This document shows positions 1 to 64,000 of a DNA stretch of 64,000 nucleotides, piece after piece. The notes under the pieces were generated by a model that searched no databases, had not been told where the DNA came from, and saw nothing but the letters and a program-made list of their open reading frames with translations. Every line of letters begins with the position of its first letter. The stretch's first letter is position 1. The position numbers and the translations under genes are program-made. The stretch covers positions 62,001 to 126,000 of the forward strand of contig PLYI01000087.1 of the NCBI GenBank assembly GCA_003151735.1, given 5' to 3'. The DNA comes from Candidatus Bathyarchaeota archaeon. Its GTDB lineage: Archaea > Thermoproteota > Bathyarchaeia > Bathyarchaeales > Bathycorpusculaceae.

Positions 1-294
1 GATTCAGCAAACTTGGTTGCGAACGCCGATTTGGTGGTCAGTTACGGAGGTACAATTGCAAGGGAAGCTGCCCTTCAGGGCGTTCCCAGCATCGCAATCT
101 CTGACATGGCAAAAACCTACGTGAACAGGTATTTAGCGCAGAAAGGTTTTCCACTGTTTATCACAACTGAGCAGGGAATCCTTGGGATTGCTAAGAAGTA
201 TCTGGGCAAAAGATTTGACTTGAAAGATAAGCTTGCAGAGTTGGAGAACCCTGTTGATGTCATCGAGAAAGTTGTGGAAAACATAAAAACTTGA
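1..294 (+). CDS. DUF354-family protein, C-terminal part (5' end outside window)
   Basis: The frame is open from base 1, so this is the last 97 codons of a longer gene. The glycine-rich stretch GGTIAREAALQGVP, followed by a short strand, is the C-terminal nucleotide-sugar-binding signature of the archaeal DUF354 family, which is related to UDP-GlcNAc 2-epimerases and GT-B glycosyltransferases. The family is cytosolic and its substrate is not established. The gene converges on the SAM hydrolase gene 11 bases downstream. Family call is from the motif only; no catalytic N-terminal domain can be inspected. Confidence 0.65.
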   Translation, partial: DSANLVANADLVVSYGGTIAREAALQGVPSIAISDMAKTYVNRYLAQKGFPLFITTEQGILGIAKKYLGKRFDLKDKLAELENPVDVIEKVVENIKT

Positions 295-305
295 ACACTG
301 CTGAC

Positions 306-1079
306 TTACGCTGGCGCGATTTCGATTTTGTCTCCAGCCATGACTTGGAACTTTTCTGCTGCGCTGCTTTGGTTTAATGCTATTTCCAAAAAGTCGTGGC
401 TGCCTATCAGCGCTATTGGCTGTTGGAGTTTGACTTGCGCGTAGGTTTTGGCGAAAGTGAGGTTTAGCGAAAGGTTCTGGAGTCTTACGTTGACTTTTTT
501 AGTCTTTGCCATTTCTTTCTGGTTTATGTTCGTGATTATGTTGCCATAGCCATCTACATGCAATACTTCACCTAACAAAGAACTGTCTCTTCTTTTTACG
601 ATGGCAAACTCGGGAGTAACCGCATCTTGTATTTCTGGACCAAACTCGGAAGGCTCCACACCCATATCCAATTGCGCTGCAGCAGGCGCAAAAACATCCC
701 TTCCATGAAAGGTGAAGGAAACTTTGGTTAGCATAAACTTCGGATTAGTAAGTTCGTATATGTGTTCGATTCCTTGGGTTTGGGCAGCTAAAATCAAAAC
801 ACCATTGTCTGGTCCAACAAAAAAACTCTGCTTAGTCTGCACTAAAATGGCGCGCCTCTCCATTCCGACGCCAGGGTCCACAACTGCCAGATTAACGGTG
901 CCTTTGGGAAAGTAGGGTGCGGCTGAAGCCAACATGAAAGCGCCCATGCGAATGTTGAATTTTTCAACGTCGTGTGTTATGTCGATTAGGTTAGCCTTTG
1001 GGTTTATGGTTAAGATGACGCCTTTCATCTCTGCTACATACGGGTCTTTTAACCCAAAGTCACTGGTTAACGTTATCAT
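306..1079 (-). CDS. S-adenosyl-L-methionine hydrolase (DUF62/SAM_adeno_trans family)
   Basis: A 257-aa protein beginning MITLTSDFGLKDPY, the classical N-terminus of this family, with further signatures DPGVG, VGPDNGVL and FHGRDVFAPAAA. Characterised archaeal members cleave SAM to adenosine and methionine; related fluorinases and chlorinases use halide. I place the start at 1079: the frame is open 16 codons further up, but that would run into moaD, and GGCGGT lies just upstream of this ATG. The start is 4 bases after the moaD stop, so the two are probably co-transcribed. Length matches the family. Confidence 0.88.
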   Translation of the reverse strand: MITLTSDFGLKDPYVAEMKGVILTINPKANLIDITHDVEKFNIRMGAFMLASAAPYFPKGTVNLAVVDPGVGMERRAILVQTKQSFFVGPDNGVLILAAQTQGIEHIYELTNPKFMLTKVSFTFHGRDVFAPAAAQLDMGVEPSEFGPEIQDAVTPEFAIVKRRDSSLLGEVLHVDGYGNIITNINQKEMAKTKKVNVRLQNLSLNLTFAKTYAQVKLQQPIALIGSHDFLEIALNQSSAAEKFQVMAGDKIEIAPA

Positions 1080-1083
1080 TTGG

Positions 1084-1368
1084 TTAACCGCCGTGTACGA
1101 CTGGGACAAAAACGATTTCGTCTCCATCGTTTAGTTTAGTTTCATAGCCCTTTAGAACACTGATCTCCCTGCCGTTAACCAGTATAAGTGAATTTGACCT
1201 TGAATCGTTAAGTTCTCGATCGCTGAAGGTATGCTTCAACTCTGGCATATCTTGACTGATTTTATCCACCAACTCTTTTACGGAAATTCCATCTTGGAAG
1301 TTGACGGAGAACTGTGTTTTTCCTGAAAGATGACGCAGTGCGCCTATGAATTTTATGGTTAAAGACAT
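1084..1368 (-). CDS. MoaD/ThiS-like ubiquitin-fold protein (possible SAMP)
   Basis: A 94-aa beta-grasp protein. It opens MSLTIKFIGALRHLSGK, has the central LVNGREI and DGDEIVFVPV segments of MoaD, and ends in a free Gly-Gly (VVHGG). That tail is adenylated and thiocarboxylated in MoaD, or conjugated to lysines in archaeal SAMPs. It could carry sulfur for molybdopterin (a MoaE gene is at 24.8 kb), serve tRNA thiolation, or act as a protein modifier; sequence alone does not choose. It sits between an uncharacterised helical protein gene and the SAM hydrolase gene, all on the minus strand. Confidence 0.85.
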   Translation of the reverse strand: MSLTIKFIGALRHLSGKTQFSVNFQDGISVKELVDKISQDMPELKHTFSDRELNDSRSNSLILVNGREISVLKGYETKLNDGDEIVFVPVVHGG

Positions 1369-1412
1369 CTATTCTTCACTCTTGAATGTAGAATAAAGAG
1401 GTTGTGAAAAAT

Positions 1413-1793
1413 TTAGCTGAAGCTTTCAAATTTTTCCTGCGTCAAAGTTTCAACGATGTCGGTTGCGATGTCAACTATTGAATCTGCCTGCTTCATCATG
1501 GCGTCACCGTTCACTTCTTCCATCTGCGAAATCTGCTGAACGATTGTTTCAATCTCAATCAAAAATTTCAATACAGAATCGTTTGTGGCAGGATTTTTCA
1601 TTACTTCTTCACGGATGAGTATTTCTATAAAGGCAGGTTCGCCGAGACTGTAGTATATGGCGTTTCTGGCTTTTCTGATGGCTTCAATAACTAAGCTTGG
1701 CGCCATATAGGGGATTTTTCGTGCTGCTTCCAGTTCAGCTTTGGCTTCACGAAGGTACCTTAGTGCCCAACCTTTCCTGTACTCATCCATCAT
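1413..1793 (-). CDS. Uncharacterised all-helical protein
   Basis: A 126-aa acidic protein that I do not recognise. It begins MMDEYRKGWALRYLREAKAE and is predicted almost entirely helical, with an AKAELEAARK segment like the first helix of HEPN-type bundles, but no RX4-6H catalytic motif is seen. No signal peptide or membrane segment. It lies 17 bases downstream of the S17e stop and 44 bases upstream of moaD, so it is probably in the same operon. A helical-bundle adaptor is a guess. Confidence 0.7.
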   Translation of the reverse strand: MMDEYRKGWALRYLREAKAELEAARKIPYMAPSLVIEAIRKARNAIYYSLGEPAFIEILIREEVMKNPATNDSVLKFLIEIETIVQQISQMEEVNGDAMMKQADSIVDIATDIVETLTQEKFESFS

Positions 1794-1810
1794 TAGATTT
1801 CTTTCCAGAA

Positions 1811-2050
1811 TTACTCTGCTATTTCTTCTTGATCTTCGAGTTCAGATTCAGTTGCTGAGTTAGCTTGAGCTAACGCAAGTGTGCGTGTTATGTATCCTGC
1901 AGTTTGGTTTCTTACTCGTGTAGTTGCGCCTTTTGTCAATTCGACAACTGCATGTTTGTTTTCGTCAAAGTTAGTTGTGAATTTGCTTGGAAAGCGAGCC
2001 ATCAGTGCTTTGCCCAGTTTTTTGATCTGATCAGTCTTTACTTTTCCCAG
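1811..2050 (-). CDS. rps17e: 30S ribosomal protein S17e, apparent CTG start
   Basis: Small-subunit ribosomal protein. The segments FTTNFDENK and NQTAGYITR are diagnostic of S17e. The first ATG (2002) would delete the conserved basic N-terminus. Reading upstream in frame gives LGKVKTDQIKKLGKAL, which aligns with the family start MGKVRTxxIKR. Two in-frame TAA stops lie directly before this CTG, and a strong Shine-Dalgarno GGAGGA (2058-2063) is 7 bases upstream of it. No Shine-Dalgarno is seen before the internal ATG. I therefore place the start at the CTG, giving 79 aa. Family identity is firm; CTG use is inference from alignment and RBS. Confidence 0.87.
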   Translation of the reverse strand: MGKVKTDQIKKLGKALMARFPSKFTTNFDENKHAVVELTKGATTRVRNQTAGYITRTLALAQANSATESELEDQEEIAE

Positions 2051-2057
2051 TTATTAT

Positions 2058-2063
2058 TCCTCC
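2058..2063 (-). promoter_or_regulatory. Shine-Dalgarno site that decides the S17e start
   Basis: GGAGGA on the minus strand, 7 bases before the CTG codon at 2050 and followed by in-frame TAA TAA. It has the normal spacing for CTG and is far too distant from the internal ATG at 2002. Confidence 0.75.
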
Positions 2064-2211
2064 GATGTTAACGATTTATAGTTTCTCCGACGTTTAAAAG
2101 CGTTGGAGCAACTCTCAATAGATGATAGGCTTAATTTAAGTTTACGCCTTAAACCATTGAATTAGTCACCAATAAGTCACGAGTCAAACGGTGAAGAAAA
2201 AAGTTGACTTG

Positions 2212-2985
2212 TTAGTTTACTTTTATGTTAAAGAATGACTCAAAATTCTTGATTATTTGTTGGGCAACTTCTTCCGCCTGCATTTTCTTGATTTCAGCTA
2301 CTGCTCCAACAACGTTGCGAATGTATGATGGCTTAGTTAATTGTCCGTTGAAGGGGCGCTTCCAATATGTTACTGGTCCATCGGTTTCTGTTAGCAGGTT
2401 CGTTATTGGGGTTTTGTCTACGACTTCTCGGATGCCGTTTGAGTAGGTAGCTGGCGGGCCCTCTGTGATGAAGTAGTCGTTGTCTAACGCTTTGGTAAGG
2501 GCATTTAGGGGGTGGCTAAACCAATGTAGCAGCACACGTTTGAGGCGGTATGATGGCAACATTTCCACAATGATATCTGTGGTTCCGCGAGAATGGATGA
2601 TTACTGGCAGCTCAAGCGTTTCAGCCAAATGCAGCATCTTATCAAAGACCATAGTTTGTTTTTCCCAGACAGTTTCATACTTACAGTCTAACCCGATTTC
2701 GCCAATAGCCTTAACAACGCCTTTTTGTTTTTGTATGAACTCTATGGTTTCTTCAAGTTCATTCTCCTTGAGAACATTTACATTCCACGGGTGAATCCCT
2801 AAAGCTGGGTAAACAAGGTTAGGATATTGTTGGGCTAGTTTAACGTCGTTTTGGCAGGTTTTAAGGTCCATTGAATTGGTAACTAAAGCGGTTACGCCCG
2901 AGTTTTTTGCATCCGCTATTAACTCATCGATGTGGCCGATGTATTCGGCGTCGGAAAGGTGAACATGTGCGTCTATTAGTTTCAT
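2212..2985 (-). CDS. TatD-family metal-dependent hydrolase
   Basis: A 257-aa amidohydrolase-fold protein, typically a 3'-5' DNase or other phosphoesterase. The metal ligands are visible in order: H7 and H9 (DAHVHL), E96 (GEIGLD), H131 (IIHSRG), H154 (LLHWFS) and D202 (TETDGP). Length is normal for TatD. It starts at ATG 2985 and is transcribed alone, away from the histone gene. Substrate is not predictable; DNA repair or nucleic-acid degradation is the usual role. Confidence 0.9.
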   Translation of the reverse strand: MKLIDAHVHLSDAEYIGHIDELIADAKNSGVTALVTNSMDLKTCQNDVKLAQQYPNLVYPALGIHPWNVNVLKENELEETIEFIQKQKGVVKAIGEIGLDCKYETVWEKQTMVFDKMLHLAETLELPVIIHSRGTTDIIVEMLPSYRLKRVLLHWFSHPLNALTKALDNDYFITEGPPATYSNGIREVVDKTPITNLLTETDGPVTYWKRPFNGQLTKPSYIRNVVGAVAEIKKMQAEEVAQQIIKNFESFFNIKVN

Positions 2986-3088
2986 CTTTGCTCAGCGCTA
3001 TATTCGCCTTTGAACGTTTTATAATTTTTCTTTCCTCAAACAAGAGGTTTAAGTTAAGGTGATTTAGGGGAAAAAGCGATAACAAAGG

Positions 3089-3096
3089 TTAAATAT
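3089..3096 (+). promoter_or_regulatory. Probable TATA box of the histone gene
   Basis: TTAAATAT, about 38 bases upstream of the histone ATG. With initiation about 25 bases downstream this leaves a short leader of 10-15 bases. Assigned by sequence and spacing only. Confidence 0.45.
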
Positions 3097-3133
3097 TGCC
3101 TTAAAGAGAAAAAGAAGCTAAAGAGATGTCGAT

Positions 3134-3355
3134 ATGACTGAATTAGAAATAGCTGTAGCTCCCATGCACAGATTATGTAAAAAAGCAGGCGCAGACAGAG
3201 TAAGCGAAGCAGCAGCAAAAGAACTCGCAAAAGCACTAGAAGATATCGGCGTTAAAATCGCCAAAGAAGCTCTTGATTTCGCGATGCATGCTGGAAGAAA
3301 AACCATCAAAGCGGAAGACATAGAAATCGCCGCAAGAAAAATCATGGGAAAATAA
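3134..3355 (+). CDS. Archaeal histone (HMf/HTa-like histone fold)
   Basis: A 73-aa single histone-fold protein. The three helices are visible: APMHRLCKKAGADRVSE, the long central helix ending AKEALDFAMHAGRK, and IKAEDIEIAARKIMG. The R-T/S pair (GRKTIKAEDI) is the DNA-contacting loop found in archaeal histones. It wraps chromosomal DNA as dimers or longer filaments. There is no long tail. Monocistronic, with a T-rich run after the stop. Together with albA at 20.9 kb it indicates a mixed histone/Alba chromatin. Confidence 0.95.
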   Translation: MTELEIAVAPMHRLCKKAGADRVSEAAAKELAKALEDIGVKIAKEALDFAMHAGRKTIKAEDIEIAARKIMGK

Positions 3356-3370
3356 AAGCTCATCACTTAA

Positions 3371-3402
3371 CATTTCTCCCTTCTTCTTTTTTGTTTTTTA
3401 AT
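3371..3402 (+). terminator. T-rich terminator after the histone gene
   Basis: Several T runs separated by C (TTTCTCCCTTCTTC followed by TTTTTTG TTTTTT) begin about 15 bases after the histone stop. Archaeal RNA polymerase terminates at such T tracts without a hairpin. Confidence 0.5.
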
Positions 3403-3571
3403 GAAATCGGAATAAGATTTTTATCGGATTTGCTTGTCATATTGGAAATGGAATTTAGGCCTTTTTTAGACTTTTCTGGACTTTTTTATACTAAAAATGG
3501 CTCCCTGAATTGCGGCCTCTCTGACTAACCCAGTAATAAAACAAAAAAAACATTCTAACCGTATTTTTACC

Positions 3572-4324
3572 TTAAGCGGTCGCTGAGGAATCCCATAGGA
3601 ATTGGAAGTATTCCCGTGCAAACCCAACTAAACCCACATGGTCGCTCCATATTACGAGGGTTGGTTTGTCTTCACCCAGGAACAGCATGGCTTCTTTTCC
3701 GTCAGCTATCACCCCGCCGCCAAACATGTGGTCACGGATTCGTAGCTCGCTTAATCCAGGGTATTTTTTTAGGAAAAGCCATTCTTCCTTTTTGCCAGCG
3801 CCCATCAACTTTACCCTCACCGTTTTCCTCAAACCGCTGCCCAGCAAAGGTTCAGCCAGGGCGAGCACCGGTTTGGCGAATTCTGGGGCGGCAATCACGA
3901 TTTCTATTGAGGCTTTTTTTAGGACTTCTTCAAGTTTTGTTAATACGGCTTGTTGTCCACGTAGAATAAGCATGTCGGGTCGTTCTACGAGTTCTTTTTT
4001 TTCGTAGAGGGGTTGGAGGTTTTCGGCTACTGTGTTTTCCCAGTTCAGGTACTTATCTTCAAGCCGCAGTTTAGTGAAGCGTGTTGCTTCCATGGGTGGG
4101 ACAGGGTAGTATTTGTAGGGTCGGCTTTCGCTGCTTTTTATCCAGCCTTTCTCTTTGAGGGAGTTTAGAACTTCGTACATTTTGCTGTACGGCACTGTGG
4201 CTTGTTGGCTTATTTCCATAGCCGTCATCTGCCCGCCTTCCAGCAGTACTATGTAAGCGTCGATTTCGTAAGCGTTTAAACCCATTTCACGCATAGCAGC
4301 CCGAGTGCCTTCGTTTATTGACAT
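3572..4324 (-). CDS. TrmB-family transcriptional regulator
   Basis: A 250-aa protein. An N-terminal winged helix (residues about 5-75, MREMGLNAYEIDAYIVLLEG then ISQQATVPYSKMYEVLNSLK) matches the TrmB sugar-sensing family of archaea. The C-terminal half resembles the PLD-like effector domain of TrmB (DMLILRGQQAVLTKLEEVLK then FGGGVIADGKEAMLFLGED). It probably represses or activates metabolic genes in response to a ligand not identifiable here. It is divergent from the Tes-like gene (105 bases between starts), so either may be its target. Confidence 0.85.
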   Translation of the reverse strand: MSINEGTRAAMREMGLNAYEIDAYIVLLEGGQMTAMEISQQATVPYSKMYEVLNSLKEKGWIKSSESRPYKYYPVPPMEATRFTKLRLEDKYLNWENTVAENLQPLYEKKELVERPDMLILRGQQAVLTKLEEVLKKASIEIVIAAPEFAKPVLALAEPLLGSGLRKTVRVKLMGAGKKEEWLFLKKYPGLSELRIRDHMFGGGVIADGKEAMLFLGEDKPTLVIWSDHVGLVGFAREYFQFLWDSSATA

Positions 4325-4429
4325 GTTCTCCCCTCAATCACCTTAGGAAACGTCTGGAAACCTTATTATCATCACATCTGCACTTAAGCACTTCGAAATT
4401 AATGCTTACATGCAAGAAGGCAAAATCTA

Positions 4430-5920
4430 ATGAAAGATATCAAACCTACAAGAAGTATCTGTCCAGAATGCCTAAAGGCAATAGATGCAACCATCTACGA
4501 AGACGATGGCAAAGTTTTCATGAAAAAAGCGTGCCCTGAACATGGGGCTTTCAATGAACTTTATTGGTCTGACTATGACCAATACATGCGTGCGGAAAAG
4601 TTCCGTTTTGACGGTGACGGAATAGAAAATCCACGAACTGAAAAGAAAAAGGGCTGCCCAAACGACTGCGGCATCTGCCCCGAACATAAATCCCAAACTG
4701 CACTCGCCATTATAGATGTAACGAACAGGTGCAACCTGAAATGCCCCGTCTGCTTCGCTAATGCTGCTGCTGCAGGATACGTTTACGAACCTACCGCCGA
4801 ACAAATCACAGGTATGCTTGAAAACCTAAGGGCAAACAGGCCAGTACCAGCAACCGCGTTGCAGTTCAGCGGAGGAGAACCCACTATCCGCAACGAACTC
4901 TTCGATTTTATTCGAAAAGCCAAAGAATTAGGTTTCAAACACGTTGAAATCAACACGAACGGTCTTCGAATCAGCAAAGACGTCGAATACGCCAAACAAC
5001 TGAAAGCTGCGGGTGTCAGCACCATTTACCTGCAGTTCGACGGATTGACCTCTGATGTATATAAGTTCATTCGTGGCTTAGATCTCCTTGACACTAAGAT
5101 GAAAGCTATTCAGAATCTGCGTGAAGCAGGTTTCGACAGCGTAGTCCTTGTTGTCACGTTGGTTAAGGGCGTAAACGATGGGCAATTGGGCGACATAGTA
5201 AAATTTGCATTAACAAACTTTGACGTTATTCGATGCGTCAACGTGCAACCTGTTTCGCTGTGCGGACGTTTGCCCCAGCAGGAGCGGGAAAAAATGCGCA
5301 TCACCATCCCGGACTTCATGCGTTTAGTGGAGGAGCAGACAAACGGCATGGTGAAAGCTTCAGACTTTTACCCTGTCCCAACAGTTGCACCCATCGCCAA
5401 AGCAGTCGGCGCCCTCAAAGACAAACGCTACTTAGAATTCACTGCACACCCCCACTGCGGCATGGGAACATACCTGTTCACGGAAAACGGCAAAACAATC
5501 CCCATATCCCGCATAGGAAACGTGAAAAAATTCAACGAAGCCATGAAAAAAGTCTACGAAGAAGCCGCCAAAGGCAACAAAAGCCGTGCCAAACTCCGCT
5601 TAGTCGGAGCAGCCCGACATATGAAATTCAGTTTCCTGCGCAAGTATGTGTTGCGCGTGTTGACGGAGGGCAGCTATGAAAGCCTCGGTGACTTACAACG
5701 TAAATCGCTTCTGCTTACTTCAATGCACTTTATGGATCCCTACAACTTTGACCTCGAAAGAGTCCAGCGCTGCCTAATCCACTATGCAGTTCCAGACGGA
5801 CGCATAATACCGTTCTGCACCATGAACTCCATCCACCGCGCTGAAGTAGAAAAGAAACTTGGCGTTCCAATCAAAGAATGGAAAGAGAAACATAAGGTTG
5901 AAATAAGCCAGCCAATGTAA
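4430..5920 (+). CDS. Radical SAM protein of the tetraether-lipid synthase (Tes) group
   Basis: A 496-aa radical SAM enzyme. The SAM-cluster motif CNLKCPVC (C101, C105, C108) follows the group-specific IIDVTNR, with GGEPT downstream. The N-terminus has the extra cysteine sets of this group: C11-x2-C14 with C35, and CPNDCGIC (C76, C80, C83), pointing to additional metal sites. The arrangement matches the MJ0619/MA_1486 group, whose characterised member Tes couples two archaeol chains to make GDGT. A GDGT role fits a Bathyarchaeia-type host. Paralogues in this group do other jobs, so membership is firmer than the exact reaction. Confidence 0.78.
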   Translation: MKDIKPTRSICPECLKAIDATIYEDDGKVFMKKACPEHGAFNELYWSDYDQYMRAEKFRFDGDGIENPRTEKKKGCPNDCGICPEHKSQTALAIIDVTNRCNLKCPVCFANAAAAGYVYEPTAEQITGMLENLRANRPVPATALQFSGGEPTIRNELFDFIRKAKELGFKHVEINTNGLRISKDVEYAKQLKAAGVSTIYLQFDGLTSDVYKFIRGLDLLDTKMKAIQNLREAGFDSVVLVVTLVKGVNDGQLGDIVKFALTNFDVIRCVNVQPVSLCGRLPQQEREKMRITIPDFMRLVEEQTNGMVKASDFYPVPTVAPIAKAVGALKDKRYLEFTAHPHCGMGTYLFTENGKTIPISRIGNVKKFNEAMKKVYEEAAKGNKSRAKLRLVGAARHMKFSFLRKYVLRVLTEGSYESLGDLQRKSLLLTSMHFMDPYNFDLERVQRCLIHYAVPDGRIIPFCTMNSIHRAEVEKKLGVPIKEWKEKHKVEISQPM

Positions 5921-5948
5921 TTGTTGAGAATTCTACAAGGTGAAAATA

Positions 5949-6278
5949 ATGGGTGGAAAAAAGAAGCTCGGCATAAAGCAGATGGAAAAGCAGCAAGTTA
6001 AAACGGACGAAGACAAAGCGAAAGAAGCAAAGAAGAAAGAGAAAGCTGGTCCGCCAAAGGAAAGAAAAACTGTTGGCATAATGGTTCCAGACGCAAAAGA
6101 TCCAAAAAACGTCAGCGAAATCAAAAAGATGAATGTCTTAACGCCATACACGGTTGCAACACGCTATGGAATACGCATAAGCGCAGCTAAAGACTTCCTC
6201 GAGCAGCTAGAAGCAAATGGTTCAGTACAACTTGTCTCCGGCAGCCACAACATCAAAATCTACAAGCCAGCAGCATAA
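5949..6278 (+). CDS. rps25e: 30S ribosomal protein S25e
   Basis: A 109-aa protein with a lysine-rich N-terminal half (KKKLGIKQMEKQ and KAKEAKKKEK) and a C-terminal winged-helix core VLTPYTVATRYGIRISAAKD, characteristic of S25e in the 30S head. The ATG at 5949 is chosen because AAGGTGA lies just upstream; GTG 5940 would overlap that Shine-Dalgarno. It follows the Tes-like gene by 28 bases and may share its transcript. S25e is known in TACK, Asgard and eukaryotes but is absent from most Euryarchaeota, so it helps place the organism. Confidence 0.92.
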   Translation: MGGKKKLGIKQMEKQQVKTDEDKAKEAKKKEKAGPPKERKTVGIMVPDAKDPKNVSEIKKMNVLTPYTVATRYGIRISAAKDFLEQLEANGSVQLVSGSHNIKIYKPAA

Positions 6279-6335
6279 CTGCAAAAATTTACCTATTTCA
6301 AAAAACAATTTTCTTCATATTGGGAGTTTGTTTTC

Positions 6336-6815
6336 GTGAGTTTTCCAGATAGAGTTTATACTACAGAAGAAGTAAAAGCAGCTAAGGCCCTAGTTGACCA
6401 AGGCTACAAGCATGATCTAATTGTTGAGGGTGCACCTGAGTTTAGAAAACAGGTCAACCAAGCTCTTGAATTAATCAAAACGGCAGGATACTATGACTTT
6501 TTGAGATCTTACATACGGAAAATCATGGAAATAGATGGAATAGCCCAGCTCCGCGAAACAGAAGTCGCACTCTGGGCAAACAAGTTCGCTGTAGAAAACC
6601 CAGTGGACGCCGCCAGTCTATTTATCCAAAAAGCCTTCCAAATGAAAGAGTACATAGAAGGCGAACTCTACTATGGGGGCAATGCGGAAAAACGTTCAGT
6701 GACAAAACGCATCGAGTTTCTACAGACCCTCAAAGAAAAAACAAGTGAAAAAGACATTAAAGAAGAGTGCGAGCGACTGCTAGAAATGTGGAGAGAAAGC
6801 TCTCTAGCGTTCTAG
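6336..6815 (+). CDS. Uncharacterised archaeal helical protein
   Basis: A 159-aa protein, GTG start, mostly amphipathic helices, no membrane segment, cysteine or obvious catalytic motif. N-terminal TTEEVKAAKALVDQGYKHDL and a central ALELIKTAGYYDFLRSYIRK stretch give a hydrophobic repeat pattern like a small helical bundle. I do not recognise the family. It lies 57 bases after S25e on the same strand and converges with the cyclophilin-like gene 1 base downstream. Confidence 0.72.
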   Translation: MSFPDRVYTTEEVKAAKALVDQGYKHDLIVEGAPEFRKQVNQALELIKTAGYYDFLRSYIRKIMEIDGIAQLRETEVALWANKFAVENPVDAASLFIQKAFQMKEYIEGELYYGGNAEKRSVTKRIEFLQTLKEKTSEKDIKEECERLLEMWRESSLAF

Positions 6816-6816
6816 A

Positions 6817-7212
6817 CTAAGCCGTTGACAACTGAACTTTGATTGTTGATCCACTTTTTACCTGCTTAAAAAATTCAAGGTTACTAGTTACTTTTCCCAG
6901 GATGCTGACTGGACTGTAAGGTTGAGATTTGCCATAGAAAACGCATAATGCGCCGTCCATAGGCCAGAAAGCAATGGTGCCTGATTCCACAGTTGATTTG
7001 GCTTTTTCTTCGCCCATCTTGATTGGAATTTCAAAATAGACTTCTTCTTTGTATAAGGCAGCTCTTCCTTCAAGAGGAAGCTTGCGAACGATAGTGTCTA
7101 TTGTTCTTGGCGCAAGGAACCTGACGAGTTCGCCTTCAGCTTCACCTACGCCTTCGATGAGAAACTTTATTTTTATGTGGGAAACGTCTGCTTCATCACT
7201 CAAAGTGTTCAT
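6817..7212 (-). CDS. Cyclophilin-like fold protein (TM1367/DUF369 family)
   Basis: A 131-aa beta-rich protein. The segments EGELVRFLAPRTIDTIVRKL, EVYFEIPIKM, GTIAFWPMDGALCVFYG and PVSILGKVT match the small archaeal/bacterial cyclophilin-like family typified by TM1367. These have the cyclophilin barrel but lack the usual peptidyl-prolyl isomerase active-site set, and their function is not established. Single gene on the minus strand, cytosolic. Confidence 0.78.
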   Translation of the reverse strand: MNTLSDEADVSHIKIKFLIEGVGEAEGELVRFLAPRTIDTIVRKLPLEGRAALYKEEVYFEIPIKMGEEKAKSTVESGTIAFWPMDGALCVFYGKSQPYSPVSILGKVTSNLEFFKQVKSGSTIKVQLSTA

Positions 7213-7309
7213 ACCCCTTAAAGAAAACCCAATAATCCCTGCAAATCAGAAGGTATAGTGCGTGAAGTGCAATTTAACTCTTACACTCCACAAAACAGAG
7301 CAAGTTAGA

Positions 7310-8413
7310 CTAGAGGAGGCTTAGGACTGTTTCCCCGATGAATCGTGCCTGTTCCTCGGTGACTCCTGGATGAATAGGCAAGGAGAACACCTGTTTAGAC
7401 GCCTTCTCTGTTTCTGGTAATTTGGCGCTTTCAAAGTTTTCTCGGTAGAATGGCATTTGATGAATTGGATTCACGTAGTATGCTTCTGCTCCAATTCCTT
7501 TGTTTTTGAGTTCTTGAATGAATTTATTTCGTTGAGTTTCTGTACCATCTTTTAATCTTGCGGTATAAAGGTACCAGCTATGTTGCCTATCTTTTGTTTC
7601 ATAGGGTAAAACAAGCTTGCTGTTCTTCTCAAGAATCTTCGTTAGTTGCTGAGCGTTCTGGCGGCGTTTAGCCACAAACCCTTCTAATCTTCCCAATTGC
7701 ACATTGCCTATTGCGGCTTGCATCTCAGACATACGGTAGTTAGTTCCCAAAATCAATGAGGCGTACTTGGCTTTTTCACCATGAGTTCGAATCATACGCA
7801 AGGTTTCATCCAATTGTTCGTTGTTGGTTGTTGCAACTCCGCCTTCACCTGTCATTATGTTTTTGCTTGCATACATGCTCCAGCAGACAACATCGGAAAA
7901 TGCACCGACAGGTTTACCCGCATATGTTGCTCCGTGCGCTTGAGCAGCGTCTTCCACCAAAGCTAAACCATGTTTGTCGGCGATTTCTCGCAGGTGCTTG
8001 AAGTCAGCTGAAAACCCATATAAATCCACAGGCAATACCGCTTTGGTTTTTTTGGTTATTGCTTTCTCCACTTCTGAAGGCGAGAGATTGTATGTTTTGG
8101 GTTCGATGTCGACGAAGACTGGTTTGGCTCCTGCCAACGCTACTGCTTCGGCGGTAGCTACGAAAGTGAAACTGGGCAAAATAACCTCATCACCATGTTT
8201 TACGCCAACAGCCATAACCGCAGCGTGCAAAGCCGCAGTGCCCGTGTTAACGCCAACAGCGTGTTTGGCACCCGCCATTTTAGCAAAGCCTTTCTCGAAC
8301 TCGGTAACGGCAGGACCCATACCTAGACCGCTTGTCAACATGCCGCTTCGCATGACTTTGTTTACAGCTTGGATTTCTTCTTCACCGATTTTTGGAAGGT
8401 TAATGTATATCAT
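7310..8413 (-). CDS. DegT/DnrJ/EryC1/StrS-family PLP aminotransferase
   Basis: A 367-aa fold-type I aminotransferase acting on nucleotide-linked or free keto sugars. VNTGTAALHAA, the pyridine-binding acid in VEDAAQAHGA (D155) and the Schiff-base lysine in YASKNIMTGEGG (K184) are present, as is the C-terminal PIHQMPFY region that gates the sugar pocket. Full length. It probably makes an amino sugar for surface glycans; the flippase at 44.5-46.1 kb and the DUF354 fragment at base 1 would fit, although they are not adjacent. Confidence 0.92.
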   Translation of the reverse strand: MIYINLPKIGEEEIQAVNKVMRSGMLTSGLGMGPAVTEFEKGFAKMAGAKHAVGVNTGTAALHAAVMAVGVKHGDEVILPSFTFVATAEAVALAGAKPVFVDIEPKTYNLSPSEVEKAITKKTKAVLPVDLYGFSADFKHLREIADKHGLALVEDAAQAHGATYAGKPVGAFSDVVCWSMYASKNIMTGEGGVATTNNEQLDETLRMIRTHGEKAKYASLILGTNYRMSEMQAAIGNVQLGRLEGFVAKRRQNAQQLTKILEKNSKLVLPYETKDRQHSWYLYTARLKDGTETQRNKFIQELKNKGIGAEAYYVNPIHQMPFYRENFESAKLPETEKASKQVFSLPIHPGVTEEQARFIGETVLSLL

Positions 8414-8510
8414 TTCGTCGGCTCACTTGTTAGGATACTATGAAGTCTTGTATATTTTATTTTGCTCAAAACTATAATGGATGGCAACGTAGTTTTGGAA
8501 GCAGCTAACC

Positions 8511-9647
8511 TTATTCGATTAGCATTTCTTGCGTGGTTTTGTAGTCAGTCACAACTCTAATACACCGCGCCCTAAACTTGGCATCCAAATCAGAGTCGCC
8601 AGTGTCAACCCTCAAACTCTGCAACCTATCCAACTTGCTCTTAGTTGCAACCACAACAATGTTGTCTAAGCCCACTTGTCGAATGACTTTTGAACTTATC
8701 TGCTGGTTTCCCCTACCAAAAATGAAGCCTTGCCCTCCAATCGGGGTCACAACTATTTTTGTCCGTTTTCCGTTTATGGTTTGCAGGATTTGCTTTTCGC
8801 TGACGTCTTTGGCGATGATTTTTTTGTTTTGGAAAAGGTCAACGCCTAGGAGCGTTTTTTTCTGGTCCAGGAGGTCACCGATGGTTCGAGTAGTTGTTCC
8901 AGGACCCACAATGTAAGTGATATCGGGCTGCATTTCTTCGATTATATAGATGGCTATTGCTGCTTGGTTTTCCACTTCGCTCTCAGTCATGGGACTCTCC
9001 ATTTTGTTTCCCTGAATCAAATGTGGCTCAAAGGGGCTAAGCAGGTACCCGTAAAGCTCAGCTGACAAGTGTCCCAGCCTGAAGGCTTGCTCATCCACAT
9101 CCATGACTTCCGCTTCCCTCAGTGGCAACCCACTCCATAAAAACCTTAATGCTACTCTTGCCGCGGCTATAGGGCTGACAGCGAATATGGCGCTGTGCAT
9201 CTTGACACCTGTAGGAACACCAAGCACAGGCACCTTCAAGTCAACGGCTTTTAGCATGTCACGGGTTGTTCCATCGCCGCCACAGAAAACGAGCAAATCA
9301 ACTCCAGTGGCAACTATGCCTTTGGCGATGGACTGTGTGTCTTCCGAGGTGGTTTCTTTTTTGTTCTCACCTATGACTTTGCAGGCGAAACCGCATTTTT
9401 CAGCTTGCTTCTGCCCCATGTCGCCTGCACCGACGATTAGGTTCAAGTTTTTTCTGGCAAGGCTAAGTTCGGTAAGAAAGGTTTCTGCCCTTTGTGACGC
9501 TATGGGCTTAGCGCCTAAGGCTATGGCTTGTGTCAGGATTGCTTTGCCATCTGTTCCTTTTAGCCCGACGGCGCCGCCCATGCCAGCAACGGGGTTCACG
9601 ATGAATCCAATAGTTTTGATGGGAAGCGCATTTTCAGTTGCGGTCAA
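8511..9647 (-). CDS. ATP-NAD kinase-family protein (COG3199 type)
   Basis: A 378-aa protein with the kinase signature FCGGDGTTRD (GGDGT at 123-127), an N-terminal IGFIVNPVAGMGG, and GVPTGVKMHSAIFAVSP, in which the nucleotide and substrate sites sit. Longer than classical PpnK (about 270-300 aa), it belongs to the AcoX-like/COG3199 branch. Classical members phosphorylate NAD; this branch is less characterised, so substrate is uncertain. Same strand as the DegT gene, 97 bases away. Confidence 0.85.
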   Translation of the reverse strand: MTATENALPIKTIGFIVNPVAGMGGAVGLKGTDGKAILTQAIALGAKPIASQRAETFLTELSLARKNLNLIVGAGDMGQKQAEKCGFACKVIGENKKETTSEDTQSIAKGIVATGVDLLVFCGGDGTTRDMLKAVDLKVPVLGVPTGVKMHSAIFAVSPIAAARVALRFLWSGLPLREAEVMDVDEQAFRLGHLSAELYGYLLSPFEPHLIQGNKMESPMTESEVENQAAIAIYIIEEMQPDITYIVGPGTTTRTIGDLLDQKKTLLGVDLFQNKKIIAKDVSEKQILQTINGKRTKIVVTPIGGQGFIFGRGNQQISSKVIRQVGLDNIVVVATKSKLDRLQSLRVDTGDSDLDAKFRARCIRVVTDYKTTQEMLIE

Positions 9648-9722
9648 GGAAGTAACCTGTTGAGTATAAGGTTGGTTGAAAGATAAAAAGAAGAACGGAA
9701 AAGAAAAGATAGGTCTGGGATG

Positions 9723-11135
9723 TTAGTAGGTTTCGCAGCTTATGTATTTCTTGTTGACTTCGTTTAGCCACGGGTACAGTTTGTGCAGTTTATCCATTGA
9801 TTCTGCAACTTTCTGGGTTGGGTATTCGTAGGGTTGGAGTCTGCCGCTGAAGTATTCGTCGTATGCTGCCATGTCAAAGTAGCCGTGACCGCACAGCACG
9901 AAGAGGATGGTTTTTGCTTCACCTGTTTTTTTGCATCTGAGGGCTTCGTCGATGGCTCCTTTGATTGCGTGTGATGGTTCGGGCGCTGGGATGATGCCTT
10001 CACTTTGGATAAAAAGTTTGGCTGCGTCGAAGACTTCTAGTTGGTTGAAGGCTTCGGTTGTCATCTGTTTTTCTTGGACAAGCACACTGATTGTTGGGGC
10101 GATGCCGTGGTAGCGCAGTCCTCCTGCGTGGATTGGTGCGGGAATGAAGTCGTGTCCTAGTGTGTGCATAGGCACTAGTGGTGTTAGTTTTGCGGTGTCG
10201 CCGTGGTCGTATTGGTATACTCCTTTGGTGACTTTGGGGCACGCGGTGGCTTCTGTGGCGACAAACTTTGTTTCTTTAGGTGCCTTCTTGGATACTTTGT
10301 CGTAGTAGAATGGCCACATGATTCCTGAATAACTGCTTCCGCCGCCGATGCAACCGTAAATAACGTCGGGATAATCATCTACCATTTCAAGTTGCTTTTT
10401 AGCTTCTAAGCCTTCCACAGTCTGGTGTAAACAAACGTGGTTGAAGACGCTGCCGATTGCATAGTTGGTTTCGGCTTCGTTGACAAGTGCATCTTCTACG
10501 GCTTCACTGATAGCTATGCCGAGGCTGCCTTTGTTGGTTGGATCTTCAGCAAGGATTTTTCGTCCTGCCTCCGTTCTATTGCTCGGGCTGGCAATGCATT
10601 CTGCGCCGAAAGTGTTCATCATCATTTTTCGGTATGGTTTTTGGTCGTAGCTTGCGCGAACCATGTAGACTGTGGCTTTAAGTCCGAACATCATGGCTGC
10701 AAACGCTAAAGCTGATCCCCATTGGCCTGCGCCTGTTTCTGTTGATAGGCGTTTTGTGCCTTCTTTCATGTTGTAATATGCTTGGGGCACAGCGGTGTTG
10801 GGTTTGTGGCTTCCAGCTGGGCTTGTGCCTTCGTACTTGTAGTAGATGTGGGCGGGTGTTTTGAGGGCCTTTTCTAAGCCGACCGCTCTGAAAAGCGGGC
10901 TTGGTCTCCAGATTCGGTAAACGTCTCGAACCTCGTCTGGGATGTTTATCCATCTTTCCTGGCTTATTTCTTGACCAATGATTTCTTTGGGGAATATTCG
11001 TGGGACTATGCCGACGCCTGGCTGTTTTGTTTCCACGTCTATGAAGGGTGGAAGTGGATGTGGCAGGTCGGGCACTATGTTGTACCACTGTTTGGGTATG
11101 TCGTTTTCGTTTAATAGAATTTTTCTGTCTGGCAT
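9723..11135 (-). CDS. trpB2: Tryptophan synthase beta-like protein, TrpB2 type
   Basis: A 470-aa PLP enzyme of fold type II. The PLP lysine lies in GSHKPNTA (K111), the phosphate-binding loop is [11 protein letters not shown], and [10 protein letters not shown] is the catalytic-Glu region. The long N-terminus (RPSPLFRA) and insertions mark TrpB2, which works without TrpA by condensing indole, or phosphoserine plus indole, to tryptophan. No trpA or other trp genes are in the window. A divergent ACT-domain regulator starts 139 bases away, a sensible regulatory neighbour. Confidence 0.92.
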
Positions 11136-11274
11136 TTTTTCGCCTTCTATCTAGTTTTAAGGCGTGGCTACGTTTTATTTAAGGCTTTTGTGAACAGTTC
11201 TGTACATCAATCCCATGCATATTAACCAACACATTTATACCTAAAGGCACAAAAATAAACAGAAGAGACCCGAA

Positions 11275-11778
11275 ATGTGGAACAAAATCAAAACCCAACT
11301 CGAACAGTACCCTGAACGCCTCAAAGTAGCACGGGTCCTCATAGAAAACGGCCTAAGCGCCAAAGGCGACAAAATATGCCTAAACCAAATAGAAATTCCA
11401 CCCGTCCGCATAGCAAGAGTAGCCGGTGTTGACAGAAGAACAGTAAATGAAACCCTAAAAACCATTGAGGAAAACCCAGAGTTAAAGATGATTTTTGAAG
11501 AAATCCGCCCAGCAGGACACAGCCTAAAAGAAATCGCAAAACACCTAAACCTTGGAGTCTTAGAAATAACCCCCATAAACGCGAGGTCACCAGGAATCTT
11601 ATCTAACGCGGCGATGTTGCTTAACAGGGCAGGCTTAAGCATCCGCCAAGCAATCGTTGATGACCCAGAGCTCTCACCCGAACCGAAATTAACCCTAATT
11701 GTTGAGAAGAAAATTCCTGGAGAATTAATTCCTGAACTACTAAAGATTTCAGGTATAGCCAAAGTTTCAGTTTACTAA
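11275..11778 (+). CDS. HTH-ACT regulator of amino-acid metabolism (COG2150 type)
   Basis: A 167-aa protein. The N-terminal half has a helix-turn-helix-like region (IPPVRIARVAGVDRRTVNET, residues about 42-61). The C-terminal half (LGVLEITPINARSPGILSNA then the beta strand KLTLIVEKKIPG) is an ACT domain, a small amino-acid-binding fold. It matches the predicted archaeal regulator family with ACT domain. Divergent from trpB2, so repression or activation by an amino acid such as tryptophan is likely but unproven. Confidence 0.82.
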   Translation: MWNKIKTQLEQYPERLKVARVLIENGLSAKGDKICLNQIEIPPVRIARVAGVDRRTVNETLKTIEENPELKMIFEEIRPAGHSLKEIAKHLNLGVLEITPINARSPGILSNAAMLLNRAGLSIRQAIVDDPELSPEPKLTLIVEKKIPGELIPELLKISGIAKVSVY

Positions 11779-11870
11779 GCTCTGGCAAAACGAAACGCGC
11801 TCCTACCCAAAAAACGGTTGAATGATGCAAAAAACACTTGTATAGGGTGTATTCGACATGCATTAAATAG

Positions 11871-11885
11871 GAAAAACTTATATGG
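11871..11885 (+). promoter_or_regulatory. BRE/TATA promoter of the thermosome gene
   Basis: GAAAAACTTATATGG: purine-rich BRE-like run followed by TATA core CTTATATG. A nearly identical element precedes the cyclophilin gene at 28.85 kb. Initiation about 25 bases downstream (near 11907) leaves a leader that carries GGAG at 11917-11920. Confidence 0.6.
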
Positions 11886-11931
11886 TTAGTAACGTTTTGT
11901 TGTTGTTCGCATTATTGGAGTGTTACTTGAT

Positions 11932-13602
11932 TTGTCATCATCACAAGCTAGCGGAATACCTGTTCTCGTTATGAAAGAAGGCTCAAACAGATCCCGCGGA
12001 AGAGAAGCACAACACAGCAACATAATGGCTGCTAAAGTTGTTGCAGAAAGCGTCCGAAGCGCACTTGGACCAAAAGGCATGGATAAAATGCTCGTTGACA
12101 GCTTCGGCGATGTTACAATAACAAGCGACGGCAGAACTATTCTTGATGAAATGGATGTTCAGCATCCAGCAGCAAAAATGCTCGTAGAAGTCGCCAAAAC
12201 ACAAGACAAAGAAGCAGGCGACGGAACAACATCTGCGGTGATTATTGCAGGGGAACTTCTCAGCAGAGCTGAAGAATTAATAGACAAAAACATCCATCCA
12301 ACAGTAATAATTGACGGTTACAGAAAAGCAGCTGACAAAGCCCTAGAAACTCTTGAGAAAATAGCCATACCAATTGACATAAAATCACACGACTACTTCA
12401 AAAAGACTGCAGCGACATCTATGGGCAGCAAATTAGTAGCTGAATACAAAGATTACCTAGCTGACTTAGCCGTTAAAGCAATGTTGGCTGTCGCTGAAAA
12501 ACAAGCCGACGGCACATACAAAGCAGATGTTGACGATGTAAAGGTTGAGAAGAAAACAGGTGAATCCCTCAAAGCCACCAGCCTAATCAACGGCATAGTT
12601 TTGGATAAAGAAATCGTTCACTCGGGCATGCCTAAACGCTTGGAAAAAGCAAAGATTGCCCTACTTGAGGCTTCTTTGGAAAATGAAAAACCAGAGATGG
12701 ATGCAAAAATCAGCATTGAAAGCCCAGACCAAATTGAAGCGTTCCTAAAACAAGAAGAAACCATGCTAAAGGACATGGTTGAAAAAGTTTTAGCTACAGG
12801 CGCCAACGTGGTAGTTTGCCAGAAGGGCATCGACGATTTGGCTCAGCATTTCCTCGCCAGAAAAGGAGTAATCGCGATTAGAAGAGCCAAGAAATCAGAT
12901 ATGGAGAAGCTTGCAAGAGCCACAGGCGGAAAAATCGTAAGCAATATCGACGCGCTCACAGCCTCAGACCTTGGTTACGCCGCTTTAGTTGAAGAACGTC
13001 GAACAGGCGATGACAAAATGACTTATGTTGAAGGCTGTAAGAATCCCAAGTCAGTTACGCTCTTGATCAGGGGCGGAACTCAACGGATGACTGCAGAAGC
13101 CGAACGCTCCATACATGATGCGCTCTGTGTTGTCAGAGACTTAATTGAGGAGCCAAGAATTGTTGCTGGAGGAAGCGCCCCGGAGATGGAGATGGCAAGT
13201 GTTCTTAAAAAATATGCTCAAACAGTGCAGGGAAGAGAGCAACTTGCAATCACAGTATTCGCAGAATCCCTTGAAGCCATAGCAACAACCCTTGCGGAAA
13301 ACGCTGGGTTAGACCCAGTTGACATACTTTCAGAGTTACGAACAAGACACCAAAAAGGAGAAACATGGGCAGGCATCGATGTCCTCGCAGGCAAAATCGA
13401 AGACATGACAAAAATAAACATCTACGAACCACTCGCAGTCAAAAAACAAATCATTAAATCAGCCAACGAAGCCGCAACAATGATTCTCAAAATTGACGAT
13501 GTCATATCCTCATCAAAAATGAAGACTCCTCCAATGCCACCTGGAGGAGGAATGCCAGGCGGGATGGGCGGTATGGGTGGAATGCCAGGCGGAATGATGT
13601 AA
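11932..13602 (+). CDS. Thermosome subunit (group II chaperonin)
   Basis: An ATP-driven cytosolic folding chaperone, about 556 aa. ATP-binding and hydrolysis motifs are [19 protein letters not shown] and [10 protein letters not shown]; the C-terminus is the typical Gly-Met-rich tail (GGMPGGMM). TTG 11932 is chosen because GGAG ends 11 bases before it and no Shine-Dalgarno precedes GTG 11920; ATG 11971 would cut off the conserved GIPVLV. A single subunit gene is present here; other paralogues may lie elsewhere. rpoK follows after 3 bases. Confidence 0.95.
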
Positions 13603-13605
13603 AAA

Positions 13606-13848
13606 ATGTCAGGACAAACAATTACTGTAGGCCCCCCAAAAATTACTCGCTTCGAGAAAGCAAGAATAGTGGGCGCGCGTGCGCTTCAAATCTCGATGGG
13701 AGCACCAATCTTGGTAGATGCAGCTGAAAACACAAACCCAATCGACATAGCCCTATCCGAGCTCGATGCAGGCGTTTTGCCAATTACCATTCGGAGAACG
13801 CTGCCAGATGGAACTTTCCAAGATATTCCTTTGAAATGGCTGTCTTAA
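13606..13848 (+). CDS. rpoK: DNA-directed RNA polymerase subunit K (Rpb6 homologue)
   Basis: An 80-aa protein containing the conserved core [20 protein letters not shown], then [16 protein letters not shown] and [12 protein letters not shown]. Rpb6/omega homologues help assemble RNA polymerase by latching the largest subunit. Starts 3 bases after the thermosome stop, so the two are translationally linked. The stop overlaps the convergent Mut7-C gene by 4 bases. Confidence 0.93.
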
Positions 13849-14339
13849 GCGCCATTATTTTCTTTCAATTCTTCAAGTTTTGTTTGTGCTTGTGTTAGTG
13901 TGTTGTTGATTTGTGTCCAGTGGGCTCCTTGCCAGTAGATTTGTCCGCAGTTGGGGCACTTCCAGAATTTCTCATAGAATGTAAAAGTATTTTTCTTTAG
14001 TTCACTTTGAAGCTGCTCTTTTGGGGTTGCTTGGAGTTTGGCGTTGCATATTGGGCAATAGGACTTATCCATATCAATCGCCAACTGCAGGTTATACCGT
14101 TTGGCAACTTCCGCCAGCCGCTCCGACTCTGTCTTGCCTTCAACATAGTAAGCGTCCAAACCCCTACCGATGGCACGTTTATAGAGTTCAAAATCCTTCG
14201 TCAACAAAACACGCTCTTCTTTTTTTGCCAACTCCAAAAGCTCAGAATCATCAAACCGCACCGAGTACAGTACATCGTGACCTAACATGCGAAGCCAACG
14301 AGTCAGTTTGCCAAGCATGACATCCGCAAGAAACTTCAA
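13845..14339 (-). CDS. Mut7-C RNase-domain protein
   Basis: A 164-aa protein with a PIN-like N-terminal nuclease domain ([20 protein letters not shown], with acidic residues D6 and D29-D30, then [13 protein letters not shown]) and a C-terminal zinc ribbon (CPICNAKL and CPNCGQIYW). Family members are predicted RNases related to the C-terminal domain of the eukaryotic Mut-7 exonuclease; their substrate is unknown. Its start overlaps the end of the dihydroorotase gene by 4 bases, indicating coupling. Confidence 0.9.
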
Positions 14340-15691
14340 CCGCTGCCTCTCCGAACGATAAACCCGCTTCCACCCGTGGCCACGATTTCGCCTTCATCAA
14401 AGACTATTCTCCCGTTCACAATGGCTTTTACCACTTTACCCTGAACATCCCAGCCGTCGTAGGGTGAAAACTTGGCTTTGGACTTGAATTTGGATACGTC
14501 AATTTTGAATTGACTATTAAAATCTATGATTGTTAAATCTGCGTTTTTGCCCTGTTCCAAGCGTCCGCGGTCATCTAAGCCGAAGATTTCCGCTGGTTTT
14601 TCAGCGAGCAATTGAACTGTTTGGACTATGGTTAATTGATTCTTCTTTATCTTCGTCATGAGCAGTGGCAAAGTAGTCTCTAGTCCTGGTACGCCGACTT
14701 TTACGTCCCAAACGCTGCTCGCTGACTTTTCGGTTTGGGCGTGGGGTGCGTGGTCGGAACCTAAAGTGTCAACTGAGCCATCTGCTAGCCCTTTCCACAG
14801 AGCGTCAACGTGGTTTCTATCTCGGAGCGGAGGCGCCATAATCACCATTTGCCCATAACGCTTCAAATCATCAATTGACAACAAAAGGTGGTTTGGGGTT
14901 ACCTCGCAAGTTACTTTTCTCCCAGATTTTTTTGCTTCAGCTATTGCATTTAAGCCTTCTTCTGTAGATACATGGCAGAAATGAAGTCGTACATTAGTTT
15001 GCTCGCTTACTTTTAGCAGGCGCTGGATAGATTTTAGTTCAACTGCTTCTGTGTGTGCCCTGAGAAAGTCGGCGGTGCCAGTTTTTTTAGCTTGGTTTAG
15101 TTTTTGCTCGTTGGCTGTTAGCATTGCCCTATCTTCCGCGTGAACAGCAACAGGTCTATTCAATTTGGCGACCTCTTTGAATGCATCTTGCAAGGCTTGG
15201 TCGTCGTCTAAGTATAAGCCGCCGATTTGACAGCCCATGAAAATCTTGAATCCAACAGCGTCTCCCTCAACGATGTCTGGTATTTCAGTCAGTTTTTTAG
15301 GGAATTCAGAGTAAAACCCAACGTTGACCAGGATTTTTCTGTGCGCAGTCTCCATGCGGTTGCGCAGGGTTCCAATGCTCATGGTGACGGGGTCGTTGTT
15401 TGGCATATCCAGAACGGTTGTGAAGCCTCCTGCCGCAGCAGCAGCCGTTCCAGATGAAAAATCTTCCTTGTACGCTTTACCCTCATCCCGCAAGTGAACG
15501 TGCTCATCAATCAAACCGGGCAAAACCAAGAGGTTATGGAGATCGGTTTTTTCGTCGGCTTGGGGCATTTGAGTTTCTTTGCCGATTTTTTGGATTTTGC
15601 CTTCTTCTATGGCTATGCTGCAGTCGATGATTTGCCCGTTTATGTAGGCTTTGGCGTTTGTGAGTACAGAATCAACAATCAAGGCTATCAC
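14336..15691 (-). CDS. pyrC: Dihydroorotase
   Basis: A 451-aa amidohydrolase closing carbamoyl-aspartate to dihydroorotate in pyrimidine synthesis. Metal-binding DEHVHLRD (H64, H66), the carboxylated lysine in VGFKIFMGC, AVHAED, HFCHVS and GSDHAPH are visible in order. The C-terminal GKNADLTIIDF strand and length fit class I dihydroorotase; hydantoinase and allantoinase are close relatives, but the motif set favours PyrC. GTG start. Upstream of, and overlapping, the Mut7-C gene. Confidence 0.88.
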   Translation of the reverse strand: MIALIVDSVLTNAKAYINGQIIDCSIAIEEGKIQKIGKETQMPQADEKTDLHNLLVLPGLIDEHVHLRDEGKAYKEDFSSGTAAAAAGGFTTVLDMPNNDPVTMSIGTLRNRMETAHRKILVNVGFYSEFPKKLTEIPDIVEGDAVGFKIFMGCQIGGLYLDDDQALQDAFKEVAKLNRPVAVHAEDRAMLTANEQKLNQAKKTGTADFLRAHTEAVELKSIQRLLKVSEQTNVRLHFCHVSTEEGLNAIAEAKKSGRKVTCEVTPNHLLLSIDDLKRYGQMVIMAPPLRDRNHVDALWKGLADGSVDTLGSDHAPHAQTEKSASSVWDVKVGVPGLETTLPLLMTKIKKNQLTIVQTVQLLAEKPAEIFGLDDRGRLEQGKNADLTIIDFNSQFKIDVSKFKSKAKFSPYDGWDVQGKVVKAIVNGRIVFDEGEIVATGGSGFIVRRGSG

Positions 15692-15781
15692 GGTCTATTG
15701 AATAGCGGGTGGTTTGGTTAATTAAAGTTTATTTAGGCTACAAAACAAAGTTATAGTTGAACGTTTTAGAAGTGTTTTTTG

Positions 15782-17743
15782 ATGTCCAGACATGTTTTAG
15801 TTAGCAATGGGCGATTCGCGGTAGCCCTCGATGATAAAGCTAGTATCAGAGATGTCTATTTTCCCTTTGTTGGGCTTGAGAACCATGCGGTTGGTCACCA
15901 ATTCAGGTTCGGAGTTTGGGTTGACGGCAAATTCGAGTGGCTGGACAACGATTGGGAGATAGTGATGACTTATTTACCTGAAACCCTCACAAGCCGATAC
16001 AAAATAAAAAAGCAAGCCTACGGCGTTGAAATGGAAGTCAATGATGCCATCCACAACTCCAAAGACGTTTTTCTGCGCAAAATAAAAGTCTCAAATGAAT
16101 TAGACCACCCGCAAGAAATCCGCTTGTTCTACACTCAGGATTTCCACATTTACGGTTACGAGGCTGGGGACACAGCGTTTTTTGAACCCAACCTTAGCGC
16201 CATCATACATTACAAGGGCAAACGTTACTTTCTAGTCGGCGGAGCGTCCAGCGGCAAAGGCTTCTTCCAGTATGCAATCGGGCAAAAAGAGGGTGACGGA
16301 AAAGAGGGAACTTGGCGGGACTGCGAAGATGGGCAATTAAGCTCAAATCCTGTTGCTCAGGGAGCGGTGGATTCATCTGTCTCTTTCAAACTTGAGATTC
16401 CTCCACACAGTTATGAAATAATCCATTACTGGATTGCAGCTGGAACCAGCCTAAACGAAGTCACAGCTTTAGATGCCCAAGTTAAAGACATTGGGGTTGA
16501 GCAGATGCTTTTGGAAGTGGAAAATTATTGGAGTGCCTGGCAAAACCGATTGAAACTAGACCTAAACATCTTGCCCCGTGAAGTTGCTCGCCTCTTCAAA
16601 CGCTCACTTCTGCTCATGCGCGCTCACGTTGACAACCACGGGGGCTATTTGGCATCGCTTGATTCTGACATAAGGGAAATTCACAAAGACACCTACTCCT
16701 ATGTTTGGCCAAGGGACGGTGCCATGGCAGCCTTAGCCTTCACCAGCGCAGGCTTCACCGACGTAGCAGCGATGTTTTTTGGTTTTTGCCACAAAGTTAT
16801 AGGCGAAGATGGGTTTTTCCGCCACAAATATCTTCCCGACGGCTCGTTGGGAAGCACCTGGCATGCATTAATCGATTCTTCAGGCCATTTGCAACTGCCT
16901 ATCCAGGAGGATGAAACAGCAAGCGTGCTTTATGCGCTCTGGAAATACTATGAAAAGAACGGGAATTTAGAGTTCGTCACTAAAGTATACGACCGTCTAG
17001 TAGTGAAAGCGGCGGATTTCATGTTAAACTACCGAGACCCTGATACCCATCTGCCTAAGCCTACGTTTGATGAGTGGGAGGAAAAAGTCGGTGTATTCAC
17101 CTCGACCGCGGCATCTGTCTGCGCTGGGCTTGATGCTGCTGCCAAGTTTGCCAAAGTATTCTATGACAGCGGCAGGCAAGAAACCCTTTCAGAAGCTTCT
17201 GCCCAAATTAAAAACGCCATGATTAAACACTTGTATGACCCGCCGTCGAAACGGTTCATAAAAGGCATCTACCCAAACGGCGAAAAAGACATGACAATTG
17301 ACAGTAGTGTCTCTTCGGTTTTTGTCTATGAAGTTTTGGATGCCAGAGACACCAAAGTAGAGAACACAATGAAGGCGTTGGCCAGCGGCCTTCAGGTTAA
17401 AACTGACATCGGTGGCTTGGCAAGGTACCAAAATGACCATTATCGACAAGTTTCGCCTGATACGCCGGGAAACCCATGGGTTATCTCCACGCTCAGGCTT
17501 GCTAGATGGCACATCGCCAAAGCCGCCTCAATGGAAGAGTTAGTGGGTGCGATGGATTTTCTTAAATGGGCAGCAAAAAACGCTTTGTCCACAGGAGCAT
17601 TACCTGAACAACTGGATCCCTACTCTGGCAAACCAATATCAGCAACTCCTTTACTTTGGAGCCACGCTGAATTCGTTTTAGCTACAACTGAATACATTAG
17701 CAAACACCATGAAATAGCAACCACATATCAACCGAATACTTAG
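15782..17743 (+). CDS. Glycoside hydrolase family 15 protein (glucoamylase/trehalase-like)
   Basis: A 653-aa protein with an N-terminal beta-sandwich (RFAVALDDKASIRDVYFP) and a C-terminal (alpha/alpha)6 barrel. Barrel signatures include YSYVWPRDGAMAA, the general-acid region IQEDETASVLYALW, FDEWEEKVGVFTSTAA and the C-terminal LPEQLDPYSGKP. No signal peptide, so it acts in the cytosol, probably on glycogen, maltodextrin or trehalose. ATG 15782 and TTG 15779 are adjacent alternatives. The Rieske gene follows by 11 bases. Confidence 0.9.
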   Translation: MSRHVLVSNGRFAVALDDKASIRDVYFPFVGLENHAVGHQFRFGVWVDGKFEWLDNDWEIVMTYLPETLTSRYKIKKQAYGVEMEVNDAIHNSKDVFLRKIKVSNELDHPQEIRLFYTQDFHIYGYEAGDTAFFEPNLSAIIHYKGKRYFLVGGASSGKGFFQYAIGQKEGDGKEGTWRDCEDGQLSSNPVAQGAVDSSVSFKLEIPPHSYEIIHYWIAAGTSLNEVTALDAQVKDIGVEQMLLEVENYWSAWQNRLKLDLNILPREVARLFKRSLLLMRAHVDNHGGYLASLDSDIREIHKDTYSYVWPRDGAMAALAFTSAGFTDVAAMFFGFCHKVIGEDGFFRHKYLPDGSLGSTWHALIDSSGHLQLPIQEDETASVLYALWKYYEKNGNLEFVTKVYDRLVVKAADFMLNYRDPDTHLPKPTFDEWEEKVGVFTSTAASVCAGLDAAAKFAKVFYDSGRQETLSEASAQIKNAMIKHLYDPPSKRFIKGIYPNGEKDMTIDSSVSSVFVYEVLDARDTKVENTMKALASGLQVKTDIGGLARYQNDHYRQVSPDTPGNPWVISTLRLARWHIAKAASMEELVGAMDFLKWAAKNALSTGALPEQLDPYSGKPISATPLLWSHAEFVLATTEYISKHHEIATTYQPNT

Positions 17744-17754
17744 GAGGTAATGGC

Positions 17755-18057
17755 ATGTTTGTTAAGTTATGCGACAAAAGCATCCTTCCCCCAGGAGAAC
17801 CACGGTCCTTCAAGATTAAAGGGCACGAAATCTTAGCCGTTAATGTTGGGGACAAAATTTTTTGTTTGGATGGAAGATGCACCCATGCGGGAGCACCAAT
17901 ATCAGAAGGTACACTTGACGGAGAAGTCCTTACTTGCCCATGGCACTACTCACAATTCAACATAACGAGCGGCATAGTGCTTCGGGGACCAGCTGATAAA
18001 CCGCTTAAAAGTTACCCTGTTGAGGAAAAAGAAAACTCTGTTTTTATCGATTTGTAA
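17755..18057 (+). CDS. Rieske [2Fe-2S] ferredoxin-like protein
   Basis: A 100-aa single-domain Rieske protein. The cluster ligands are C42/H44 (CTHAG) and C61/H64 (CPWH), 16 residues between the pairs, as in soluble arene-dioxygenase type ferredoxins. No membrane anchor. GGAGG precedes the ATG. Co-transcription with the GH15 gene is likely from spacing, but no functional link is obvious. A second Rieske protein lies at 63.6 kb. Confidence 0.9.
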   Translation: MFVKLCDKSILPPGEPRSFKIKGHEILAVNVGDKIFCLDGRCTHAGAPISEGTLDGEVLTCPWHYSQFNITSGIVLRGPADKPLKSYPVEEKENSVFIDL

Positions 18058-18068
18058 AAGAAGAAGGA

Positions 18069-18647
18069 TTATTTTTCTTGTTCTAGTTCTACGCGGCATT
18101 CATCGCAGATGTTTTGTCCATTGCTTTCCTTTAGGCTTTCCGAGTAAATGTTGCAGTGGTCGCAGTATCCCGAGAGTGGGACCTCTTCAGTTTCTTCGGT
18201 TCTGGCGGCGCCTTCGATGCGTGATTTCTCCTGCATTATCTCGATTAGTTCAGGCATTACACCTAGAATGTCTTTGCTTGAGATTATTCCGACAAGGTTG
18301 CCCTTATAGATCACAACTAGCCGCCTAATGTCGAGCCTTGTCATTCTTCTTGCTGCATCGCTTATTGTTGCTTCAGGCTCAACGGTGACCAAGGGGGTAG
18401 TCATGATTTCTTTAGCTTTAACTGTGTCTGGCTTTAGGTTTTTAGCTATAACCCTGATGACTAGGTCGCGTTCAGTTATGATCCCGATGGATTTTCCTGC
18501 TTTGTTGGTAACTATCACGGCGCCTAAATCATGCATATCCATGTTGGCGGCAGCTTTGTTTGTAGCTTCATCTTCATCCATAGTAATGACTGGGCTGCTC
18601 ATTACATCTCTAACCAGCATCTTTGTTCTTAATCCAAGATCAGACAT
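18069..18647 (-). CDS. Tandem CBS-domain protein with C-terminal zinc ribbon
   Basis: A 192-aa protein. Two CBS motifs span about residues 8-70 (VRDVMSSPVITMDEDEAT) and 75-135 (AKEIMTTPLVTVEPEATISD), forming an adenosine-nucleotide-sensing Bateman module. The tail carries CDHC and CDEC, a small zinc ribbon. Such proteins sense energy state and regulate partners; no effector domain is attached. Convergent with the Rieske gene. Confidence 0.88.
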   Translation of the reverse strand: MSDLGLRTKMLVRDVMSSPVITMDEDEATNKAAANMDMHDLGAVIVTNKAGKSIGIITERDLVIRVIAKNLKPDTVKAKEIMTTPLVTVEPEATISDAARRMTRLDIRRLVVIYKGNLVGIISSKDILGVMPELIEIMQEKSRIEGAARTEETEEVPLSGYCDHCNIYSESLKESNGQNICDECRVELEQEK

Positions 18648-18780
18648 AGCTACACTTCCAACAATTTAGAGGCTTAGCTTCCACTTGAACATAAAAAGAA
18701 ACGCAAATTTAAGAGTATCTTAACCCCCAAAAAAAAAGTACTCTGTGAAGTTTTATTAGACTCCGAGTAGATAGACCACA

Positions 18781-19686
18781 TTGCCTGAGGAACATACTGT
18801 GCTTAAAATAAACGCTGAAAAGCTTATAAAAATGTCAGTTATGGGCGAAATCGCCAGCCCAACAATACGCTCAGTCTACAATGTTTCAGCAACAGGCAAA
18901 CCCTTAGTGCTGCCGGGAGTAGGAGGCATAACTTACAACCTGCGAGTCGGCGACCCAGCGTGCGGTTGGGAAGCAGACCATGTGGAACCAGGCGTCAGTG
19001 CAGAGAATAAGGAGAATGATGCCCGCTCTGGACAAGCCGCAAACACCGCTTTCAACGTGCTCTCATGCGTTGGAAACCAAGCAACCGTGGTCACTGGCGA
19101 AGCCAAGGGTGCTAAAGGTGTGGTCACAGGAAAGCACGGCGGAATAGAGCATGTGCTGGTTGATTTTCCAATGGACGTTTTAGAGAACCTTGTACTCGGT
19201 GACAGACTTCTCGTTAAGGCATATGGTACTGGGTTGAAGCTTTCGGATTTTCCAGCTATTAAGGTTCTTAATATGGATCCATGTTTGCTTGAGGCGTGGA
19301 ATCCAAAACCCAGCGGCGGCAAACTTGAGGTGCCTGTTACACATATTGTTCCTGCAGCGATTATGGGTTCAGGTTTAGGGTCAAATCAAGTTAATTCAGG
19401 GGACTACGACATTCAACTGTTCGATGAGGCTGTCGTTGAGCAGTATGGACTTGAAAGTTTGAGGCTTGGCGATTTGGTTGCCATTATTGACGCGGACCAT
19501 TCTTTTGGCAGGATTTACCGTCAAGGCGCCGTCTCCGTGGGAGTTGTTGTTCATTCAAACTGTGTCACGGCTGGTCATGGTCCCGGAGTTACTACGTTAA
19601 TGACTTCGCCTGATGGAAAGATTATTCCCAAGATAACTCAGAAGGCAAACATTGCTTCTCTTCTTAAATTACGGTCAGATATATAA
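18781..19686 (+). CDS. DUF4438-family protein
   Basis: A 301-aa protein, TTG start, matching the archaeal/Thermotoga DUF4438 family typified by TM1086. Recognisable runs are GDPACGWEADHVEPGVS, KGVVTGKHGG, HIVPAAIMGSGLGSNQVNSG and SFGRIYRQGA. Structures of relatives exist but function is not known. No signal peptide or membrane segment. Upstream of S26e with 49 bases between; the two may share a promoter. Confidence 0.82.
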   Translation: MPEEHTVLKINAEKLIKMSVMGEIASPTIRSVYNVSATGKPLVLPGVGGITYNLRVGDPACGWEADHVEPGVSAENKENDARSGQAANTAFNVLSCVGNQATVVTGEAKGAKGVVTGKHGGIEHVLVDFPMDVLENLVLGDRLLVKAYGTGLKLSDFPAIKVLNMDPCLLEAWNPKPSGGKLEVPVTHIVPAAIMGSGLGSNQVNSGDYDIQLFDEAVVEQYGLESLRLGDLVAIIDADHSFGRIYRQGAVSVGVVVHSNCVTAGHGPGVTTLMTSPDGKIIPKITQKANIASLLKLRSDI

Positions 19687-19735
19687 GATAGTTAAATCAA
19701 TAATGGAACAATAGAAAAGAAAGTAGGTCAAAATA

Positions 19736-20029
19736 ATGCCCGTTAAACGAAAAAGCCGAGGAAGATCAAAAGGAAACAAAGGAAGCAGTACTCTTGTTCA
19801 ATGCGCAAACTGTGGTGCTTCAGTGCCACGGGACAAAGCAAAACGCTCCACGCGCCGAGTGTCCTTTGTTGAGCCGCAATTAGCTAAAGAACTTAGGCAA
19901 AGCGGCACATACTTAGCCTCTTGGGTAGACACAAAATTCTATTGTATCTCCTGCGCTGTTCACCGCGGCATCGTTAAGGTTCGCGCCGAAAACGAAAGAC
20001 ATTCAAGAGGATACAAAAAAAGATACTAA
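19736..20029 (+). CDS. rps26e: 30S ribosomal protein S26e
   Basis: A 97-aa basic zinc-binding ribosomal protein of the small-subunit platform. Zinc ligands are in VQCANCGA and YCISCAVH, and the RGRSKGNKGSS start and ENERHSRGYKKRY tail are typical. S26e, like S25e, is restricted to TACK, Asgard and eukaryotes, supporting the taxonomic call. Confidence 0.93.
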   Translation: MPVKRKSRGRSKGNKGSSTLVQCANCGASVPRDKAKRSTRRVSFVEPQLAKELRQSGTYLASWVDTKFYCISCAVHRGIVKVRAENERHSRGYKKRY

Positions 20030-20033
20030 GCGG

Positions 20034-20663
20034 CTAATCTGCTGCTTTTTTCTTTAATTCTTTGTAAACGTAAAGTGCTCTTTGTATAACTGTTAGGTTT
20101 GAAAGTATCGCCAACAAAGCTATTCCGTAACCTATCGCTGGCAACCAAAAGAACGCAATTATAGATACTGCAGCTAGAATGAGCATACGGTCTGCCCGCT
20201 CAGCGAAACCTACTGATTCCATTTTTATGCCTGCGACTTCAGCTCTTGCACGGGTATAACTCACCATCACGGAGCCGCCGAGAGCTGCCAAACCCCAAGC
20301 TGAACCCCAAAAAGAACCCCAAACTTGATTGCTTAACCCAGCAACTATTATCGCGGCATAGATCGCTACATCAGCGTATCTGTCTAGAACTGAATCGAAA
20401 AAGCCGCCGAACACAGTTGTCTGCTGAAAAGTCCGCGCTATTATACCATCTAATGTGTCACAAAACCCTGACGCCAACAACAAAAAAGTTGCCAACAACA
20501 AAAACCAAGAAGCATTTGGAACAAACGCATATGCGAGGGCTGAGCCGAGCGCAAGGACGAAGCCTATTGCGCTTACTCTGTTGGGGGTTAAGCCTATTTT
20601 GTGTGCGGCGTTTGCTTGTGAGGTGAGCATTTGTTGGACTTGTTTTTTGAGTTTGGTTAGCAA
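20034..20663 (-). CDS. CDP-alcohol phosphatidyltransferase-family membrane enzyme
   Basis: A 209-aa integral membrane protein with about six hydrophobic segments. The class signature D-x2-D-G-x2-A-R-x8-G-x3-D-x3-D is complete (CDTLDGIIARTF through FFDSVLD). In archaea these make archaetidyl-inositol phosphate, -serine or -glycerol from CDP-archaeol. The C-terminal residues do not identify the head group. Single gene, convergent with S26e. Confidence 0.9.
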   Translation of the reverse strand: MLTKLKKQVQQMLTSQANAAHKIGLTPNRVSAIGFVLALGSALAYAFVPNASWFLLLATFLLLASGFCDTLDGIIARTFQQTTVFGGFFDSVLDRYADVAIYAAIIVAGLSNQVWGSFWGSAWGLAALGGSVMVSYTRARAEVAGIKMESVGFAERADRMLILAAVSIIAFFWLPAIGYGIALLAILSNLTVIQRALYVYKELKKKAAD

Positions 20664-20870
20664 GTTAACCTCAACTGGGCAGTGTTATTGCTCATTAGGG
20701 GGTGGCTGTAGAAAAGCCTTTCTTAGTTAATTGTTGAATGTTTTTTAGTGATAGACCTTTTTCAATGGACTTATAAAGAAGAATGTAATAATTTGGATTG
20801 ACGTTCTGCCGCGCAACAAAATGCATAACAGCAACGTTAAACAAACAAACACAAAAAGGAGTAAAAGAAA

Positions 20871-21161
20871 ATGACAGAAAAAGCCAATGACGTTATCTTC
20901 GTCGGAAACAAACCTCCAATGAGTTATGTTCTGGCAATCATGACAAGCCTCTCCGCAGGAAACCTAAAAGAATTACTCTAAAAGCCAGAGGTCAAGCTAT
21001 AACAACCGCTGTTGACGTTGCTGAGATCGCAAGAAACCGGTTCCTTAAAGACCTCAAATTTAGCAAGAATTGCTATCGGAACGGCTGAGATGCCTCCTCG
21101 TGAGGGAGAGAGCAAGTCCAGAATGGTTTCCATAATGGAGATAACTCTAACCAAAAAGTAA
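20871..21161 (+). pseudogene. albA: albA, Alba chromatin protein, with two compensating frameshifts
   Basis: Alba is an abundant DNA/RNA-binding protein of archaeal chromatin. The frame opens MTEKANDVIFVGNKPPMSYV and is closed by TAA at 20979-20981. A one-base deletion near 20967-20973 (GAATT where GAAATT is expected) restores ITLKARGQAITTAVDVAEIA and NRFLKDLK in another frame. A second change near 21056-21068 returns to the first frame: ARIAIGTAEMPPREGESKS to the stop at 21159-21161. Start and final stop are in the same frame (96 codons plus stop). This is either a recent pseudogene or two sequencing errors; the conserved remainder favours error or very recent loss. Confidence 0.85.
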
Positions 21162-21309
21162 CAGGAAAAGTAAAAAACAAAAATGCATCTAAACTTCTTT
21201 TATTTTTTAGTTAATTCTTAGGCCGTTTTTCATATATTAAAAAACCAAGTTGCATAAGTTAATTTAATAGGTAAGCGTTCCTGTGCTTTTTAAGAGAAAG
21301 GTGTAGCCT

Positions 21310-22578
21310 ATGGCTTTAGACCCAGTGCTGAGGGCAATAGTGACAATTTGCATTTTGGTTTTCTCAGCTAAGGTGTTGGGTGAGGTTTTTTCTTGGAGAA
21401 AAATTCCCTCAGTTCTTGGAGAATTACTTGCAGGTGTCCTTCTTGGGCCTTTCGCTTTAGGTTCATTAATTGTCGTCAATGGAACGTCACTAATTCAAAT
21501 AAACGACATTGTTCGGGCGTTTGGGGAAATAGGCGGGATACTTATCCTGTTCGTTGCGGGTTTAGAGATGACTTTTCGAGATTTCCGAAAGGTTGGCGTA
21601 GCAGGTTTTGTCATTGGAACAGTTGGGGTTATTGTTCCTTTCATAATGGGTTATTGGCTTTCGTTGGCTCTTGGATTTGGCACTATAACTGCTTTGGTGG
21701 TTGGCGCGGCGCTTGTGGCCACCAGCATTTCTATTACTGCAGTTGTGCTGCAAGAGCTTAACCAAAGTAGAAAGGTCGAATCAAGGATGATGATTAGCGC
21801 TGCAGTCGTTGACGATGTGTTAGGACTTGCAATTCTCGGTGTCATCGTTTCGTTCATTTCCACTTCCACACCTATAACTGCTTTAAACGTGGTTGTTATA
21901 ATTTCTACATCTCTTGCTTTGTGGCTTGCCATGACAGTTTTTGCGGCTATAGTTCTGCCAAAGATAATCAACTTAACATCCAAGGGCTCAGAGGCAACAG
22001 TTGAAGCTGCAGCAACCGCCTCTTGCTTTGGCGCTTCCGCGTTAGCAGCTGCACTCGGGCTATCGCCTATTGTGGGTGCTTTTGCAGCGGGTATGGCAGT
22101 TGCGAGTTCCAAAACTATTGAGAAAATAAGGGATTACACCAAGAAAATAAGCGTCATATTTTCTCCTGTATTCTTTGGGTTAGCAGGTGCACAATTTGAT
22201 GTCAGGAGCTTTATTAGTTCTGACTGGTTCTTCTACGCTTTCTTCGCCGCACTGGTCATAGTTGCTATAATTAGTAAATTGATAGGATGCGGAATTCCAG
22301 CCGCCTTCTTTTTGAAAGATCGCTCCAAAGGAATCAAAGTCGGCGTTGGAATGATTTCACGAGGCGAAGTGGGGCTTATCGTTGCTGGAGTAGCTATCTC
22401 TGCTGACGCCATTACAAGGAGCACTTATGCGGCTATCTTGGGAATGATTATGATAACGACCGTTTTGGCGCCGATTCTGCTAAGAAGAGCCTACGATAAA
22501 GAGCCGCCTGAAGATGCACTTACCACAAAAGAGGATGAAGCAAACGCTCCAGACTACATACCAACCTATCCGCTCTAA
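21310..22578 (+). CDS. Cation:proton antiporter, CPA2 family
   Basis: A 422-aa membrane protein with about 12-13 hydrophobic segments. The family signatures are GELLAGVLLGPFALG near the N-terminus, AALVATSISITAVVLQEL, the ion-binding VVDDVLGLAILG (Asp-Asp pair, residues about 165-166), and SPIVGAFAAGMAVASSK. No cytosolic RCK/TrkA domain follows; the tail is short and acidic. It exchanges Na+ or K+ for H+ across the cell membrane. Monocistronic. Confidence 0.92.
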   Translation: MALDPVLRAIVTICILVFSAKVLGEVFSWRKIPSVLGELLAGVLLGPFALGSLIVVNGTSLIQINDIVRAFGEIGGILILFVAGLEMTFRDFRKVGVAGFVIGTVGVIVPFIMGYWLSLALGFGTITALVVGAALVATSISITAVVLQELNQSRKVESRMMISAAVVDDVLGLAILGVIVSFISTSTPITALNVVVIISTSLALWLAMTVFAAIVLPKIINLTSKGSEATVEAAATASCFGASALAAALGLSPIVGAFAAGMAVASSKTIEKIRDYTKKISVIFSPVFFGLAGAQFDVRSFISSDWFFYAFFAALVIVAIISKLIGCGIPAAFFLKDRSKGIKVGVGMISRGEVGLIVAGVAISADAITRSTYAAILGMIMITTVLAPILLRRAYDKEPPEDALTTKEDEANAPDYIPTYPL

Positions 22579-22689
22579 CTCTCCCGTGGCAAGCAATTTA
22601 TCGAATACATAGCGCGATTCACGCCGTCGTTTGCATCGTAAAGTTAAATAGCTGTTTTTGTTAGTTAGAGAATTACTCCGTGTGAGAAC

Positions 22690-23979
22690 ATGTTAGATAT
22701 CAAGCTTATCCGCGAAAATCCAGAACTTGTGAAAGCTAATTTGGCGAAACGCGGAATCCCTGAATGCCTCCAGATGCTCGAAGATTTGATTACTGTTGAT
22801 AAGGAATGGCGGTCGAACCTCACTAAACTAAACGACCTACGCCATGGCCGAAAACTTGTGACCATAGAAATCGCCAAACTCAAAAAAGCAGGCAAAGAAG
22901 CCACAGACGAATTTACAAAAGCAGAGGATATCGACGTGCAAATAAAGCTGATGGAAAAGCAGGTTGCTGAGCAGGAAAAGAAAACGCACGATTACCTGTT
23001 GCGGTTGCCAAACTTGCTGGACGATTCAGTTCCGCTAGGGAAAGACGACAAAGACAACGTGCAGGTAAAGACTTGGGGGATCATTCCGCAATTTAACTTT
23101 GAAGTAAAAAATCACATTGACTTAGCATTAAACCTTGATTTAATCGACATGGAACGCGCTGGAAAAGTTTCTGGTTCAAGGTTCTTCTATCTTAAGAACG
23201 AAGTTGCAATGTTAGATATGGCGCTGATGAGCTTTGCCATCGAAGAATTATCACAAAAAGGCTACACACCCATTATTCCGCCCTACTTAATGAAGCGTGA
23301 AGCATACGAAGGAGTCACCGCGCTTGGCGACTTCGAAGAGGTTCTCTATAAGGTTGAAAACGAGGACTTGTACTTAATTGCCACATCCGAGCATCCGATG
23401 GCAGCAATGCTCATGAACGAAACCCTAAAAGAAGCTGACATGCCCATCAAACTAGCAGGCATAAGCACCTGTTTCCGAAAAGAAGCAGGCGCACACGGAA
23501 AAGACACACGCGGAATCTTCCGCACCCACCAATTCAACAAAATAGAACAATTTATTTTCTGCAAACCCGAAGATTCACCAAAACTCCACGAAGAACTCCT
23601 CCAAAACGCTGAATATCTGGTACAGAAAATTGGTTTGCCCTACAGAGTTGTAAACGTCTGCACAGGCGACATAGGCACAGTTGCAGCCAAAAAATACGAT
23701 ATTGAAGCTTGGATGCCAGCGCAGAACGGTTACCGCGAAGTGGTTTCATGCAGCAACTGCACCGACTATCAGGGAAGAAGGCTGGGGGTTCGTTACCGCG
23801 AAAAAGAGGGTGCCCCGCCAAAAGGGTTCGTTCACACATTGAACTCTACGGCCATAGCTACAGGCAGAACCATCGTGGCTATAATAGAAAACAATCAGCA
23901 AGCAGATGGAACCATAAATATACCTGAAGCCCTACGGAAATACATGGGTAACAGAGAAAAAATAGGTAGAAAACGCTAA
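22690..23979 (+). CDS. serS: Seryl-tRNA synthetase
   Basis: A 429-aa class II synthetase charging tRNA-Ser. The N-terminal coiled-coil tRNA-binding arm (residues about 25-105) precedes the catalytic core. Motif 2 is seen in STCFRKEAG followed by RGIFRTHQFNKIEQFIF; motif 3 is HTLNSTAIATGRTIVAIIEN. This is the common (bacterial/eukaryal) SerRS, not the rare methanogenic type. ATG 22690 has no strong Shine-Dalgarno but matches the family start MLDIKLIRENP. Confidence 0.96.
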   Translation: MLDIKLIRENPELVKANLAKRGIPECLQMLEDLITVDKEWRSNLTKLNDLRHGRKLVTIEIAKLKKAGKEATDEFTKAEDIDVQIKLMEKQVAEQEKKTHDYLLRLPNLLDDSVPLGKDDKDNVQVKTWGIIPQFNFEVKNHIDLALNLDLIDMERAGKVSGSRFFYLKNEVAMLDMALMSFAIEELSQKGYTPIIPPYLMKREAYEGVTALGDFEEVLYKVENEDLYLIATSEHPMAAMLMNETLKEADMPIKLAGISTCFRKEAGAHGKDTRGIFRTHQFNKIEQFIFCKPEDSPKLHEELLQNAEYLVQKIGLPYRVVNVCTGDIGTVAAKKYDIEAWMPAQNGYREVVSCSNCTDYQGRRLGVRYREKEGAPPKGFVHTLNSTAIATGRTIVAIIENNQQADGTINIPEALRKYMGNREKIGRKR

Positions 23980-24029
23980 ACCTTTTAATATTTCTATGAG
24001 AATGATGTGGCACGTTTGGAGAAATAAAT

Positions 24030-24668
24030 TTGTCTTCCAAAACAAAACATATACGTGATAAGTGGCGAGGCAAAACCTGGTACATGGTAGTTGCGCCATC
24101 GTTCTTTGGTAACATAGAGTTAGGTTCGATACCTGCACAAGAAGAAAAATTAATGATTGGCAGAGTTGTTGAAGCAACCCTATATGACATTACAGGTGAC
24201 TTTTCTCATCATTACTTGAAAATGTTCTTCCAGATAAACCAAATTGACGGAAAATCCGCCAAAACTCTCTTCAAAGGTCATGAATACTCAAGAGATTACC
24301 TACGTAGCTTGGTTAGAAGAAGAACCACAAAAGTTGACGGCTTATTCAAATTAACCACAAAAGACGGCTACAAACTCCGTATCTCTGTTTCAGCCCTGAC
24401 GCTTTCAAGAATAAAGACTTCACAGGAAAAAATCATCCGCACCATGATGGAAAAGACCATCAAGGAAAAAGCCGTTGCATTAACACTTGACCAATTCGTT
24501 CAAGAAATGGTTCTTGGAAAAATCGCATCAGACATCTACAACCAAGCTAAACTCGTTGCACCCCTAAGACACGTTGGCATAAGAAAATCTAAACTCATCG
24601 CAGCACCAGCAAAACTGCCAGAAGCACCAGTCGAAGCGGTACCAGCGCCAGTTGCAGCCCCAACATAA
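24030..24668 (+). CDS. rps3ae: 30S ribosomal protein S3Ae
   Basis: A 212-aa small-subunit protein (eS1). Diagnostic parts are RDKWRGKTWYMVVAPSFFG, VEATLYDITGDF, YLKMFFQINQI and GHEYSRDYLRSLVRRRTTKV. An alanine/proline-rich tail (APAKLPEAPVEAVPAPVAAP) extends past the usual fold. TTG start, preceded by a TATA-like TTTTAATATTTC at 23983. T-rich runs follow the stop. Confidence 0.94.
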   Translation: MSSKTKHIRDKWRGKTWYMVVAPSFFGNIELGSIPAQEEKLMIGRVVEATLYDITGDFSHHYLKMFFQINQIDGKSAKTLFKGHEYSRDYLRSLVRRRTTKVDGLFKLTTKDGYKLRISVSALTLSRIKTSQEKIIRTMMEKTIKEKAVALTLDQFVQEMVLGKIASDIYNQAKLVAPLRHVGIRKSKLIAAPAKLPEAPVEAVPAPVAAPT

Positions 24669-24705
24669 ACACTTTCTTTATTTCTTATTTTTGTTCTTTT
24701 AACCG
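24669..24705 (+). terminator. T-rich terminator after S3Ae
   Basis: Repeated T tracts (TTTCTTTATTTC, TTATTTTTG, TTCTTTT) directly after the S3Ae stop and before the moaE leader. Confidence 0.45.
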
Positions 24706-24758
24706 TAAACAGTTTTAGATACGACACTTTAGTATTTTTAATCAGGAGAACGCAAGTT

Positions 24759-25217
24759 TTGACTAATGCGGGTGTACATGAAAAAGGAACCTTCAACGCA
24801 CAAGACGCAATAGACAACATCAAAAAAGACCCTAACTACCACAAAGCTGGTGCAATAGGCTTGTTCATCGGGGTTGTTCGAGGAGAAACGCTTGAGCCAG
24901 AGAAGGAAAAGGTGGAGAAACTTACGTTAGAGGCTTATGAGGAAAAAGCCAACCAAGTGCTCACCAAAATAAGCGATGATTTAGTGAAGAAGCCAGGGAT
25001 AGTTAATGTTCAAATTCACCATTTGCTAGGCGAATTCAAGGTCGGCGACGATTTGGTTTATGTAGCGGTTGCAGGAGCCCACAGAACGGACGTTTTTCCT
25101 GTTTTGCGGGAAGCGGTTGAGAGGTACAAGAGTGAAGCGCCCGTCTTTAAAAAAGAACACATAACTAACAAGAAGGGGTCGCAGTCGGAGTATTGGGTTT
25201 CAGAAAAAGGCCACTAA
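24759..25217 (+). CDS. moaE: Molybdopterin synthase large subunit MoaE
   Basis: A 152-aa protein. GAIGLFIGVVRGE, LTLEAYEEKAN, IHHLLGEFKVGDDLVYVAVAGAHR and the C-terminal APVFKKEH with its catalytic lysines match MoaE, which transfers sulfur from thiocarboxylated MoaD to precursor Z. TTG start with AGGAG 10 bases upstream. A MoaD-like gene is at 1.1-1.4 kb. Followed 13 bases later by cofD. Confidence 0.92.
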   Translation: MTNAGVHEKGTFNAQDAIDNIKKDPNYHKAGAIGLFIGVVRGETLEPEKEKVEKLTLEAYEEKANQVLTKISDDLVKKPGIVNVQIHHLLGEFKVGDDLVYVAVAGAHRTDVFPVLREAVERYKSEAPVFKKEHITNKKGSQSEYWVSEKGH

Positions 25218-25230
25218 CGGAGGTAACTGT

Positions 25231-26148
25231 TTGATTGCGGCTTTAGCAGGCGGAGTTGGTGCAGCAAGGTTCCTAACAGGCCTGACCAAGCTTGTTAAAG
25301 AAGAAGACTTGTCAGTTATCGTGAACACCGGCGATGACATCGAATTGTTCGGTTTACACATCTCGCCCGACGTAGACATCGTTGCTTACACTTTGGCGGG
25401 GATTGTTGACGAAGAGAAGGGTTGGGGAGTTAGAGGAGACACTTTTCAATGCCTCGACATGCTCAAAAAACACGGCTTAGATACATGGTTTGGTTTGGGC
25501 GACAGGGATTTAGCAACTCACCTCTACCGAACCGATCGCTTGAAGCAAGGCGTAACGCTCTCGCAAATTACCGATGAAGTTTGTGATGTTTTGGGACTTA
25601 AAGTCAAGATTTTGCCGATGTCCAACGACAAGTTTGAAACAAGAGTAACAACAAGCGAAGGCTCCATGCATTTTGAGGAGTACTTTGTCAAAAAACAAGC
25701 GAAAGACGAGGTTTTAGGCGTCGAATTTGTTGGCGCTGCCAAGGCGAAGCCTTCACCAGGGGTTTTAGAAGCGATTTCAGAGGCAGAAATGGTGGTTGTT
25801 TGCCCAAGCAATCCTGTTGTTAGTATCGGTACCATTCTGGCGGTTGATGGAGTGAGAGATGCGTTGAGGCGGACAAGCGCAAAAGTAGTTGGGATTAGCC
25901 CAATAGTTGCCGGCTTGCCAATTAAAGGGCCTGCAGATAAAATGCTGCGCAGTTTAGGGCTTGAAGTTTCGGCTTTTGGAGTAGCGAAGTTCTACTCAGA
26001 TTTTTTGGATACAATCATAATTGACACAAAAGACGCCAGAGAGAAAAATAAAATTGAACTGCTCGGAGTCAACGTGAAAGTGACCAACACAGTGATGAAA
26101 AGTTTAGAAGATAAGGTCGCGTTGGCAAAGGCTGTTTTGGAAGACTAA
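25231..26148 (+). CDS. cofD: 2-phospho-L-lactate transferase CofD
   Basis: A 305-aa enzyme that joins lactyl phosphate (or phosphoenolpyruvate) to Fo in coenzyme F420 synthesis. Recognised by the N-terminal GGVGAARFLTGL, NTGDDIELFGLHISPD, FGLGDRDLATHLYRTDRL, CPSNPVVSIGTIL, and ISPIVAGLPIKGPADKM. TTG start behind GGAGG. Presence implies an F420-dependent metabolism. Co-transcribed with moaE by spacing. Confidence 0.94.
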   Translation: MIAALAGGVGAARFLTGLTKLVKEEDLSVIVNTGDDIELFGLHISPDVDIVAYTLAGIVDEEKGWGVRGDTFQCLDMLKKHGLDTWFGLGDRDLATHLYRTDRLKQGVTLSQITDEVCDVLGLKVKILPMSNDKFETRVTTSEGSMHFEEYFVKKQAKDEVLGVEFVGAAKAKPSPGVLEAISEAEMVVVCPSNPVVSIGTILAVDGVRDALRRTSAKVVGISPIVAGLPIKGPADKMLRSLGLEVSAFGVAKFYSDFLDTIIIDTKDAREKNKIELLGVNVKVTNTVMKSLEDKVALAKAVLED

Positions 26149-26525
26149 ATCGTCAATATAGACTAAAGTGTTCTCTATAGATTATTTGGGTATTCTAAAT
26201 AGGGCAGAAAGAGTTTAGGTGTTCAAGCGTGTGTGCCATGAAAACGAGAAAGAAGCAGCGTACAAAACCCGAAGCGTCATGGTACTTCATCCACATATAA
26301 TTGTGAATTGGTTTGAGGGGAGAATTTTGAAGCAAAAAACAACTAGTAAAAAACAAGCGAGAGCTGAAAAGGCTGACCTCTTGGATTGGCTTCTCGCGAT
26401 TGCCGCATGCCTAACCTGAAAAAAAGCGTCCGGAAATGAAAACTTGAGTGTCAGATTTCCCAGTGAAAGCCAAATTAAGAGAAGGGTTATATTTGCAATC
26501 GGGAATTATTATTTAATAATCGGAG
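26149..26525. other. Intergenic stretch without a convincing gene
   Basis: 377 bases between cofD and the DUF47 gene. A 66-codon GTG frame at 26219-26419 has no recognisable family and a composition unlike its neighbours, so I do not call it. The last 30 bases contain an AT-rich run (ATTATTATTTAATAA) that could be the DUF47 promoter. Confidence 0.4.
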
Positions 26526-27203
26526 ATGGTGTTGGTGGAGAAAAAAAGTTACGATTGGTTTGAGCAACGCCGAAAAACCAGAGGATTAGAACTAGCTCAC
26601 GAACAAATAACGAAGGCTTTTGATACGGTAACGTGGCTGTATAAAGCAACCAAGGCCTTTTCAGAGAATAACTTTAAGGAATCCCAAAAGTACATTGAGA
26701 ACTTGTACAAGGCCGAAGAGGAAGTTGACGCTCTTCGAACAGACGTTTTCATGGAGCTGTCAAAAGGCGCAGCATTAGTTGCTGATTACCGCGAAGACCT
26801 CTTGCATCTTGTTAAACGGTTAGATACACTTGCAGACCACACTAAAGACGCAGCCAGATGTCTTGAAATGCTAGCTGACGCCGACATTCCAAAAGAGCTT
26901 TCTCAGAAGACACTTTACATGACTGGAAAGCTTGTGGACACAGCTCAAACCCTCAGAGTCAGCATCGAAAAAATCTCATCCAACCCCAGCGAAGCCATAA
27001 AAGAAGCAAAAAAAGTAGGCGAGATCGAACACGCAATCGATATTGAATACCTCAAAACCAAAAGTCTCTTCGTTAAGTACGGCGTAAACATTAATTGCGG
27101 CGCCATGGTAATCTTCGACGACTTAATCGAATTCATTGAGCAAGCAGCAGACATGTGTGCTGACACAGCAGACTACATCATAATACTCTCAAGCCGAGAA
27201 TAA
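26526..27203 (+). CDS. DUF47 (PhoU-like) family protein
   Basis: A 225-aa all-helical protein with the two repeated PhoU-like metal motifs: EEEVDALRTDVFMELSKGA and, in the second half, GEIEHAIDIEYLKTKSLF, plus RLDTLADHTKDAARCLEML and DLIEFIEQAADMC. Members often associate with Pit phosphate transporters; none is adjacent. Start is ambiguous: CGGAG sits right before ATG 26526, which better fits TTG 26532 or GTG 26535 in the same frame. Confidence 0.9.
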   Translation: MVLVEKKSYDWFEQRRKTRGLELAHEQITKAFDTVTWLYKATKAFSENNFKESQKYIENLYKAEEEVDALRTDVFMELSKGAALVADYREDLLHLVKRLDTLADHTKDAARCLEMLADADIPKELSQKTLYMTGKLVDTAQTLRVSIEKISSNPSEAIKEAKKVGEIEHAIDIEYLKTKSLFVKYGVNINCGAMVIFDDLIEFIEQAADMCADTADYIIILSSRE

Positions 27204-27342
27204 GAAACAACCAAACCTTTTTCAACATTTTTTAACCAACCTAAAATCTATAAAGAAACAAAATAGCCACTTTCAGAACCTATTATGGTTTCAATTCTCC
27301 TGAGTATCTGACGCTAACAGCACATTATCAATACACAGGTGA

Positions 27343-28665
27343 TTACTGTGTTTGACGTACAGACACTTTCGCTCTCAGTGCCGAGCCTTTCAGATCAATT
27401 CTTGCTGGGCAAACGTAGCTGCAATTTCCACAACCATCGCAAAGATCTGCTCTAAGTTTTCTAAGTTTTTTCGTGTTGTTTTTGTCGAAAGCCTCTTTGA
27501 TAAGTATCGGGCTCAAACTATGGCAGCAAGCAACCATGCATTCCCCGCATCTGATGCAATCTACAGTTGTTAAAGATTCAAATTGTTTGGCTTTTGGAAG
27601 AGAGGGCTTTTTCTTTTCTTCAGTAGGTTTACGTAATCCTACATTGTCCAACAGCGGTGTCGTTAGGTTCATTATGACAAGTGCGAGAATTGAGCCCCCT
27701 AAGAAGTTCATGTAAGTTTGAATAATGACAGTAAGTACACCTACGCCTACGCCGAAAATAGCCTGCCCAGTATATGTTAAAGGAGTAGTGGCGGGATCTG
27801 TGACCATGAAGAACGCCAGGAAAATTGAGCTTCCTATGAAAAGTTCAAACCCTAATCTAAGAAACGCATCCCCGCCGTAGATGGACGTCATGAGAAGAGA
27901 CATTATTGCAACCGTCCCCAAGTACGCCAAAGTTATTCTCCATTTGATGTATTTGCGACAGACCACAAACAATCCAACACCAACAATAATGACTGCTAAA
28001 CTGGAAGCGCCCCCAACCCACCCGTGAAACTTTTGAAGAACGTAAGTGTTGAACACGCCTGAAGGCGAGTTGATTGTGGAGTTACCTAGACAGGATTGTA
28101 TCCAGAATGCAAAAGAACCTATTCCGCTATAGCCGATCGGACTAGTCAAAGGGGGTAATCCTGCGCCACTGAAGCTGCTTACTAAATGGTCTTTGGCCAG
28201 CAGAATCGAGTTTAAGAAGGGAAACAGAACCAAGATCTTTGCAAACGCTGCAGGATTAACATATTTTCTGCCAAGCAGGTTTTGAGCCTTCTTTAATAGT
28301 ATCATGCCAAGAGCCGAAATTACCGCAACATAATAGTAGGCTTCAGGAGCAATAAGAGGTAATACCTCAACAGTGTTTCGTGTAGGCAACCCTAAAGAGT
28401 ATGAAAGGGCAACGATCAAACCGAAGACAGCCGCAGACATCGTATTCCTTGGTCCCTTAGCTTTCATAAATAGGGACAGCAGATAATCAAGCGCAACAGC
28501 AACAACTACAGCAATAACTGATATTATGATGGATGTAGGCCAAAAAGAAATAGCAGAGACACCAGCAAGTATAACGAGCGCAACAAAGATGTAAGTCATC
28601 AACTTGTTCTTTGTCATCCAAGAATAATCTTTAGGCTTTGAGACTTTAAGAGCAGCTCCTTTCAT
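27343..28665 (-). CDS. RnfD/NqrB-like membrane protein fused to a 2[4Fe-4S] ferredoxin domain
   Basis: A 440-aa protein. Residues about 15-345 hold 8-10 membrane segments with the RnfD/NqrB pattern, including GRKYVNPAAFAKILVLFPFL and VTDPATTPLTYTGQAIFG. The C-terminus has two cluster motifs, CIRCGECMVACCHS and CDGCGNCSYVCP. No clear SGAT flavin-attachment motif is visible. Rnf and Nqr move Na+ or H+ as electrons flow from ferredoxin or NADH. No other rnf/nqr subunit gene is in the window. The domain fusion is seen directly; ion transport is inference. Confidence 0.85.
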   Translation of the reverse strand: MKGAALKVSKPKDYSWMTKNKLMTYIFVALVILAGVSAISFWPTSIIISVIAVVVAVALDYLLSLFMKAKGPRNTMSAAVFGLIVALSYSLGLPTRNTVEVLPLIAPEAYYYVAVISALGMILLKKAQNLLGRKYVNPAAFAKILVLFPFLNSILLAKDHLVSSFSGAGLPPLTSPIGYSGIGSFAFWIQSCLGNSTINSPSGVFNTYVLQKFHGWVGGASSLAVIIVGVGLFVVCRKYIKWRITLAYLGTVAIMSLLMTSIYGGDAFLRLGFELFIGSSIFLAFFMVTDPATTPLTYTGQAIFGVGVGVLTVIIQTYMNFLGGSILALVIMNLTTPLLDNVGLRKPTEEKKKPSLPKAKQFESLTTVDCIRCGECMVACCHSLSPILIKEAFDKNNTKKLRKLRADLCDGCGNCSYVCPARIDLKGSALRAKVSVRQTQ

Positions 28666-28845
28666 CAAAATGGCGACTCATCGGTTAATAAGACTTTCCA
28701 AACCCTCCGAAACCAAACTTTTAACCATATTTATCTTTTCCTGATAAGATTAAATCACATTTTTAGACACCGCGAAATAGACGCTTCAAGCAAGAAGTTT
28801 CAAAATACTGCTGATAGGCAGAAAATCTTGAAAACTTTGAATTAG

Positions 28846-28862
28846 GGAAAAATCTTATATGG
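28846..28862 (+). promoter_or_regulatory. BRE/TATA promoter of the membrane cyclophilin gene, leaderless
   Basis: GGAAAAATCTTATATGG with TATA core CTTATATG (28854-28861), matching the thermosome promoter. The ATG at 28885 is about 28 bases from the box centre, so the transcript probably starts at or next to the start codon. Confidence 0.62.
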
Positions 28863-28884
28863 AAAAGCCGTTGACTACTGTGGC

Positions 28885-29610
28885 ATGGCTCCAAATAAAA
28901 ACGGCAAAGTGACCAGGCACAAATCCAACAAAATATTGTTCCTCGCAATAGGCATAATAGCTATAATCCTAATCGGCATCGGAGCATACATTATGCTAGG
29001 GCAATCTTCAAATCAATCCACCTCGCCAACTCCAACCCCCACTCAGATGCCAGGTTCATCGCCAACTCCAACCCCCACTCAGATGCCAGGTTCATCTACA
29101 ACACCATCGCCCACCATTGACCCGTTGTACGTAGGTGGAACCCAAGTTCTACTTCACACCAACATGGGCGACATAACTATAGCTCTACGGAACGACAAGC
29201 CAATAACAACTGCCAACTTCGTACATTTGGTTCAACAGGGAACATACAACGGTACTATCTTCCATCGAGTAATCGCTGGCTTTATGATTCAAGGCGGTGA
29301 CCCAACGGGAACCGGATATGGAGACCCATCAATACCAACTATACAAGATGAAATCGGCACTAACAACCACAATTACAACGGCACCATAGCCATGGCGAAC
29401 ACGGGTCAACCTAACAGTGGCAGTAGCCAGTTCTTCATCAACGTTGCCAACAACAACAACCTCTACCAGAGTTTCGACAGCAGTTACACAGTCTTCGGCA
29501 AGGTTGTATCTGGAATGGATGTCGTGATGGCCATATCAAAGGTACCAAAAAGCTCAGCTGACAAACCATTCACAAACGTAACTGTAATCGGCGCTTCAAT
29601 TCTGCACTAA
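28885..29610 (+). CDS. Membrane-anchored cyclophilin-type peptidyl-prolyl isomerase
   Basis: A 241-aa protein. A basic N-terminus and one membrane segment (residues about 18-36, ILFLAIGIIAIILIGIGAYI) are followed by a Ser/Thr/Pro linker with a 12-residue motif repeated twice, then a cyclophilin domain (about 85-241): TTANFVHLVQQGTYNGTIFH, IAGFMIQGGDPTGTG, GTIAMANTG, SSQFFINV. The domain probably faces outside the cell and helps folding of exported proteins. A soluble paralogue follows immediately. Confidence 0.93.
   Translation: MAPNKNGKVTRHKSNKILFLAIGIIAIILIGIGAYIMLGQSSNQSTSPTPTPTQMPGSSPTPTPTQMPGSSTTPSPTIDPLYVGGTQVLLHTNMGDITIALRNDKPITTANFVHLVQQGTYNGTIFHRVIAGFMIQGGDPTGTGYGDPSIPTIQDEIGTNNHNYNGTIAMANTGQPNSGSSQFFINVANNNNLYQSFDSSYTVFGKVVSGMDVVMAISKVPKSSADKPFTNVTVIGASILH
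29023..29094 (+). repeat. Two perfect 36-bp tandem copies in the cyclophilin linker
   Basis: TCGCCAACTCCAACCCCC followed by ACTCAGATGCCAGGTTCA occurs at 29023-29058 and again at 29059-29094 without a mismatch. It encodes the Pro/Thr linker motif SPTPTPTQMPGS twice and may vary in copy number. Confidence 0.9.
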
Positions 29611-29723
29611 ACAATAGAAAAAGATAATTCAAATCATTTTTCTTTTTTTTTCTAACAAAATATAAGACATTCTTGTTGCAATAGCCATAATAGCCATCAA
29701 TCTAATTGATAATTGGGAATATT

Positions 29724-30206
29724 ATGACTTCAAATGAATATAACAACGGAGTAAAAGTCCTACTTCACACAAGCATGGGCGATATTACTATCCAACTACG
29801 CAATGACATGCCTATGACCACAGGCAACTTCAAGAATTTAGTCCAGAAAGGAACTTTCAACGGTACAATCTTCCACAGAGTCATACCTGGCTTCATGATT
29901 CAAGGCGGCGACCCAACAGGAACAGGATACGGAGATCCATCAATACCCAACATTAAAGACGAATTCACAAGAACCAACCGAAACGACCGAGGCACCATAT
30001 CAATGGCAAATGCGGGTCCAAACACAGGAAGCAGCCAATTCTTCATCAACCAAGTAAACAACAATTTCTTAGACAGTAAGCATCCAGCGTTTGGCAAAGT
30101 CATCGCAGGAATGGATGTCGTCGACAAAATCGCCAAAGTACCAACCGGCGCAAACGATAAACCACGCACAAACGTAATGATAATCAACGCATCGATTCTG
30201 CCGTAA
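29724..30206 (+). CDS. Cyclophilin-type peptidyl-prolyl isomerase, soluble paralogue
   Basis: A 160-aa cytosolic cyclophilin: TTGNFKNLVQKGTFNGTIFH, IPGFMIQGGDPTGTG, GTISMANAGPNTGSSQFFI and FGKVIAGMDVV. The active-site Arg-Met-Gln and Phe residues are kept. ATG 29724 is preferred to TTG 29706. The DNA just upstream (about 29678-29725) resembles the membrane-segment coding sequence of the first cyclophilin, so this gene looks like a tandem duplicate that lost its anchor. Confidence 0.93.
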   Translation: MTSNEYNNGVKVLLHTSMGDITIQLRNDMPMTTGNFKNLVQKGTFNGTIFHRVIPGFMIQGGDPTGTGYGDPSIPNIKDEFTRTNRNDRGTISMANAGPNTGSSQFFINQVNNNFLDSKHPAFGKVIAGMDVVDKIAKVPTGANDKPRTNVMIINASILP

Positions 30207-30236
30207 ATAAAAAACACGAATTAAAAAAATTCTAGT

Positions 30237-30446
30237 TTATTCTTTTTCTTTCTTTTCTTCTTTCGCTTTAGGCTTGGAACCGATTTCCACAACTTGAATA
30301 CTTATTTGATACCTTTTTCCAGCAGCCACCATCTTGCCTGTTCCATAGTACCCTTTGCTCCCGGTTTTGAAATCTTTCTTATCAAGAATAAAATTCTGTT
30401 TATCGCCACATAGCTGAATGGCTGCCATATTTACGTCGTTACTCAT
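30237..30446 (-). CDS. Small uncharacterised protein with Lys/Glu tail
   Basis: A 69-aa protein (MSNDVNMAAIQLCGDKQN...), unrecognised. The core (FILDKKDFKTGSKGYYGTGK then KRYQISIQVVEIGS) looks like a small beta-barrel, and the last 15 residues are nearly all Lys and Glu. ATG 30446 is chosen because AGGTGA stands 5 bases upstream; an ATG three codons earlier lacks such a site. Minus strand, single gene. Confidence 0.7.
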   Translation of the reverse strand: MSNDVNMAAIQLCGDKQNFILDKKDFKTGSKGYYGTGKMVAAGKRYQISIQVVEIGSKPKAKEEKKEKE

Positions 30447-30530
30447 TTTGTTCACCTATGTTGCTTTTTATTATGCTTTGTGGCTTTTCACCTTTTCGCT
30501 CTTTTCACGCGGCTTGTTTTAGGTTTCTGG

Positions 30531-30989
30531 CTATTTTTTTATTTTCATTACACCTAAATCGACTGCCACCATGAAAATGAAGGGTAGTGCGACGTAGAAA
30601 AACGCGAAAAATATGTTGCCGAACAAAAGAGTGAAGGGGTGTGAAAGAACGCTCGGGTTAGATAAGTCCAGTCCAGCTACATGCAGTAGCCCCAGCAAAG
30701 CTGAACCTGTCAGGGTTAAGCCTAAACTTACTATGAACTGGATAGTGAGTCTTCTTTCTTTTCCGAACATGACAATTGAGATGAGAGATGATAAAACAAA
30801 CATCCAGGCGAACGAACAAACAAAGATTGCCAAATCCGCCTGCGCATTTATCAGCGAAGCCAAAATCGGAATGGAACTTCCCAAAGTGGTTAAGGCTGAT
30901 CGGGTAAAAATCTGGTAGCTAACCACAAGAATCCACGCTAAAACCAGATAAACAGCTTTTAACGCGATTGCCCTAGCCAAACCATTCAC
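30531..30989 (-). CDS. Uncharacterised four-helix membrane protein
   Basis: A 152-aa protein with four hydrophobic segments (VYLVLAWILVVSYQIF, LAIFVCSFAWMFVLSSLISI, FIVSLGLTLTGSALLGLLHV, and a C-terminal FFAFFYVALPFIFMVAVDLG). No family recognised. GTG start. Divergent from another small membrane gene only 22 bases away, so the two probably share a regulatory region. Confidence 0.65.
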   Translation of the reverse strand: MNGLARAIALKAVYLVLAWILVVSYQIFTRSALTTLGSSIPILASLINAQADLAIFVCSFAWMFVLSSLISIVMFGKERRLTIQFIVSLGLTLTGSALLGLLHVAGLDLSNPSVLSHPFTLLFGNIFFAFFYVALPFIFMVAVDLGVMKIKK

Positions 30990-31011
30990 CCGCTACATTA
31001 AAGCTCAAAGC

Positions 31012-31296
31012 TTGTTTTATAATATTTACCATTGTGATTTAGTAGCCATTATAGTTGTTTCAATCTACGAATTGATAGTGATTCTGGAGGGAGGTTCCTA
31101 CTCAACAACGCTCTTTGGCTTATCTGACATCTCCATCGCTGGACAAGTAATTAGTGGACACGTTTTGGGCTTATCTTTCGGAATATCCTTTTGGCTAATG
31201 ATTTTTGGTTATGGGGGAAGAAAGCTTGTGTCACTTGGGATGGATATGCTTAAAGGTAAAAAAGTAACGTTGCGTCGAAATGTGAAAAACATTTGA
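31012..31296 (+). CDS. Uncharacterised small membrane protein next to the integration site
   Basis: Up to 94 aa with two or three hydrophobic stretches (LVAIIVVSIYELIVIL and VLGLSFGISFWLMIFGYG) and a basic tail (RRNVKN). TTG 31012 is the furthest start; no Shine-Dalgarno supports it, so the N-terminus is uncertain. It ends 16 bases before the left repeat of the mobile element and may be the last chromosomal gene on this side. Confidence 0.5.
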   Translation: MFYNIYHCDLVAIIVVSIYELIVILEGGSYSTTLFGLSDISIAGQVISGHVLGLSFGISFWLMIFGYGGRKLVSLGMDMLKGKKVTLRRNVKNI

Positions 31297-31311
31297 GGTA
31301 TAGAAGTGGAT

Positions 31312-31360
31312 ATGGTGCGGTCGCCGGGATTTGAACCCGGGATCATTAGCTTGGAAGGCT
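31312..31360 (+). repeat. Left attachment site: 49-bp copy of the tRNA-Gly 3' half
   Basis: A 49-bp sequence beginning ATGGTGCGGTCGCCGGGATT, identical to 41984-42032, where it forms the CCA end, T arm and part of the anticodon arm of tRNA-Gly. Flanking bases differ on both sides. This is the far boundary of an element integrated at the tRNA 3' half. Confidence 0.93.
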
Positions 31361-32233
31361 CGTCAGAAAGAGATTGATTGGGAAGACTTTCACAAATGGA
31401 TGTTGAAGACTTGCAGACCAGAGCATAGCAGAGTTATTGTTACGCAATCCAAGAAGTACTACCAGTGTTTGCTAAATCATGACTTCAGTGAAATAAGCAA
31501 TCTCAAAGAAACGACAAGACCCAACGCAATGAAAGCTCTCGCCGCACTTTCAAAATACCTGGGTATGCATGAAGATTTCAAGTTGCTTGTTAAGAATTAC
31601 AGTTTGAAGTGGACGGGTAGAAGTGCTGACGACTTAATTGTCGATAGAATAACTAAGGTGAACAATCCAAATGAAATCTTTGAATGGATAAAAAAAGTCA
31701 AGCAGGTTAGACCTGACCTTTTTGAATTCATGAGTTTTATGACAGTAACTGGACTAAGATATGTTGAAGCAGTATCAAGCTATAATTTGATAATTACGCT
31801 TAGCAACGAAGACCGGCTCAATGAATATTACAATGCTGAAACTGAAACACTTGAACATTTTAGATTTAAGAAAATTTTTTTCAGAAGAAGCAAGAAAGCT
31901 TTCCTTAGCTTTGTTTCAAAGGCAATGGTAAATAGCATTAGCCAAAAAAAGGCGATTGCACGTCAATCTACCGTTACTTCTGCAGTAAGAAAGAAAGGTT
32001 TGAAATGCCAATTCTCAGACATCAGAGAAGCACATGGAACCTTAATGACTAAACATTTGAAAGATAACGAAATCGATTTCTTGCATGGTAGAGTAACAAC
32101 TAACGTATTTATGAGAAACTACTTCAACCCTTCATTAATCAGTGATTTGAAAACGAGAACTTTCGAAGCTATTAGTGAGATAGAGGTAAAAATTCAGGAA
32201 GATAGTAAGCGTTCAACTATAGAGTGCACTTAA
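31331..32233 (+). CDS. Archaeal tyrosine integrase, C-terminal catalytic part int(C)
   Basis: Up to 300 aa in the integrated state, opening inside the left attachment repeat. Catalytic-region motifs are GLRYVEA (first Arg), RKKGLK, SDIREAHGT (second Arg region), LHGR and the nucleophilic Tyr in MRNYFNP. This is the SSV-type archaeal integrase fold. The natural start is missing here; the first 43 residues are encoded at 41904-42032 at the other end. Circularisation would yield 333 aa, about the length of SSV1 integrase. In the integrated form it is probably not expressed as an active enzyme. Confidence 0.88.
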   Translation: MNPGSLAWKARQKEIDWEDFHKWMLKTCRPEHSRVIVTQSKKYYQCLLNHDFSEISNLKETTRPNAMKALAALSKYLGMHEDFKLLVKNYSLKWTGRSADDLIVDRITKVNNPNEIFEWIKKVKQVRPDLFEFMSFMTVTGLRYVEAVSSYNLIITLSNEDRLNEYYNAETETLEHFRFKKIFFRRSKKAFLSFVSKAMVNSISQKKAIARQSTVTSAVRKKGLKCQFSDIREAHGTLMTKHLKDNEIDFLHGRVTTNVFMRNYFNPSLISDLKTRTFEAISEIEVKIQEDSKRSTIECT

Positions 32234-32383
32234 CTCATCGGTTTTTTTAGTAAAACGCTGGTAGAGCAAGATTTCGAATAAGTCACAGAAATGGGAAAGA
32301 GGCAATTGTTTGTAGTATTTAGGACTGACCGCTGATATAGTGTTATTTACCGCCCGATCAAATAATGTCTATCATTATAGTAA

Positions 32384-33115
32384 TTAGGGGAAACTACGTG
32401 TAAGTAGCTTATGTTGCGATTTTTCCAATGACTCTATTGGTGGAGACTGCCAATTAAACCGTTTGAGTACTTCGAGCGTTTCATTTACCGCAATCTCAGC
32501 GCTTTGTTCTATCAATATTTTTATTGGAATCTCTTTTTCTCTTGGAAGAATGTCAATATGACAAACGCATCCGTCTAAATAACCCCAACCAATATCGAAT
32601 GAAGAAAGTCGGCGATTTAATAACCCGTGAAGTTTAAGAGAAATAGCCGCTGTCCCATCAAACAAACCCTTCTTAGATAATTCCATAGCAAATTGGTAAA
32701 TTTCGGTCATACTCCATAACGTCATAGTTATTTCAAGAATAGACATCGGCTTGATAGATGCATATTTGGAGACCCCTCCAAAAAGCGGTCGTTGTTCGCC
32801 TAACCAGTCTTCATGTAGGGCAAACAAGTGTACGAATTGTCCGCTCTGATACATTCGCCAAAACTCTTTGTGTTCATCCCAATCTACAAACGACTCAACG
32901 TAATCAATGCCGCAATAAGGCGCGGGGTGGTGCCCAACGTGAGGATAATCCCATCCTCTAAGTTGAATTCTCGATTCTTCTACGATTTTCAGGCATTCAG
33001 GCAAATCCATAATTCGTTCTTTTTCAAACTTTAAGGGTCTAATAATAACTTCCCAATATCCTCGACTTTTTATTTTGGAAAGTGTTTGCTCTGGATTTGT
33101 GTTTTCATCGCTCAT
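32384..33115 (-). CDS. TIR-partner protein resembling the C-terminal module of AlbA_2/Schlafen-like proteins
   Basis: A 243-aa cytosolic protein. RGYWEVIIRPLKFEKERI, QLRGWDYPHVG and FWRMYQSGQFVHLFALHEDW resemble, from memory, a conserved module found C-terminal to AlbA_2 DNA-binding domains in bacterial proteins; here it stands alone. The middle region (SLKLHGLLNRRL) and tail carry no known catalytic motif. Its ATG immediately follows the TIR gene stop (TAAATG), so it is translationally coupled and probably acts with the TIR protein, perhaps as sensor or regulator. That role is inference. Confidence 0.75.
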   Translation of the reverse strand: MSDENTNPEQTLSKIKSRGYWEVIIRPLKFEKERIMDLPECLKIVEESRIQLRGWDYPHVGHHPAPYCGIDYVESFVDWDEHKEFWRMYQSGQFVHLFALHEDWLGEQRPLFGGVSKYASIKPMSILEITMTLWSMTEIYQFAMELSKKGLFDGTAAISLKLHGLLNRRLSSFDIGWGYLDGCVCHIDILPREKEIPIKILIEQSAEIAVNETLEVLKRFNWQSPPIESLEKSQHKLLTRSFP

Positions 33116-33691
33116 TTAAAGAATACCCTCCAACTGCTTGTCAAAAAGATCTTTATCGTTTGATGTTGTGGTAGGCATTTTATGCTCTTTTAATACTGTA
33201 ACCGCTTTTCTAAGCAATTCTTGTTTTGTTTCAAAAATAATTTGCTGTTGTTTTCCAAGGTCCAACTCTTCAGTATCTAAAGTGATTTTTAAATGAGGAC
33301 GAAGGTCGCAATGTCTAAGATAGATGAATTTCTTGTCAGCAGATTTTCTTGCCAAGCTGAGTTCTTTTTTAATTTCAACTGATAGCTCAAAACCAGCGGT
33401 AATAATAAGTAAGAAGTTTTTACTCTCAATAAGAGCGTTATCCCTTGTTGTCGTCCACTCATCTGTCCCTCTAAACTTTTCTGGTATATCTTTAATGTCA
33501 AGAAATGTATGAATACCTAATTCTTCCAGTCCCATTTGTAAGTGCTCTGCAAAGTCTTCGCCTGAGTTTCTTTTGTAGCAGATAAATGCATCAAAGGTCA
33601 AGTGTACTGCCAGAATATGAGAGATATTTTTTAGAGTTAATAGTCTTTTGCAATTACAGCCTGACTTAGAAAACCATTTGAATAAATCCAT
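33116..33691 (-). CDS. TIR-domain protein
   Basis: A 191-aa protein. The TIR domain spans about 32-165: strand A FDAFICYKRN, helix GEDFAEHLQMGLEELGI, BB-loop region FLDIKDIPEKF, SKNFLLIITAGF, and SVEIKKELSLA with the candidate NADase glutamate (E110). Bacterial and archaeal TIR proteins degrade NAD+ or make signalling cADPR isomers in antiviral defence. The N-terminal 30 residues are basic and Cys-containing. First gene of a two-gene operon. No ThsA-like SIR2/SLOG gene is near, so it is not standard Thoeris. Confidence 0.88.
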   Translation of the reverse strand: MDLFKWFSKSGCNCKRLLTLKNISHILAVHLTFDAFICYKRNSGEDFAEHLQMGLEELGIHTFLDIKDIPEKFRGTDEWTTTRDNALIESKNFLLIITAGFELSVEIKKELSLARKSADKKFIYLRHCDLRPHLKITLDTEELDLGKQQQIIFETKQELLRKAVTVLKEHKMPTTTSNDKDLFDKQLEGIL

Positions 33692-33723
33692 GAGCCAATT
33701 TTCTTGGTAATTCAGAGATTTGT

Positions 33724-33770
33724 AAACACGATTTTTCCCACATGCTATCTATAGGGGATTTTTCGTGTTT
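33724..33770. promoter_or_regulatory. Dyad site A of the element
   Basis: AAACACGATTTTTCCC, then 14 bases, then GGGGATTTTTCGTGTTT. The outer arms (AAACACGA/TCGTGTTT) and CCC/GGG cores are inverted. A second copy occurs at 40583-40629. It lies between the divergent TIR operon and the RarA-C-like gene, overlapping the start of the latter. Likely a protein-binding site for element regulation or replication. Confidence 0.6.
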
Positions 33771-34395
33771 TCAAAGTCAGACTAAAAGCTTATTTGTTAA
33801 GTTGCCTCAAGCGAGTTTACAAGAAGGGAAAACATTGGTAAACACAAAAAGCGGTTATGACCTATTCGAGCTATTGAGTGCTTTGCAAAAGTGCATACGC
33901 AGAGGATTAGAGTATGAAGCTGCACATTTTGCTGTTGAATTAGAAGAGTTTGGCTCATCGGGGCAAACCATGTTATGGAACAGACTGAAAATCATGGCTT
34001 CGGAAGATGTAGGTCCAGCTAATCCGTTTATCTCAGTTTTGATGGATGTTTTGCATAAACAGTATCTCGCAGAGAAGAGCAAAGTCGCTGAAAGTTCATA
34101 CAGACTTTTCATGGTTAATGCAGTTGTTTGCTTGTGTCGCAGTCCCAAAAGTAGAATCACTGATGACTTGTTGAATGTTGTTTATTCTGAGCGAGATTCT
34201 GATGGCAAGCGATTACCTATTCCTGATTTTGCTCTTGACATGCATACAGCTAAAGGAAAGGCAATGGGTCGAGGAATAGATTATTTTTTCACTGAAGGCA
34301 ACAAGGTTGAAAATGAGGTGTTTGCAAATCCCTATACTGAGAGAGCTAAAGAACTGTTGAAAAAACATGGCAAACCTGATGTTTCTTCTTTTTAA
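33742..34395 (+). CDS. RarA/MgsA C-terminal-like domain protein without ATPase
   Basis: A 217-aa protein. SGYDLFELLSALQKCIRRG, MLWNRLKIMASEDVGPANP and MGRGIDYFFTEGNKVENE resemble the C-terminal oligomerisation domain of RarA/MgsA (clamp-loader-like AAA+ family, where ASEDIG is conserved), but no Walker A or B motif is present. Similar stand-alone domains occur on mobile elements. It may modulate host replication or recombination machinery. The first codons overlap dyad site A, so the true start could be internal. Confidence 0.65.
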   Translation: MLSIGDFSCFQSQTKSLFVKLPQASLQEGKTLVNTKSGYDLFELLSALQKCIRRGLEYEAAHFAVELEEFGSSGQTMLWNRLKIMASEDVGPANPFISVLMDVLHKQYLAEKSKVAESSYRLFMVNAVVCLCRSPKSRITDDLLNVVYSERDSDGKRLPIPDFALDMHTAKGKAMGRGIDYFFTEGNKVENEVFANPYTERAKELLKKHGKPDVSSF

Positions 34396-34486
34396 CGAGG
34401 TTTATTGTAACCAAAGATTGTAATTAGTCCTTTTTGCCATAATTTATAACTATTAATCGCCTAATCACTGGAGTAGGTAAGCTGCA

Positions 34487-35338
34487 ATGGTGCGAAATGT
34501 TAGATTTACATGGGAACAAAGATTAGGTAATGTTGGTGAGAGCGAAATAAAGGGTCGCTTATCTTACTTTTCAACGGTTACGAAAATCGAAGATGATGTA
34601 GGTCTCGATTTTTATTGTGAATTATTAGAGCATGATAGTCCAACCAATGAATTCTATATACAGGCTAAAAGCACAGAATACTTTAACGAGAACTGGACTG
34701 CAAATATTAAAAAATCAACCATATTGTACTGGCTATGGAAACCTAACCCTGTTTACATAATTGTTTACGATGAACCTGCTAAGAACTGTTATTGGATGGC
34801 AATAGAGGATATGAGGTATGACCTATTTGACAAATTATTTAAGACAAATACGGATTCTGTCAACTTAAAGTTTGATAATTCAAAGTTATTGAAAAAAGGA
34901 AAAGACCTGAATGAAGATTTTATCAAAAAAATGAAAGATGATAAAGCATCAATAGAGCAATTCAAAGGACAACCAACATTAAAAGGAGATGGCTATGTCA
35001 GACAATTGCCTGGTGCCCCAAGAAATGAGCATGAATTCATTCAGACAAGGGAAAATATTCGCGTAAGTTTGTACTCTCTTGTTTCACGCTATATTTCGCA
35101 TAATGACCTACAAACAGCAAGGTTATATTGCGAATTTTTAGCGCAGTTCGACCCAACGGGGCACTATAATCACTTTGTTTGGTTAGGTCAAATAAATTTA
35201 GCACTTGGAGACAAAACCTTGGCTCGAAAGAGCTTGGGGCAAGCACTTTGGATTTGTGAAAATGACCCAAATTGGCCCAAAGAATCGATGGATAGTTTGA
35301 AAAATCAAATTCGACAGCTAATAAGAGAATGCGTTTAA
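34487..35338 (+). CDS. DUF4365 nuclease-like protein with C-terminal helical repeats
   Basis: A 283-aa protein. Residues 15-130 fit DUF4365, a predicted PD-(D/E)XK nuclease fold: GESEIKGRLSYFS, DDVGLDFYCEL (D41, E45) and FYIQAKS (Q59-x-K61), then a PNPVYIIVYD strand and a YWMAI strand. Residues about 190-283 form helical hairpins (LQTARLYCEFLAQFDPTGHY, LGDKTLARKSLGQALWICEN) like TPR repeats. DUF4365 genes are common in defence contexts. ATG start, downstream of the RarA-C-like gene by 91 bases. AT-rich codon use sets it apart from chromosomal genes. Confidence 0.8.
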   Translation: MVRNVRFTWEQRLGNVGESEIKGRLSYFSTVTKIEDDVGLDFYCELLEHDSPTNEFYIQAKSTEYFNENWTANIKKSTILYWLWKPNPVYIIVYDEPAKNCYWMAIEDMRYDLFDKLFKTNTDSVNLKFDNSKLLKKGKDLNEDFIKKMKDDKASIEQFKGQPTLKGDGYVRQLPGAPRNEHEFIQTRENIRVSLYSLVSRYISHNDLQTARLYCEFLAQFDPTGHYNHFVWLGQINLALGDKTLARKSLGQALWICENDPNWPKESMDSLKNQIRQLIRECV

Positions 35339-35488
35339 ACCAATAGTAGTAGATGAGGACGTGGGACGTATCAAACCCCCCAGCCGAAAAAGCTGTATAG
35401 GGAATATCTCGGAACCAGAATTAAGCATATTTTGCACGTTGTTTAGGAATTTAATTGGAGTAAATTGATAGATTTCTATGGAGTCTAA

Positions 35489-36181
35489 TCATACTACTTT
35501 TTGGGTTTGTTTGGGTTCGTTTTTGTATTCTTCAAATATTGGCTTCATTATGGCACTGTATTCCTTTCTCCATATCTTCTTATCATAAAGATATACCGCC
35601 AAGAAAAGAGCGCCTGATACGGTTGCAAGCAGAAGAAAAACCAAAACACCATGAATATTTATTCTCAAAAAAGAGCGAGACACAGCGAATAAAAGCAAGA
35701 CTGAGTCGGCAACAAATGTTGCCTGAAAACCTAATAGTAGCCCTCTTACGATTGAATCTCGTATTACAAAAAAATCATTGTAATTACTGTAACCTTTTTG
35801 TTTCATCCAGCTATAGAATCTTATGTCGTCTATGTTAGGTTTAATTCTTTTCGATATTGGCTTCACTGCTTGCTTGTTTTTAGCTATTTTATTCCATGCA
35901 CTCTCAATATAGAATCTGAATCGATTGTTGAATCCACCATTACCAATGACATAATCCTCTAACAAGAAAAAACCAATCCCAATGATAAATGAACAAAGTG
36001 CGATTACTGCAAAACCCGCTAACATCTCTGTAGCAGTCGCATTGGTGAAAGGATTGGATATTAACTGAGGAATAAAAAATCGCAGTGGAGAAAGCAAGAG
36101 AAAGATTAATCCAGAAATTAACATTAGAATGACGTAAGCTGGAGGAAATACATCTAATGCTTTTTCGGTAATGTCAGACAT
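35489..36181 (-). CDS. Uncharacterised four-helix membrane protein of the element
   Basis: A 230-aa protein with four membrane segments at about 15-37, 52-73, 147-168 and 177-198, arranged as two pairs around a 70-residue basic cytosolic loop (KRIKPNIDDIRFYSWMKQKG). No family recognised. Could be a membrane effector or an unrelated cargo gene. ATG start. Confidence 0.65.
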   Translation of the reverse strand: MSDITEKALDVFPPAYVILMLISGLIFLLLSPLRFFIPQLISNPFTNATATEMLAGFAVIALCSFIIGIGFFLLEDYVIGNGGFNNRFRFYIESAWNKIAKNKQAVKPISKRIKPNIDDIRFYSWMKQKGYSNYNDFFVIRDSIVRGLLLGFQATFVADSVLLLFAVSRSFLRINIHGVLVFLLLATVSGALFLAVYLYDKKIWRKEYSAIMKPIFEEYKNEPKQTQKVV

Positions 36182-36288
36182 TGGCTCGCTCTCTTCTTGT
36201 GTACTGTGTTGGTTGTCCCTAAAAGATTTTCCAACCGGTTAGTTGGGCAATGCTAAAGGGTAGACATTGCGATTTGAGTAAATCTGGT

Positions 36289-36720
36289 TTATTCTTGTAT
36301 TATTTCGTATGAAGTTGTTATTTCCGCCGTTTTTCTAAGCATAGCTCCAACTGAGCAGTATTTTTCGTTTGATAGTTGAATCGCTCGCTCCACCGCTTCT
36401 TTGCTTACGTTTTTTCCTTTGACTATGTATTTTATTTGGATTTTAGTGTAGACTTCGGGCGGTTCATCACTTCTTTCTCCTTCAATATCAACCCAGTAAC
36501 CTGAAATGTTTTGGCGCTTCTTCTTTAGAATGTTAACAACATCAAAACTTGTGCACCCGGCAAGGCAAGCTAAAAGTGCTTCCATAGGTGAAGGGGCGGT
36601 TTCTTCTCCCCCGTATTTTTTGGGCGCATCAAAGTTGATTGTGAGTCCGTTGGGGTTTTTTGCTTCAAAACGAAAGTTGCCTTTCCACTCAAGAGTCATC
36701 TTCTTTTTGTCGTCAGACAT
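36289..36720 (-). CDS. OsmC-family peroxiredoxin-like protein
   Basis: A 143-aa OsmC/Ohr-fold protein, start at ATG 36720 (MSDDKKKMTLEW); an upstream extension of 67 codons is not family-like. The SPMEALLACLAGCTSFDVV segment holds the first conserved cysteine and NEKYCSVGAML the second, the pair that reduces organic peroxides. GGEETAPSP is also typical. Unusual cargo for a mobile element; base composition is closer to the chromosome than to the TIR-side genes. Confidence 0.9.
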   Translation of the reverse strand: MSDDKKKMTLEWKGNFRFEAKNPNGLTINFDAPKKYGGEETAPSPMEALLACLAGCTSFDVVNILKKKRQNISGYWVDIEGERSDEPPEVYTKIQIKYIVKGKNVSKEAVERAIQLSNEKYCSVGAMLRKTAEITTSYEIIQE

Positions 36721-36896
36721 GCTTTCTATGTTGAATCTGGGAGAGAAAAATGTTACTACCTTGAAGCGAACTCTGCATCCATTGCTTACCTGTGAGCTTC
36801 GTTTTTTCTCTACAAAACAGACATCCAAAATTGCATTAAGGCTTATATTAGAGTCAGAGGCTTGTTTGATTAACAAGAACTTTAGGAGAAGAAAAT

Positions 36897-37682
36897 ATGA
36901 AAACAAAAAATTATTTGGCATTATTGATTACCATTGCTTTTCTAATGTCAACCTTCGCTCCTTTGATAGCAGTTACAGGTGCCGAATTGGCATTGGCGCC
37001 GAGAATAGGCATCGACCAGAGCACCGCTTCTAACTGGAGTGGATATGCAGCTGTACCATCAAGTGGTTCAGTATCTTCAGTCTCAGGGTCATGGATAGTT
37101 CCAGCAGTGACAGGTGCAAGACGAACAACTGCTTACTCTTCATTCTGGGTAGGCATTGACGGATACAACTCAGGCACAGTGGAACAGATAGGAACAGACT
37201 CAGACATTCAAAACGGGAAAGCAACATACTACGCATGGTTCGAATTCTATCCAAATCCAGCATACAAATTACTTAGGTTCCCAGTAAGTCCGGGCGACAA
37301 AATTTCAGCCAGCGTTACCTACTCAAGCGGTACCTTTACAGTTTCTATAACTGACATAACCACCAGAAAAACGTTCTCTACATCATCAACAGTGCCAACA
37401 GCCGCCAGAACTTCAGCTGAATGGATCGCTGAAGCACCATGGTCTAATGGGGTTCTGCCGTTAGCTAACTTTGGGCAAGTGACTTTCAGCAGTTGCACCG
37501 CATCCGTTGGTGGGATATCGCAAACAATATCAAGCTTTGGACCAATGACAGCAGCTACGTCAGGAACTGGCTACGATGCAATCACTATGACTACCTCAAG
37601 CGGCACAGTGAAAGCGGTACCGTCGGGCTTAGATGACACAGGCGCTGGCTTCTCTGTGCATTGGTTTAATGCAGGACCATAA
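36897..37682 (+). CDS. Secreted G1-family glutamic endopeptidase (eqolisin-like)
   Basis: A 261-aa protein with a signal peptide (residues 1-29) and a beta-sandwich domain. SNWSGYAA, FWVGIDGY, the catalytic glutamine in VEQIGTD (Q97), YYAWFEFYP and the Glu-bearing AEWIAEAP (175-181) match peptidase family G1 (A4), which uses a Gln/Glu pair, is pepstatin-insensitive and usually works at acid pH. Secretion suggests digestion of extracellular protein, as proposed for sediment Bathyarchaeia. Divergent from OsmC. Confidence 0.88.
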   Translation: MKTKNYLALLITIAFLMSTFAPLIAVTGAELALAPRIGIDQSTASNWSGYAAVPSSGSVSSVSGSWIVPAVTGARRTTAYSSFWVGIDGYNSGTVEQIGTDSDIQNGKATYYAWFEFYPNPAYKLLRFPVSPGDKISASVTYSSGTFTVSITDITTRKTFSTSSTVPTAARTSAEWIAEAPWSNGVLPLANFGQVTFSSCTASVGGISQTISSFGPMTAATSGTGYDAITMTTSSGTVKAVPSGLDDTGAGFSVHWFNAGP

Positions 37683-38072
37683 ATCAAAAATTTTTCTCTT
37701 TTCTTTTTTTGTTTAGTTATCAGTAAGAGAGCTCGTTGGTAGATATTCGCAAAAATTGTTTACAATGGGACTCTACTGCTTAAAATGTTTCGACTTCTCT
37801 GATATCAGCTTGCTCAGTGTCTTAGAGAAGTGGGACCATCGAAAATCGTCAGCAAAGCTTCGTCAATAAGATATTTATTGGAACCAGAATTATTTGGTTT
37901 TCTAAAACTGCTTAGGAGCTTAAAGCATCAATTTGTAGGAGTTTATAGGTAGAGCCCCTTCAATTTTTTTATCAATCTGCTTCTTAAGTTTTGCAGTGCT
38001 TCCAGCTTAGCATTCAGAAAGCAATGGTTTTAAAAGGGTGCAGATATTAGCGAGGGTAGCTGGTGAGGACAA
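37683..38072. other. Intergenic stretch with terminator and no clear gene
   Basis: Starts with a T-rich terminator (TTTTTCTCTTTTCTTTTTTTG, 37688-37710 region) for the peptidase gene. The rest is AT-rich. One 34-codon ATG frame at 37765-37869 with YCLKC near its N-terminus is too short to call. A GGTGAGG at 38062-38068 precedes the next small membrane gene. Confidence 0.5.
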
Positions 38073-38354
38073 ATAAATAACTGGGTCATCATTAAGAAAT
38101 TCTCCTTTTGGTTCGGTGTAGTATTCGTAGTTTTTACAGTCTTGACTGGAGTAACAAATTACGGGTATAATCATGTTGTATATACCTCAGTTGCTCCTGC
38201 GAGTCTATTCATTTACAGTTTCTTAATAGCAATTTTGCCATACTTGCTCGCCGCTGTTATTTCATTCGTGGTGTTCGCTTTCAGTTCAAAGGAATTAGAA
38301 TCGGCAGCTGAAAAAGAACCTAAACCACAAGAAACAGAAGACCTCTATCGATAG
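38073..38354 (+). CDS. Small two-helix membrane protein, apparent ATA start
   Basis: The ATG/GTG/TTG-based frame starts at TTG 38142 (70 aa) and would begin in the middle of a hydrophobic helix. Upstream in frame the peptide NNWVIIKKFSFWFGVVFVVF completes a first membrane segment, beginning at ATA 38073 with GGTGAGG 4-6 bases before it and a stop shortly upstream. The second segment is FLIAILPYLLAAVISFVVFA, then a charged tail ending QETEDLYR. No family recognised. Start at ATA is inference; TTG 38142 is the alternative. Confidence 0.5.
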   Translation: MNNWVIIKKFSFWFGVVFVVFTVLTGVTNYGYNHVVYTSVAPASLFIYSFLIAILPYLLAAVISFVVFAFSSKELESAAEKEPKPQETEDLYR

Positions 38355-38361
38355 CTGTTCC

Positions 38362-38616
38362 CTAAGTAGTAGATAATTGAGATTCGATTTTTGCCCAGCG
38401 AGCTTGCTTTTGCTCTGCTTCGATGAAATCTTTCTGCTCAAGATGGCGGTGCACATGGACCGAGCAATTATAAAAATTTATAGAAACGCCATACTTTTCG
38501 AACATAGCGATAAGCTGCAAATATGTTAGGTGCTCAACGTGAAACCCGTATGTGAATGATGTAATGAGCCACTCTTCGCTTTGACAAATTTTGCAATTAA
38601 GTTGTTTGTGTTTTAT
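38362..38616 (-). CDS. Small Cys/His protein, apparent ATA start
   Basis: A continuous 84-codon frame with strong protein character: NCKICQSEEW near the N-terminus, HVEHLTYLQLIAMFEKYG, then FYNCSVHVHRHLEQKDF and a basic-acidic helix. The CxxC with Cys and His residues suggests zinc binding. Between the upstream stop and the CxxC there is no ATG, GTG or TTG; ATA AAA CAC AAA would give (M)KHK. It may start at ATA, or be a fragment. Transcribed away from the helicase-like gene across the ACACTG palindrome. Confidence 0.55.
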   Translation of the reverse strand: MKHKQLNCKICQSEEWLITSFTYGFHVEHLTYLQLIAMFEKYGVSINFYNCSVHVHRHLEQKDFIEAEQKQARWAKIESQLSTT

Positions 38617-38617
38617 T

Positions 38618-38639
38618 ACACTGGTTTATTGTACAGTGT
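38618..38639. promoter_or_regulatory. Palindrome ACACTG-N10-CAGTGT between divergent element genes
   Basis: Perfect 6-bp inverted arms separated by 10 bases, one helical turn, between the small Cys/His gene and the helicase-like gene. Typical size for a dimeric repressor operator. Confidence 0.55.
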
Positions 38640-38684
38640 CAATGTTTTTACGAAAGCAAGCTATGAATCTAAAGGGGCTTGAGT

Positions 38685-40613
38685 GTGTCAACAGCGAATA
38701 GTGCCTTTGAAAAACAAGATTTGATGGCAGAATATATTCTTGCGAATGGAAAAGGCAAGGTAATTACTATTAGAAAAGCTACTCGCGCGGGAGCAACATT
38801 TAGCCTTCTGAAAAGAGCGTTTGAATTGGGACAAAAAACAGTCATTGTAGCGCCGTACAAGAAAATTTTTGATGAAACTGTTGATGATGTTGCACAAAGT
38901 TTTCCCGCTGGATACAGACCGAAAGTTCTTCGAATAACAGCTAACAAAGAAATGTGCAAGAAAATCCAAGAAAAAATCACTGAGCATCCTGAGTTAGAGA
39001 AATTGCCATTTCATATCAGACCCAGTTGTGAAGAATGTGAGTATAACGACCCTTCTGAGTGTTTACTCCAAGAAGCTATTGCAAGTGATGATTGGAACAT
39101 AATGGGCATAACATATGCCAAGTTGAATGCAATAACTCGTGGGAATTCAGAAATCGCGAAGTTGCTCATTGAAAAAATTAAGTCAGCAGACAACTTGGTT
39201 ATGGATGAGTTCACAACAGGTGTTCTTACAACTGCACCATCGTTTGAAATTGTTAACTCTTTTGAGACACTTCAGACCAAGTTCCAGTCCGAGCAAAGAA
39301 TGCTCGAAGCAAAAACTCCAGATGAAGTTTTCTTTTGGGGTGGCTTGAATCTTTTTGCTCTCTATGCTAAATATGCAGTCGAAAAACTGGCACCTGGAAA
39401 GCACGAGATTTTTGAGAATACAATTACTGACGATGTTGAAGACTTTTTTGTGAGGAAAGTATCAAGATGTTGGAATATAATCGAACGCCTCACTTTAGAA
39501 AGTAATGACACTAAACTTCTTCAACAAATTATTCAGGTCATAACAGCAAAAAGGCTGATATCAATCAAATCGACCAAGGGTATTGTTACCTTACAACCTG
39601 TAGAAGACATGAACGAGCGGGCAATCAGAGGATATGACTATCTCAAAGACTTCGTCAAAGGCTTTTCTTCGGAAAAGAAACTGGTTGCATTAGTTGATGC
39701 GTGTTTACCCGATTTGAATCTTGGCGAGCTACTTGGATTGGAGATAACCAATTTTAGATGGGGCGACCCCTTAGACACTAACAAGTCACAGCTCATAATT
39801 TGTGACACACGAAAAATAGGTAACAAAGACTTTTTCAAAAACCCAAAACTTCAGAATCAAATAAAGGATATTATTAATCTGGAAAGTAAGCAACAAGGGG
39901 AAAAAACGGTTGCTATAGTGGCTTTAAACAAACGCATCCATAACCAAATCAAGAATGTCTGGATGAATAAAAGCGAGATACCGACTATCTTTGAAACTTA
40001 TTATCGAAGTGAATACTCAAGAGGTTTTACCATAGACCCGAATCATCGTAGTTTAGTATTGGTGGGAGCACCATATATTCCTAAAGTTTCGTATTTGGCT
40101 GAGACTTTTGGAACCGATTTATTAACAGCCTTTCAGAAGTCGGACATGAAGTCAGCTTTTATTAACATGATAGGGCGAGTGAAAGACCCGACTGGTAAAC
40201 AAAAAAGTATTGTTTTCGCAACAGGAATAACAGCTTCGGAAGTTAGGACTTTTGTCACACAGACAGGCTTGTCTCCCCCCTTGGTTGCTGAATTTCCTGT
40301 TAAGGGTGCTGATTCAATTGATTTTGCACTTCTGGCGCAACTATTTCGTTTTTCAGCAGAACTGAGTGATAAATGGGTAGATTTAGAAAGAGACTTACCG
40401 CTTTTGGTTAGAATACTCAGGCTTTGCGACAAGAAAGATAAGAAGGTGCCAGTTTCAGGGATTATGAAGGATAAAGAGAGAACCAATCAATTTGTGGCTA
40501 ACTACGCTGATGTTCTTGATAAATTTGGCATTAAAGTCATCAAAGATGGTAGTGGTTTACGGCTGGAATCTACCTTTGACTTAAAACAGTATTTTCCCCT
40601 TTATAGTATATAG
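38685..40613 (+). CDS. SF2 helicase-like protein with degenerate P-loop and Cys cluster
   Basis: About 642 aa. The N-terminus has a Walker A-like ITIRKATRAGATFSLLK in which the usual GK(T/S) is GAT, then TVIVAPYKK and the Walker B-like LVMDEFTTG. Between them, cysteines in KEMCKK, SCEECEY and PSECLL resemble the four-Cys iron-sulfur domain of XPD/DinG helicases. The C-terminal half has ATGITASEVRTF and a probable wHTH (VSGIMKDKERTNQFVANYAD). Probable element replication protein. GTG 38685 follows AAGGGG by 7 bases; TTG 38679 is closer. Helicase activity is uncertain without the lysine. Confidence 0.65.
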   Translation: MSTANSAFEKQDLMAEYILANGKGKVITIRKATRAGATFSLLKRAFELGQKTVIVAPYKKIFDETVDDVAQSFPAGYRPKVLRITANKEMCKKIQEKITEHPELEKLPFHIRPSCEECEYNDPSECLLQEAIASDDWNIMGITYAKLNAITRGNSEIAKLLIEKIKSADNLVMDEFTTGVLTTAPSFEIVNSFETLQTKFQSEQRMLEAKTPDEVFFWGGLNLFALYAKYAVEKLAPGKHEIFENTITDDVEDFFVRKVSRCWNIIERLTLESNDTKLLQQIIQVITAKRLISIKSTKGIVTLQPVEDMNERAIRGYDYLKDFVKGFSSEKKLVALVDACLPDLNLGELLGLEITNFRWGDPLDTNKSQLIICDTRKIGNKDFFKNPKLQNQIKDIINLESKQQGEKTVAIVALNKRIHNQIKNVWMNKSEIPTIFETYYRSEYSRGFTIDPNHRSLVLVGAPYIPKVSYLAETFGTDLLTAFQKSDMKSAFINMIGRVKDPTGKQKSIVFATGITASEVRTFVTQTGLSPPLVAEFPVKGADSIDFALLAQLFRFSAELSDKWVDLERDLPLLVRILRLCDKKDKKVPVSGIMKDKERTNQFVANYADVLDKFGIKVIKDGSGLRLESTFDLKQYFPLYSI

Positions 40614-40629
40614 GGGATTTTTTGTGTTT
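40583..40629. promoter_or_regulatory. Dyad site B of the element
   Basis: AAAACAGTATTTTCCCC, 13 bases, then GGGGATTTTTTGTGTTT. Same layout as dyad site A at 33724-33770; the right half and the TATAGGGGATTTTT core are nearly identical. Overlaps the 3' end of the helicase-like gene. Confidence 0.6.
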
Positions 40630-40735
40630 TGAAGGAGATTACTGTTTCCAAGAATATGTAGTTAGGTTAATAGGTATATGGTTAAAATTTATCGGGTAAA
40701 GCCTCATTTTGTACTCCTCTAAGCAAGCAAATGTA

Positions 40736-41344
40736 TTATTTCGCTGTTTTCATTGTAGCCAGCAAAAGTTTAACCAGTAAGTGAATTGTTCCGGTTATCA
40801 GGGGGATACAATCAATATTATTCATTGTTGGTTCAATGTCTAAAAACGAAAGTTCTTTTCCAGATAGCAGCATTTTTGAAATATTTCTCGGGTTTTTGTG
40901 AGCGACTCCATTTCTCAGAGTTGTCAGTTTTTCTGTAAATTTAACGTCCTCTTTATCAAAAATGCCCAACTGTTTTAAGACTTCTGTTACATCATGAAGG
41001 CTATTACGTTCCAAAAGACTACTGGCAATTTTTCTCTTTGCAGGAGTGGTTAAGTGATTAATTGTTTCTCTTACTGCAAGTCTCTCAAGAATACCGTGTA
41101 ATTCAATAATCATTGCCCCGTTTAGATTAAGTGAATATAAAATAAGAGGTGTATCCATGAGTGCCCATGTAATTGCTTCTGCTGCACCTCTGTTATTTGA
41201 ATTGGTCTCTGGAAATTTGGTATTAAATGCCTCAACAAACTTCTCCAACTTAGATTCAATATTTGGCAAATTATTTGAAAGCAGACCGACTATTTGTTGT
41301 ACCATTTTTGTCATTGCAATTTGATTTTCATTACTCATCATCAA
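40736..41344 (-). CDS. HEPN-like protein with RX4H motif
   Basis: A 202-aa helical protein. TLRNGVAHKNP contains R144-x4-H149, the HEPN ribonuclease motif, preceded by helices (ELHGILERLAVRETINHL). HEPN proteins cleave RNA in toxin-antitoxin, CRISPR and abortive-infection systems. No MNT nucleotidyltransferase antitoxin is next to it. AGAGG precedes ATG 41341. Fold call rests on one motif and helix pattern, so an inactive helical protein is possible. Confidence 0.6.
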   Translation of the reverse strand: MMMSNENQIAMTKMVQQIVGLLSNNLPNIESKLEKFVEAFNTKFPETNSNNRGAAEAITWALMDTPLILYSLNLNGAMIIELHGILERLAVRETINHLTTPAKRKIASSLLERNSLHDVTEVLKQLGIFDKEDVKFTEKLTTLRNGVAHKNPRNISKMLLSGKELSFLDIEPTMNNIDCIPLITGTIHLLVKLLLATMKTAK

Positions 41345-41521
41345 TCCTCTTTTACTAACTCATCTGTGGTTTTATATTTCATTTACTCAACCGACAATCT
41401 CTACTTGAAAAGCCTTTTAAGCCCAAAATGTGCTTATATCCACAAACGAGGTTTAAAAAATGACCGAAATAGAAAATAAGCCTGCTTGCGTAGACTATAG
41501 TTTCAAGAAGAGGCGGTAGAC

Positions 41522-41725
41522 ATGCAAAAATACGCGAGAATGACCAAGTCACAAAGAAACGAATTTGAAAGACATTTAGACGCTCACGTTAATGCTGTTT
41601 TGGCAGACATCGAATCTTTAAGGGAAGCAATAAAACTAAAAGACTTTGCAAAAATCAAATCTGATTCAGATAGAATCGCTACTTACATCTATCAAGAAAT
41701 AGACTTGCACCATGAAATTTTTTGA
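41522..41725 (+). CDS. Small helical protein of the element
   Basis: 67 aa, charged, two predicted helices (SQRNEFERHLDAHVNAVLAD and SLREAIKLKDFAKIKSD). No family recognised. ATG start. Directly upstream of another small gene and the integrase N-terminal part, so possibly a regulator of integration. Confidence 0.6.
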   Translation: MQKYARMTKSQRNEFERHLDAHVNAVLADIESLREAIKLKDFAKIKSDSDRIATYIYQEIDLHHEIF

Positions 41726-41731
41726 AGCGGA

Positions 41732-41923
41732 GTGGAGACCGAAAATAAGATGTTAAGCCAAAAAGAGTTAGAGTTTCTGCGCTCTCCAGAGAATTTTAAT
41801 AGCAATTACAAGTATTTCTTGAAACATCAGATTAAAAATAAAGTTCAAGCTTTGCAAAATGAACTTGAGCTTTTAAGTGACGCGGGATTCTTGAATAATC
41901 TTAGTGAAAAGTCTGAGTCTTAG
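41732..41923 (+). CDS. Small helical protein upstream of the integrase N-terminal part
   Basis: 63 aa from GTG 41732 or 57 aa from ATG 41750. LSQKELEFLRSPENF, YKYFLKHQIKNKVQALQNEL resemble, from memory, short archaeal ORFs often found just before integrases (an L-S-x-K-E-x-x-F-L start and a basic helix). It overlaps the int(N) start by 20 bases, suggesting coupling to the integrase when the element is circular. Confidence 0.6.
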   Translation: METENKMLSQKELEFLRSPENFNSNYKYFLKHQIKNKVQALQNELELLSDAGFLNNLSEKSES

Positions 41924-42032
41924 GGATTTCAATAAGAACCAAGAAAACAGCATAAGCTCAAATCAAGCGGATTTAGGGGAAAGATGGTGCGGTCGCCGGG
42001 ATTTGAACCCGGGATCATTAGCTTGGAAGGCT
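41904..42032 (+). CDS. Integrase N-terminal fragment int(N)
   Basis: GTG 41904 opens a frame of 43 codons up to the end of the right repeat; it ends ...CGRRDLNPGSLAWKA, the translation of the tRNA 3' half. The same frame continues from the left repeat into int(C) (next residues RQKEIDWEDFH). In the integrated state the frame runs on into the tRNA 5' half (stop at 42090-42092). Confidence 0.8.
41984..42032 (+). repeat. Right attachment site, 49-bp repeat inside tRNA-Gly
   Basis: Identical to 31312-31360. It covers the encoded CCA, acceptor 3' strand, T arm, variable loop, and 3' side of the anticodon arm including the anticodon of the minus-strand tRNA. Confidence 0.93.
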
Positions 42033-42063
42033 AAAGTCCTAAACCAGACTAGACGACGGCCGC
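41985..42063 (-). tRNA. tRNA-Gly, anticodon TCC, CCA encoded
   Basis: Minus-strand cloverleaf: acceptor GCGGCCG/CGACCGC, D stem GTCT/GGAC, anticodon stem TTAGC/GCTAA with loop CTTCCAA (anticodon TCC), five-base variable loop, T stem CCGGG/CCCGG with loop TTCAAAT, discriminator A and encoded CCA. One C-A mismatch at acceptor position 5:68. Reads codon GGA. Target of the mobile element, which lies on its 3' side. Confidence 0.93.
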
Positions 42064-42188
42064 GCGTCCTAAGTCCATATTCTCAGGCGTAATTTAAGTT
42101 TATCTGACTAAGTCATTCGTGAAATTCCCAGCTTTGAATGGAATAGTATATCTTGCTGGTGGTTCTTGCTTAATGATAGTTGAAGAAA

Positions 42189-42470
42189 ATGAGTTCAGGC
42201 AAGGATAGGCATAAAATTCCCGGAAGCCGCATGAAAATCCTAACTAAAGACGCTAAACAAATGGTGAATGGACCATATTACTGTCCCAAATGCCGAAAAG
42301 AACTATTGCAGATTTGTGTAAACCTTAAAACAAAAGAAGTGTACGCTGTGTGTAAGTGCGGGCTTGAGTGGCCGTTGATTTATGCGCCTGTTTTTCAACC
42401 TGTAGATTACTACAACAAATTTAGAGATCTGTGGAAAAAGCAAAGCTACGGCATAATCAAACAAAAATAG
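42189..42470 (+). CDS. Elf1-like zinc-ribbon protein
   Basis: A 93-aa protein with YYCPKCRKELL, a strand pair, AVCKCGLEW and YAPVFQPVDYYNKFRDL, the layout of transcription elongation factor Elf1 (where the tail is PVDVY.KF.D). The second Cys pair is C-x-C rather than C-x2-C. In eukaryotes Elf1 helps RNA polymerase II through nucleosomes; archaeal role is inferred. ATG 42189. First gene outside the element on the right. Confidence 0.75.
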   Translation: MSSGKDRHKIPGSRMKILTKDAKQMVNGPYYCPKCRKELLQICVNLKTKEVYAVCKCGLEWPLIYAPVFQPVDYYNKFRDLWKKQSYGIIKQK

Positions 42471-42617
42471 CCGTTTATTCTCCGGGACAAAGTGCTTTAT
42501 CTTTTGGCAGTGGCAGTTTACAGCTTAACGGCTTGTATAATCGTTCAACAACAACCCAATGCACAATGATTTGGGATAAGTTTTAAACGGTCGACTATAG
42601 ATTGTTACGATATCGAA

Positions 42618-43760
42618 ATGGTCAGAATGAATGGGCTCTCGCATAAACAAAAACCCATCAGGCTTTTAATAATCGTAGCCTTAGCGCTTATCATAACTGT
42701 GCCAATTGTTCTTCCACATCAAGCAGCCGCACAAACCGGTGGGTACTACGATAAATCGTTCGCGTGGGACTACAACGGAAAACACTGGACATGGAACCTA
42801 AGCATACCAGTAGACCTATACAATGCCTACAAGTCGGTTCCAGTTTCTACTCGAACACAAAACGGACCCGCAGGCTACGGTTTTCTTACCACAACATATG
42901 ACTATTACATAAAAACGCTGGCGCAGAAACTGAATGACACCACAACTCAACTTGGATATAATTCGTTCGATCAAACCAGTTTCGTTTTAGCATTTGTACA
43001 AAGTTTACCCTACACGTCTGATAAGGTTACAACAGGATACGACGAATATCCACGGTTTCCGATAGAGACTTTGGTGAATGACGGCGGAGACTGCGAGGAC
43101 ACAGCAATACTGTTTGCTTCATTGACTCTATCGATGGGGTATGGAACAGTTTACATTAATCCTCCAAACCACTACGCCGTCGGTATTCTGGGAAATGACC
43201 TTCAAGGCACTTACTGGACCTACCCTACAGGCTCAAACAATACATACTATTATTGTGAAACCACAGGCGACAGCTTCACGATTGGGCAGTTGCCAGATGA
43301 ATTCAAAGGCCAAAACGCCTACATTTACAGCATAGATGAAAGCACACAGTTCGTTCCAAACGTTATGTTTTTGCCGACTCCTGAGCCAAGCCCAACAGAT
43401 TCAACTGTTACATATCCCACGCCTACATCAGCCATTCAACCAGCACCAACAGAATCCACTTCGCCAACAATCACAGAACCAAGCGTTCAGCCTGTTCTAC
43501 CGCTATCATTCAACTTAATCACTGACAATCCACTCTTGTTCATAATTATCGCATTCGCAATTGTAGTTTCAATCGCCCTTGCAGTTTGGTCAGTAAGAAA
43601 ACCAAAGCGTTTGCAAGTCACAACACCCGCAGCTCTTGTACCCATTATTCCACAAGTACAAACTCCCTCTTTAGAAGGTAACAAGTTCTGTATCTATTGC
43701 GGTTCAAGCAACAAAACATACGCCGCGTTCTGTGAGAAATGCGGCAAACAAATAGCATAG
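42618..43760 (+). CDS. Surface transglutaminase-like protein with membrane anchor and zinc ribbon
   Basis: A 380-aa protein: signal segment (14-35), extracytoplasmic transglutaminase-like domain (about 45-245) with Cys in NDGGDCEDTA (C159) and His in NPPNHYAVG (H185), a Pro/Thr/Ser linker (255-300), a membrane segment (LLFIIIAFAIVVSIALAVW, about 309-327) and a cytosolic zinc ribbon at the C-terminus (FCIYCGSS and FCEKCGKQ). The domain could be a protease or cross-linking enzyme at the cell surface. Confidence 0.85.
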   Translation: MVRMNGLSHKQKPIRLLIIVALALIITVPIVLPHQAAAQTGGYYDKSFAWDYNGKHWTWNLSIPVDLYNAYKSVPVSTRTQNGPAGYGFLTTTYDYYIKTLAQKLNDTTTQLGYNSFDQTSFVLAFVQSLPYTSDKVTTGYDEYPRFPIETLVNDGGDCEDTAILFASLTLSMGYGTVYINPPNHYAVGILGNDLQGTYWTYPTGSNNTYYYCETTGDSFTIGQLPDEFKGQNAYIYSIDESTQFVPNVMFLPTPEPSPTDSTVTYPTPTSAIQPAPTESTSPTITEPSVQPVLPLSFNLITDNPLLFIIIAFAIVVSIALAVWSVRKPKRLQVTTPAALVPIIPQVQTPSLEGNKFCIYCGSSNKTYAAFCEKCGKQIA

Positions 43761-43800
43761 CAACTTGGTAATTCTCAAGAACTCTTGTTGCTACTTTTTT

Positions 43801-44514
43801 CTAATACGGTTTTTCGTCCGGTTTGTAGAGCCGCTTTTGGTACTGTGAAGACTTAAATTTCAATCCCCTTACAGGTTGATGAGGCATAGCTCTTTGCCGC
43901 TCAAGGTTCTTGATTCTTGCGTAGAGTTTTGACGCTTTAGTGTTTGAAGGAATCTTTGATCTGGGTCTATGTACGGGCACAGGGGTAAAAGGCTGGGTTA
44001 TCTCCAGTTTCTTTTGTTTGGGTTTTTTGAATGCCACGTTTCGTACTTTCTTGAATAAAGCAAATCCCTCTTTGAAGTTGACTTCCTGCACTTCCCAACC
44101 TGCATCCAACCAAGCTTTCGCATGTGCACTTGAAGACGCGTTGCTCCACCATGCAGGATCTCGGTAAGCGTCCATGGGAAGGTTACTACCGATTAACCCA
44201 TCAATCCGTGCAAATGTGAGCTTTACGGTGTCTGTGAAGGCTGCTCTAAACTTTAAGTGACCTTCAAGCCCCGCGTACTTGGAAACCGTCCGAGGCGAAA
44301 CAACCCGACTAGCACAATGAAGACACAGCATCGCATTGGGGTCACCAGTGGCAACGTCGGGTACCATGCAGTCTCTGCAGAACAGTTTTTTGCAGCGTTC
44401 ACACTTACGCATGTAAGTTGTCCGGAGAACTCTGCCGCAGATTCCACATTCATCCCTCAATGGTGCTCTCAACCTAAAAGCGACTTGGAAATCGCTTAGA
44501 CTAAATTGGTTCAC
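43801..44514 (-). CDS. Zinc-finger protein with DUF7662-like domain
   Basis: A 237-aa protein. Residues 23-70 carry Cys pairs CGICGR, CERCKKLFCRDC and CLHC, a FYVE/RING-like zinc module. The middle (GLIGSNLPMDAYRDPAWWSN then AKAWLDAGWEVQEVNF) matches, from memory, a small domain (DUF7662-like, consensus LP.sA..yraWWsN) seen in many bacteria. The tail is basic and proline-rich. No function known. Lies just upstream of the flippase gene, with 9 bases between. Confidence 0.7.
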   Translation of the reverse strand: MNQFSLSDFQVAFRLRAPLRDECGICGRVLRTTYMRKCERCKKLFCRDCMVPDVATGDPNAMLCLHCASRVVSPRTVSKYAGLEGHLKFRAAFTDTVKLTFARIDGLIGSNLPMDAYRDPAWWSNASSSAHAKAWLDAGWEVQEVNFKEGFALFKKVRNVAFKKPKQKKLEITQPFTPVPVHRPRSKIPSNTKASKLYARIKNLERQRAMPHQPVRGLKFKSSQYQKRLYKPDEKPY

Positions 44515-44523
44515 CTGGACATA

Positions 44524-46065
44524 TTAATTTTCACTTGCAGTGGAAGGGGTTTCTCCTGAATTATTAGCCATGTGTGTTAACTGTTTTAGGGTGACAGTGA
44601 TTTCTTGCCAAATCAACCTAACAAGACCTCTGGCTTGCGCATCGATAGATAGTAGTAAGCCTATGTAAAGTGCAAAACCTGCAATGGCTTTGGCTATTGT
44701 TGATAGTAGTGTGGTTGTTGTTGGCAGAAGGAGAAGAACTGTTCCCATAAGCAGGGCAGATAGAATATATTTTGCTATGCTTTTCCAAGCGATAAGTATC
44801 CTAATTGAACGCCGCATAAACAAATATAATCCAGAAAAAGTTGAGAGATTGACGGTTATAAGTATGATTATCACGTATAGGGTGGCTTGAACTGAGCTGA
44901 TGCCCGGTAGCCTGGTCAGAACAAAATACGTTAAGGGGAGGGCAATTGCCGCTTGAATGTATGGTATACTGAATACTTTAAAGATTTTACTTCGGACAAG
45001 ATGGCGTATCGAAATTTTTCCTTCCGCATCAAACGCCTCAACACCTAAAAGACAATTTGAGTAAAACGTCGAAACAGTGGTTACTAACGTATTTACTGTT
45101 AATGCAATGAGAACTGGCCAAGCGACACTATAAGAAATATTCAGTACGGTTAGAAACGACACAGACATGACCATTGTTATTGTGGCTAGCGGAATTGCCA
45201 GCATGAGAACTGTTCTAAATGATATCCTGACATCTTCATCTGTACAAGCGTTAGCCAACAATTTAGGATACAATGCAAACGCCAAAGATGAAGCGTACCC
45301 AACAATTGTGGTGAAACTTAAAGCAGCTTGGTAGTAGGCTCTAGAAGCCGATCCACCATACAGGAACAGCAAGATAAGCACAAACGAAACCAACTGCGAA
45401 CCGACAAGGTTGTAGGCGATTGCAGGTGAACCCTTAAACCACTCTTTAAGGTAGCCCCAGTTTGCTTTCTCCTTTATGTAACCAAACAAAAGGTAAACAT
45501 AGTACATTATTTGAACTGCTGACCCAAGAATTAAAGCTAAAATTGCGCCAACAAATATTTCCCCAAACCCTAAAATCAAAACTAAAGCAACCGCCACTTT
45601 TACGACTTCCTGAATTATGAAGCCGTATCCAGTTGCTTGGGGCTTGGTAGCTTGCAAAATGCTTTCAAAAATATTAACCATGTAAAAAGTCAAAATATAG
45701 AGACCTGCGATAAAATAAATCAGCAAGTAGTCGCTGCTGGTTCCAATTGCGTGTGAGATTAGAAAAATTGCGGGTAAATAAACCAAAAACGAAGCAACAG
45801 CTATTGTGAACTGGGCAAAAATGGCGGTTTTTACGCTTCCCTGTTTATTTCTCGCTGTAAATCTAGTAGCCCAAAAGGGCAGTACACTGCTGAAGAGAAC
45901 AAAGTACGCGGTATAATCAAAAATGTTTGTCCAAATACCGTATTGACTTATCGACATGTTTCTGGTGAGCAAGAGGGTGTAGATTAAGCCAGTAATTACA
46001 CCTAGCAATTGTGTTGTGAAAACGACAAATCCGCTATATTGAAGCCTAATCTGATTCTTACTCAA
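44524..46065 (-). CDS. Polysaccharide/oligosaccharide flippase (PST/MATE-like)
   Basis: A 513-aa membrane protein with 12-14 hydrophobic segments and the N-terminal SGFVVFTTQLLGVITGLIYT and TRNMSISQYGIWTNI features of Wzx-type lipid-linked glycan flippases. It moves lipid-linked oligosaccharide across the membrane for S-layer or surface glycans. Probably not co-transcribed with a glycosyltransferase here. ATG start. Confidence 0.85.
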   Translation of the reverse strand: MSKNQIRLQYSGFVVFTTQLLGVITGLIYTLLLTRNMSISQYGIWTNIFDYTAYFVLFSSVLPFWATRFTARNKQGSVKTAIFAQFTIAVASFLVYLPAIFLISHAIGTSSDYLLIYFIAGLYILTFYMVNIFESILQATKPQATGYGFIIQEVVKVAVALVLILGFGEIFVGAILALILGSAVQIMYYVYLLFGYIKEKANWGYLKEWFKGSPAIAYNLVGSQLVSFVLILLFLYGGSASRAYYQAALSFTTIVGYASSLAFALYPKLLANACTDEDVRISFRTVLMLAIPLATITMVMSVSFLTVLNISYSVAWPVLIALTVNTLVTTVSTFYSNCLLGVEAFDAEGKISIRHLVRSKIFKVFSIPYIQAAIALPLTYFVLTRLPGISSVQATLYVIIILITVNLSTFSGLYLFMRRSIRILIAWKSIAKYILSALLMGTVLLLLPTTTTLLSTIAKAIAGFALYIGLLLSIDAQARGLVRLIWQEITVTLKQLTHMANNSGETPSTASEN

Positions 46066-46207
46066 ATACCGTTTCCAGCTTAAGATGCACTGTTTTTTAG
46101 TTTTCTACTATGTTTTCTTTAACCATTAAATATACAATTTCCCAAATCAAACCCAACTGGAAAAATAAAAAACTCTAATTCTATTCCAAAAGAAAGAAAC
46201 GAGGGCG

Positions 46208-47695
46208 TTAGCCTTTTACGACAGCCAATGGAACAAGCCTTGCAACTTTGGTTGCAATCCCAACTTTATCGCTAACTTCAGCAACCATATCTACGTTCTT
46301 GTATGCTTGGTCTGCCTCTTCAGCTAGAACCGATGCACTTGCTGCACGAACAATGATTCCTCGCTTTTCCAGTGCCGCTTTTATGTCTCCGCCCCAGTAC
46401 TGACGTTTCGCAGCCGAACGGCTCATCATTCTGCCTGCGCCATGCGCTGTCGAACCGAAAGTCAAATCCATCGCCTTCTGCGAACCCGCCAGAACCCATG
46501 AACTCGTGCCCATGCTGCCTGGAATGAGCACCGGTTGCCCCTCACTGCGGTAGTCGTCTGGAACATCTGGGTGTCCAGCGGGGAAAGCGCGGGTGGCTCC
46601 TTTGCGGTGTACCCAAACCTTCTTTTGTGCGCCGTCAATATTGTGGGTTTCCAATTTTGCGATGTTATGAGCAACGTCGTAGACAAGTTTTAAACCGAAT
46701 TTCTCTGGGTCTTCACCGTAGACCTGCTGGAAACTCTGGCGAACCCAATGCATAATTGCCTGCCGATTTGCAAACGCGTAGTTAACCGCGCAAGCCATCG
46801 CTTCAATGTAGTCTTTAGCTTCACTGCTGTTTCCCGGTGCACAAGCTAATTCGCGGTCAGGCAAAGATATTTTGTATTTTTGTACAGCATGCTCCATAAC
46901 CCGCAGGTAATCCGAGCACACTTGGTGACCATAACCTCTTGAGCCGCAGTGAATCATAACTGTAACTTGACCTTCCTCTAGTATCCCGAAGGCTTTAGCG
47001 GTTTTAGCATTGAAGATTTTGTCAACTTTCTGGATTTCCAAAAAATGGTTTCCTGAGCCCAACGTGCCGATTTGGGTTAAGCCACGGTTTTTAGCGGTGT
47101 TTGAGACCTTGTCGGGGTTGGCATTTTTCATGCGCCCATTTTCTTCGCAGTGCTCAGCATCTCCTTGCCAGCCTAAACCTCGATCAATAAGCCACTGCAC
47201 ACCTTCAGTTACTAATTTTTCTAGGTCGCTGTTGGATATTGTGAAGTCTTTCCTTCGGCTACCTAGCCCAGAAGGAACGTTGCGGAAAATAGTTTCTGCT
47301 AGGGGTGCAAGTTTGGGGCGCACATCTTTTTCTGTAAGTGTTGTTGATAGCAAGCGGACGCCGCAGTTAATGTCGTAGCCGACGCCGCCTGGGCTGATGA
47401 CGCCGTTTTCGTAGTCGGTTGCTGCTACGCCGCCAATTGGAAAACCGTAACCTTCATGTCCATCAGGAAGCGTGATTGCGTATTTGTAGATGCCGGGCAA
47501 CTGTGCCACGTTTGAGCATTGCCAAAGCGTTCGGTCGGTCTGCATTTTTTCAAGAAGGGCTTGATTAGCAAAAACCATGCCTGGAACCTGCATCCCCGGT
47601 TTGTACTTGGGAATTCGCCACATATAATCGTTAACTTTCTCTAACGGAACCCGCTCTGGAGCCGCTCTGCTTTCACTTTCACCCAAAATCTTCAC
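46208..47695 (-). CDS. rtcB: RtcB RNA ligase
   Basis: A 495-aa tRNA-splicing ligase joining 2',3'-cyclic phosphate and 5'-OH RNA ends with GTP and Mn2+. GYGFPIGGVAA, the metal-binding DINCGVRLL, GSGNHFLEI, HCGSRGYGHQ, and the guanylylated His region TAHGAGRMMSR are all present. There is no intein, which RtcB genes often carry. Its activator archease is encoded at 50.0-50.5 kb. Confidence 0.95.
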   Translation of the reverse strand: MKILGESESRAAPERVPLEKVNDYMWRIPKYKPGMQVPGMVFANQALLEKMQTDRTLWQCSNVAQLPGIYKYAITLPDGHEGYGFPIGGVAATDYENGVISPGGVGYDINCGVRLLSTTLTEKDVRPKLAPLAETIFRNVPSGLGSRRKDFTISNSDLEKLVTEGVQWLIDRGLGWQGDAEHCEENGRMKNANPDKVSNTAKNRGLTQIGTLGSGNHFLEIQKVDKIFNAKTAKAFGILEEGQVTVMIHCGSRGYGHQVCSDYLRVMEHAVQKYKISLPDRELACAPGNSSEAKDYIEAMACAVNYAFANRQAIMHWVRQSFQQVYGEDPEKFGLKLVYDVAHNIAKLETHNIDGAQKKVWVHRKGATRAFPAGHPDVPDDYRSEGQPVLIPGSMGTSSWVLAGSQKAMDLTFGSTAHGAGRMMSRSAAKRQYWGGDIKAALEKRGIIVRAASASVLAEEADQAYKNVDMVAEVSDKVGIATKVARLVPLAVVKG

Positions 47696-47731
47696 CTTTC
47701 AAAACAAAAGATGAATGAGACTATAAAACGT

Positions 47732-48682
47732 TTATGACCCCTGCTTTTGCTTGGCATATTCGAAAAAGCCGCGGACGCAGTTTTCCAGAACAGTCTTTGA
47801 GAAAATACGATGAGACTTTATGAAATCCGCAACCTTACTCATAACCTGGTCCTGTTCGATGATTCTGTCACGGACTTGTTCCAAGCTCCAGTTTTCTCTC
47901 GCACCCTCCTCTGCAATATCAGCCCATAATTGAAGCTGCAACTTGTAATCTTTTAGGCGTTGAACAGCGTCGGTGGCTTTTCCAAAATGGCTAAAATAAA
48001 GCACAGTCGGCTTTAAACTGATTAATTTGTCCAGTGAAGCTAATGCCGCATCCAAGTAGAACGGCGGCGGCGTGGTTGGAACTACGACGTCAAATGCTGG
48101 AAGGTATGTGCCAGCGGCATCACCCGGGAAAATTCCACCATTAAATGATTCTTGAAAACTCAGGTTATGTGAAGCATGCCCAACAGTTTCAGTAACAGTC
48201 AATTTAGCGTCAGAGCCTAAATCAAACGAGCCTTCAGTAACTGGGATTATTCGGTCTTTTGGGACGGGTTCTGGTTTGCCGAAGATTTCGCTGACAAAGC
48301 CTAAAACCTTCTGGGATGACGGCCAGAGTTGTTCAGGATCAACGAGGTGAGGCATGCCTCTTGGGTGAACTATGATTTTGGCGTTGGGCAAAAACTTTAG
48401 CAATGTGCCTGCTCCACCTCCATGGTCTAAATGGATATGGGTAACAAAAACGTACTCTACATTCTCAAACCTTACATCAAGCTCTTTTAAGCCAGAGAGC
48501 AGGTTAGGGATGGAATTAGTGGGGCCTGACTCTATAAGGAAGGGTTTTTTACCTTTTATAACGTAGCTGCAGATGAGGTTTTTGAAGCCTCCAGTTTCCA
48601 ATTCCACCATGAATATGTTTTTGCCAACTTCTTTAGTATGCAAAGGTTGCACCTGACATTGTGTTAAACGGCTATGTTGCAT
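47732..48682 (-). CDS. MBL-fold metallo-hydrolase
   Basis: A 316-aa protein with the zinc motif VTHIHLDHGGG, PRGMPH, and later TVGHASHNLSF and FPGDAAG, the standard metallo-beta-lactamase fold. It resembles hydroxyacylglutathione-hydrolase type members; substrate not predictable. Start set at ATG 48682 because AAGGAAA precedes it by 7 bases; 15 further codons upstream are open. Confidence 0.87.
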   Translation of the reverse strand: MQHSRLTQCQVQPLHTKEVGKNIFMVELETGGFKNLICSYVIKGKKPFLIESGPTNSIPNLLSGLKELDVRFENVEYVFVTHIHLDHGGGAGTLLKFLPNAKIIVHPRGMPHLVDPEQLWPSSQKVLGFVSEIFGKPEPVPKDRIIPVTEGSFDLGSDAKLTVTETVGHASHNLSFQESFNGGIFPGDAAGTYLPAFDVVVPTTPPPFYLDAALASLDKLISLKPTVLYFSHFGKATDAVQRLKDYKLQLQLWADIAEEGARENWSLEQVRDRIIEQDQVMSKVADFIKSHRIFSKTVLENCVRGFFEYAKQKQGS

Positions 48683-48812
48683 AAATATTTCCTTGAAAAT
48701 ACCCACACACAAATTTATCGCTTTCACTTCAACGTTCCTCTGGAAGAACAGTCTGTTCTCTTAGGAGAGTCAAATAGAACATTTTAATCAGCTATATTAT
48801 ATGGAATAATAT

Positions 48813-49313
48813 TTGCCGAAAATAAATGTGAAACTGTTTGCGGCAGTTGTTGCCGCATTAATTTTAGCTGTTACTTTGACAGGAATTTCGCAAAACCAAA
48901 ATGCGATTCTAAGTGCAAACAAAGATGAATTAGCAAAGAAGCTGGAAAATACAACTCACGAATTGGAAGCGCTCAAAAAGAACTACACTGATTTAATGGA
49001 CATTTTTGTAGGTAATTTGAAAGGCGAATTGAACCCACAGATACAAACCCGACTTGGAGTTAAGATAATGCCAGGACAGCGATACCCAAATTATCTCTGG
49101 GTAACTGGTGAAGTGGAGAATGTGGGGAACTTTACACTCTACAATGTACGATTAAGATACACGCTATACCCAACTAATAGTACAGACGTTAAGGAAGATA
49201 TAATTGGAACAATGCACGCGCATCAAATTGTCACAAGACGTTACACAACTTACACTTCACTTGGAGAGATAACAAGCTGGACCTTGGATCCAGTAGCAAC
49301 TTATGAACCTTAG
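48813..49313 (+). CDS. Membrane-anchored protein with coiled coil and beta domain
   Basis: A 166-aa protein: N-terminal membrane anchor (LFAAVVAALILAVTLTGI), a coiled coil (NKDELAKKLENTTHELEALK), and an extracytoplasmic beta domain (LWVTGEVENVGNFTLYNVRL, which resembles a FxLyD-like transthyretin fold). No catalytic motif. TTG start. Function unknown. Confidence 0.7.
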   Translation: MPKINVKLFAAVVAALILAVTLTGISQNQNAILSANKDELAKKLENTTHELEALKKNYTDLMDIFVGNLKGELNPQIQTRLGVKIMPGQRYPNYLWVTGEVENVGNFTLYNVRLRYTLYPTNSTDVKEDIIGTMHAHQIVTRRYTTYTSLGEITSWTLDPVATYEP

Positions 49314-49385
49314 AGCTTAATTGCCTGTGCCATAAAATTTAATTATACAGTGCGATTGTATGAAAAGAGACTTACAGGTGAAATC

Positions 49386-50042
49386 ATGTTGAAAGCTATT
49401 ATCTTTGGAGCGCCAGGCGCAGGAAAAGGCACATACGCCTCAAGACTGCAAACCAAACTTGGCGTTGACGTTATTTCGATGGGTGATATTTTCCGTGAAT
49501 TGGTCAAGGAGAAATCGGAGCTCAGCAGCAAAGTTAAAAGTTACATGGAAAAAGGCGCCTTGGTTCCCGATGATGTTGTGGTGGAAGTTCTAAAGGCTCA
49601 CTTAGCTAAAATTTCTAAAGGAAAAGGCTTCATCCTCGACGGTTTCCCACGCACCTTGGAACAAGCAAAAAAACTCGACACCATAACTAAAATCGACGTA
49701 ATCATGCAGTTGATTGTTCCTGACTGGATAATAATTGAACGTTTATCCACGCGTAGAATCTGCAAAAACTGTGGAACAGTCTACAACGTTAAATTCCTCA
49801 AACCCAAAGTTGAAGGCGTCTGCGACAAATGCGAAGGCCCCCTTTACCAGCGGTCAGACGATAACCCGGAAACCATAAAGAATCGACTAAAAGTCTATCA
49901 AGAACAAACAAGCCCGCTGATAGCCTTCTACAAGGAAAAGAAGGTGCCCTTTATAGAGCTTGAAACAAAAACCTTAGATCAACCGCCTGACCTCATGGTT
50001 GAAAAACTACTAGCTGAACTTAAGAAGAGAAACTTAGCTTAG
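49386..50042 (+). CDS. adk: Adenylate kinase (bacterial type, zinc lid)
   Basis: A 218-aa kinase (AMP + ATP to 2 ADP). P-loop FGAPGAGKGTYA, AMP-binding GFILDGFPRT, and a long lid with CKNCGTVYN and CDKCEGP that binds zinc. This is the long-lid bacterial form, not the short archaeal trimeric kinase. ATG 49386 is used because AGGTGA stands 6 bases before it; 12 open codons upstream lack family similarity. Convergent with archease, overlapping by 4 bases. Confidence 0.94.
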   Translation: MLKAIIFGAPGAGKGTYASRLQTKLGVDVISMGDIFRELVKEKSELSSKVKSYMEKGALVPDDVVVEVLKAHLAKISKGKGFILDGFPRTLEQAKKLDTITKIDVIMQLIVPDWIIIERLSTRRICKNCGTVYNVKFLKPKVEGVCDKCEGPLYQRSDDNPETIKNRLKVYQEQTSPLIAFYKEKKVPFIELETKTLDQPPDLMVEKLLAELKKRNLA

Positions 50043-50500
50043 ATGTCTAAGATAAACTCCAAAATCACCCTGTCCGGTTCACGGATAATCACCATGCGGT
50101 GGTAGGTTACTGCTTTAACAGCGACCTTCTGCGGGTGCTTTTTGGGGTCAAATTTTTCTCCCCAAATCTTAGCTTTGATTTTGAAGATTTCAGCGGTTTC
50201 CTTCCACTCGGTTATTTGGAATTTTGAGTAAAGCACGTTTTCAGTTTCAAACTTCACCAATAACGCTTCGAGCCAACTGTACAGAAGTGCGTATTGGTCT
50301 TCTGCTTCAACTTCAACGATTTCCTGCTGCATCTGGGCGATTTTGTCAGTGTCAGTCATGGTTTCAAACATAGACAGCGCTGCATTTTCATATGCTTCCT
50401 CCATGGTTCTCCCGTGTGCTCGTACAAAAACGTCTGCTGTATGTTCTAGGAACTCGAATTTTCCAGCGAACTTGTCAGGTGTACTCATTTCTGAAACCAA
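50039..50500 (-). CDS. Archease
   Basis: A 153-aa protein: FEFLEHTADVFVRAHGRTME, EEAYENAALSMFETM, DQYALLYSWLEALLV, and the C-terminal VKAVTYHRMVI strand, all typical. Archease stimulates RtcB guanylylation and turnover. rtcB is 2.3 kb away on the same strand but separated by MBL, a membrane protein and adk. The start is probably ATG 50488 or 50500. Confidence 0.93.
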   Translation of the reverse strand: MVSEMSTPDKFAGKFEFLEHTADVFVRAHGRTMEEAYENAALSMFETMTDTDKIAQMQQEIVEVEAEDQYALLYSWLEALLVKFETENVLYSKFQITEWKETAEIFKIKAKIWGEKFDPKKHPQKVAVKAVTYHRMVIIREPDRVILEFILDI

Positions 50501-50600
50501 TTAAAAGTAAAAGGAAGGCTAGAATAAAAACAAATTTTTGGTTGGAGACTATTGGCTTCTTTATAAAATGGTAGGGAGGTCGCTTGAGAGCAACAGAGGC

Positions 50601-51644
50601 TTAGAAGTATTTGGTGGCTTTTTGGATAGCTGCAGCGGTTAATTTCGCAGATTCTTCAATGTCTTTTAGGCTGAGCATGCCGACTGGGCTGTGTATGTAC
50701 CGTGTGGCAATAGAGACGTTTCCGCATGGGATCCCCTGGCGCGTTATAGAAATTCTTGCCGCGTCTGTGCTACCCAGTAAACCCGATTCGATTTGGAATG
50801 GGATTTTTTCTTCCTCCGCAGTTTCTATGAGCCACCGCAAAACCTTTGGGTGAGTAATCAAGCCCGAATCGGAAATTGTGAGCGCTGGACCTTTACCCAT
50901 CTTCACACTGGTGTCAAATTCCCTCACGCCCGGAACGTCACCTGCAATAGTTACGTCTAAAGCTATTGCGATGTCTGGGTCAACACCGAATGCTGCAGCT
51001 CCTGCCCCACGTAAACCAACTTCTTCTTGAACCGTCCCGACGGCGCAGACTGTACAATCAGTTTGAGTTAGAAGTTTTAGGGTTTCAACCATCGTTAAGC
51101 ATCCTGCTCGGTTGTCGAAAGCTTTGCCCATTGCCGCGTCATTGCCCAGTTTGACATATTTTATGTCGAAGGCTATTGCATCGCCGATTGATACGCCCAT
51201 GTTGGCTGCGTCCTCTTTGCTTTCTGCTCCGACGTCGATGAAGAGGTCGTCGTAGGTTATGATTTTTTTGCGTTCCTCTTCTTTTTGGATGTGAGGCGGT
51301 TTAGACCCAATTATGCCTGGGAACTCGCCTTTTTTGGTGTAGACGGTGACTTTTTGGGCTGGTAAAATTCGGTCATCGATGCCGCCCATTTTTGTGAATT
51401 GCAAAAAGCCGTCTTTTGTAATTGTTTTCACCATTAAGCCGACTTCATCCATGTGAGCTGCCAACATGATTTTTGGCGAATTAGCTTTGCCTTTTTTGAT
51501 GGCTATTACGTTTTCTAGTCTATCTACTTGTATTTCATCTGTGTATGGGGTCATGAACTGAATCATTAAGTTTCTAACTTGCTCTTCTCTGCCTGTTACT
51601 CCGCAAGCGTTGGAGAGTTTTTCCAGATTTGTGTTCAGGGACAA
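50601..51644 (-). CDS. M42-family metallo-aminopeptidase (TET-like)
   Basis: A 347-aa dinuclear metallopeptidase. Metal and catalytic residues are in AAHMDEVG, FDNRAGCLT, TVQEEVGLRGA, ALDV and the C-terminal RYIHSPVGML. These form dodecameric cytosolic aminopeptidases that finish protein breakdown. Full length. Fits the peptidase-rich profile with the G1 protease. Confidence 0.93.
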   Translation of the reverse strand: MSLNTNLEKLSNACGVTGREEQVRNLMIQFMTPYTDEIQVDRLENVIAIKKGKANSPKIMLAAHMDEVGLMVKTITKDGFLQFTKMGGIDDRILPAQKVTVYTKKGEFPGIIGSKPPHIQKEEERKKIITYDDLFIDVGAESKEDAANMGVSIGDAIAFDIKYVKLGNDAAMGKAFDNRAGCLTMVETLKLLTQTDCTVCAVGTVQEEVGLRGAGAAAFGVDPDIAIALDVTIAGDVPGVREFDTSVKMGKGPALTISDSGLITHPKVLRWLIETAEEEKIPFQIESGLLGSTDAARISITRQGIPCGNVSIATRYIHSPVGMLSLKDIEESAKLTAAAIQKATKYF

Positions 51645-51820
51645 TCAGATGCCTTCTTGGTCTTGCGGTTACAACTTTGAAGACTTGGTTATTAAATAGT
51701 TGCGGCTAGAGCTTTTACATGAAGTCGATTTTTTTTTCGCGCTTCTGCCTTTTGGGGAGCGCGCAAAAAGTTATTAGCATAGTTAAAATTCATTGATTAT
51801 TAATTGGTGGATTTATTTAA

Positions 51821-52681
51821 GTGGCCTTTGAAATCCAAGAGTTACCTGACGTTATCAGAGTCATTGTCCTATTAAACCTCAGTAAAGGCGCCAAAATAAA
51901 AAAATCAACCCTTAAAGCTCGAATTGACCGTGTCTGTGTTACTTATGCATGCATCGACTTGTCTGAGTTGGATAAGGCTCTGAAAGAGATGTCTATAGAA
52001 GGTCTTCTCATCGAAAAAGATGGCACTGTCCAGTTAACAGCTCAGGGCCAACATTTAGGCAAAGAATGGGAAAGCCTCTTGCTAAAGAAGGAACCCATCA
52101 TGGAAATAGTCGCAGGCTTAGTGGATGGCTCAATAACAAGTCTAGTAGTCATTCTCTCAGCATTCATAGCAACATTCACAGCCAGCTCAATATTTCATGA
52201 TGTGAGAACAGTAATTTTCACCGCGTTTCTAACTCTAAGCGCCGTTGCCATCACCAACTTTTCCAGTTTCCTGCTCGGCGGAATCACCGAAGACTTAGCA
52301 GACATAATGACGCTACAAAACTTGATGAACTACAGCTTAAGCGACATACCTGACAAGAAAGAACGTGACAAATCTCTAATGCTCGTCCAAAAGCTCTTTA
52401 CACTTCTTGGGAAGCAGATTCATAGGTCGAACATTTATGGGGCAATAATTTCTGGAACAACCACTTTCCTCGCTGGCGTCATTCCGATAGCAACCTACCT
52501 TGTTCTTCCATCAGTCTACAACATCGTTGTATCCCTTATCATTGTCGCGGTTATTTCAGGAGTTTTCCTCGCAAGATACCGCTCAAAGAAAACAAGAGTT
52601 AACTGGAAAATAACCTTACTAGAAACCGTAGCAATAGTGATTATTGCAACTGTGGCTTCGCTGTTGCTTGGCGCAGTTTAA
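51821..52681 (+). CDS. VIT1/CCC1-like membrane protein with N-terminal winged helix
   Basis: A 286-aa protein. Residues 1-85 look like a winged helix (LSELDKALKEMSIEGLLIEK). Residues about 90-286 have five membrane segments and VDGSITSLVVILSAFIATFT, the first helix pattern of VIT1/CCC1 iron/manganese transporters (usual GxxDGxxT). The fusion may sense metal or another ligand. Metal transport is inference. Convergent with the CoA-binding gene (4-base overlap). Confidence 0.75.
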   Translation: MAFEIQELPDVIRVIVLLNLSKGAKIKKSTLKARIDRVCVTYACIDLSELDKALKEMSIEGLLIEKDGTVQLTAQGQHLGKEWESLLLKKEPIMEIVAGLVDGSITSLVVILSAFIATFTASSIFHDVRTVIFTAFLTLSAVAITNFSSFLLGGITEDLADIMTLQNLMNYSLSDIPDKKERDKSLMLVQKLFTLLGKQIHRSNIYGAIISGTTTFLAGVIPIATYLVLPSVYNIVVSLIIVAVISGVFLARYRSKKTRVNWKITLLETVAIVIIATVASLLLGAV

Positions 52682-53124
52682 AGGTTAAGTAAACGGTGAT
52701 GTTCAATCATTAAACACTTATCCATGATTACAATCACCCCAGCCTTACGTGCCTCTTCCGCCGCCTGCTGATTAACTATACCCAACTGCATCCAAACCGC
52801 AGAAGGCTTGCCAAATTTGCCTTTAAGCTGGATGGCTTGCTCAACAATTGGCGGCACATCTTCTGAACGCCTAAAAATGTCAACAACATCGATGGTTTTC
52901 TGGGTTTCCAAGGGAATATCCAGCAGGCTCTTGTAGCTTTTTTCTCCTAAAACCATGTCAGCGAAGGGGTTAACGGGTATGATGCGGTACCCCTGTTGTT
53001 GCAGGTAGGCACTTACTTTGTAGCTGTCTTTTTCGGGTTCTTTGGATAACCCAACCACCGCAATAGTTTTGGGTTTTTTCAAAAGGTCCGTTATTTGATC
53101 CTGACTCAACCGATTTCCATCCAA
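52678..53124 (-). CDS. CoA-binding domain protein
   Basis: A 148-aa Rossmann-fold protein: TIAVVGLSKEPEKDSYKVSA, YRIIPVNP, GEKSYKSLLDIP, VDIFRRSEDVPPIVE, AVWMQLGI and a C-terminal IMDKCLMIEHHR. This is the YccU-like stand-alone CoA-binding family. Cytosolic; physiological role unknown. Five bases downstream of the HtrA-like gene on the same strand. Confidence 0.9.
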   Translation of the reverse strand: MDGNRLSQDQITDLLKKPKTIAVVGLSKEPEKDSYKVSAYLQQQGYRIIPVNPFADMVLGEKSYKSLLDIPLETQKTIDVVDIFRRSEDVPPIVEQAIQLKGKFGKPSAVWMQLGIVNQQAAEEARKAGVIVIMDKCLMIEHHRLLNL

Positions 53125-53129
53125 AAATT

Positions 53130-54062
53130 TTACGGCGTTTCCCTAAGTTTAAACTCGAAGAAATATTCCCTGCCATCACGCAAAGCAAAAATCTTCACCT
53201 TTTCGCCGACTTTCATTTTTCTCAACTGGACAACTAAATCTTCAATTCTACGCAATTCAACGTTGTCGATTTGCAGGATTATGTCGCCGTCTGCCATGCC
53301 TGCTTTTTCCGCAGGGCTACCATCTGCAACTTTGGTTACCAACACGCCGTGGTCAACTGGTAAGTTATAATAACGTGCGATTTGCTGAGTTATGCTTAAC
53401 CCAATGATTCCCAGCCACGGCTTTTTTGCGGCTCCCTCTGTAAGTATGTCGTCTGCGCAGCTTTTGGGGAAGTTTATGGGAATTGCAAAGCCGATGCCTT
53501 GAGCGTATGGGATGATGGCCGTGTTTATGGCTACAACTTTGCCACCCATATCAACCAGAGGACCACCACTGTTTCCGGGATTAATAGATGCATCAGTTTG
53601 CACAAGGTTCTCTATTAGGCCTCGTTCTGACTCGATGGTGCGGTTTATGGCGCTGACTACTCCTGAAGTTACACTAGGTCCGCCCGCCAAACCGAATGGG
53701 TTGCCGATGGCGTAAACTCTTTGCCCAACTCTGAGGTTGTCAGAGTCGCCCATCTGAGCTGGTTGCAGGTCTTTTGCCTTAACTTTTACGACAGCTATAT
53801 CGTGGACGGCGCATGCGCCTGCGATTGTGCCTTCGAGGACTTGGTTGTTCCAGAGAGTCACGTTAATTTTTTCTGCTCCGCCCACCACGTGGTTGTTGGT
53901 TAAAATTAAGCCGTCTGCGTCGATGATTGTGCCTGAACCCATACCGCCAACTGGCACTGCCTGATAGAAAATATTGTGAACAAGCTTTACGGTGCTAATG
54001 TTAACTACGCCTTTACTTACTTTTTCTAGAGTGTCTAAAAAAGCGTCCTCGTCGTATGACAT
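53130..54062 (-). CDS. HtrA/DegP-like serine protease with PDZ domain
   Basis: A 310-aa S1C protease. Catalytic triad regions are LTNNHVVGG (His), VHDIAVVKV (Asp) and NPGNSGGPLV (Ser). One PDZ domain follows (about 215-300: GVLVTKVADGSPAEKAGMAD, GDIILQIDN). There is no signal peptide or membrane segment, so it is probably a cytosolic protein-quality protease. ATG 54062. Confidence 0.92.
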   Translation of the reverse strand: MSYDEDAFLDTLEKVSKGVVNISTVKLVHNIFYQAVPVGGMGSGTIIDADGLILTNNHVVGGAEKINVTLWNNQVLEGTIAGACAVHDIAVVKVKAKDLQPAQMGDSDNLRVGQRVYAIGNPFGLAGGPSVTSGVVSAINRTIESERGLIENLVQTDASINPGNSGGPLVDMGGKVVAINTAIIPYAQGIGFAIPINFPKSCADDILTEGAAKKPWLGIIGLSITQQIARYYNLPVDHGVLVTKVADGSPAEKAGMADGDIILQIDNVELRRIEDLVVQLRKMKVGEKVKIFALRDGREYFFEFKLRETP

Positions 54063-54176
54063 GTTTCCTCAAAAACCAGTTAAACAACGGTTTTAATAAA
54101 TGTTCAAACCTCGGCGGACCCATTTTTTTGAAAGATTTATGTGGGCAGAAATACTGTTATTTATGGGTGAATCGTC

Positions 54177-54402
54177 GTGGGCAAGACTAGACTGGATGAA
54201 CGTGGTAGGATTCTGATTCCCCTCAACGAACGTGAAAAACTCGGTTTAAAAGTTGGAACCGAGTTGACCTGATTCGGGATGATGGTGTTCTAATTTTGAA
54301 ACCTATTATTCCTAAGACTTTACGTGTAGATGCTAGAAGCCGAAAGTGGGTAAGGAAGCTTTTTTGGATGTTGGAGAGGCAACGTTTGGCGAGCAATAGC
54401 TC
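54177..54402 (+). pseudogene. Decayed AbrB/VapB-type antitoxin gene
   Basis: GTG 54177 begins VGKTRLDERGRILIPLNERE and GLKVGTELT, an AbrB-fold antitoxin, then hits TGA at 54270-54272. One missing base restores LIRDDGVLILKPIIPKTLRV; a second change restores KEAFLDVGEATFGEQ and a stop. Shine-Dalgarno GGGTGA precedes the start. At least two frameshifts, so a pseudogene unless the assembly is wrong. Confidence 0.75.
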
Positions 54403-54870
54403 AACTGATATTGAGAAGCACGTCTTTGACGTTAACGTGCTCGCAATTTTTCTGGCAAAATTGCATCCCGGTTTTGAATATGTCTCCAATTGTTGAGGCT
54501 GGGCTAAGGGGTGCTTACGCGCTGTGGTTATGGATATTTTGCCCTTGAGGGTTTTTTGCATTTATGACACGCCGTTGGGGGTTAACTCAAAAGGAGTGTT
54601 CCGCATCCTTTGAACACTTTGTAAGATCATACGATGCACCTCAATACTCCGCGTTAAAGCGTGAAGCCATTTTAGAAGGTTTCAAGTTGGCGGAAGAATT
54701 GAAACATGCTGTTTTCGACTGCATGTACCTCTCGCTTGCATTACAGGAAAAAGCTACTGGAGTGATTACGACAGACACGGATTTTGAAGTTATGCAGTCA
54801 AGTTGGTTTAAAGTACGTTAATCCTGTTCCCAAGGAAGTTCTAAAACGTTTGCAAGAACAAAAAAAGTGA
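54403..54870 (+). pseudogene. Decayed PIN-domain (VapC-like) toxin gene
   Basis: Pieces of a PIN ribonuclease toxin in several frames: HVFDVNVLAIFLAKLHPGFE, SPIVEAGLRGAY, MTRRWGLTQKECSASFEHFV, APQYSALKREAILEGF, HAVFDCMYLSLALQ, TTDTDFEVM, and YVNPVPKEVLKRLQEQKK to the stop at 54868-54870. At least four frameshifts. Directly follows the antitoxin remnant, so a dead VapBC pair. Confidence 0.75.
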
Positions 54871-54884
54871 ATGTTTTATTTGCC

Positions 54885-55262
54885 TTATTCTCGGCAGAAT
54901 GAGCATTTTTCCGCCCATTCTTGGGGCATTTTTTTTTGGCAGGCAGGACACATCAAGCCTTTTTCTCTTATGGAGGTGCATGTTTGGCAGAAAAGTTCGA
55001 GGATTTCGGCTTTGTTGCCGGTTGCTTTTATGAGGTGGGTTACCATTTGGTCTATTAGAGCGATTACTTCGGGTGTTTCTTCAATGTTTAGAAGGTTGCC
55101 TCTTTCTCTTCCTACATAGCGGCTTACTGCGGATTGTGATAGGCCGAGGATGTCTGCGGTTTGTTTTTCGTTTAAGCCGTGTTTTTCCACGATGGATCTT
55201 GCCATTACTGCTTTTACTGCTGGCAGGACAGTTTTTACTCCTACTTCGCATGGTAGTATCAA
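54885..55262 (-). CDS. HTH transcriptional regulator with zinc motif
   Basis: A 125-aa DNA-binding protein. The helix-turn-helix is NEKQTADILGLSQSAVSRYV (residues about 31-50), as in archaeal COG2522 predicted regulators. The C-terminus has CPACQKK and CSFC zinc ligands. TTG start preceded by AGGTG. A TACAC-N8-GTGTA palindrome overlaps its leader, consistent with autoregulation. Confidence 0.85.
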   Translation of the reverse strand: MILPCEVGVKTVLPAVKAVMARSIVEKHGLNEKQTADILGLSQSAVSRYVGRERGNLLNIEETPEVIALIDQMVTHLIKATGNKAEILELFCQTCTSIREKGLMCPACQKKMPQEWAEKCSFCRE

Positions 55263-55265
55263 GTT

Positions 55266-55283
55266 TACACCTAATTTAGTGTA
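55266..55283. promoter_or_regulatory. Palindrome TACAC-N8-GTGTA upstream of the HTH regulator
   Basis: Perfect 5-bp arms with 8-base spacer, 3 bases before the TTG start of the HTH regulator. Candidate operator. Confidence 0.4.
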
Positions 55284-55317
55284 CTTTTATGGGAAAACAT
55301 ATTTAAATATGCTGCAT

Positions 55318-55332
55318 GTCATAGTTTATGAC
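55318..55332. promoter_or_regulatory. Palindrome GTCATA-GTT-TATGAC near the promoter of the wHTH regulator
   Basis: Perfect 6-bp arms with 3-base spacer, just downstream of the TATA-like ATATTTAAATAT (55300-55311). Position fits an operator around the transcription start of the gene at 55421. Confidence 0.5.
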
Positions 55333-55420
55333 GCGTGTCAAGACGGGGAGCAACTCGAAAACAGTTTTCCATCCCACTCACATCATCACCGTCCCAACAC
55401 ACGTCACGGAGAATAAACAA

Positions 55421-56365
55421 ATGGGAAACGTCCTTCAATCAACCCGAATTGGCGAAAACCGCGATTTAGCATCAATGTTAAAAACGCTGGATGCAGAATG
55501 CAGAAACTGCGCACCCACATCGCCGTTAGAATGTATAACTCGATGTCAAGTATACAAACTAAAAAATGAGCTTAGAAAACTCCGCGAAACAATGGACAAC
55601 CCCAACTACATAAAAGAATTATTCAACGTCTTGAAAAACGAAACACGACTTCACATACTAAAAGCAATAGTTAATGGCAGGTTTTCGGTAAGTGCGCTTC
55701 AGCAAGAACTAAAGAAAACAGGCCACTCACACAGCCAAGATACCATAAACGAAGAGTACCTCCAACCCTTAATGGCAGTGGGATTAGCAACCGAATCACG
55801 AGACGAATACTACGCAACCACATTTGGCGGACGCCTAACAAACTTGCTCGGTGCCTTTCCCGAATTTGCAGAAATGCTCCCAGCCCACTCAGAATGCTAC
55901 GAAGAAACCCTTCTACGCGCATTATTGACAGGTCCTAAAACTTTTGAAGAAATAGAGAGCTTAATCTCAGCAAAGATAGCATCGCGAATCCTCAAGCGGT
56001 TGCGATCAGTGGGTTTAATCGAGACCCCCGAAGAGCGAGACTACATATTCTTCTTCAAATCCAAACGTGACCCAAGCAAAGAAACCTTCACAGAAACAGA
56101 ACACAAAATCTACGACTCCCTACTCAACGAAGGAATCTCAGCGGGAAAACTTGCCAAAGAAACAGGGCTCTCAATGAGAAGAACCTACAAGTATCTACGA
56201 GGCTTGAAAGGCAAAAAACTCGTTTTCATAAGAAGAACGCCAAAAGCCTACGGTTTAACCTGCAAAGGCGAAATGTTAGCCACAGTTCTACAGGAGCTTC
56301 AGCAAATAGTCGATGAAACTTGGAGTTATTCACAGCAAGTTATCAACAGCAAAGATAACGCTTAG
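55421..56365 (+). CDS. Winged-helix transcriptional regulator (ArsR-like)
   Basis: A 314-aa protein. A Cys-containing N-terminus (ECRNCAPTSPLECITRC, about residues 26-42) precedes a winged helix (YIKELFNVLKNETRLHILKA, VSALQQELKKTGHSHSQDTI) and a second one near 220-290 (AGKLAKETGLSMRRTYKYLR). The Cys cluster may bind metal or sense redox. ATG 55421 is used because GGAG at 55408-55411 precedes it; the frame is open further up without a Shine-Dalgarno. Confidence 0.82.
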   Translation: MGNVLQSTRIGENRDLASMLKTLDAECRNCAPTSPLECITRCQVYKLKNELRKLRETMDNPNYIKELFNVLKNETRLHILKAIVNGRFSVSALQQELKKTGHSHSQDTINEEYLQPLMAVGLATESRDEYYATTFGGRLTNLLGAFPEFAEMLPAHSECYEETLLRALLTGPKTFEEIESLISAKIASRILKRLRSVGLIETPEERDYIFFFKSKRDPSKETFTETEHKIYDSLLNEGISAGKLAKETGLSMRRTYKYLRGLKGKKLVFIRRTPKAYGLTCKGEMLATVLQELQQIVDETWSYSQQVINSKDNA

Positions 56366-56384
56366 CAAACTCAATTTTTTTTGT

Positions 56385-56867
56385 TTATCCGCCACCAGGA
56401 GCCCCGTGGAACGGAACGTTTTCCCATAGCATCTTCCACCAGTCAGCTTCTGTTATGGTTTCGCCGTGAACGATAATTTCTAAAACCATCTTTAACATCG
56501 CGTGATGCCGAACCTCATCGTTCAGTATCGCCTTCAGAAGGAACACAACCTTCTCGTTCTCGATGGTTGGTATCATGGTTTGAAGTTTCTTTATCAATTT
56601 CGATTCTATCTCAATGTGTTTTTCAACCAAGACCCTTTGCTCATCAAAATTATCCTGAGTTAAAGCAGTAGACGCGTTAGTTAACAGAGTGATGGCTGAT
56701 GAATATAGCTCCGCGTGCTTCACGGAATCCAAAGATACACCCTTCAAAACCCCTTTAACTGCAGGATTCTTCATGCCCACGAGAGCTTTTTCGAGTGAAG
56801 CAACTATTTCGTTTTCAACTGTAATCTGATTCTTCAAAAAATCAAGGAGATCTTTCTCTTTTTCCAT
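56385..56867 (-). CDS. Ferritin-like protein
   Basis: A 160-aa four-helix protein. FLKNQITVENEIVASLEKAL and DEQRVLVEKHIEIESKLIKK, plus ILNDEVRHHAMLKMV, supply the Glu/His ligands of a rubrerythrin/ferritin-like di-iron site. No rubredoxin domain. Start ATG 56867 has AGGAGAG upstream. Downstream of flavodoxin by 26 bases: a small redox or oxidative-stress operon. Confidence 0.85.
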   Translation of the reverse strand: MEKEKDLLDFLKNQITVENEIVASLEKALVGMKNPAVKGVLKGVSLDSVKHAELYSSAITLLTNASTALTQDNFDEQRVLVEKHIEIESKLIKKLQTMIPTIENEKVVFLLKAILNDEVRHHAMLKMVLEIIVHGETITEADWWKMLWENVPFHGAPGGG

Positions 56868-56893
56868 AAACTTTTCTCTCCTAACTTTTAATG

Positions 56894-57337
56894 TTAAGCC
56901 TGATTCATCAAGCTTTCGGAAACTTTCTTTCCAAGGTCCCTGCAAGCGTTGAGCACGGTTTGGTCTGGTAAGTACCTTGCAAGTAGGGGCGGTTCAACAA
57001 CCTGCATCTCAAACTTATTCTTCATTATTTCTAAGATAAATTTCGGTGCTTCACCGCTCCACCCATAGGACCCAAACGCTGCTCCTATCTTGCCTCTCAA
57101 GCTAATGCCCTTCACTGCGACTTCCTCAAAGAGATGTTCGAAGTCAACCGGCATGCTGTGAAGGTAAGTTGGTGATCCGATAAGAATGGCGTCAAAGGTC
57201 CCCAGAGTTTCGGCGTTTACATGAAAGTTCAATTCGACTTCCACATTGCCGCTGCTTTTTGCGCCTTCAGCCACGGCGTTGGCCATCTTTTCGGTATTTC
57301 CCGTGCGACTATAATAGAGAACAAGGACTTTCTTCAT
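56894..57337 (-). CDS. Flavodoxin
   Basis: A 147-aa FMN-binding electron carrier: KVLVLYYSRTGNTEKMANAV (P-loop for FMN phosphate SRTGNT), IGSPTYLHSMP, and AAFGSYGWSGEAPK. Length is normal. Cytosolic. First gene of the operon with the ferritin-like protein. Confidence 0.93.
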   Translation of the reverse strand: MKKVLVLYYSRTGNTEKMANAVAEGAKSSGNVEVELNFHVNAETLGTFDAILIGSPTYLHSMPVDFEHLFEEVAVKGISLRGKIGAAFGSYGWSGEAPKFILEIMKNKFEMQVVEPPLLARYLPDQTVLNACRDLGKKVSESLMNQA

Positions 57338-57418
57338 AACAAAAACTATAATAGTTAAGTTATTTCAACATTTTGTTACTTTTTTGTGTATTGTCAGATA
57401 GAAAAAAGGGTTTATGGA

Positions 57419-57697
57419 TCATGTTCTCCTGTTTTTACCACGCGTTTGAGCCTTCAAATTCAGGCCAACTGTGACTTTAGTTCCGGTATTGCTGCTTCTG
57501 TTTCTTCTGCTTTCTCCGCCTTTTCTGCCAATTTCCCTGTAGAATTCTGAGCCTCGCTCCTCCGCGACTTTCTCACCGCCCTTCTTACCTATCTTTCGAT
57601 AAAATTCGGCGCCTCTCTCTCTTGCCACTTTCTCGCCTCCTTTCCTGCCAGCTTCCTGCCTAGTCATCTTTTTCCCTACTTCATTTTTAACCGCCAA
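57419..57697 (-). CDS. KGG-repeat stress protein 1
   Basis: A 92-aa hydrophilic protein built from KGG motifs: QEAGRKGGEKVARERGAEFY, RKIGKKGGEKVAEERGSEFY, REIGRKGGES, like bacterial GsiB and fungal Con-10. Such proteins accumulate under stress and are thought to be intrinsically disordered. TTG 57697 is 8 bases after GGGAGGTG, the same leader as its paralogues. The C-terminus is basic (KAQTRGKNRR). Confidence 0.83.
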   Translation of the reverse strand: MAVKNEVGKKMTRQEAGRKGGEKVARERGAEFYRKIGKKGGEKVAEERGSEFYREIGRKGGESRRNRSSNTGTKVTVGLNLKAQTRGKNRRT

Positions 57698-57880
57698 AAA
57701 TGCTTCACCTCCCATAAATTGAAAAAAAGTTTCCGTTATTTTAGTTCCATATTGCCCTTAAGCAAATGTGGGCTTCAACAAGCATTACAGATCCGCCAGG
57801 TATAACCACAAATTAACTGTCGTCTATTCTGGGAATCAAAAAATAACTTTGAAAAATAAAAGCGGTTTAAGAATTTGTGC

Positions 57881-58174
57881 TTATTCTATCTTGCCTATTT
57901 CCTTGGTTATGTCTATTGGCGAATTGTATGTTTTTTCAGGCAGTTTATTTATTAAGTCCATAACGTCGTTAGGTGCTTTTCTGTTTTGGGCGTTATCAAC
58001 TAGTTTTTTCTTTTCTGCAGGGTAATGCATACCGGCTAGGTATTTCTCCACTATTGCGGGGCTAACGTGCCCGGATTTTCCGTTTCTGTTTGTGTATTGC
58101 CTTCTTGACCCTCTACCTTGATCGATTCCTCTGCTCTTTAGGGGTTCTTGTTTATTCGTGTCTTTCACCTCCAA
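57881..58174 (-). CDS. DUF2795-domain protein
   Basis: Up to 97 aa. PAIVEKYLAGMHYPAEKKKL, NAQNRKAPNDVMDLINKLP and SPIDITKEIGKI match DUF2795, a small helical domain often found with KGG-type stress proteins. The N-terminal part (RGIDQGRGSRRQYTNRNGKS) is disordered. Start uncertain: GGAGGTGA (58166-58173) is followed 5-6 bases later by ACG 58159, not by ATG, GTG or TTG; TTG 58174 overlaps the ribosome site. Confidence 0.8.
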   Translation of the reverse strand: MEVKDTNKQEPLKSRGIDQGRGSRRQYTNRNGKSGHVSPAIVEKYLAGMHYPAEKKKLVDNAQNRKAPNDVMDLINKLPEKTYNSPIDITKEIGKIE

Positions 58175-58231
58175 ACTAAAATTTAAGAATAAAATTGATG
58201 AAAAAACATGATTATCTTAAGGTGTTTGTTC

Positions 58232-58370
58232 TTATTCACGTTCTTTTCCTTCTCGGATAAACCTGCGAACTTTCTGACCGCCCCTTATGTCCGATTTCAC
58301 TATAAAATTCTTCTCCGTGGGTTTCAGCGGTTTTTTCTCCACCTTTCCTTCCAGCCTCTTGAACGGTCAT
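58232..58370 (-). pseudogene. KGG-repeat stress protein 2, frameshifted
   Basis: ATG 58370 opens MTVQEAGRKGGEKTAETHGE and EFYSEIGHKG, then one extra G in the CCCC run at 58280-58283 (plus strand) shifts the frame. Removing it restores KGGQKVRRFIREGKERE and a stop at 58232. The usual leader upstream has in-frame TAA codons. Probably a pseudogene. Confidence 0.75.
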
Positions 58371-58456
58371 CTTTTCCTTCTTTTACTTTTATTGTTCAGC
58401 CATGATTCATCTTCTGTTTAATGATTAATTCAAAGATTTGAAAAAAATATGCGGGT

Positions 58457-58708
58457 CTATTCTCCCTCGTGCTCTTTTCCTGCTTCTATCAATCTCCTGA
58501 CTCTTTGGCCACCGCGATGACCTGCTTCTTCTAAGCTTGTTTTGCCTCGGGCTTCAAGTGAACCTTCATGCTGCTCAGCCCGCTGGGAACCGCCTTTACT
58601 TCCTATTTGACTGTAGAATTCTGGGCCATGGGTTTCAGCGGTTTTTTCTCCGCCCATCCGCCCCGCTTCCTCAACGGTCATCTTGCCTTTTCTTCTGTTT
58701 TCACTCAA
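58457..58708 (-). CDS. KGG-repeat stress protein 3
   Basis: An 83-aa protein: VEEAGRMGGEKTAETHGPEF, YSQIGSKGGSQRAEQHEGSL, then EEAGHRGGQRVRRLIEAGKE. TTG 58708 lies about 7 bases after GGAGGTGA. Same domain order as protein 5 at 59220-59537. Hydrophilic, no membrane segment. Confidence 0.83.
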   Translation of the reverse strand: MSENRRKGKMTVEEAGRMGGEKTAETHGPEFYSQIGSKGGSQRAEQHEGSLEARGKTSLEEAGHRGGQRVRRLIEAGKEHEGE

Positions 58709-58939
58709 AAACAAATCACCTCCAAAAGAAGTTGAACGGTTGCTATCTTCAATTTATAGCCTGAAACATACCTCATAAATATATGTGGTTGTTCACATAC
58801 AGCAACACTGGGATAGCCCTCTTTTGCAAGCGAAAAAATGCTACAACAAATAAAAATAAAATTTTTGGCAAAGTATTTACTAGTTAACAGATATGGAAAA
58901 GAAATAAGTTCAAAAACAAATAGAAACTAAAATGTGGAT

Positions 58940-59128
58940 TTATTCTTCTTCATGTGCTTTTCCTTCCTGAATAAGCCTTCGGACGCGTTGTCCACCTTTT
59001 GGTCCGCCACTTTTGCCGCCTTTGCGACCTATTTCACTGTAGAATTCTCCCCCATGCGTTTCAGCAGTCCTTAGCCCTCCTCGGCGGCCTGCTTCTTCAA
59101 CCGTCATTTTTCCTTTCTTTTCTTCCAA
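58940..59128 (-). CDS. KGG-repeat stress protein 4, short form
   Basis: A 62-aa protein with VEEAGRRGGLRTAETHGGEF, YSEIGRKGGKSGG and a RVRRLIQEGKAHEEE tail shared by its paralogues. TTG 59128 follows GGAGGTGA by 4-5 bases. It lacks the second repeat of proteins 3 and 5. Confidence 0.83.
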   Translation of the reverse strand: MEEKKGKMTVEEAGRRGGLRTAETHGGEFYSEIGRKGGKSGGPKGGQRVRRLIQEGKAHEEE

Positions 59129-59219
59129 AAAATCACCTCCATCAAAAAAATAAAATAATTCTAAGAAACAAAGAAAAAATAAGTTTGAGCGACAAAAAAA
59201 GATTCAGTTAAATGTTTAC

Positions 59220-59537
59220 TTATTCTTCCTCGTGTTCCTTTCCTGCTTGGATTAATCGGCGGACTCTCTGTCCACCTCTATGACCTGCTTCTTCAAGACT
59301 TGTTTTGCCTTCGGCTTCCGCTGAACCTTCGTGCTGTTTGGCACGCTCAGAACCGCCTTTGCTGCCTATTTCACTATAGAATTCTGGACCTCGCTCCATC
59401 GAAACTTTTTCTCCGCCTTTGCGGCCGATTTCTTCGTAGAATTCGCGTCCATGAGTTGAAGCGGTTTTTTCTCCGCCTTTCCTTCCAGCCTCAGCAACGG
59501 TCATTTTACCCTTTCGCTCTTCAGATCGCGTACTCAA
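59220..59537 (-). CDS. KGG-repeat stress protein 5, long form
   Basis: A 105-aa protein with three or four KGG units: VAEAGRKGGEKTASTHGREF, YEEIGRKGGEKVSMERGPEF, YSEIGSKGGSERAKQHEGSA, and EEAGHRGGQRVRRLIQAGKE. TTG 59537, 7 bases after GGAGGTGA. Probably a promoter-proximal gene of the cluster, although each copy has its own leader. Confidence 0.84.
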   Translation of the reverse strand: MSTRSEERKGKMTVAEAGRKGGEKTASTHGREFYEEIGRKGGEKVSMERGPEFYSEIGSKGGSERAKQHEGSAEAEGKTSLEEAGHRGGQRVRRLIQAGKEHEEE

Positions 59538-59776
59538 AAAATTTCACCTCCTTGCTAAACTATGGAAAAGTTAACAAGAATAGAGCCGAACAACCGCTCA
59601 TAAACCTATGTTGTAGTTGCCTAGCAGTAACATGCCAACTAAGAATCAAAAAAAATCGGAGCCGCATGGATAATTAGACATAAATCTGCAGAGGACATGG
59701 TTGTTAAACGGCTATCTTGTGTTATAAATTAATTTAAATATCTCTGGCATGTCAACTAAATGTTATTGGGTCCACC

Positions 59777-61252
59777 ATGAAAGTGCTTCTAATTAATCCG
59801 CCGCAGGCGTTTTATCCAGGCTCAGAGCAGCCTGCAGGCAATCTGCCGATTGGTTTAATGTACATAGCAGCAGTACTTCAGAGAGCGGGTGTGACAGTTG
59901 AGATTTTGGATGCTTTCATGGCGGCCACGTTCCAAAAGAACGGTGAAACGATAACTGTTGGAATGCCCTTTGAGCAGATTAAACAGGAAGTACAAAACCG
60001 AAAACCCGACATCGTTGGCATATCAGGACCATTCACCTGCCAAATAGAAAACTCCATTATAGTAAGCAAGCTAACCAAAGAAGTAAACCCAGACATTTTG
60101 ACGGTTATGGGTGGTCCACATGTCACTTTGGTTCCCAAGGAGTTTTTGGAAGAGGCAAAGGATGTGGATGTTGCAGTTATTGGTGAGGGCGAATACGCTA
60201 TGCTTGAGGTTGCTCAAGCGTTTGAAGGTAAAAAACAGTTAAGCGAAATCCAAGGCATTGCCTATCGCGAAAAAGAGAAAGTCATAATAAACCCGTCGAG
60301 GGCGCTTATTGAGAATTTGGATGAGTTGCCATACCCAGCCTACGACTTGGTAGATATGGAGCATTACCTTAACCCCAAAAAGATTGGGTACCGCAGTTTC
60401 CAAGACCGAGCAATTTCGATGATTACCAGCCGCGGTTGCCCGTTTAACTGCTGTTTCTGCGCAGTCCACCTGCACATGGGCCAGAAATTCAGAGCACACT
60501 CAGCCCAATACGTCTTAGACCACATTCAATACGTCGTTGACAAGTTTAAGGTTAAAAACATCTTTTTTGAAGACGACAACTTAACACTGGACGTTAAACG
60601 GTTCGAGGCTATATGTGACGGAATAATCGAGCGGAATATAAAGATTGGCTGGGAAACCCCAAACGGCGTACGGGCAGACTGTCTAAACATGGAATTGCTT
60701 AAGAAAATGAAGCAGTCGGGTGCCAACAGCATCTTTGTCGGCGTAGAGTCAGGCGACCAGCAAATCCTTGACAACGTAATCTGCAAGAGCTTGGACCTAA
60801 AACGCGTGGTTGAATTTGCTAAAGACGCAAAGCAAATCGGATTAAAAACAGGTGCCTTCTATATCATTGGTTTTCCAGGTGAAACAAAGGAGAACATGCA
60901 GAGAACTGTTGATTTTGCCCTTGGGCTTAAACGGGACTTTGATGTGGGGATGCATCTGTTTATAGCAACGCCGTCCTACGGCACAAGACTGTATGAAGAG
61001 TGCAAAGCTAAAGGTTACATCCAGCAGAACTTGACTTGGAACGCTTTCGCCGAGGCAAGACAACCAAAAGGCATGCCGCTTATCAAAACAAACGAGTTTA
61101 CACCTGCAGAGGTCAAGGAAATAGCTGCTAAGGCTTTGGCTGAATACAAGAAACTCTCGCTAATGGGACATGTTAAACATCCTAAAAAAGCACTTAAGAC
61201 GGCGTTTGACCAGCCCCAACTCATATTGAAGTACATCAAAAACTTGCTTTAA
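59777..61252 (+). CDS. B12-binding radical SAM protein
   Basis: A 491-aa protein. An N-terminal cobalamin-binding-like domain (LLINPPQAFYPGSEQ, VEILDAF, IVGISGPF, VMGGPHVTLVP, VIGEGEY) precedes a radical SAM core with SRGCPFNCCFC. GVESGDQQILDNV and GFYIIGFPGET-like YIIGFPGETKE are typical of the BchE/HpnP-type class B family, which methylate or rearrange lipids, cofactors or pigments. Substrate unknown. ATG 59777. Confidence 0.9.
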   Translation: MKVLLINPPQAFYPGSEQPAGNLPIGLMYIAAVLQRAGVTVEILDAFMAATFQKNGETITVGMPFEQIKQEVQNRKPDIVGISGPFTCQIENSIIVSKLTKEVNPDILTVMGGPHVTLVPKEFLEEAKDVDVAVIGEGEYAMLEVAQAFEGKKQLSEIQGIAYREKEKVIINPSRALIENLDELPYPAYDLVDMEHYLNPKKIGYRSFQDRAISMITSRGCPFNCCFCAVHLHMGQKFRAHSAQYVLDHIQYVVDKFKVKNIFFEDDNLTLDVKRFEAICDGIIERNIKIGWETPNGVRADCLNMELLKKMKQSGANSIFVGVESGDQQILDNVICKSLDLKRVVEFAKDAKQIGLKTGAFYIIGFPGETKENMQRTVDFALGLKRDFDVGMHLFIATPSYGTRLYEECKAKGYIQQNLTWNAFAEARQPKGMPLIKTNEFTPAEVKEIAAKALAEYKKLSLMGHVKHPKKALKTAFDQPQLILKYIKNLL

Positions 61253-61434
61253 TTGACGCTAATTTTGCCCTAACCCGTGTGGACAATTTTGCAGGCAAAA
61301 ACCCAGCTTACGGATTGTTGAACACGCAGTACTCTCAAGGAAAGAAGAACAACGCTTGAAAAATAATGCAGATTAAAGTGTTGTAGTTCTACCGATTGCA
61401 ATGCAATTTTGGGGCAAGAAATACCGGTTAACTG

Positions 61435-61478
61435 AAAGAAGAAGAAACAGAGAAAAAAAAGTGCATTTCTTCTTCTTT
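61435..61478. repeat. Inverted repeat 1, 13-bp arms
   Basis: AAAGAAGAAGAAA and TTTCTTCTTCTTT, perfect, 18-base loop. Confidence 0.85.
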
Positions 61479-61686
61479 TGACACCTAATCTTTTGACGCA
61501 TAGGTAGCTTCTGGGCAAAGTCAAGATAGAAGTAGTTGTTCACCCTAAAAATTTCACCCGTTCAACTTCTACCACTCTGAAATTCATCCGGCAAAACAAA
61601 TCTCGTCGAAGTAGTAGTGAACCCTTTTTTTCTGCAAAGCGCTCTACAACTTCTATAAGGAAAAGAATAAAATCCTAAAGGTTAGA

Positions 61687-61733
61687 AGAAGAAAAAATTG
61701 CTCCCAGCAGAATTACAACTCTTTTTTTCTTCT
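61687..61733. repeat. Inverted repeat 2, 11-bp arms
   Basis: AGAAGAAAAAA and TTTTTTCTTCT, perfect; the 25-base interval contains CTCCCAGCAG. Confidence 0.8.
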
Positions 61734-61775
61734 TTCAAGTTACTGCCAAAAAGATATGCTAACCAACTAACTGGT

Positions 61776-61811
61776 AGAAGAAGAAGTCCCCCAGCAGCAC
61801 CTTCTTCTTCT
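61776..61811. repeat. Inverted repeat 3, 11-bp arms
   Basis: AGAAGAAGAAG and CTTCTTCTTCT, perfect, 14-base loop containing CCCCAGCAG. Confidence 0.85.
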
Positions 61812-61912
61812 CTTAAGATAGGGTTCAGTTGAAAGAACACCTATGTGAAGTTTGACTATTTGGGTCTTTCTTCTATTCAATCTCTCCTAATTCAGCTTAA
61901 TTCTTCTCCTAG

Positions 61913-62140
61913 TTGACGACGAAGGAAAACACCTATCCACCACCACACCAAGAGGCAATATGGCAATGCATTCAACCCTCTAACAATCAACAAAATCCTT
62001 GGCAACACTTCGCCCAATTTAAGGAGTTTTTACGTGTAGGCTTTGTCTTTGAACAATGCTTGCTTTTTTTGATTGTAGCTATTGTGTTTACTCTAAGCCT
62101 AATGTTGAGTGGCTTGTTGAAAATCAATCCAATATTTTAG
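61913..62140 (+). CDS. Possible small single-span membrane protein
   Basis: 75 codons from TTG 61913: a polar Gln/Asn/Pro-rich N-terminus and one strong hydrophobic helix (CLLFLIVAIVFTLSLMLSGL). No family, no Shine-Dalgarno. Reported because the helix is clear, but it may be chance. Confidence 0.3.
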   Translation: MTTKENTYPPPHQEAIWQCIQPSNNQQNPWQHFAQFKEFLRVGFVFEQCLLFLIVAIVFTLSLMLSGLLKINPIF

Positions 62141-62327
62141 AAAAATGTTGTCTTAGAGAATGCTAACTGTAAACACTTTGTTTATTGCGAAATTGAAGGG
62201 CAGTTCTGCGGGTTGGTATTGTTAAGCTTGTGTCGAAAACATTAGGTGGCATCGTAACACTTTGACACGCGCGCTTCTTTGCACTTATGTTTATCTTATT
62301 ATTTGCGCATATATTATCGAACGTAAG

Positions 62328-63605
62328 ATGGCGAATTTAGCAATTATTGGCGCAGGTATAGGAGGTTGTTTAGCTGCGTATTTCGCACGCAATTACCTTC
62401 CAAGCGTAAAAGTAACCATTTACGATTCGCAAAACAGAATAGGCGGCAGAATCCTAACATACAATGCATCTGGCACCAGCATAGAATTGGGTGCTGCCTT
62501 CTTCGTCGGTTTCAACAGGACGCTTTTAGGCACCATAAATGCTGAGCGACTAAAAATAGCTCCCGTTGAAGGCCGCAAAGATTTTGCGGTATGGAATGGC
62601 TCAGAAGTCGTTTTTAGGTCAAACAAACAATCCTTTGCTACTATCTTTAGCCTTTTTGCTAAGTATCAGCTGAGCTTAGCGCGAACTTTCTTGCTTCTCA
62701 GAAAAGTAAGAGGACAAGTTGCCAAACTATATCGAGAAGAACTAAAAAATCCCGCCGACATCGGAGAACTTTTTGAATCCGTAGGTCTTGGTAAATGGCA
62801 TAGAATGTCTTTTTTGGAAGAGTTGATTAAGAGAGGTGTAAGCCAAGCCTTCATCGATGAAGTTGTAAACCCTATCACTAGGGACATATATTCTCAGAAC
62901 GCGGACTTGGGGGGCTTCGCCGGGCTTTCGGCTTTGATTGGAGTTTACTCAGGGCCAACATACAGTTTGGCTGAGGGCAACAGCAGTTTGACGGCTTACC
63001 TTGCGAATGTTTCAAAAGCCGCGGTTAAATTGGGTCAAAAAGTTGATCGGATAGAAAAGACTTCTAAAGGAACTTACCGGTTATACACTATGGATGGAGA
63101 GGCGGTTTTCGACAGCGTTATTGTCGCTACGCCTCTAGAACTTGCAAACATAGAATTTGATGGATTATCCATGCATGGTTGGACGCCTCAGCCTTATCAG
63201 GCCGTCTATAAACAGGTTATTCGGGGCATTTTTGACCCAAACTACTTTGGGTTGAAAAAATCAGCTGACCCTCCCGCTATCGTATTGACCACAAAAGACG
63301 CAGATCCAATAACTAACTTCAGCATTCAAAAAGCAAGCAATGGCGAGTCATTGGTTACGATTTCCTCGCCAAAACCCCTCAATTCCAACGTATTCAATGG
63401 TGTCTTCAAAAATGGCGGCGTCACAGTTCTGGAGCATTGCTGGAAAGCCGCATACCCTGTATTCAAACCCATAACTAAGTTGCCCTCAACACGTATTGAT
63501 AAACGGTTGATGTATGTCAATGCGGTTGAACCTTCGGTCTCAAGCATGGAAACCTCGGCTCTGTCAGCTTTAAACGCGGTACGACTGCTTGCCAAAGAAT
63601 ATTAA
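62328..63605 (+). CDS. FAD-dependent amine-oxidase/prenylcysteine-lyase-like oxidoreductase
   Basis: A 425-aa flavoprotein. The dinucleotide motif LAIIGAGIGGCLAAYFA opens it; NRIGGRILTY binds FAD, and SVIVATPLELANIEF is the second FAD motif. Similar proteins act on amines, prenylcysteine or porphyrinogens; substrate unknown. ATG 62328 (MANLAIIG) is chosen over a 22-codon hydrophobic extension. The Rieske gene follows by 22 bases. Confidence 0.85.
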   Translation: MANLAIIGAGIGGCLAAYFARNYLPSVKVTIYDSQNRIGGRILTYNASGTSIELGAAFFVGFNRTLLGTINAERLKIAPVEGRKDFAVWNGSEVVFRSNKQSFATIFSLFAKYQLSLARTFLLLRKVRGQVAKLYREELKNPADIGELFESVGLGKWHRMSFLEELIKRGVSQAFIDEVVNPITRDIYSQNADLGGFAGLSALIGVYSGPTYSLAEGNSSLTAYLANVSKAAVKLGQKVDRIEKTSKGTYRLYTMDGEAVFDSVIVATPLELANIEFDGLSMHGWTPQPYQAVYKQVIRGIFDPNYFGLKKSADPPAIVLTTKDADPITNFSIQKASNGESLVTISSPKPLNSNVFNGVFKNGGVTVLEHCWKAAYPVFKPITKLPSTRIDKRLMYVNAVEPSVSSMETSALSALNAVRLLAKEY

Positions 63606-63627
63606 GTGGATGCGAAGAGGGGTTTAT

Positions 63628-63960
63628 GTGGAATCAAGGTTTGTGAGAGTTGCTGGTATCTCAGATATAGATATTGGTAAAATGCAAAAGGTCACGGTAG
63701 GAGACATATCGATTCTCATTGCCAATGTTAATGGTAATTTTTTTGCTGTTGACAGCGTGTGTACTCATTTTGGCGGCGACCTTTCGGAAGGCATATTGGA
63801 AGGTAACATTGTTACGTGTCCTGTTCATAAGGCAAGATTTGATGTAATCTCTGGCAAAGTGGTTTCGCCTCCTGCTGAAGCGCTTGATCGCCCGGATATT
63901 GAAAACTTGTCAACGTATTTGGTAAAGATTGAAAACAAAGACATATTGATTAGAATATAA
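63628..63960 (+). CDS. Rieske [2Fe-2S] protein
   Basis: A 110-aa Rieske domain: CTHFGGDLSEG and CPVHKARFD supply the Cys-His pairs. GTG 63628 is preferred since GAGGGG lies 5 bases upstream; ATG 63610 is the alternative. Next to the FAD oxidoreductase on the same strand, so it may deliver electrons to or from it. Confidence 0.88.
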   Translation: MESRFVRVAGISDIDIGKMQKVTVGDISILIANVNGNFFAVDSVCTHFGGDLSEGILEGNIVTCPVHKARFDVISGKVVSPPAEALDRPDIENLSTYLVKIENKDILIRI

Positions 63961-64000
63961 TGGTGACAAACAAAAAATTCTTGTAAAGCGAAAAAGGACG

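Follow-up and report, generated by a model that had tools for sequence, protein, structure and literature searches.

We identified an archaeal gene pair that encodes a TIR-domain protein and a partner, here called X, of an apparently undescribed family. The pair lies within the window (the 64,000-nucleotide stretch of a Candidatus Bathyarchaeota genome analysed here) and is, judged from its sequence, a TIR-X protein split at the linker by one stop codon. This joining of a known effector domain to an undescribed partner family is a real and apparently undescribed combination, rare as TIR-X and set within a broader bacterial family.

The TIR-domain protein is encoded on the minus strand at 33116-33601 and has 161 aa when read from a probable TTG start. 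It matches Pfam TIR_2 at 3.9e-9 with 37.5 bits (curated cut-off 28), and a fused relative, described below, scores 45 bits; the predicted structure of that relative best matches TIR folds in the PDB. The identification as a TIR protein, already made in a preliminary description of this DNA, is secure. Both open reading frames reported there are present, the TIR frame reaching 191 aa if read from the ATG at 33691 (33116-33691, minus strand). The first 30 residues of that longer reading have no counterpart in the fused relative, whose homology begins exactly at the in-frame TTG of the window at 33601 (MTFDAFICYK versus MSYQAFICYK), so the shorter protein is the probable one. The glutamate proposed earlier as catalytic, E110, proved to be conserved but changes its number, becoming E80 when counted from the probable TTG (33362-33364, minus strand). 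E80 is invariant in seven of seven related TIRs and lies in an ..EL helix, which a profile alignment matches to the plant TIR signature WCxxEL. By analogy, the domain is a candidate NADase that may cleave NAD+.

Other TIR proteins of the class, 42-58% identical to that of the window, occur without X in G126, G100, G000:C21 and G189. Inspected by eye, TIRs of this kind in the class are variously joined to a zinc-binding tail, next to a MinD-like ATPase, to a membrane segment at the N-terminus or to a different type of C-terminal extension. The window genome itself has two more TIR homologues (L041 and L043, on contigs C21 and C80), both of which carry a membrane-like segment at the N-terminus; L043 is frameshifted.

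X is encoded at 32384-33115 on the minus strand and has 243 aa. The TIR gene ends in TAA (33116-33118) and the ATG of X follows at 33113-33115, with zero gap and in one reading frame. The immediate succession of TAA and ATG had been pointed out in the preliminary description, and the coupling turned out to be tighter still: in G081 (Ca. Bathycorpusculum grumuli, WRNB01000049), a genome of the same genus, TIR and X form one 401-aa open reading frame. Identity of the fused protein to the window pair is 60% in the TIR half and 47% in the X half. At the junction (33113-33118, minus strand) the window reads KQLEGIL-stop-MSDEN and the G081 protein KQLDAFDLMENH, with Leu-Met in the relative where the window has its stop. 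Since the TAA and ATG of the window are adjacent and in frame, a single codon lies between the split and fused forms. The fusion is stronger evidence than the junction for a joint function of TIR and X. The earlier argument that coupling this tight implies a stoichiometric pair is not supported, as the ratio of two proteins cannot be read from a stop codon adjoining an ATG.

TIR-X is present in two of the 257 genomes of the class, the window genome and G081. A genuine system had been expected to recur in other genomes, an expectation that TIR with X satisfies only narrowly, through G081, while X with AlbA_2 recurs widely. The G081 copy lies off the window-type element: that genome has no integrase match, and apart from TIR-X its contig has nothing in common with the window element. 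A transposase-like fragment, recognised by eye, lies upstream of TIR-X in G081.

The X protein of the window carries the conserved motifs LRGWDYPH, WRxYxSGQFxH and TExxxFA, and searches of Pfam, PADLOC and NCBIfam gave no match to it. A scan of genome contigs with this single protein returned no loci; an alignment of three X sequences, including a Rhizobium copy, later gave 21 loci in 84,980 genomes. These comprise the archaeal relative and 20 loci from many bacterial phyla, among which the spread of X is patchy. The 22 members are homologous over their whole length and share 12 invariant columns, including RGW, the TE of a central helix and a C-terminal Q. None of the 22 matches PADLOC, and their PHROGs matches are at chance level only. 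X is apparently an undescribed family on these comparisons, and is not a known housekeeping family, a possibility raised earlier.

In a tree of X, the two archaeal sequences are joined with 99/99 support, and archaeal X falls outside a bacterial group of 11 rows, among them Rhizobiales and some Patescibacteria, with 98/98 support. Resolution is confined to such shallower groups, the deeper branches having no resolved order. X was not found in the phage collection. The plasmid search recovered it only in Rhizobium beringeri records, broken by a frameshift, and the single match among viral contigs is identical in sequence to a Rhizobium region. The X gene of the R. beringeri plasmid copy of AlbA_2-X (L003:5261-6700) is frameshifted and lacks annotation.

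We identified 17 bacterial loci in which X is the second gene of a tight pair, its start no more than a few dozen bases from where the upstream gene ends. The upstream genes are standalone, encode about 185-227 aa, and mostly overlap X at the stop and start codons (TTATGA, GTGATG). All 17 match SLFN_AlbA_2, as does the gene upstream of X on the Rhizobium plasmid. AlbA_2 is fused to X in L012 (Aminicenantes). The X of L014 (Elusimicrobia) is fused to another N-terminal domain and directly follows an AlbA_2-HATPase protein. A resemblance of this N-terminal domain to TIR, seen by eye, was unconfirmed by Pfam, by PDB sequences and by hhalign against a TIR profile. Wherever upstream DNA is present, X thus has a first component directly upstream: 17 split loci and one fusion have AlbA_2 there, two loci TIR and one the other domain; one locus cut off upstream (L017) is excluded from this count. 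The libraries and the literature searched, the latter mostly openly accessible, gave no account of these AlbA_2-X units, which appear to be undescribed, and the literature gave none of TIR together with X.

The preliminary description had likened the partner to the C-terminal region of AlbA_2 proteins without their DNA-binding domain. Both parts of this were correct: X pairs with AlbA_2 in most of the bacterial loci, and AlbA_2 is absent from the archaeal pair and has no match in the whole window genome, in a search with positive controls. Compared with the bacterial SLFN/AlbA_2 (PF04326) two-gene units, the window pair has a homologous X, the same gene order, a similar stop-start junction and a similar tail peptide, and differs in its first component, which is AlbA_2 in the bacterial units and TIR in the window.

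The two-gene order with overlapping or adjacent stop and start codons, common in X units, would also suit a toxin-antitoxin or guard arrangement. TIR would then be a toxin and X, made from the coupled gene, its bound inhibitor; loss or capture of X would free TIR, and the fused form would be self-inhibited. That X can exist as a separate protein fits this arrangement, while the fused TIR-X and AlbA_2-X proteins argue against an antitoxin that needs degradation on its own, and AlbA_2 is not generally known as a toxin. We think this reading rather unlikely. X as an inhibitor is nevertheless the main rival to X as a sensor, and the two are compatible.

The TIR gene directly upstream of the window X occupies the place of AlbA_2, and its product resembles AlbA_2 partners at the C-terminus. 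The TIR protein ends in LFDKQLEGIL (33119-33148, minus strand), and 14 of the 17 AlbA_2 partners of X have an FDKELGGL-like C-terminus. Among 400,000 random ends with the composition of the TIR protein itself, 297 reached as high a score against the tails of the AlbA_2 partners, a figure that is optimistic because the motif had been noticed before it was tested. The corresponding linker of the fused G081 protein, FFKKQLDAF, scores poorly against the AlbA_2 tails, and the best tail-motif scores of the X-less TIRs of G126, G100, G000:C21 and G189 are below that of the window TIR. The shared tail peptide suggests that TIR replaced AlbA_2 in front of X and that the junction peptide was retained. 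The exchange probably ran from AlbA_2 to TIR, since AlbA_2-X is more widely spread.

The stop codon at the junction could also mark a decaying copy, in which a nonsense mutation interrupted the window TIR-X and left free TIR with little or no X. The fused relative does have a sense codon where the window has its stop, and a second TIR homologue of the window genome is frameshifted. The frame of X has nevertheless stayed intact over 243 codons while identity to the relative is down to 47%, an ATG follows the stop at once, the split falls at the same site as in bacterial AlbA_2|X pairs, and the TIR protein retains both its Glu and its tail. Decay therefore seems to us quite unlikely.

The pair is cargo of a mobile element. 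The element (31312-42032) is complete, spans 10.7 kb and lies in tRNA-Gly(TCC), with an integrase at one end. It is bounded by a 49-bp exact direct repeat (att), one copy on the integrase side (31312-31360) and the other at the far end within the tRNA gene (41984-42032), where it matches the tRNA end. The tyrosine integrase (31331-32233, plus strand) matches Pfam Phage_integr_3 weakly (6e-4, below cut-off). A 73% identical integrase occurs in G106, a genome of the same genus, at the same tRNA and between the same chromosomal flanks, with entirely different cargo between the repeats. The repeats and this related integrase bear out the earlier placement of the pair on an element. Given the G106 integrase with different cargo at the same site, the tRNA-Gly(TCC) gene seems to be a favoured integration site in the genus, and the difference in cargo between the two elements is as expected of accessory genes. 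The genus Bathycorpusculum includes termite-gut species.

Several other genes accompany the pair on the element. A DUF4365 protein (34487-35338, plus strand) matches PADLOC Aga_REase at 1e-8 and has relatives among the nucleases found alongside short Argonautes. The protein at 40736-41344 (minus strand) has a weak HEPN_Apea match (7e-4, below cut-off). A 644-aa protein at 38679-40613 (plus strand) is helicase-like by eye, lacks a Pfam match and is possibly the replication protein of the element. The gene at 33742-34395 (plus strand) encodes an MgsA_C domain (the C-terminal part of RarA/MgsA) without the AAA+ ATPase (8e-9); it diverges from the TIR gene, starting a short distance ahead of it. 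A 42-bp imperfect repeat (33733-33774 and 40592-40633; 76%, common TATAGGGGATTTTT) lies at two gene borders of the element and is possibly a shared control site.

Several neighbours of AlbA_2-X suggest a link to defence. First, in L007, AlbA_2-X is followed within a few bases by an N6/N4 DNA methylase and a ResIII helicase in an apparent operon. Second, AlbA_2-X lies between hsdM and hsdS in L010 and near a type IIG restriction-modification gene in L021. Finally, PADLOC defence candidates lie nearby in L012 and L020. Restriction-modification or defence neighbours are thus found in five of about 20 loci, with flanks of at most 6 kb, a count that stands without a background rate; for these reasons they offer support for a link to defence and not proof. 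No known defence gene adjoins either TIR-X locus, and the DUF4365 and HEPN-like genes of the element are only suggestive. The proposal of an undescribed defence system has therefore held in part: the combination is apparently undescribed, while defence is still something we infer, from the neighbours of AlbA_2-X relatives and not of TIR-X loci.

A unit of this kind might also have a non-immune role, with AlbA_2-X as a DNA- or RNA-binding regulator or a participant in nucleic-acid processing and the TIR version as a non-enzymatic scaffold. AlbA_2 has been described as DNA-binding (PMC6299218), and in the flanks examined, recognised defence genes are missing from most AlbA_2-X loci. The patchy spread over many phyla, the operons with restriction-modification genes, the location on a mobile element and the conserved candidate catalytic Glu of TIR all weigh against such a role, which we judge improbable.

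An AlphaFold2 model of X has a mean pLDDT of 92 and a pTM of 0.91. A fold search of this model against the PDB and a viral structure library returned no match at E 0.001, and the X family profile had no match to PDB sequences up to E 10. Weak fold matches to TBP and AdoMet-decarboxylase were judged to be chance. The fold comparison covers PDB and viral structures, on which a new fold is not established. The fused TIR-X model (pLDDT 90, pTM 0.66) has two confident domains and a joining helix at 151-179; in the PDB it comes closest to SPARTA TIR-APAZ, plant TIRs, AbTir, SpbK and SARM1.

TIR-X resembles SPARTA in that a TIR effector is joined to a C-terminal control module, and TIR-APAZ chains are its top fold matches, presumably via the TIR half. 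Unlike the SPARTA module, X has no PDB match by profile or fold, though SPARTA structures are in the library, so that no APAZ domain was found behind TIR, and the window genome lacks a short pAgo (Piwi) gene. The earlier remark that no prokaryotic Argonaute lies nearby extends to the whole genome, where Piwi had no match while a control genome was positive. TIR-X shares with Thoeris a TIR protein within a small module, and the window TIR matches the Thoeris ThsB model weakly (4e-4 over a short part). A genome search for ThsA-type SLOG (STALD) gave no match with the control equally silent, and none was found among the element proteins scanned. A search for SAVED, as in CBASS TIR-SAVED, likewise gave no match with a silent control, and X has no Pfam match.

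SpbK is reported to be a TIR NADase that responds to a phage trigger with abortive infection (PMC12847820). Like SpbK and other single TIR abortive-infection proteins, the window protein has a TIR domain that is a candidate NADase; unlike them, it has as its control region X, which belongs to a family of its own with links to AlbA_2.

We propose, with confidence that is evenly balanced, that TIR-X is a TIR NADase controlled by X that acts in abortive defence as one functional module on a tRNA-integrating element. X, as the controlling part, would sense an infection cue and would hold or assemble TIR domains through the linker or tail. The TIR domain would consume NAD+ or make an NAD-derived signal and so kill or arrest the cell. 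X may first have served AlbA_2, which would then have been swapped for TIR with the junction peptide kept. We propose the enzymatic step, the trigger and the antiviral effect from the general behaviour of TIR immune proteins (such as SpbK and SPARTA). X has no fold match, and its role as a sensor is therefore a guess from position.

A wider reading, which we regard as possible though short of probable, makes X a new-fold immune sensor plugged into AlbA_2, TIR and perhaps the Elusimicrobia fusion domain via a conserved docking peptide, with TIR-X and AlbA_2-X as two types of one undescribed defence system. If the proposed function is correct, an undescribed control module would be added to the TIR immune proteins, and the archaeal pair would open a first way into the AlbA_2-X pairs that occur here and there among bacteria. 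NAD+ loss would then be a simple readout for what X senses, which would be less easily tested with AlbA_2-X alone.
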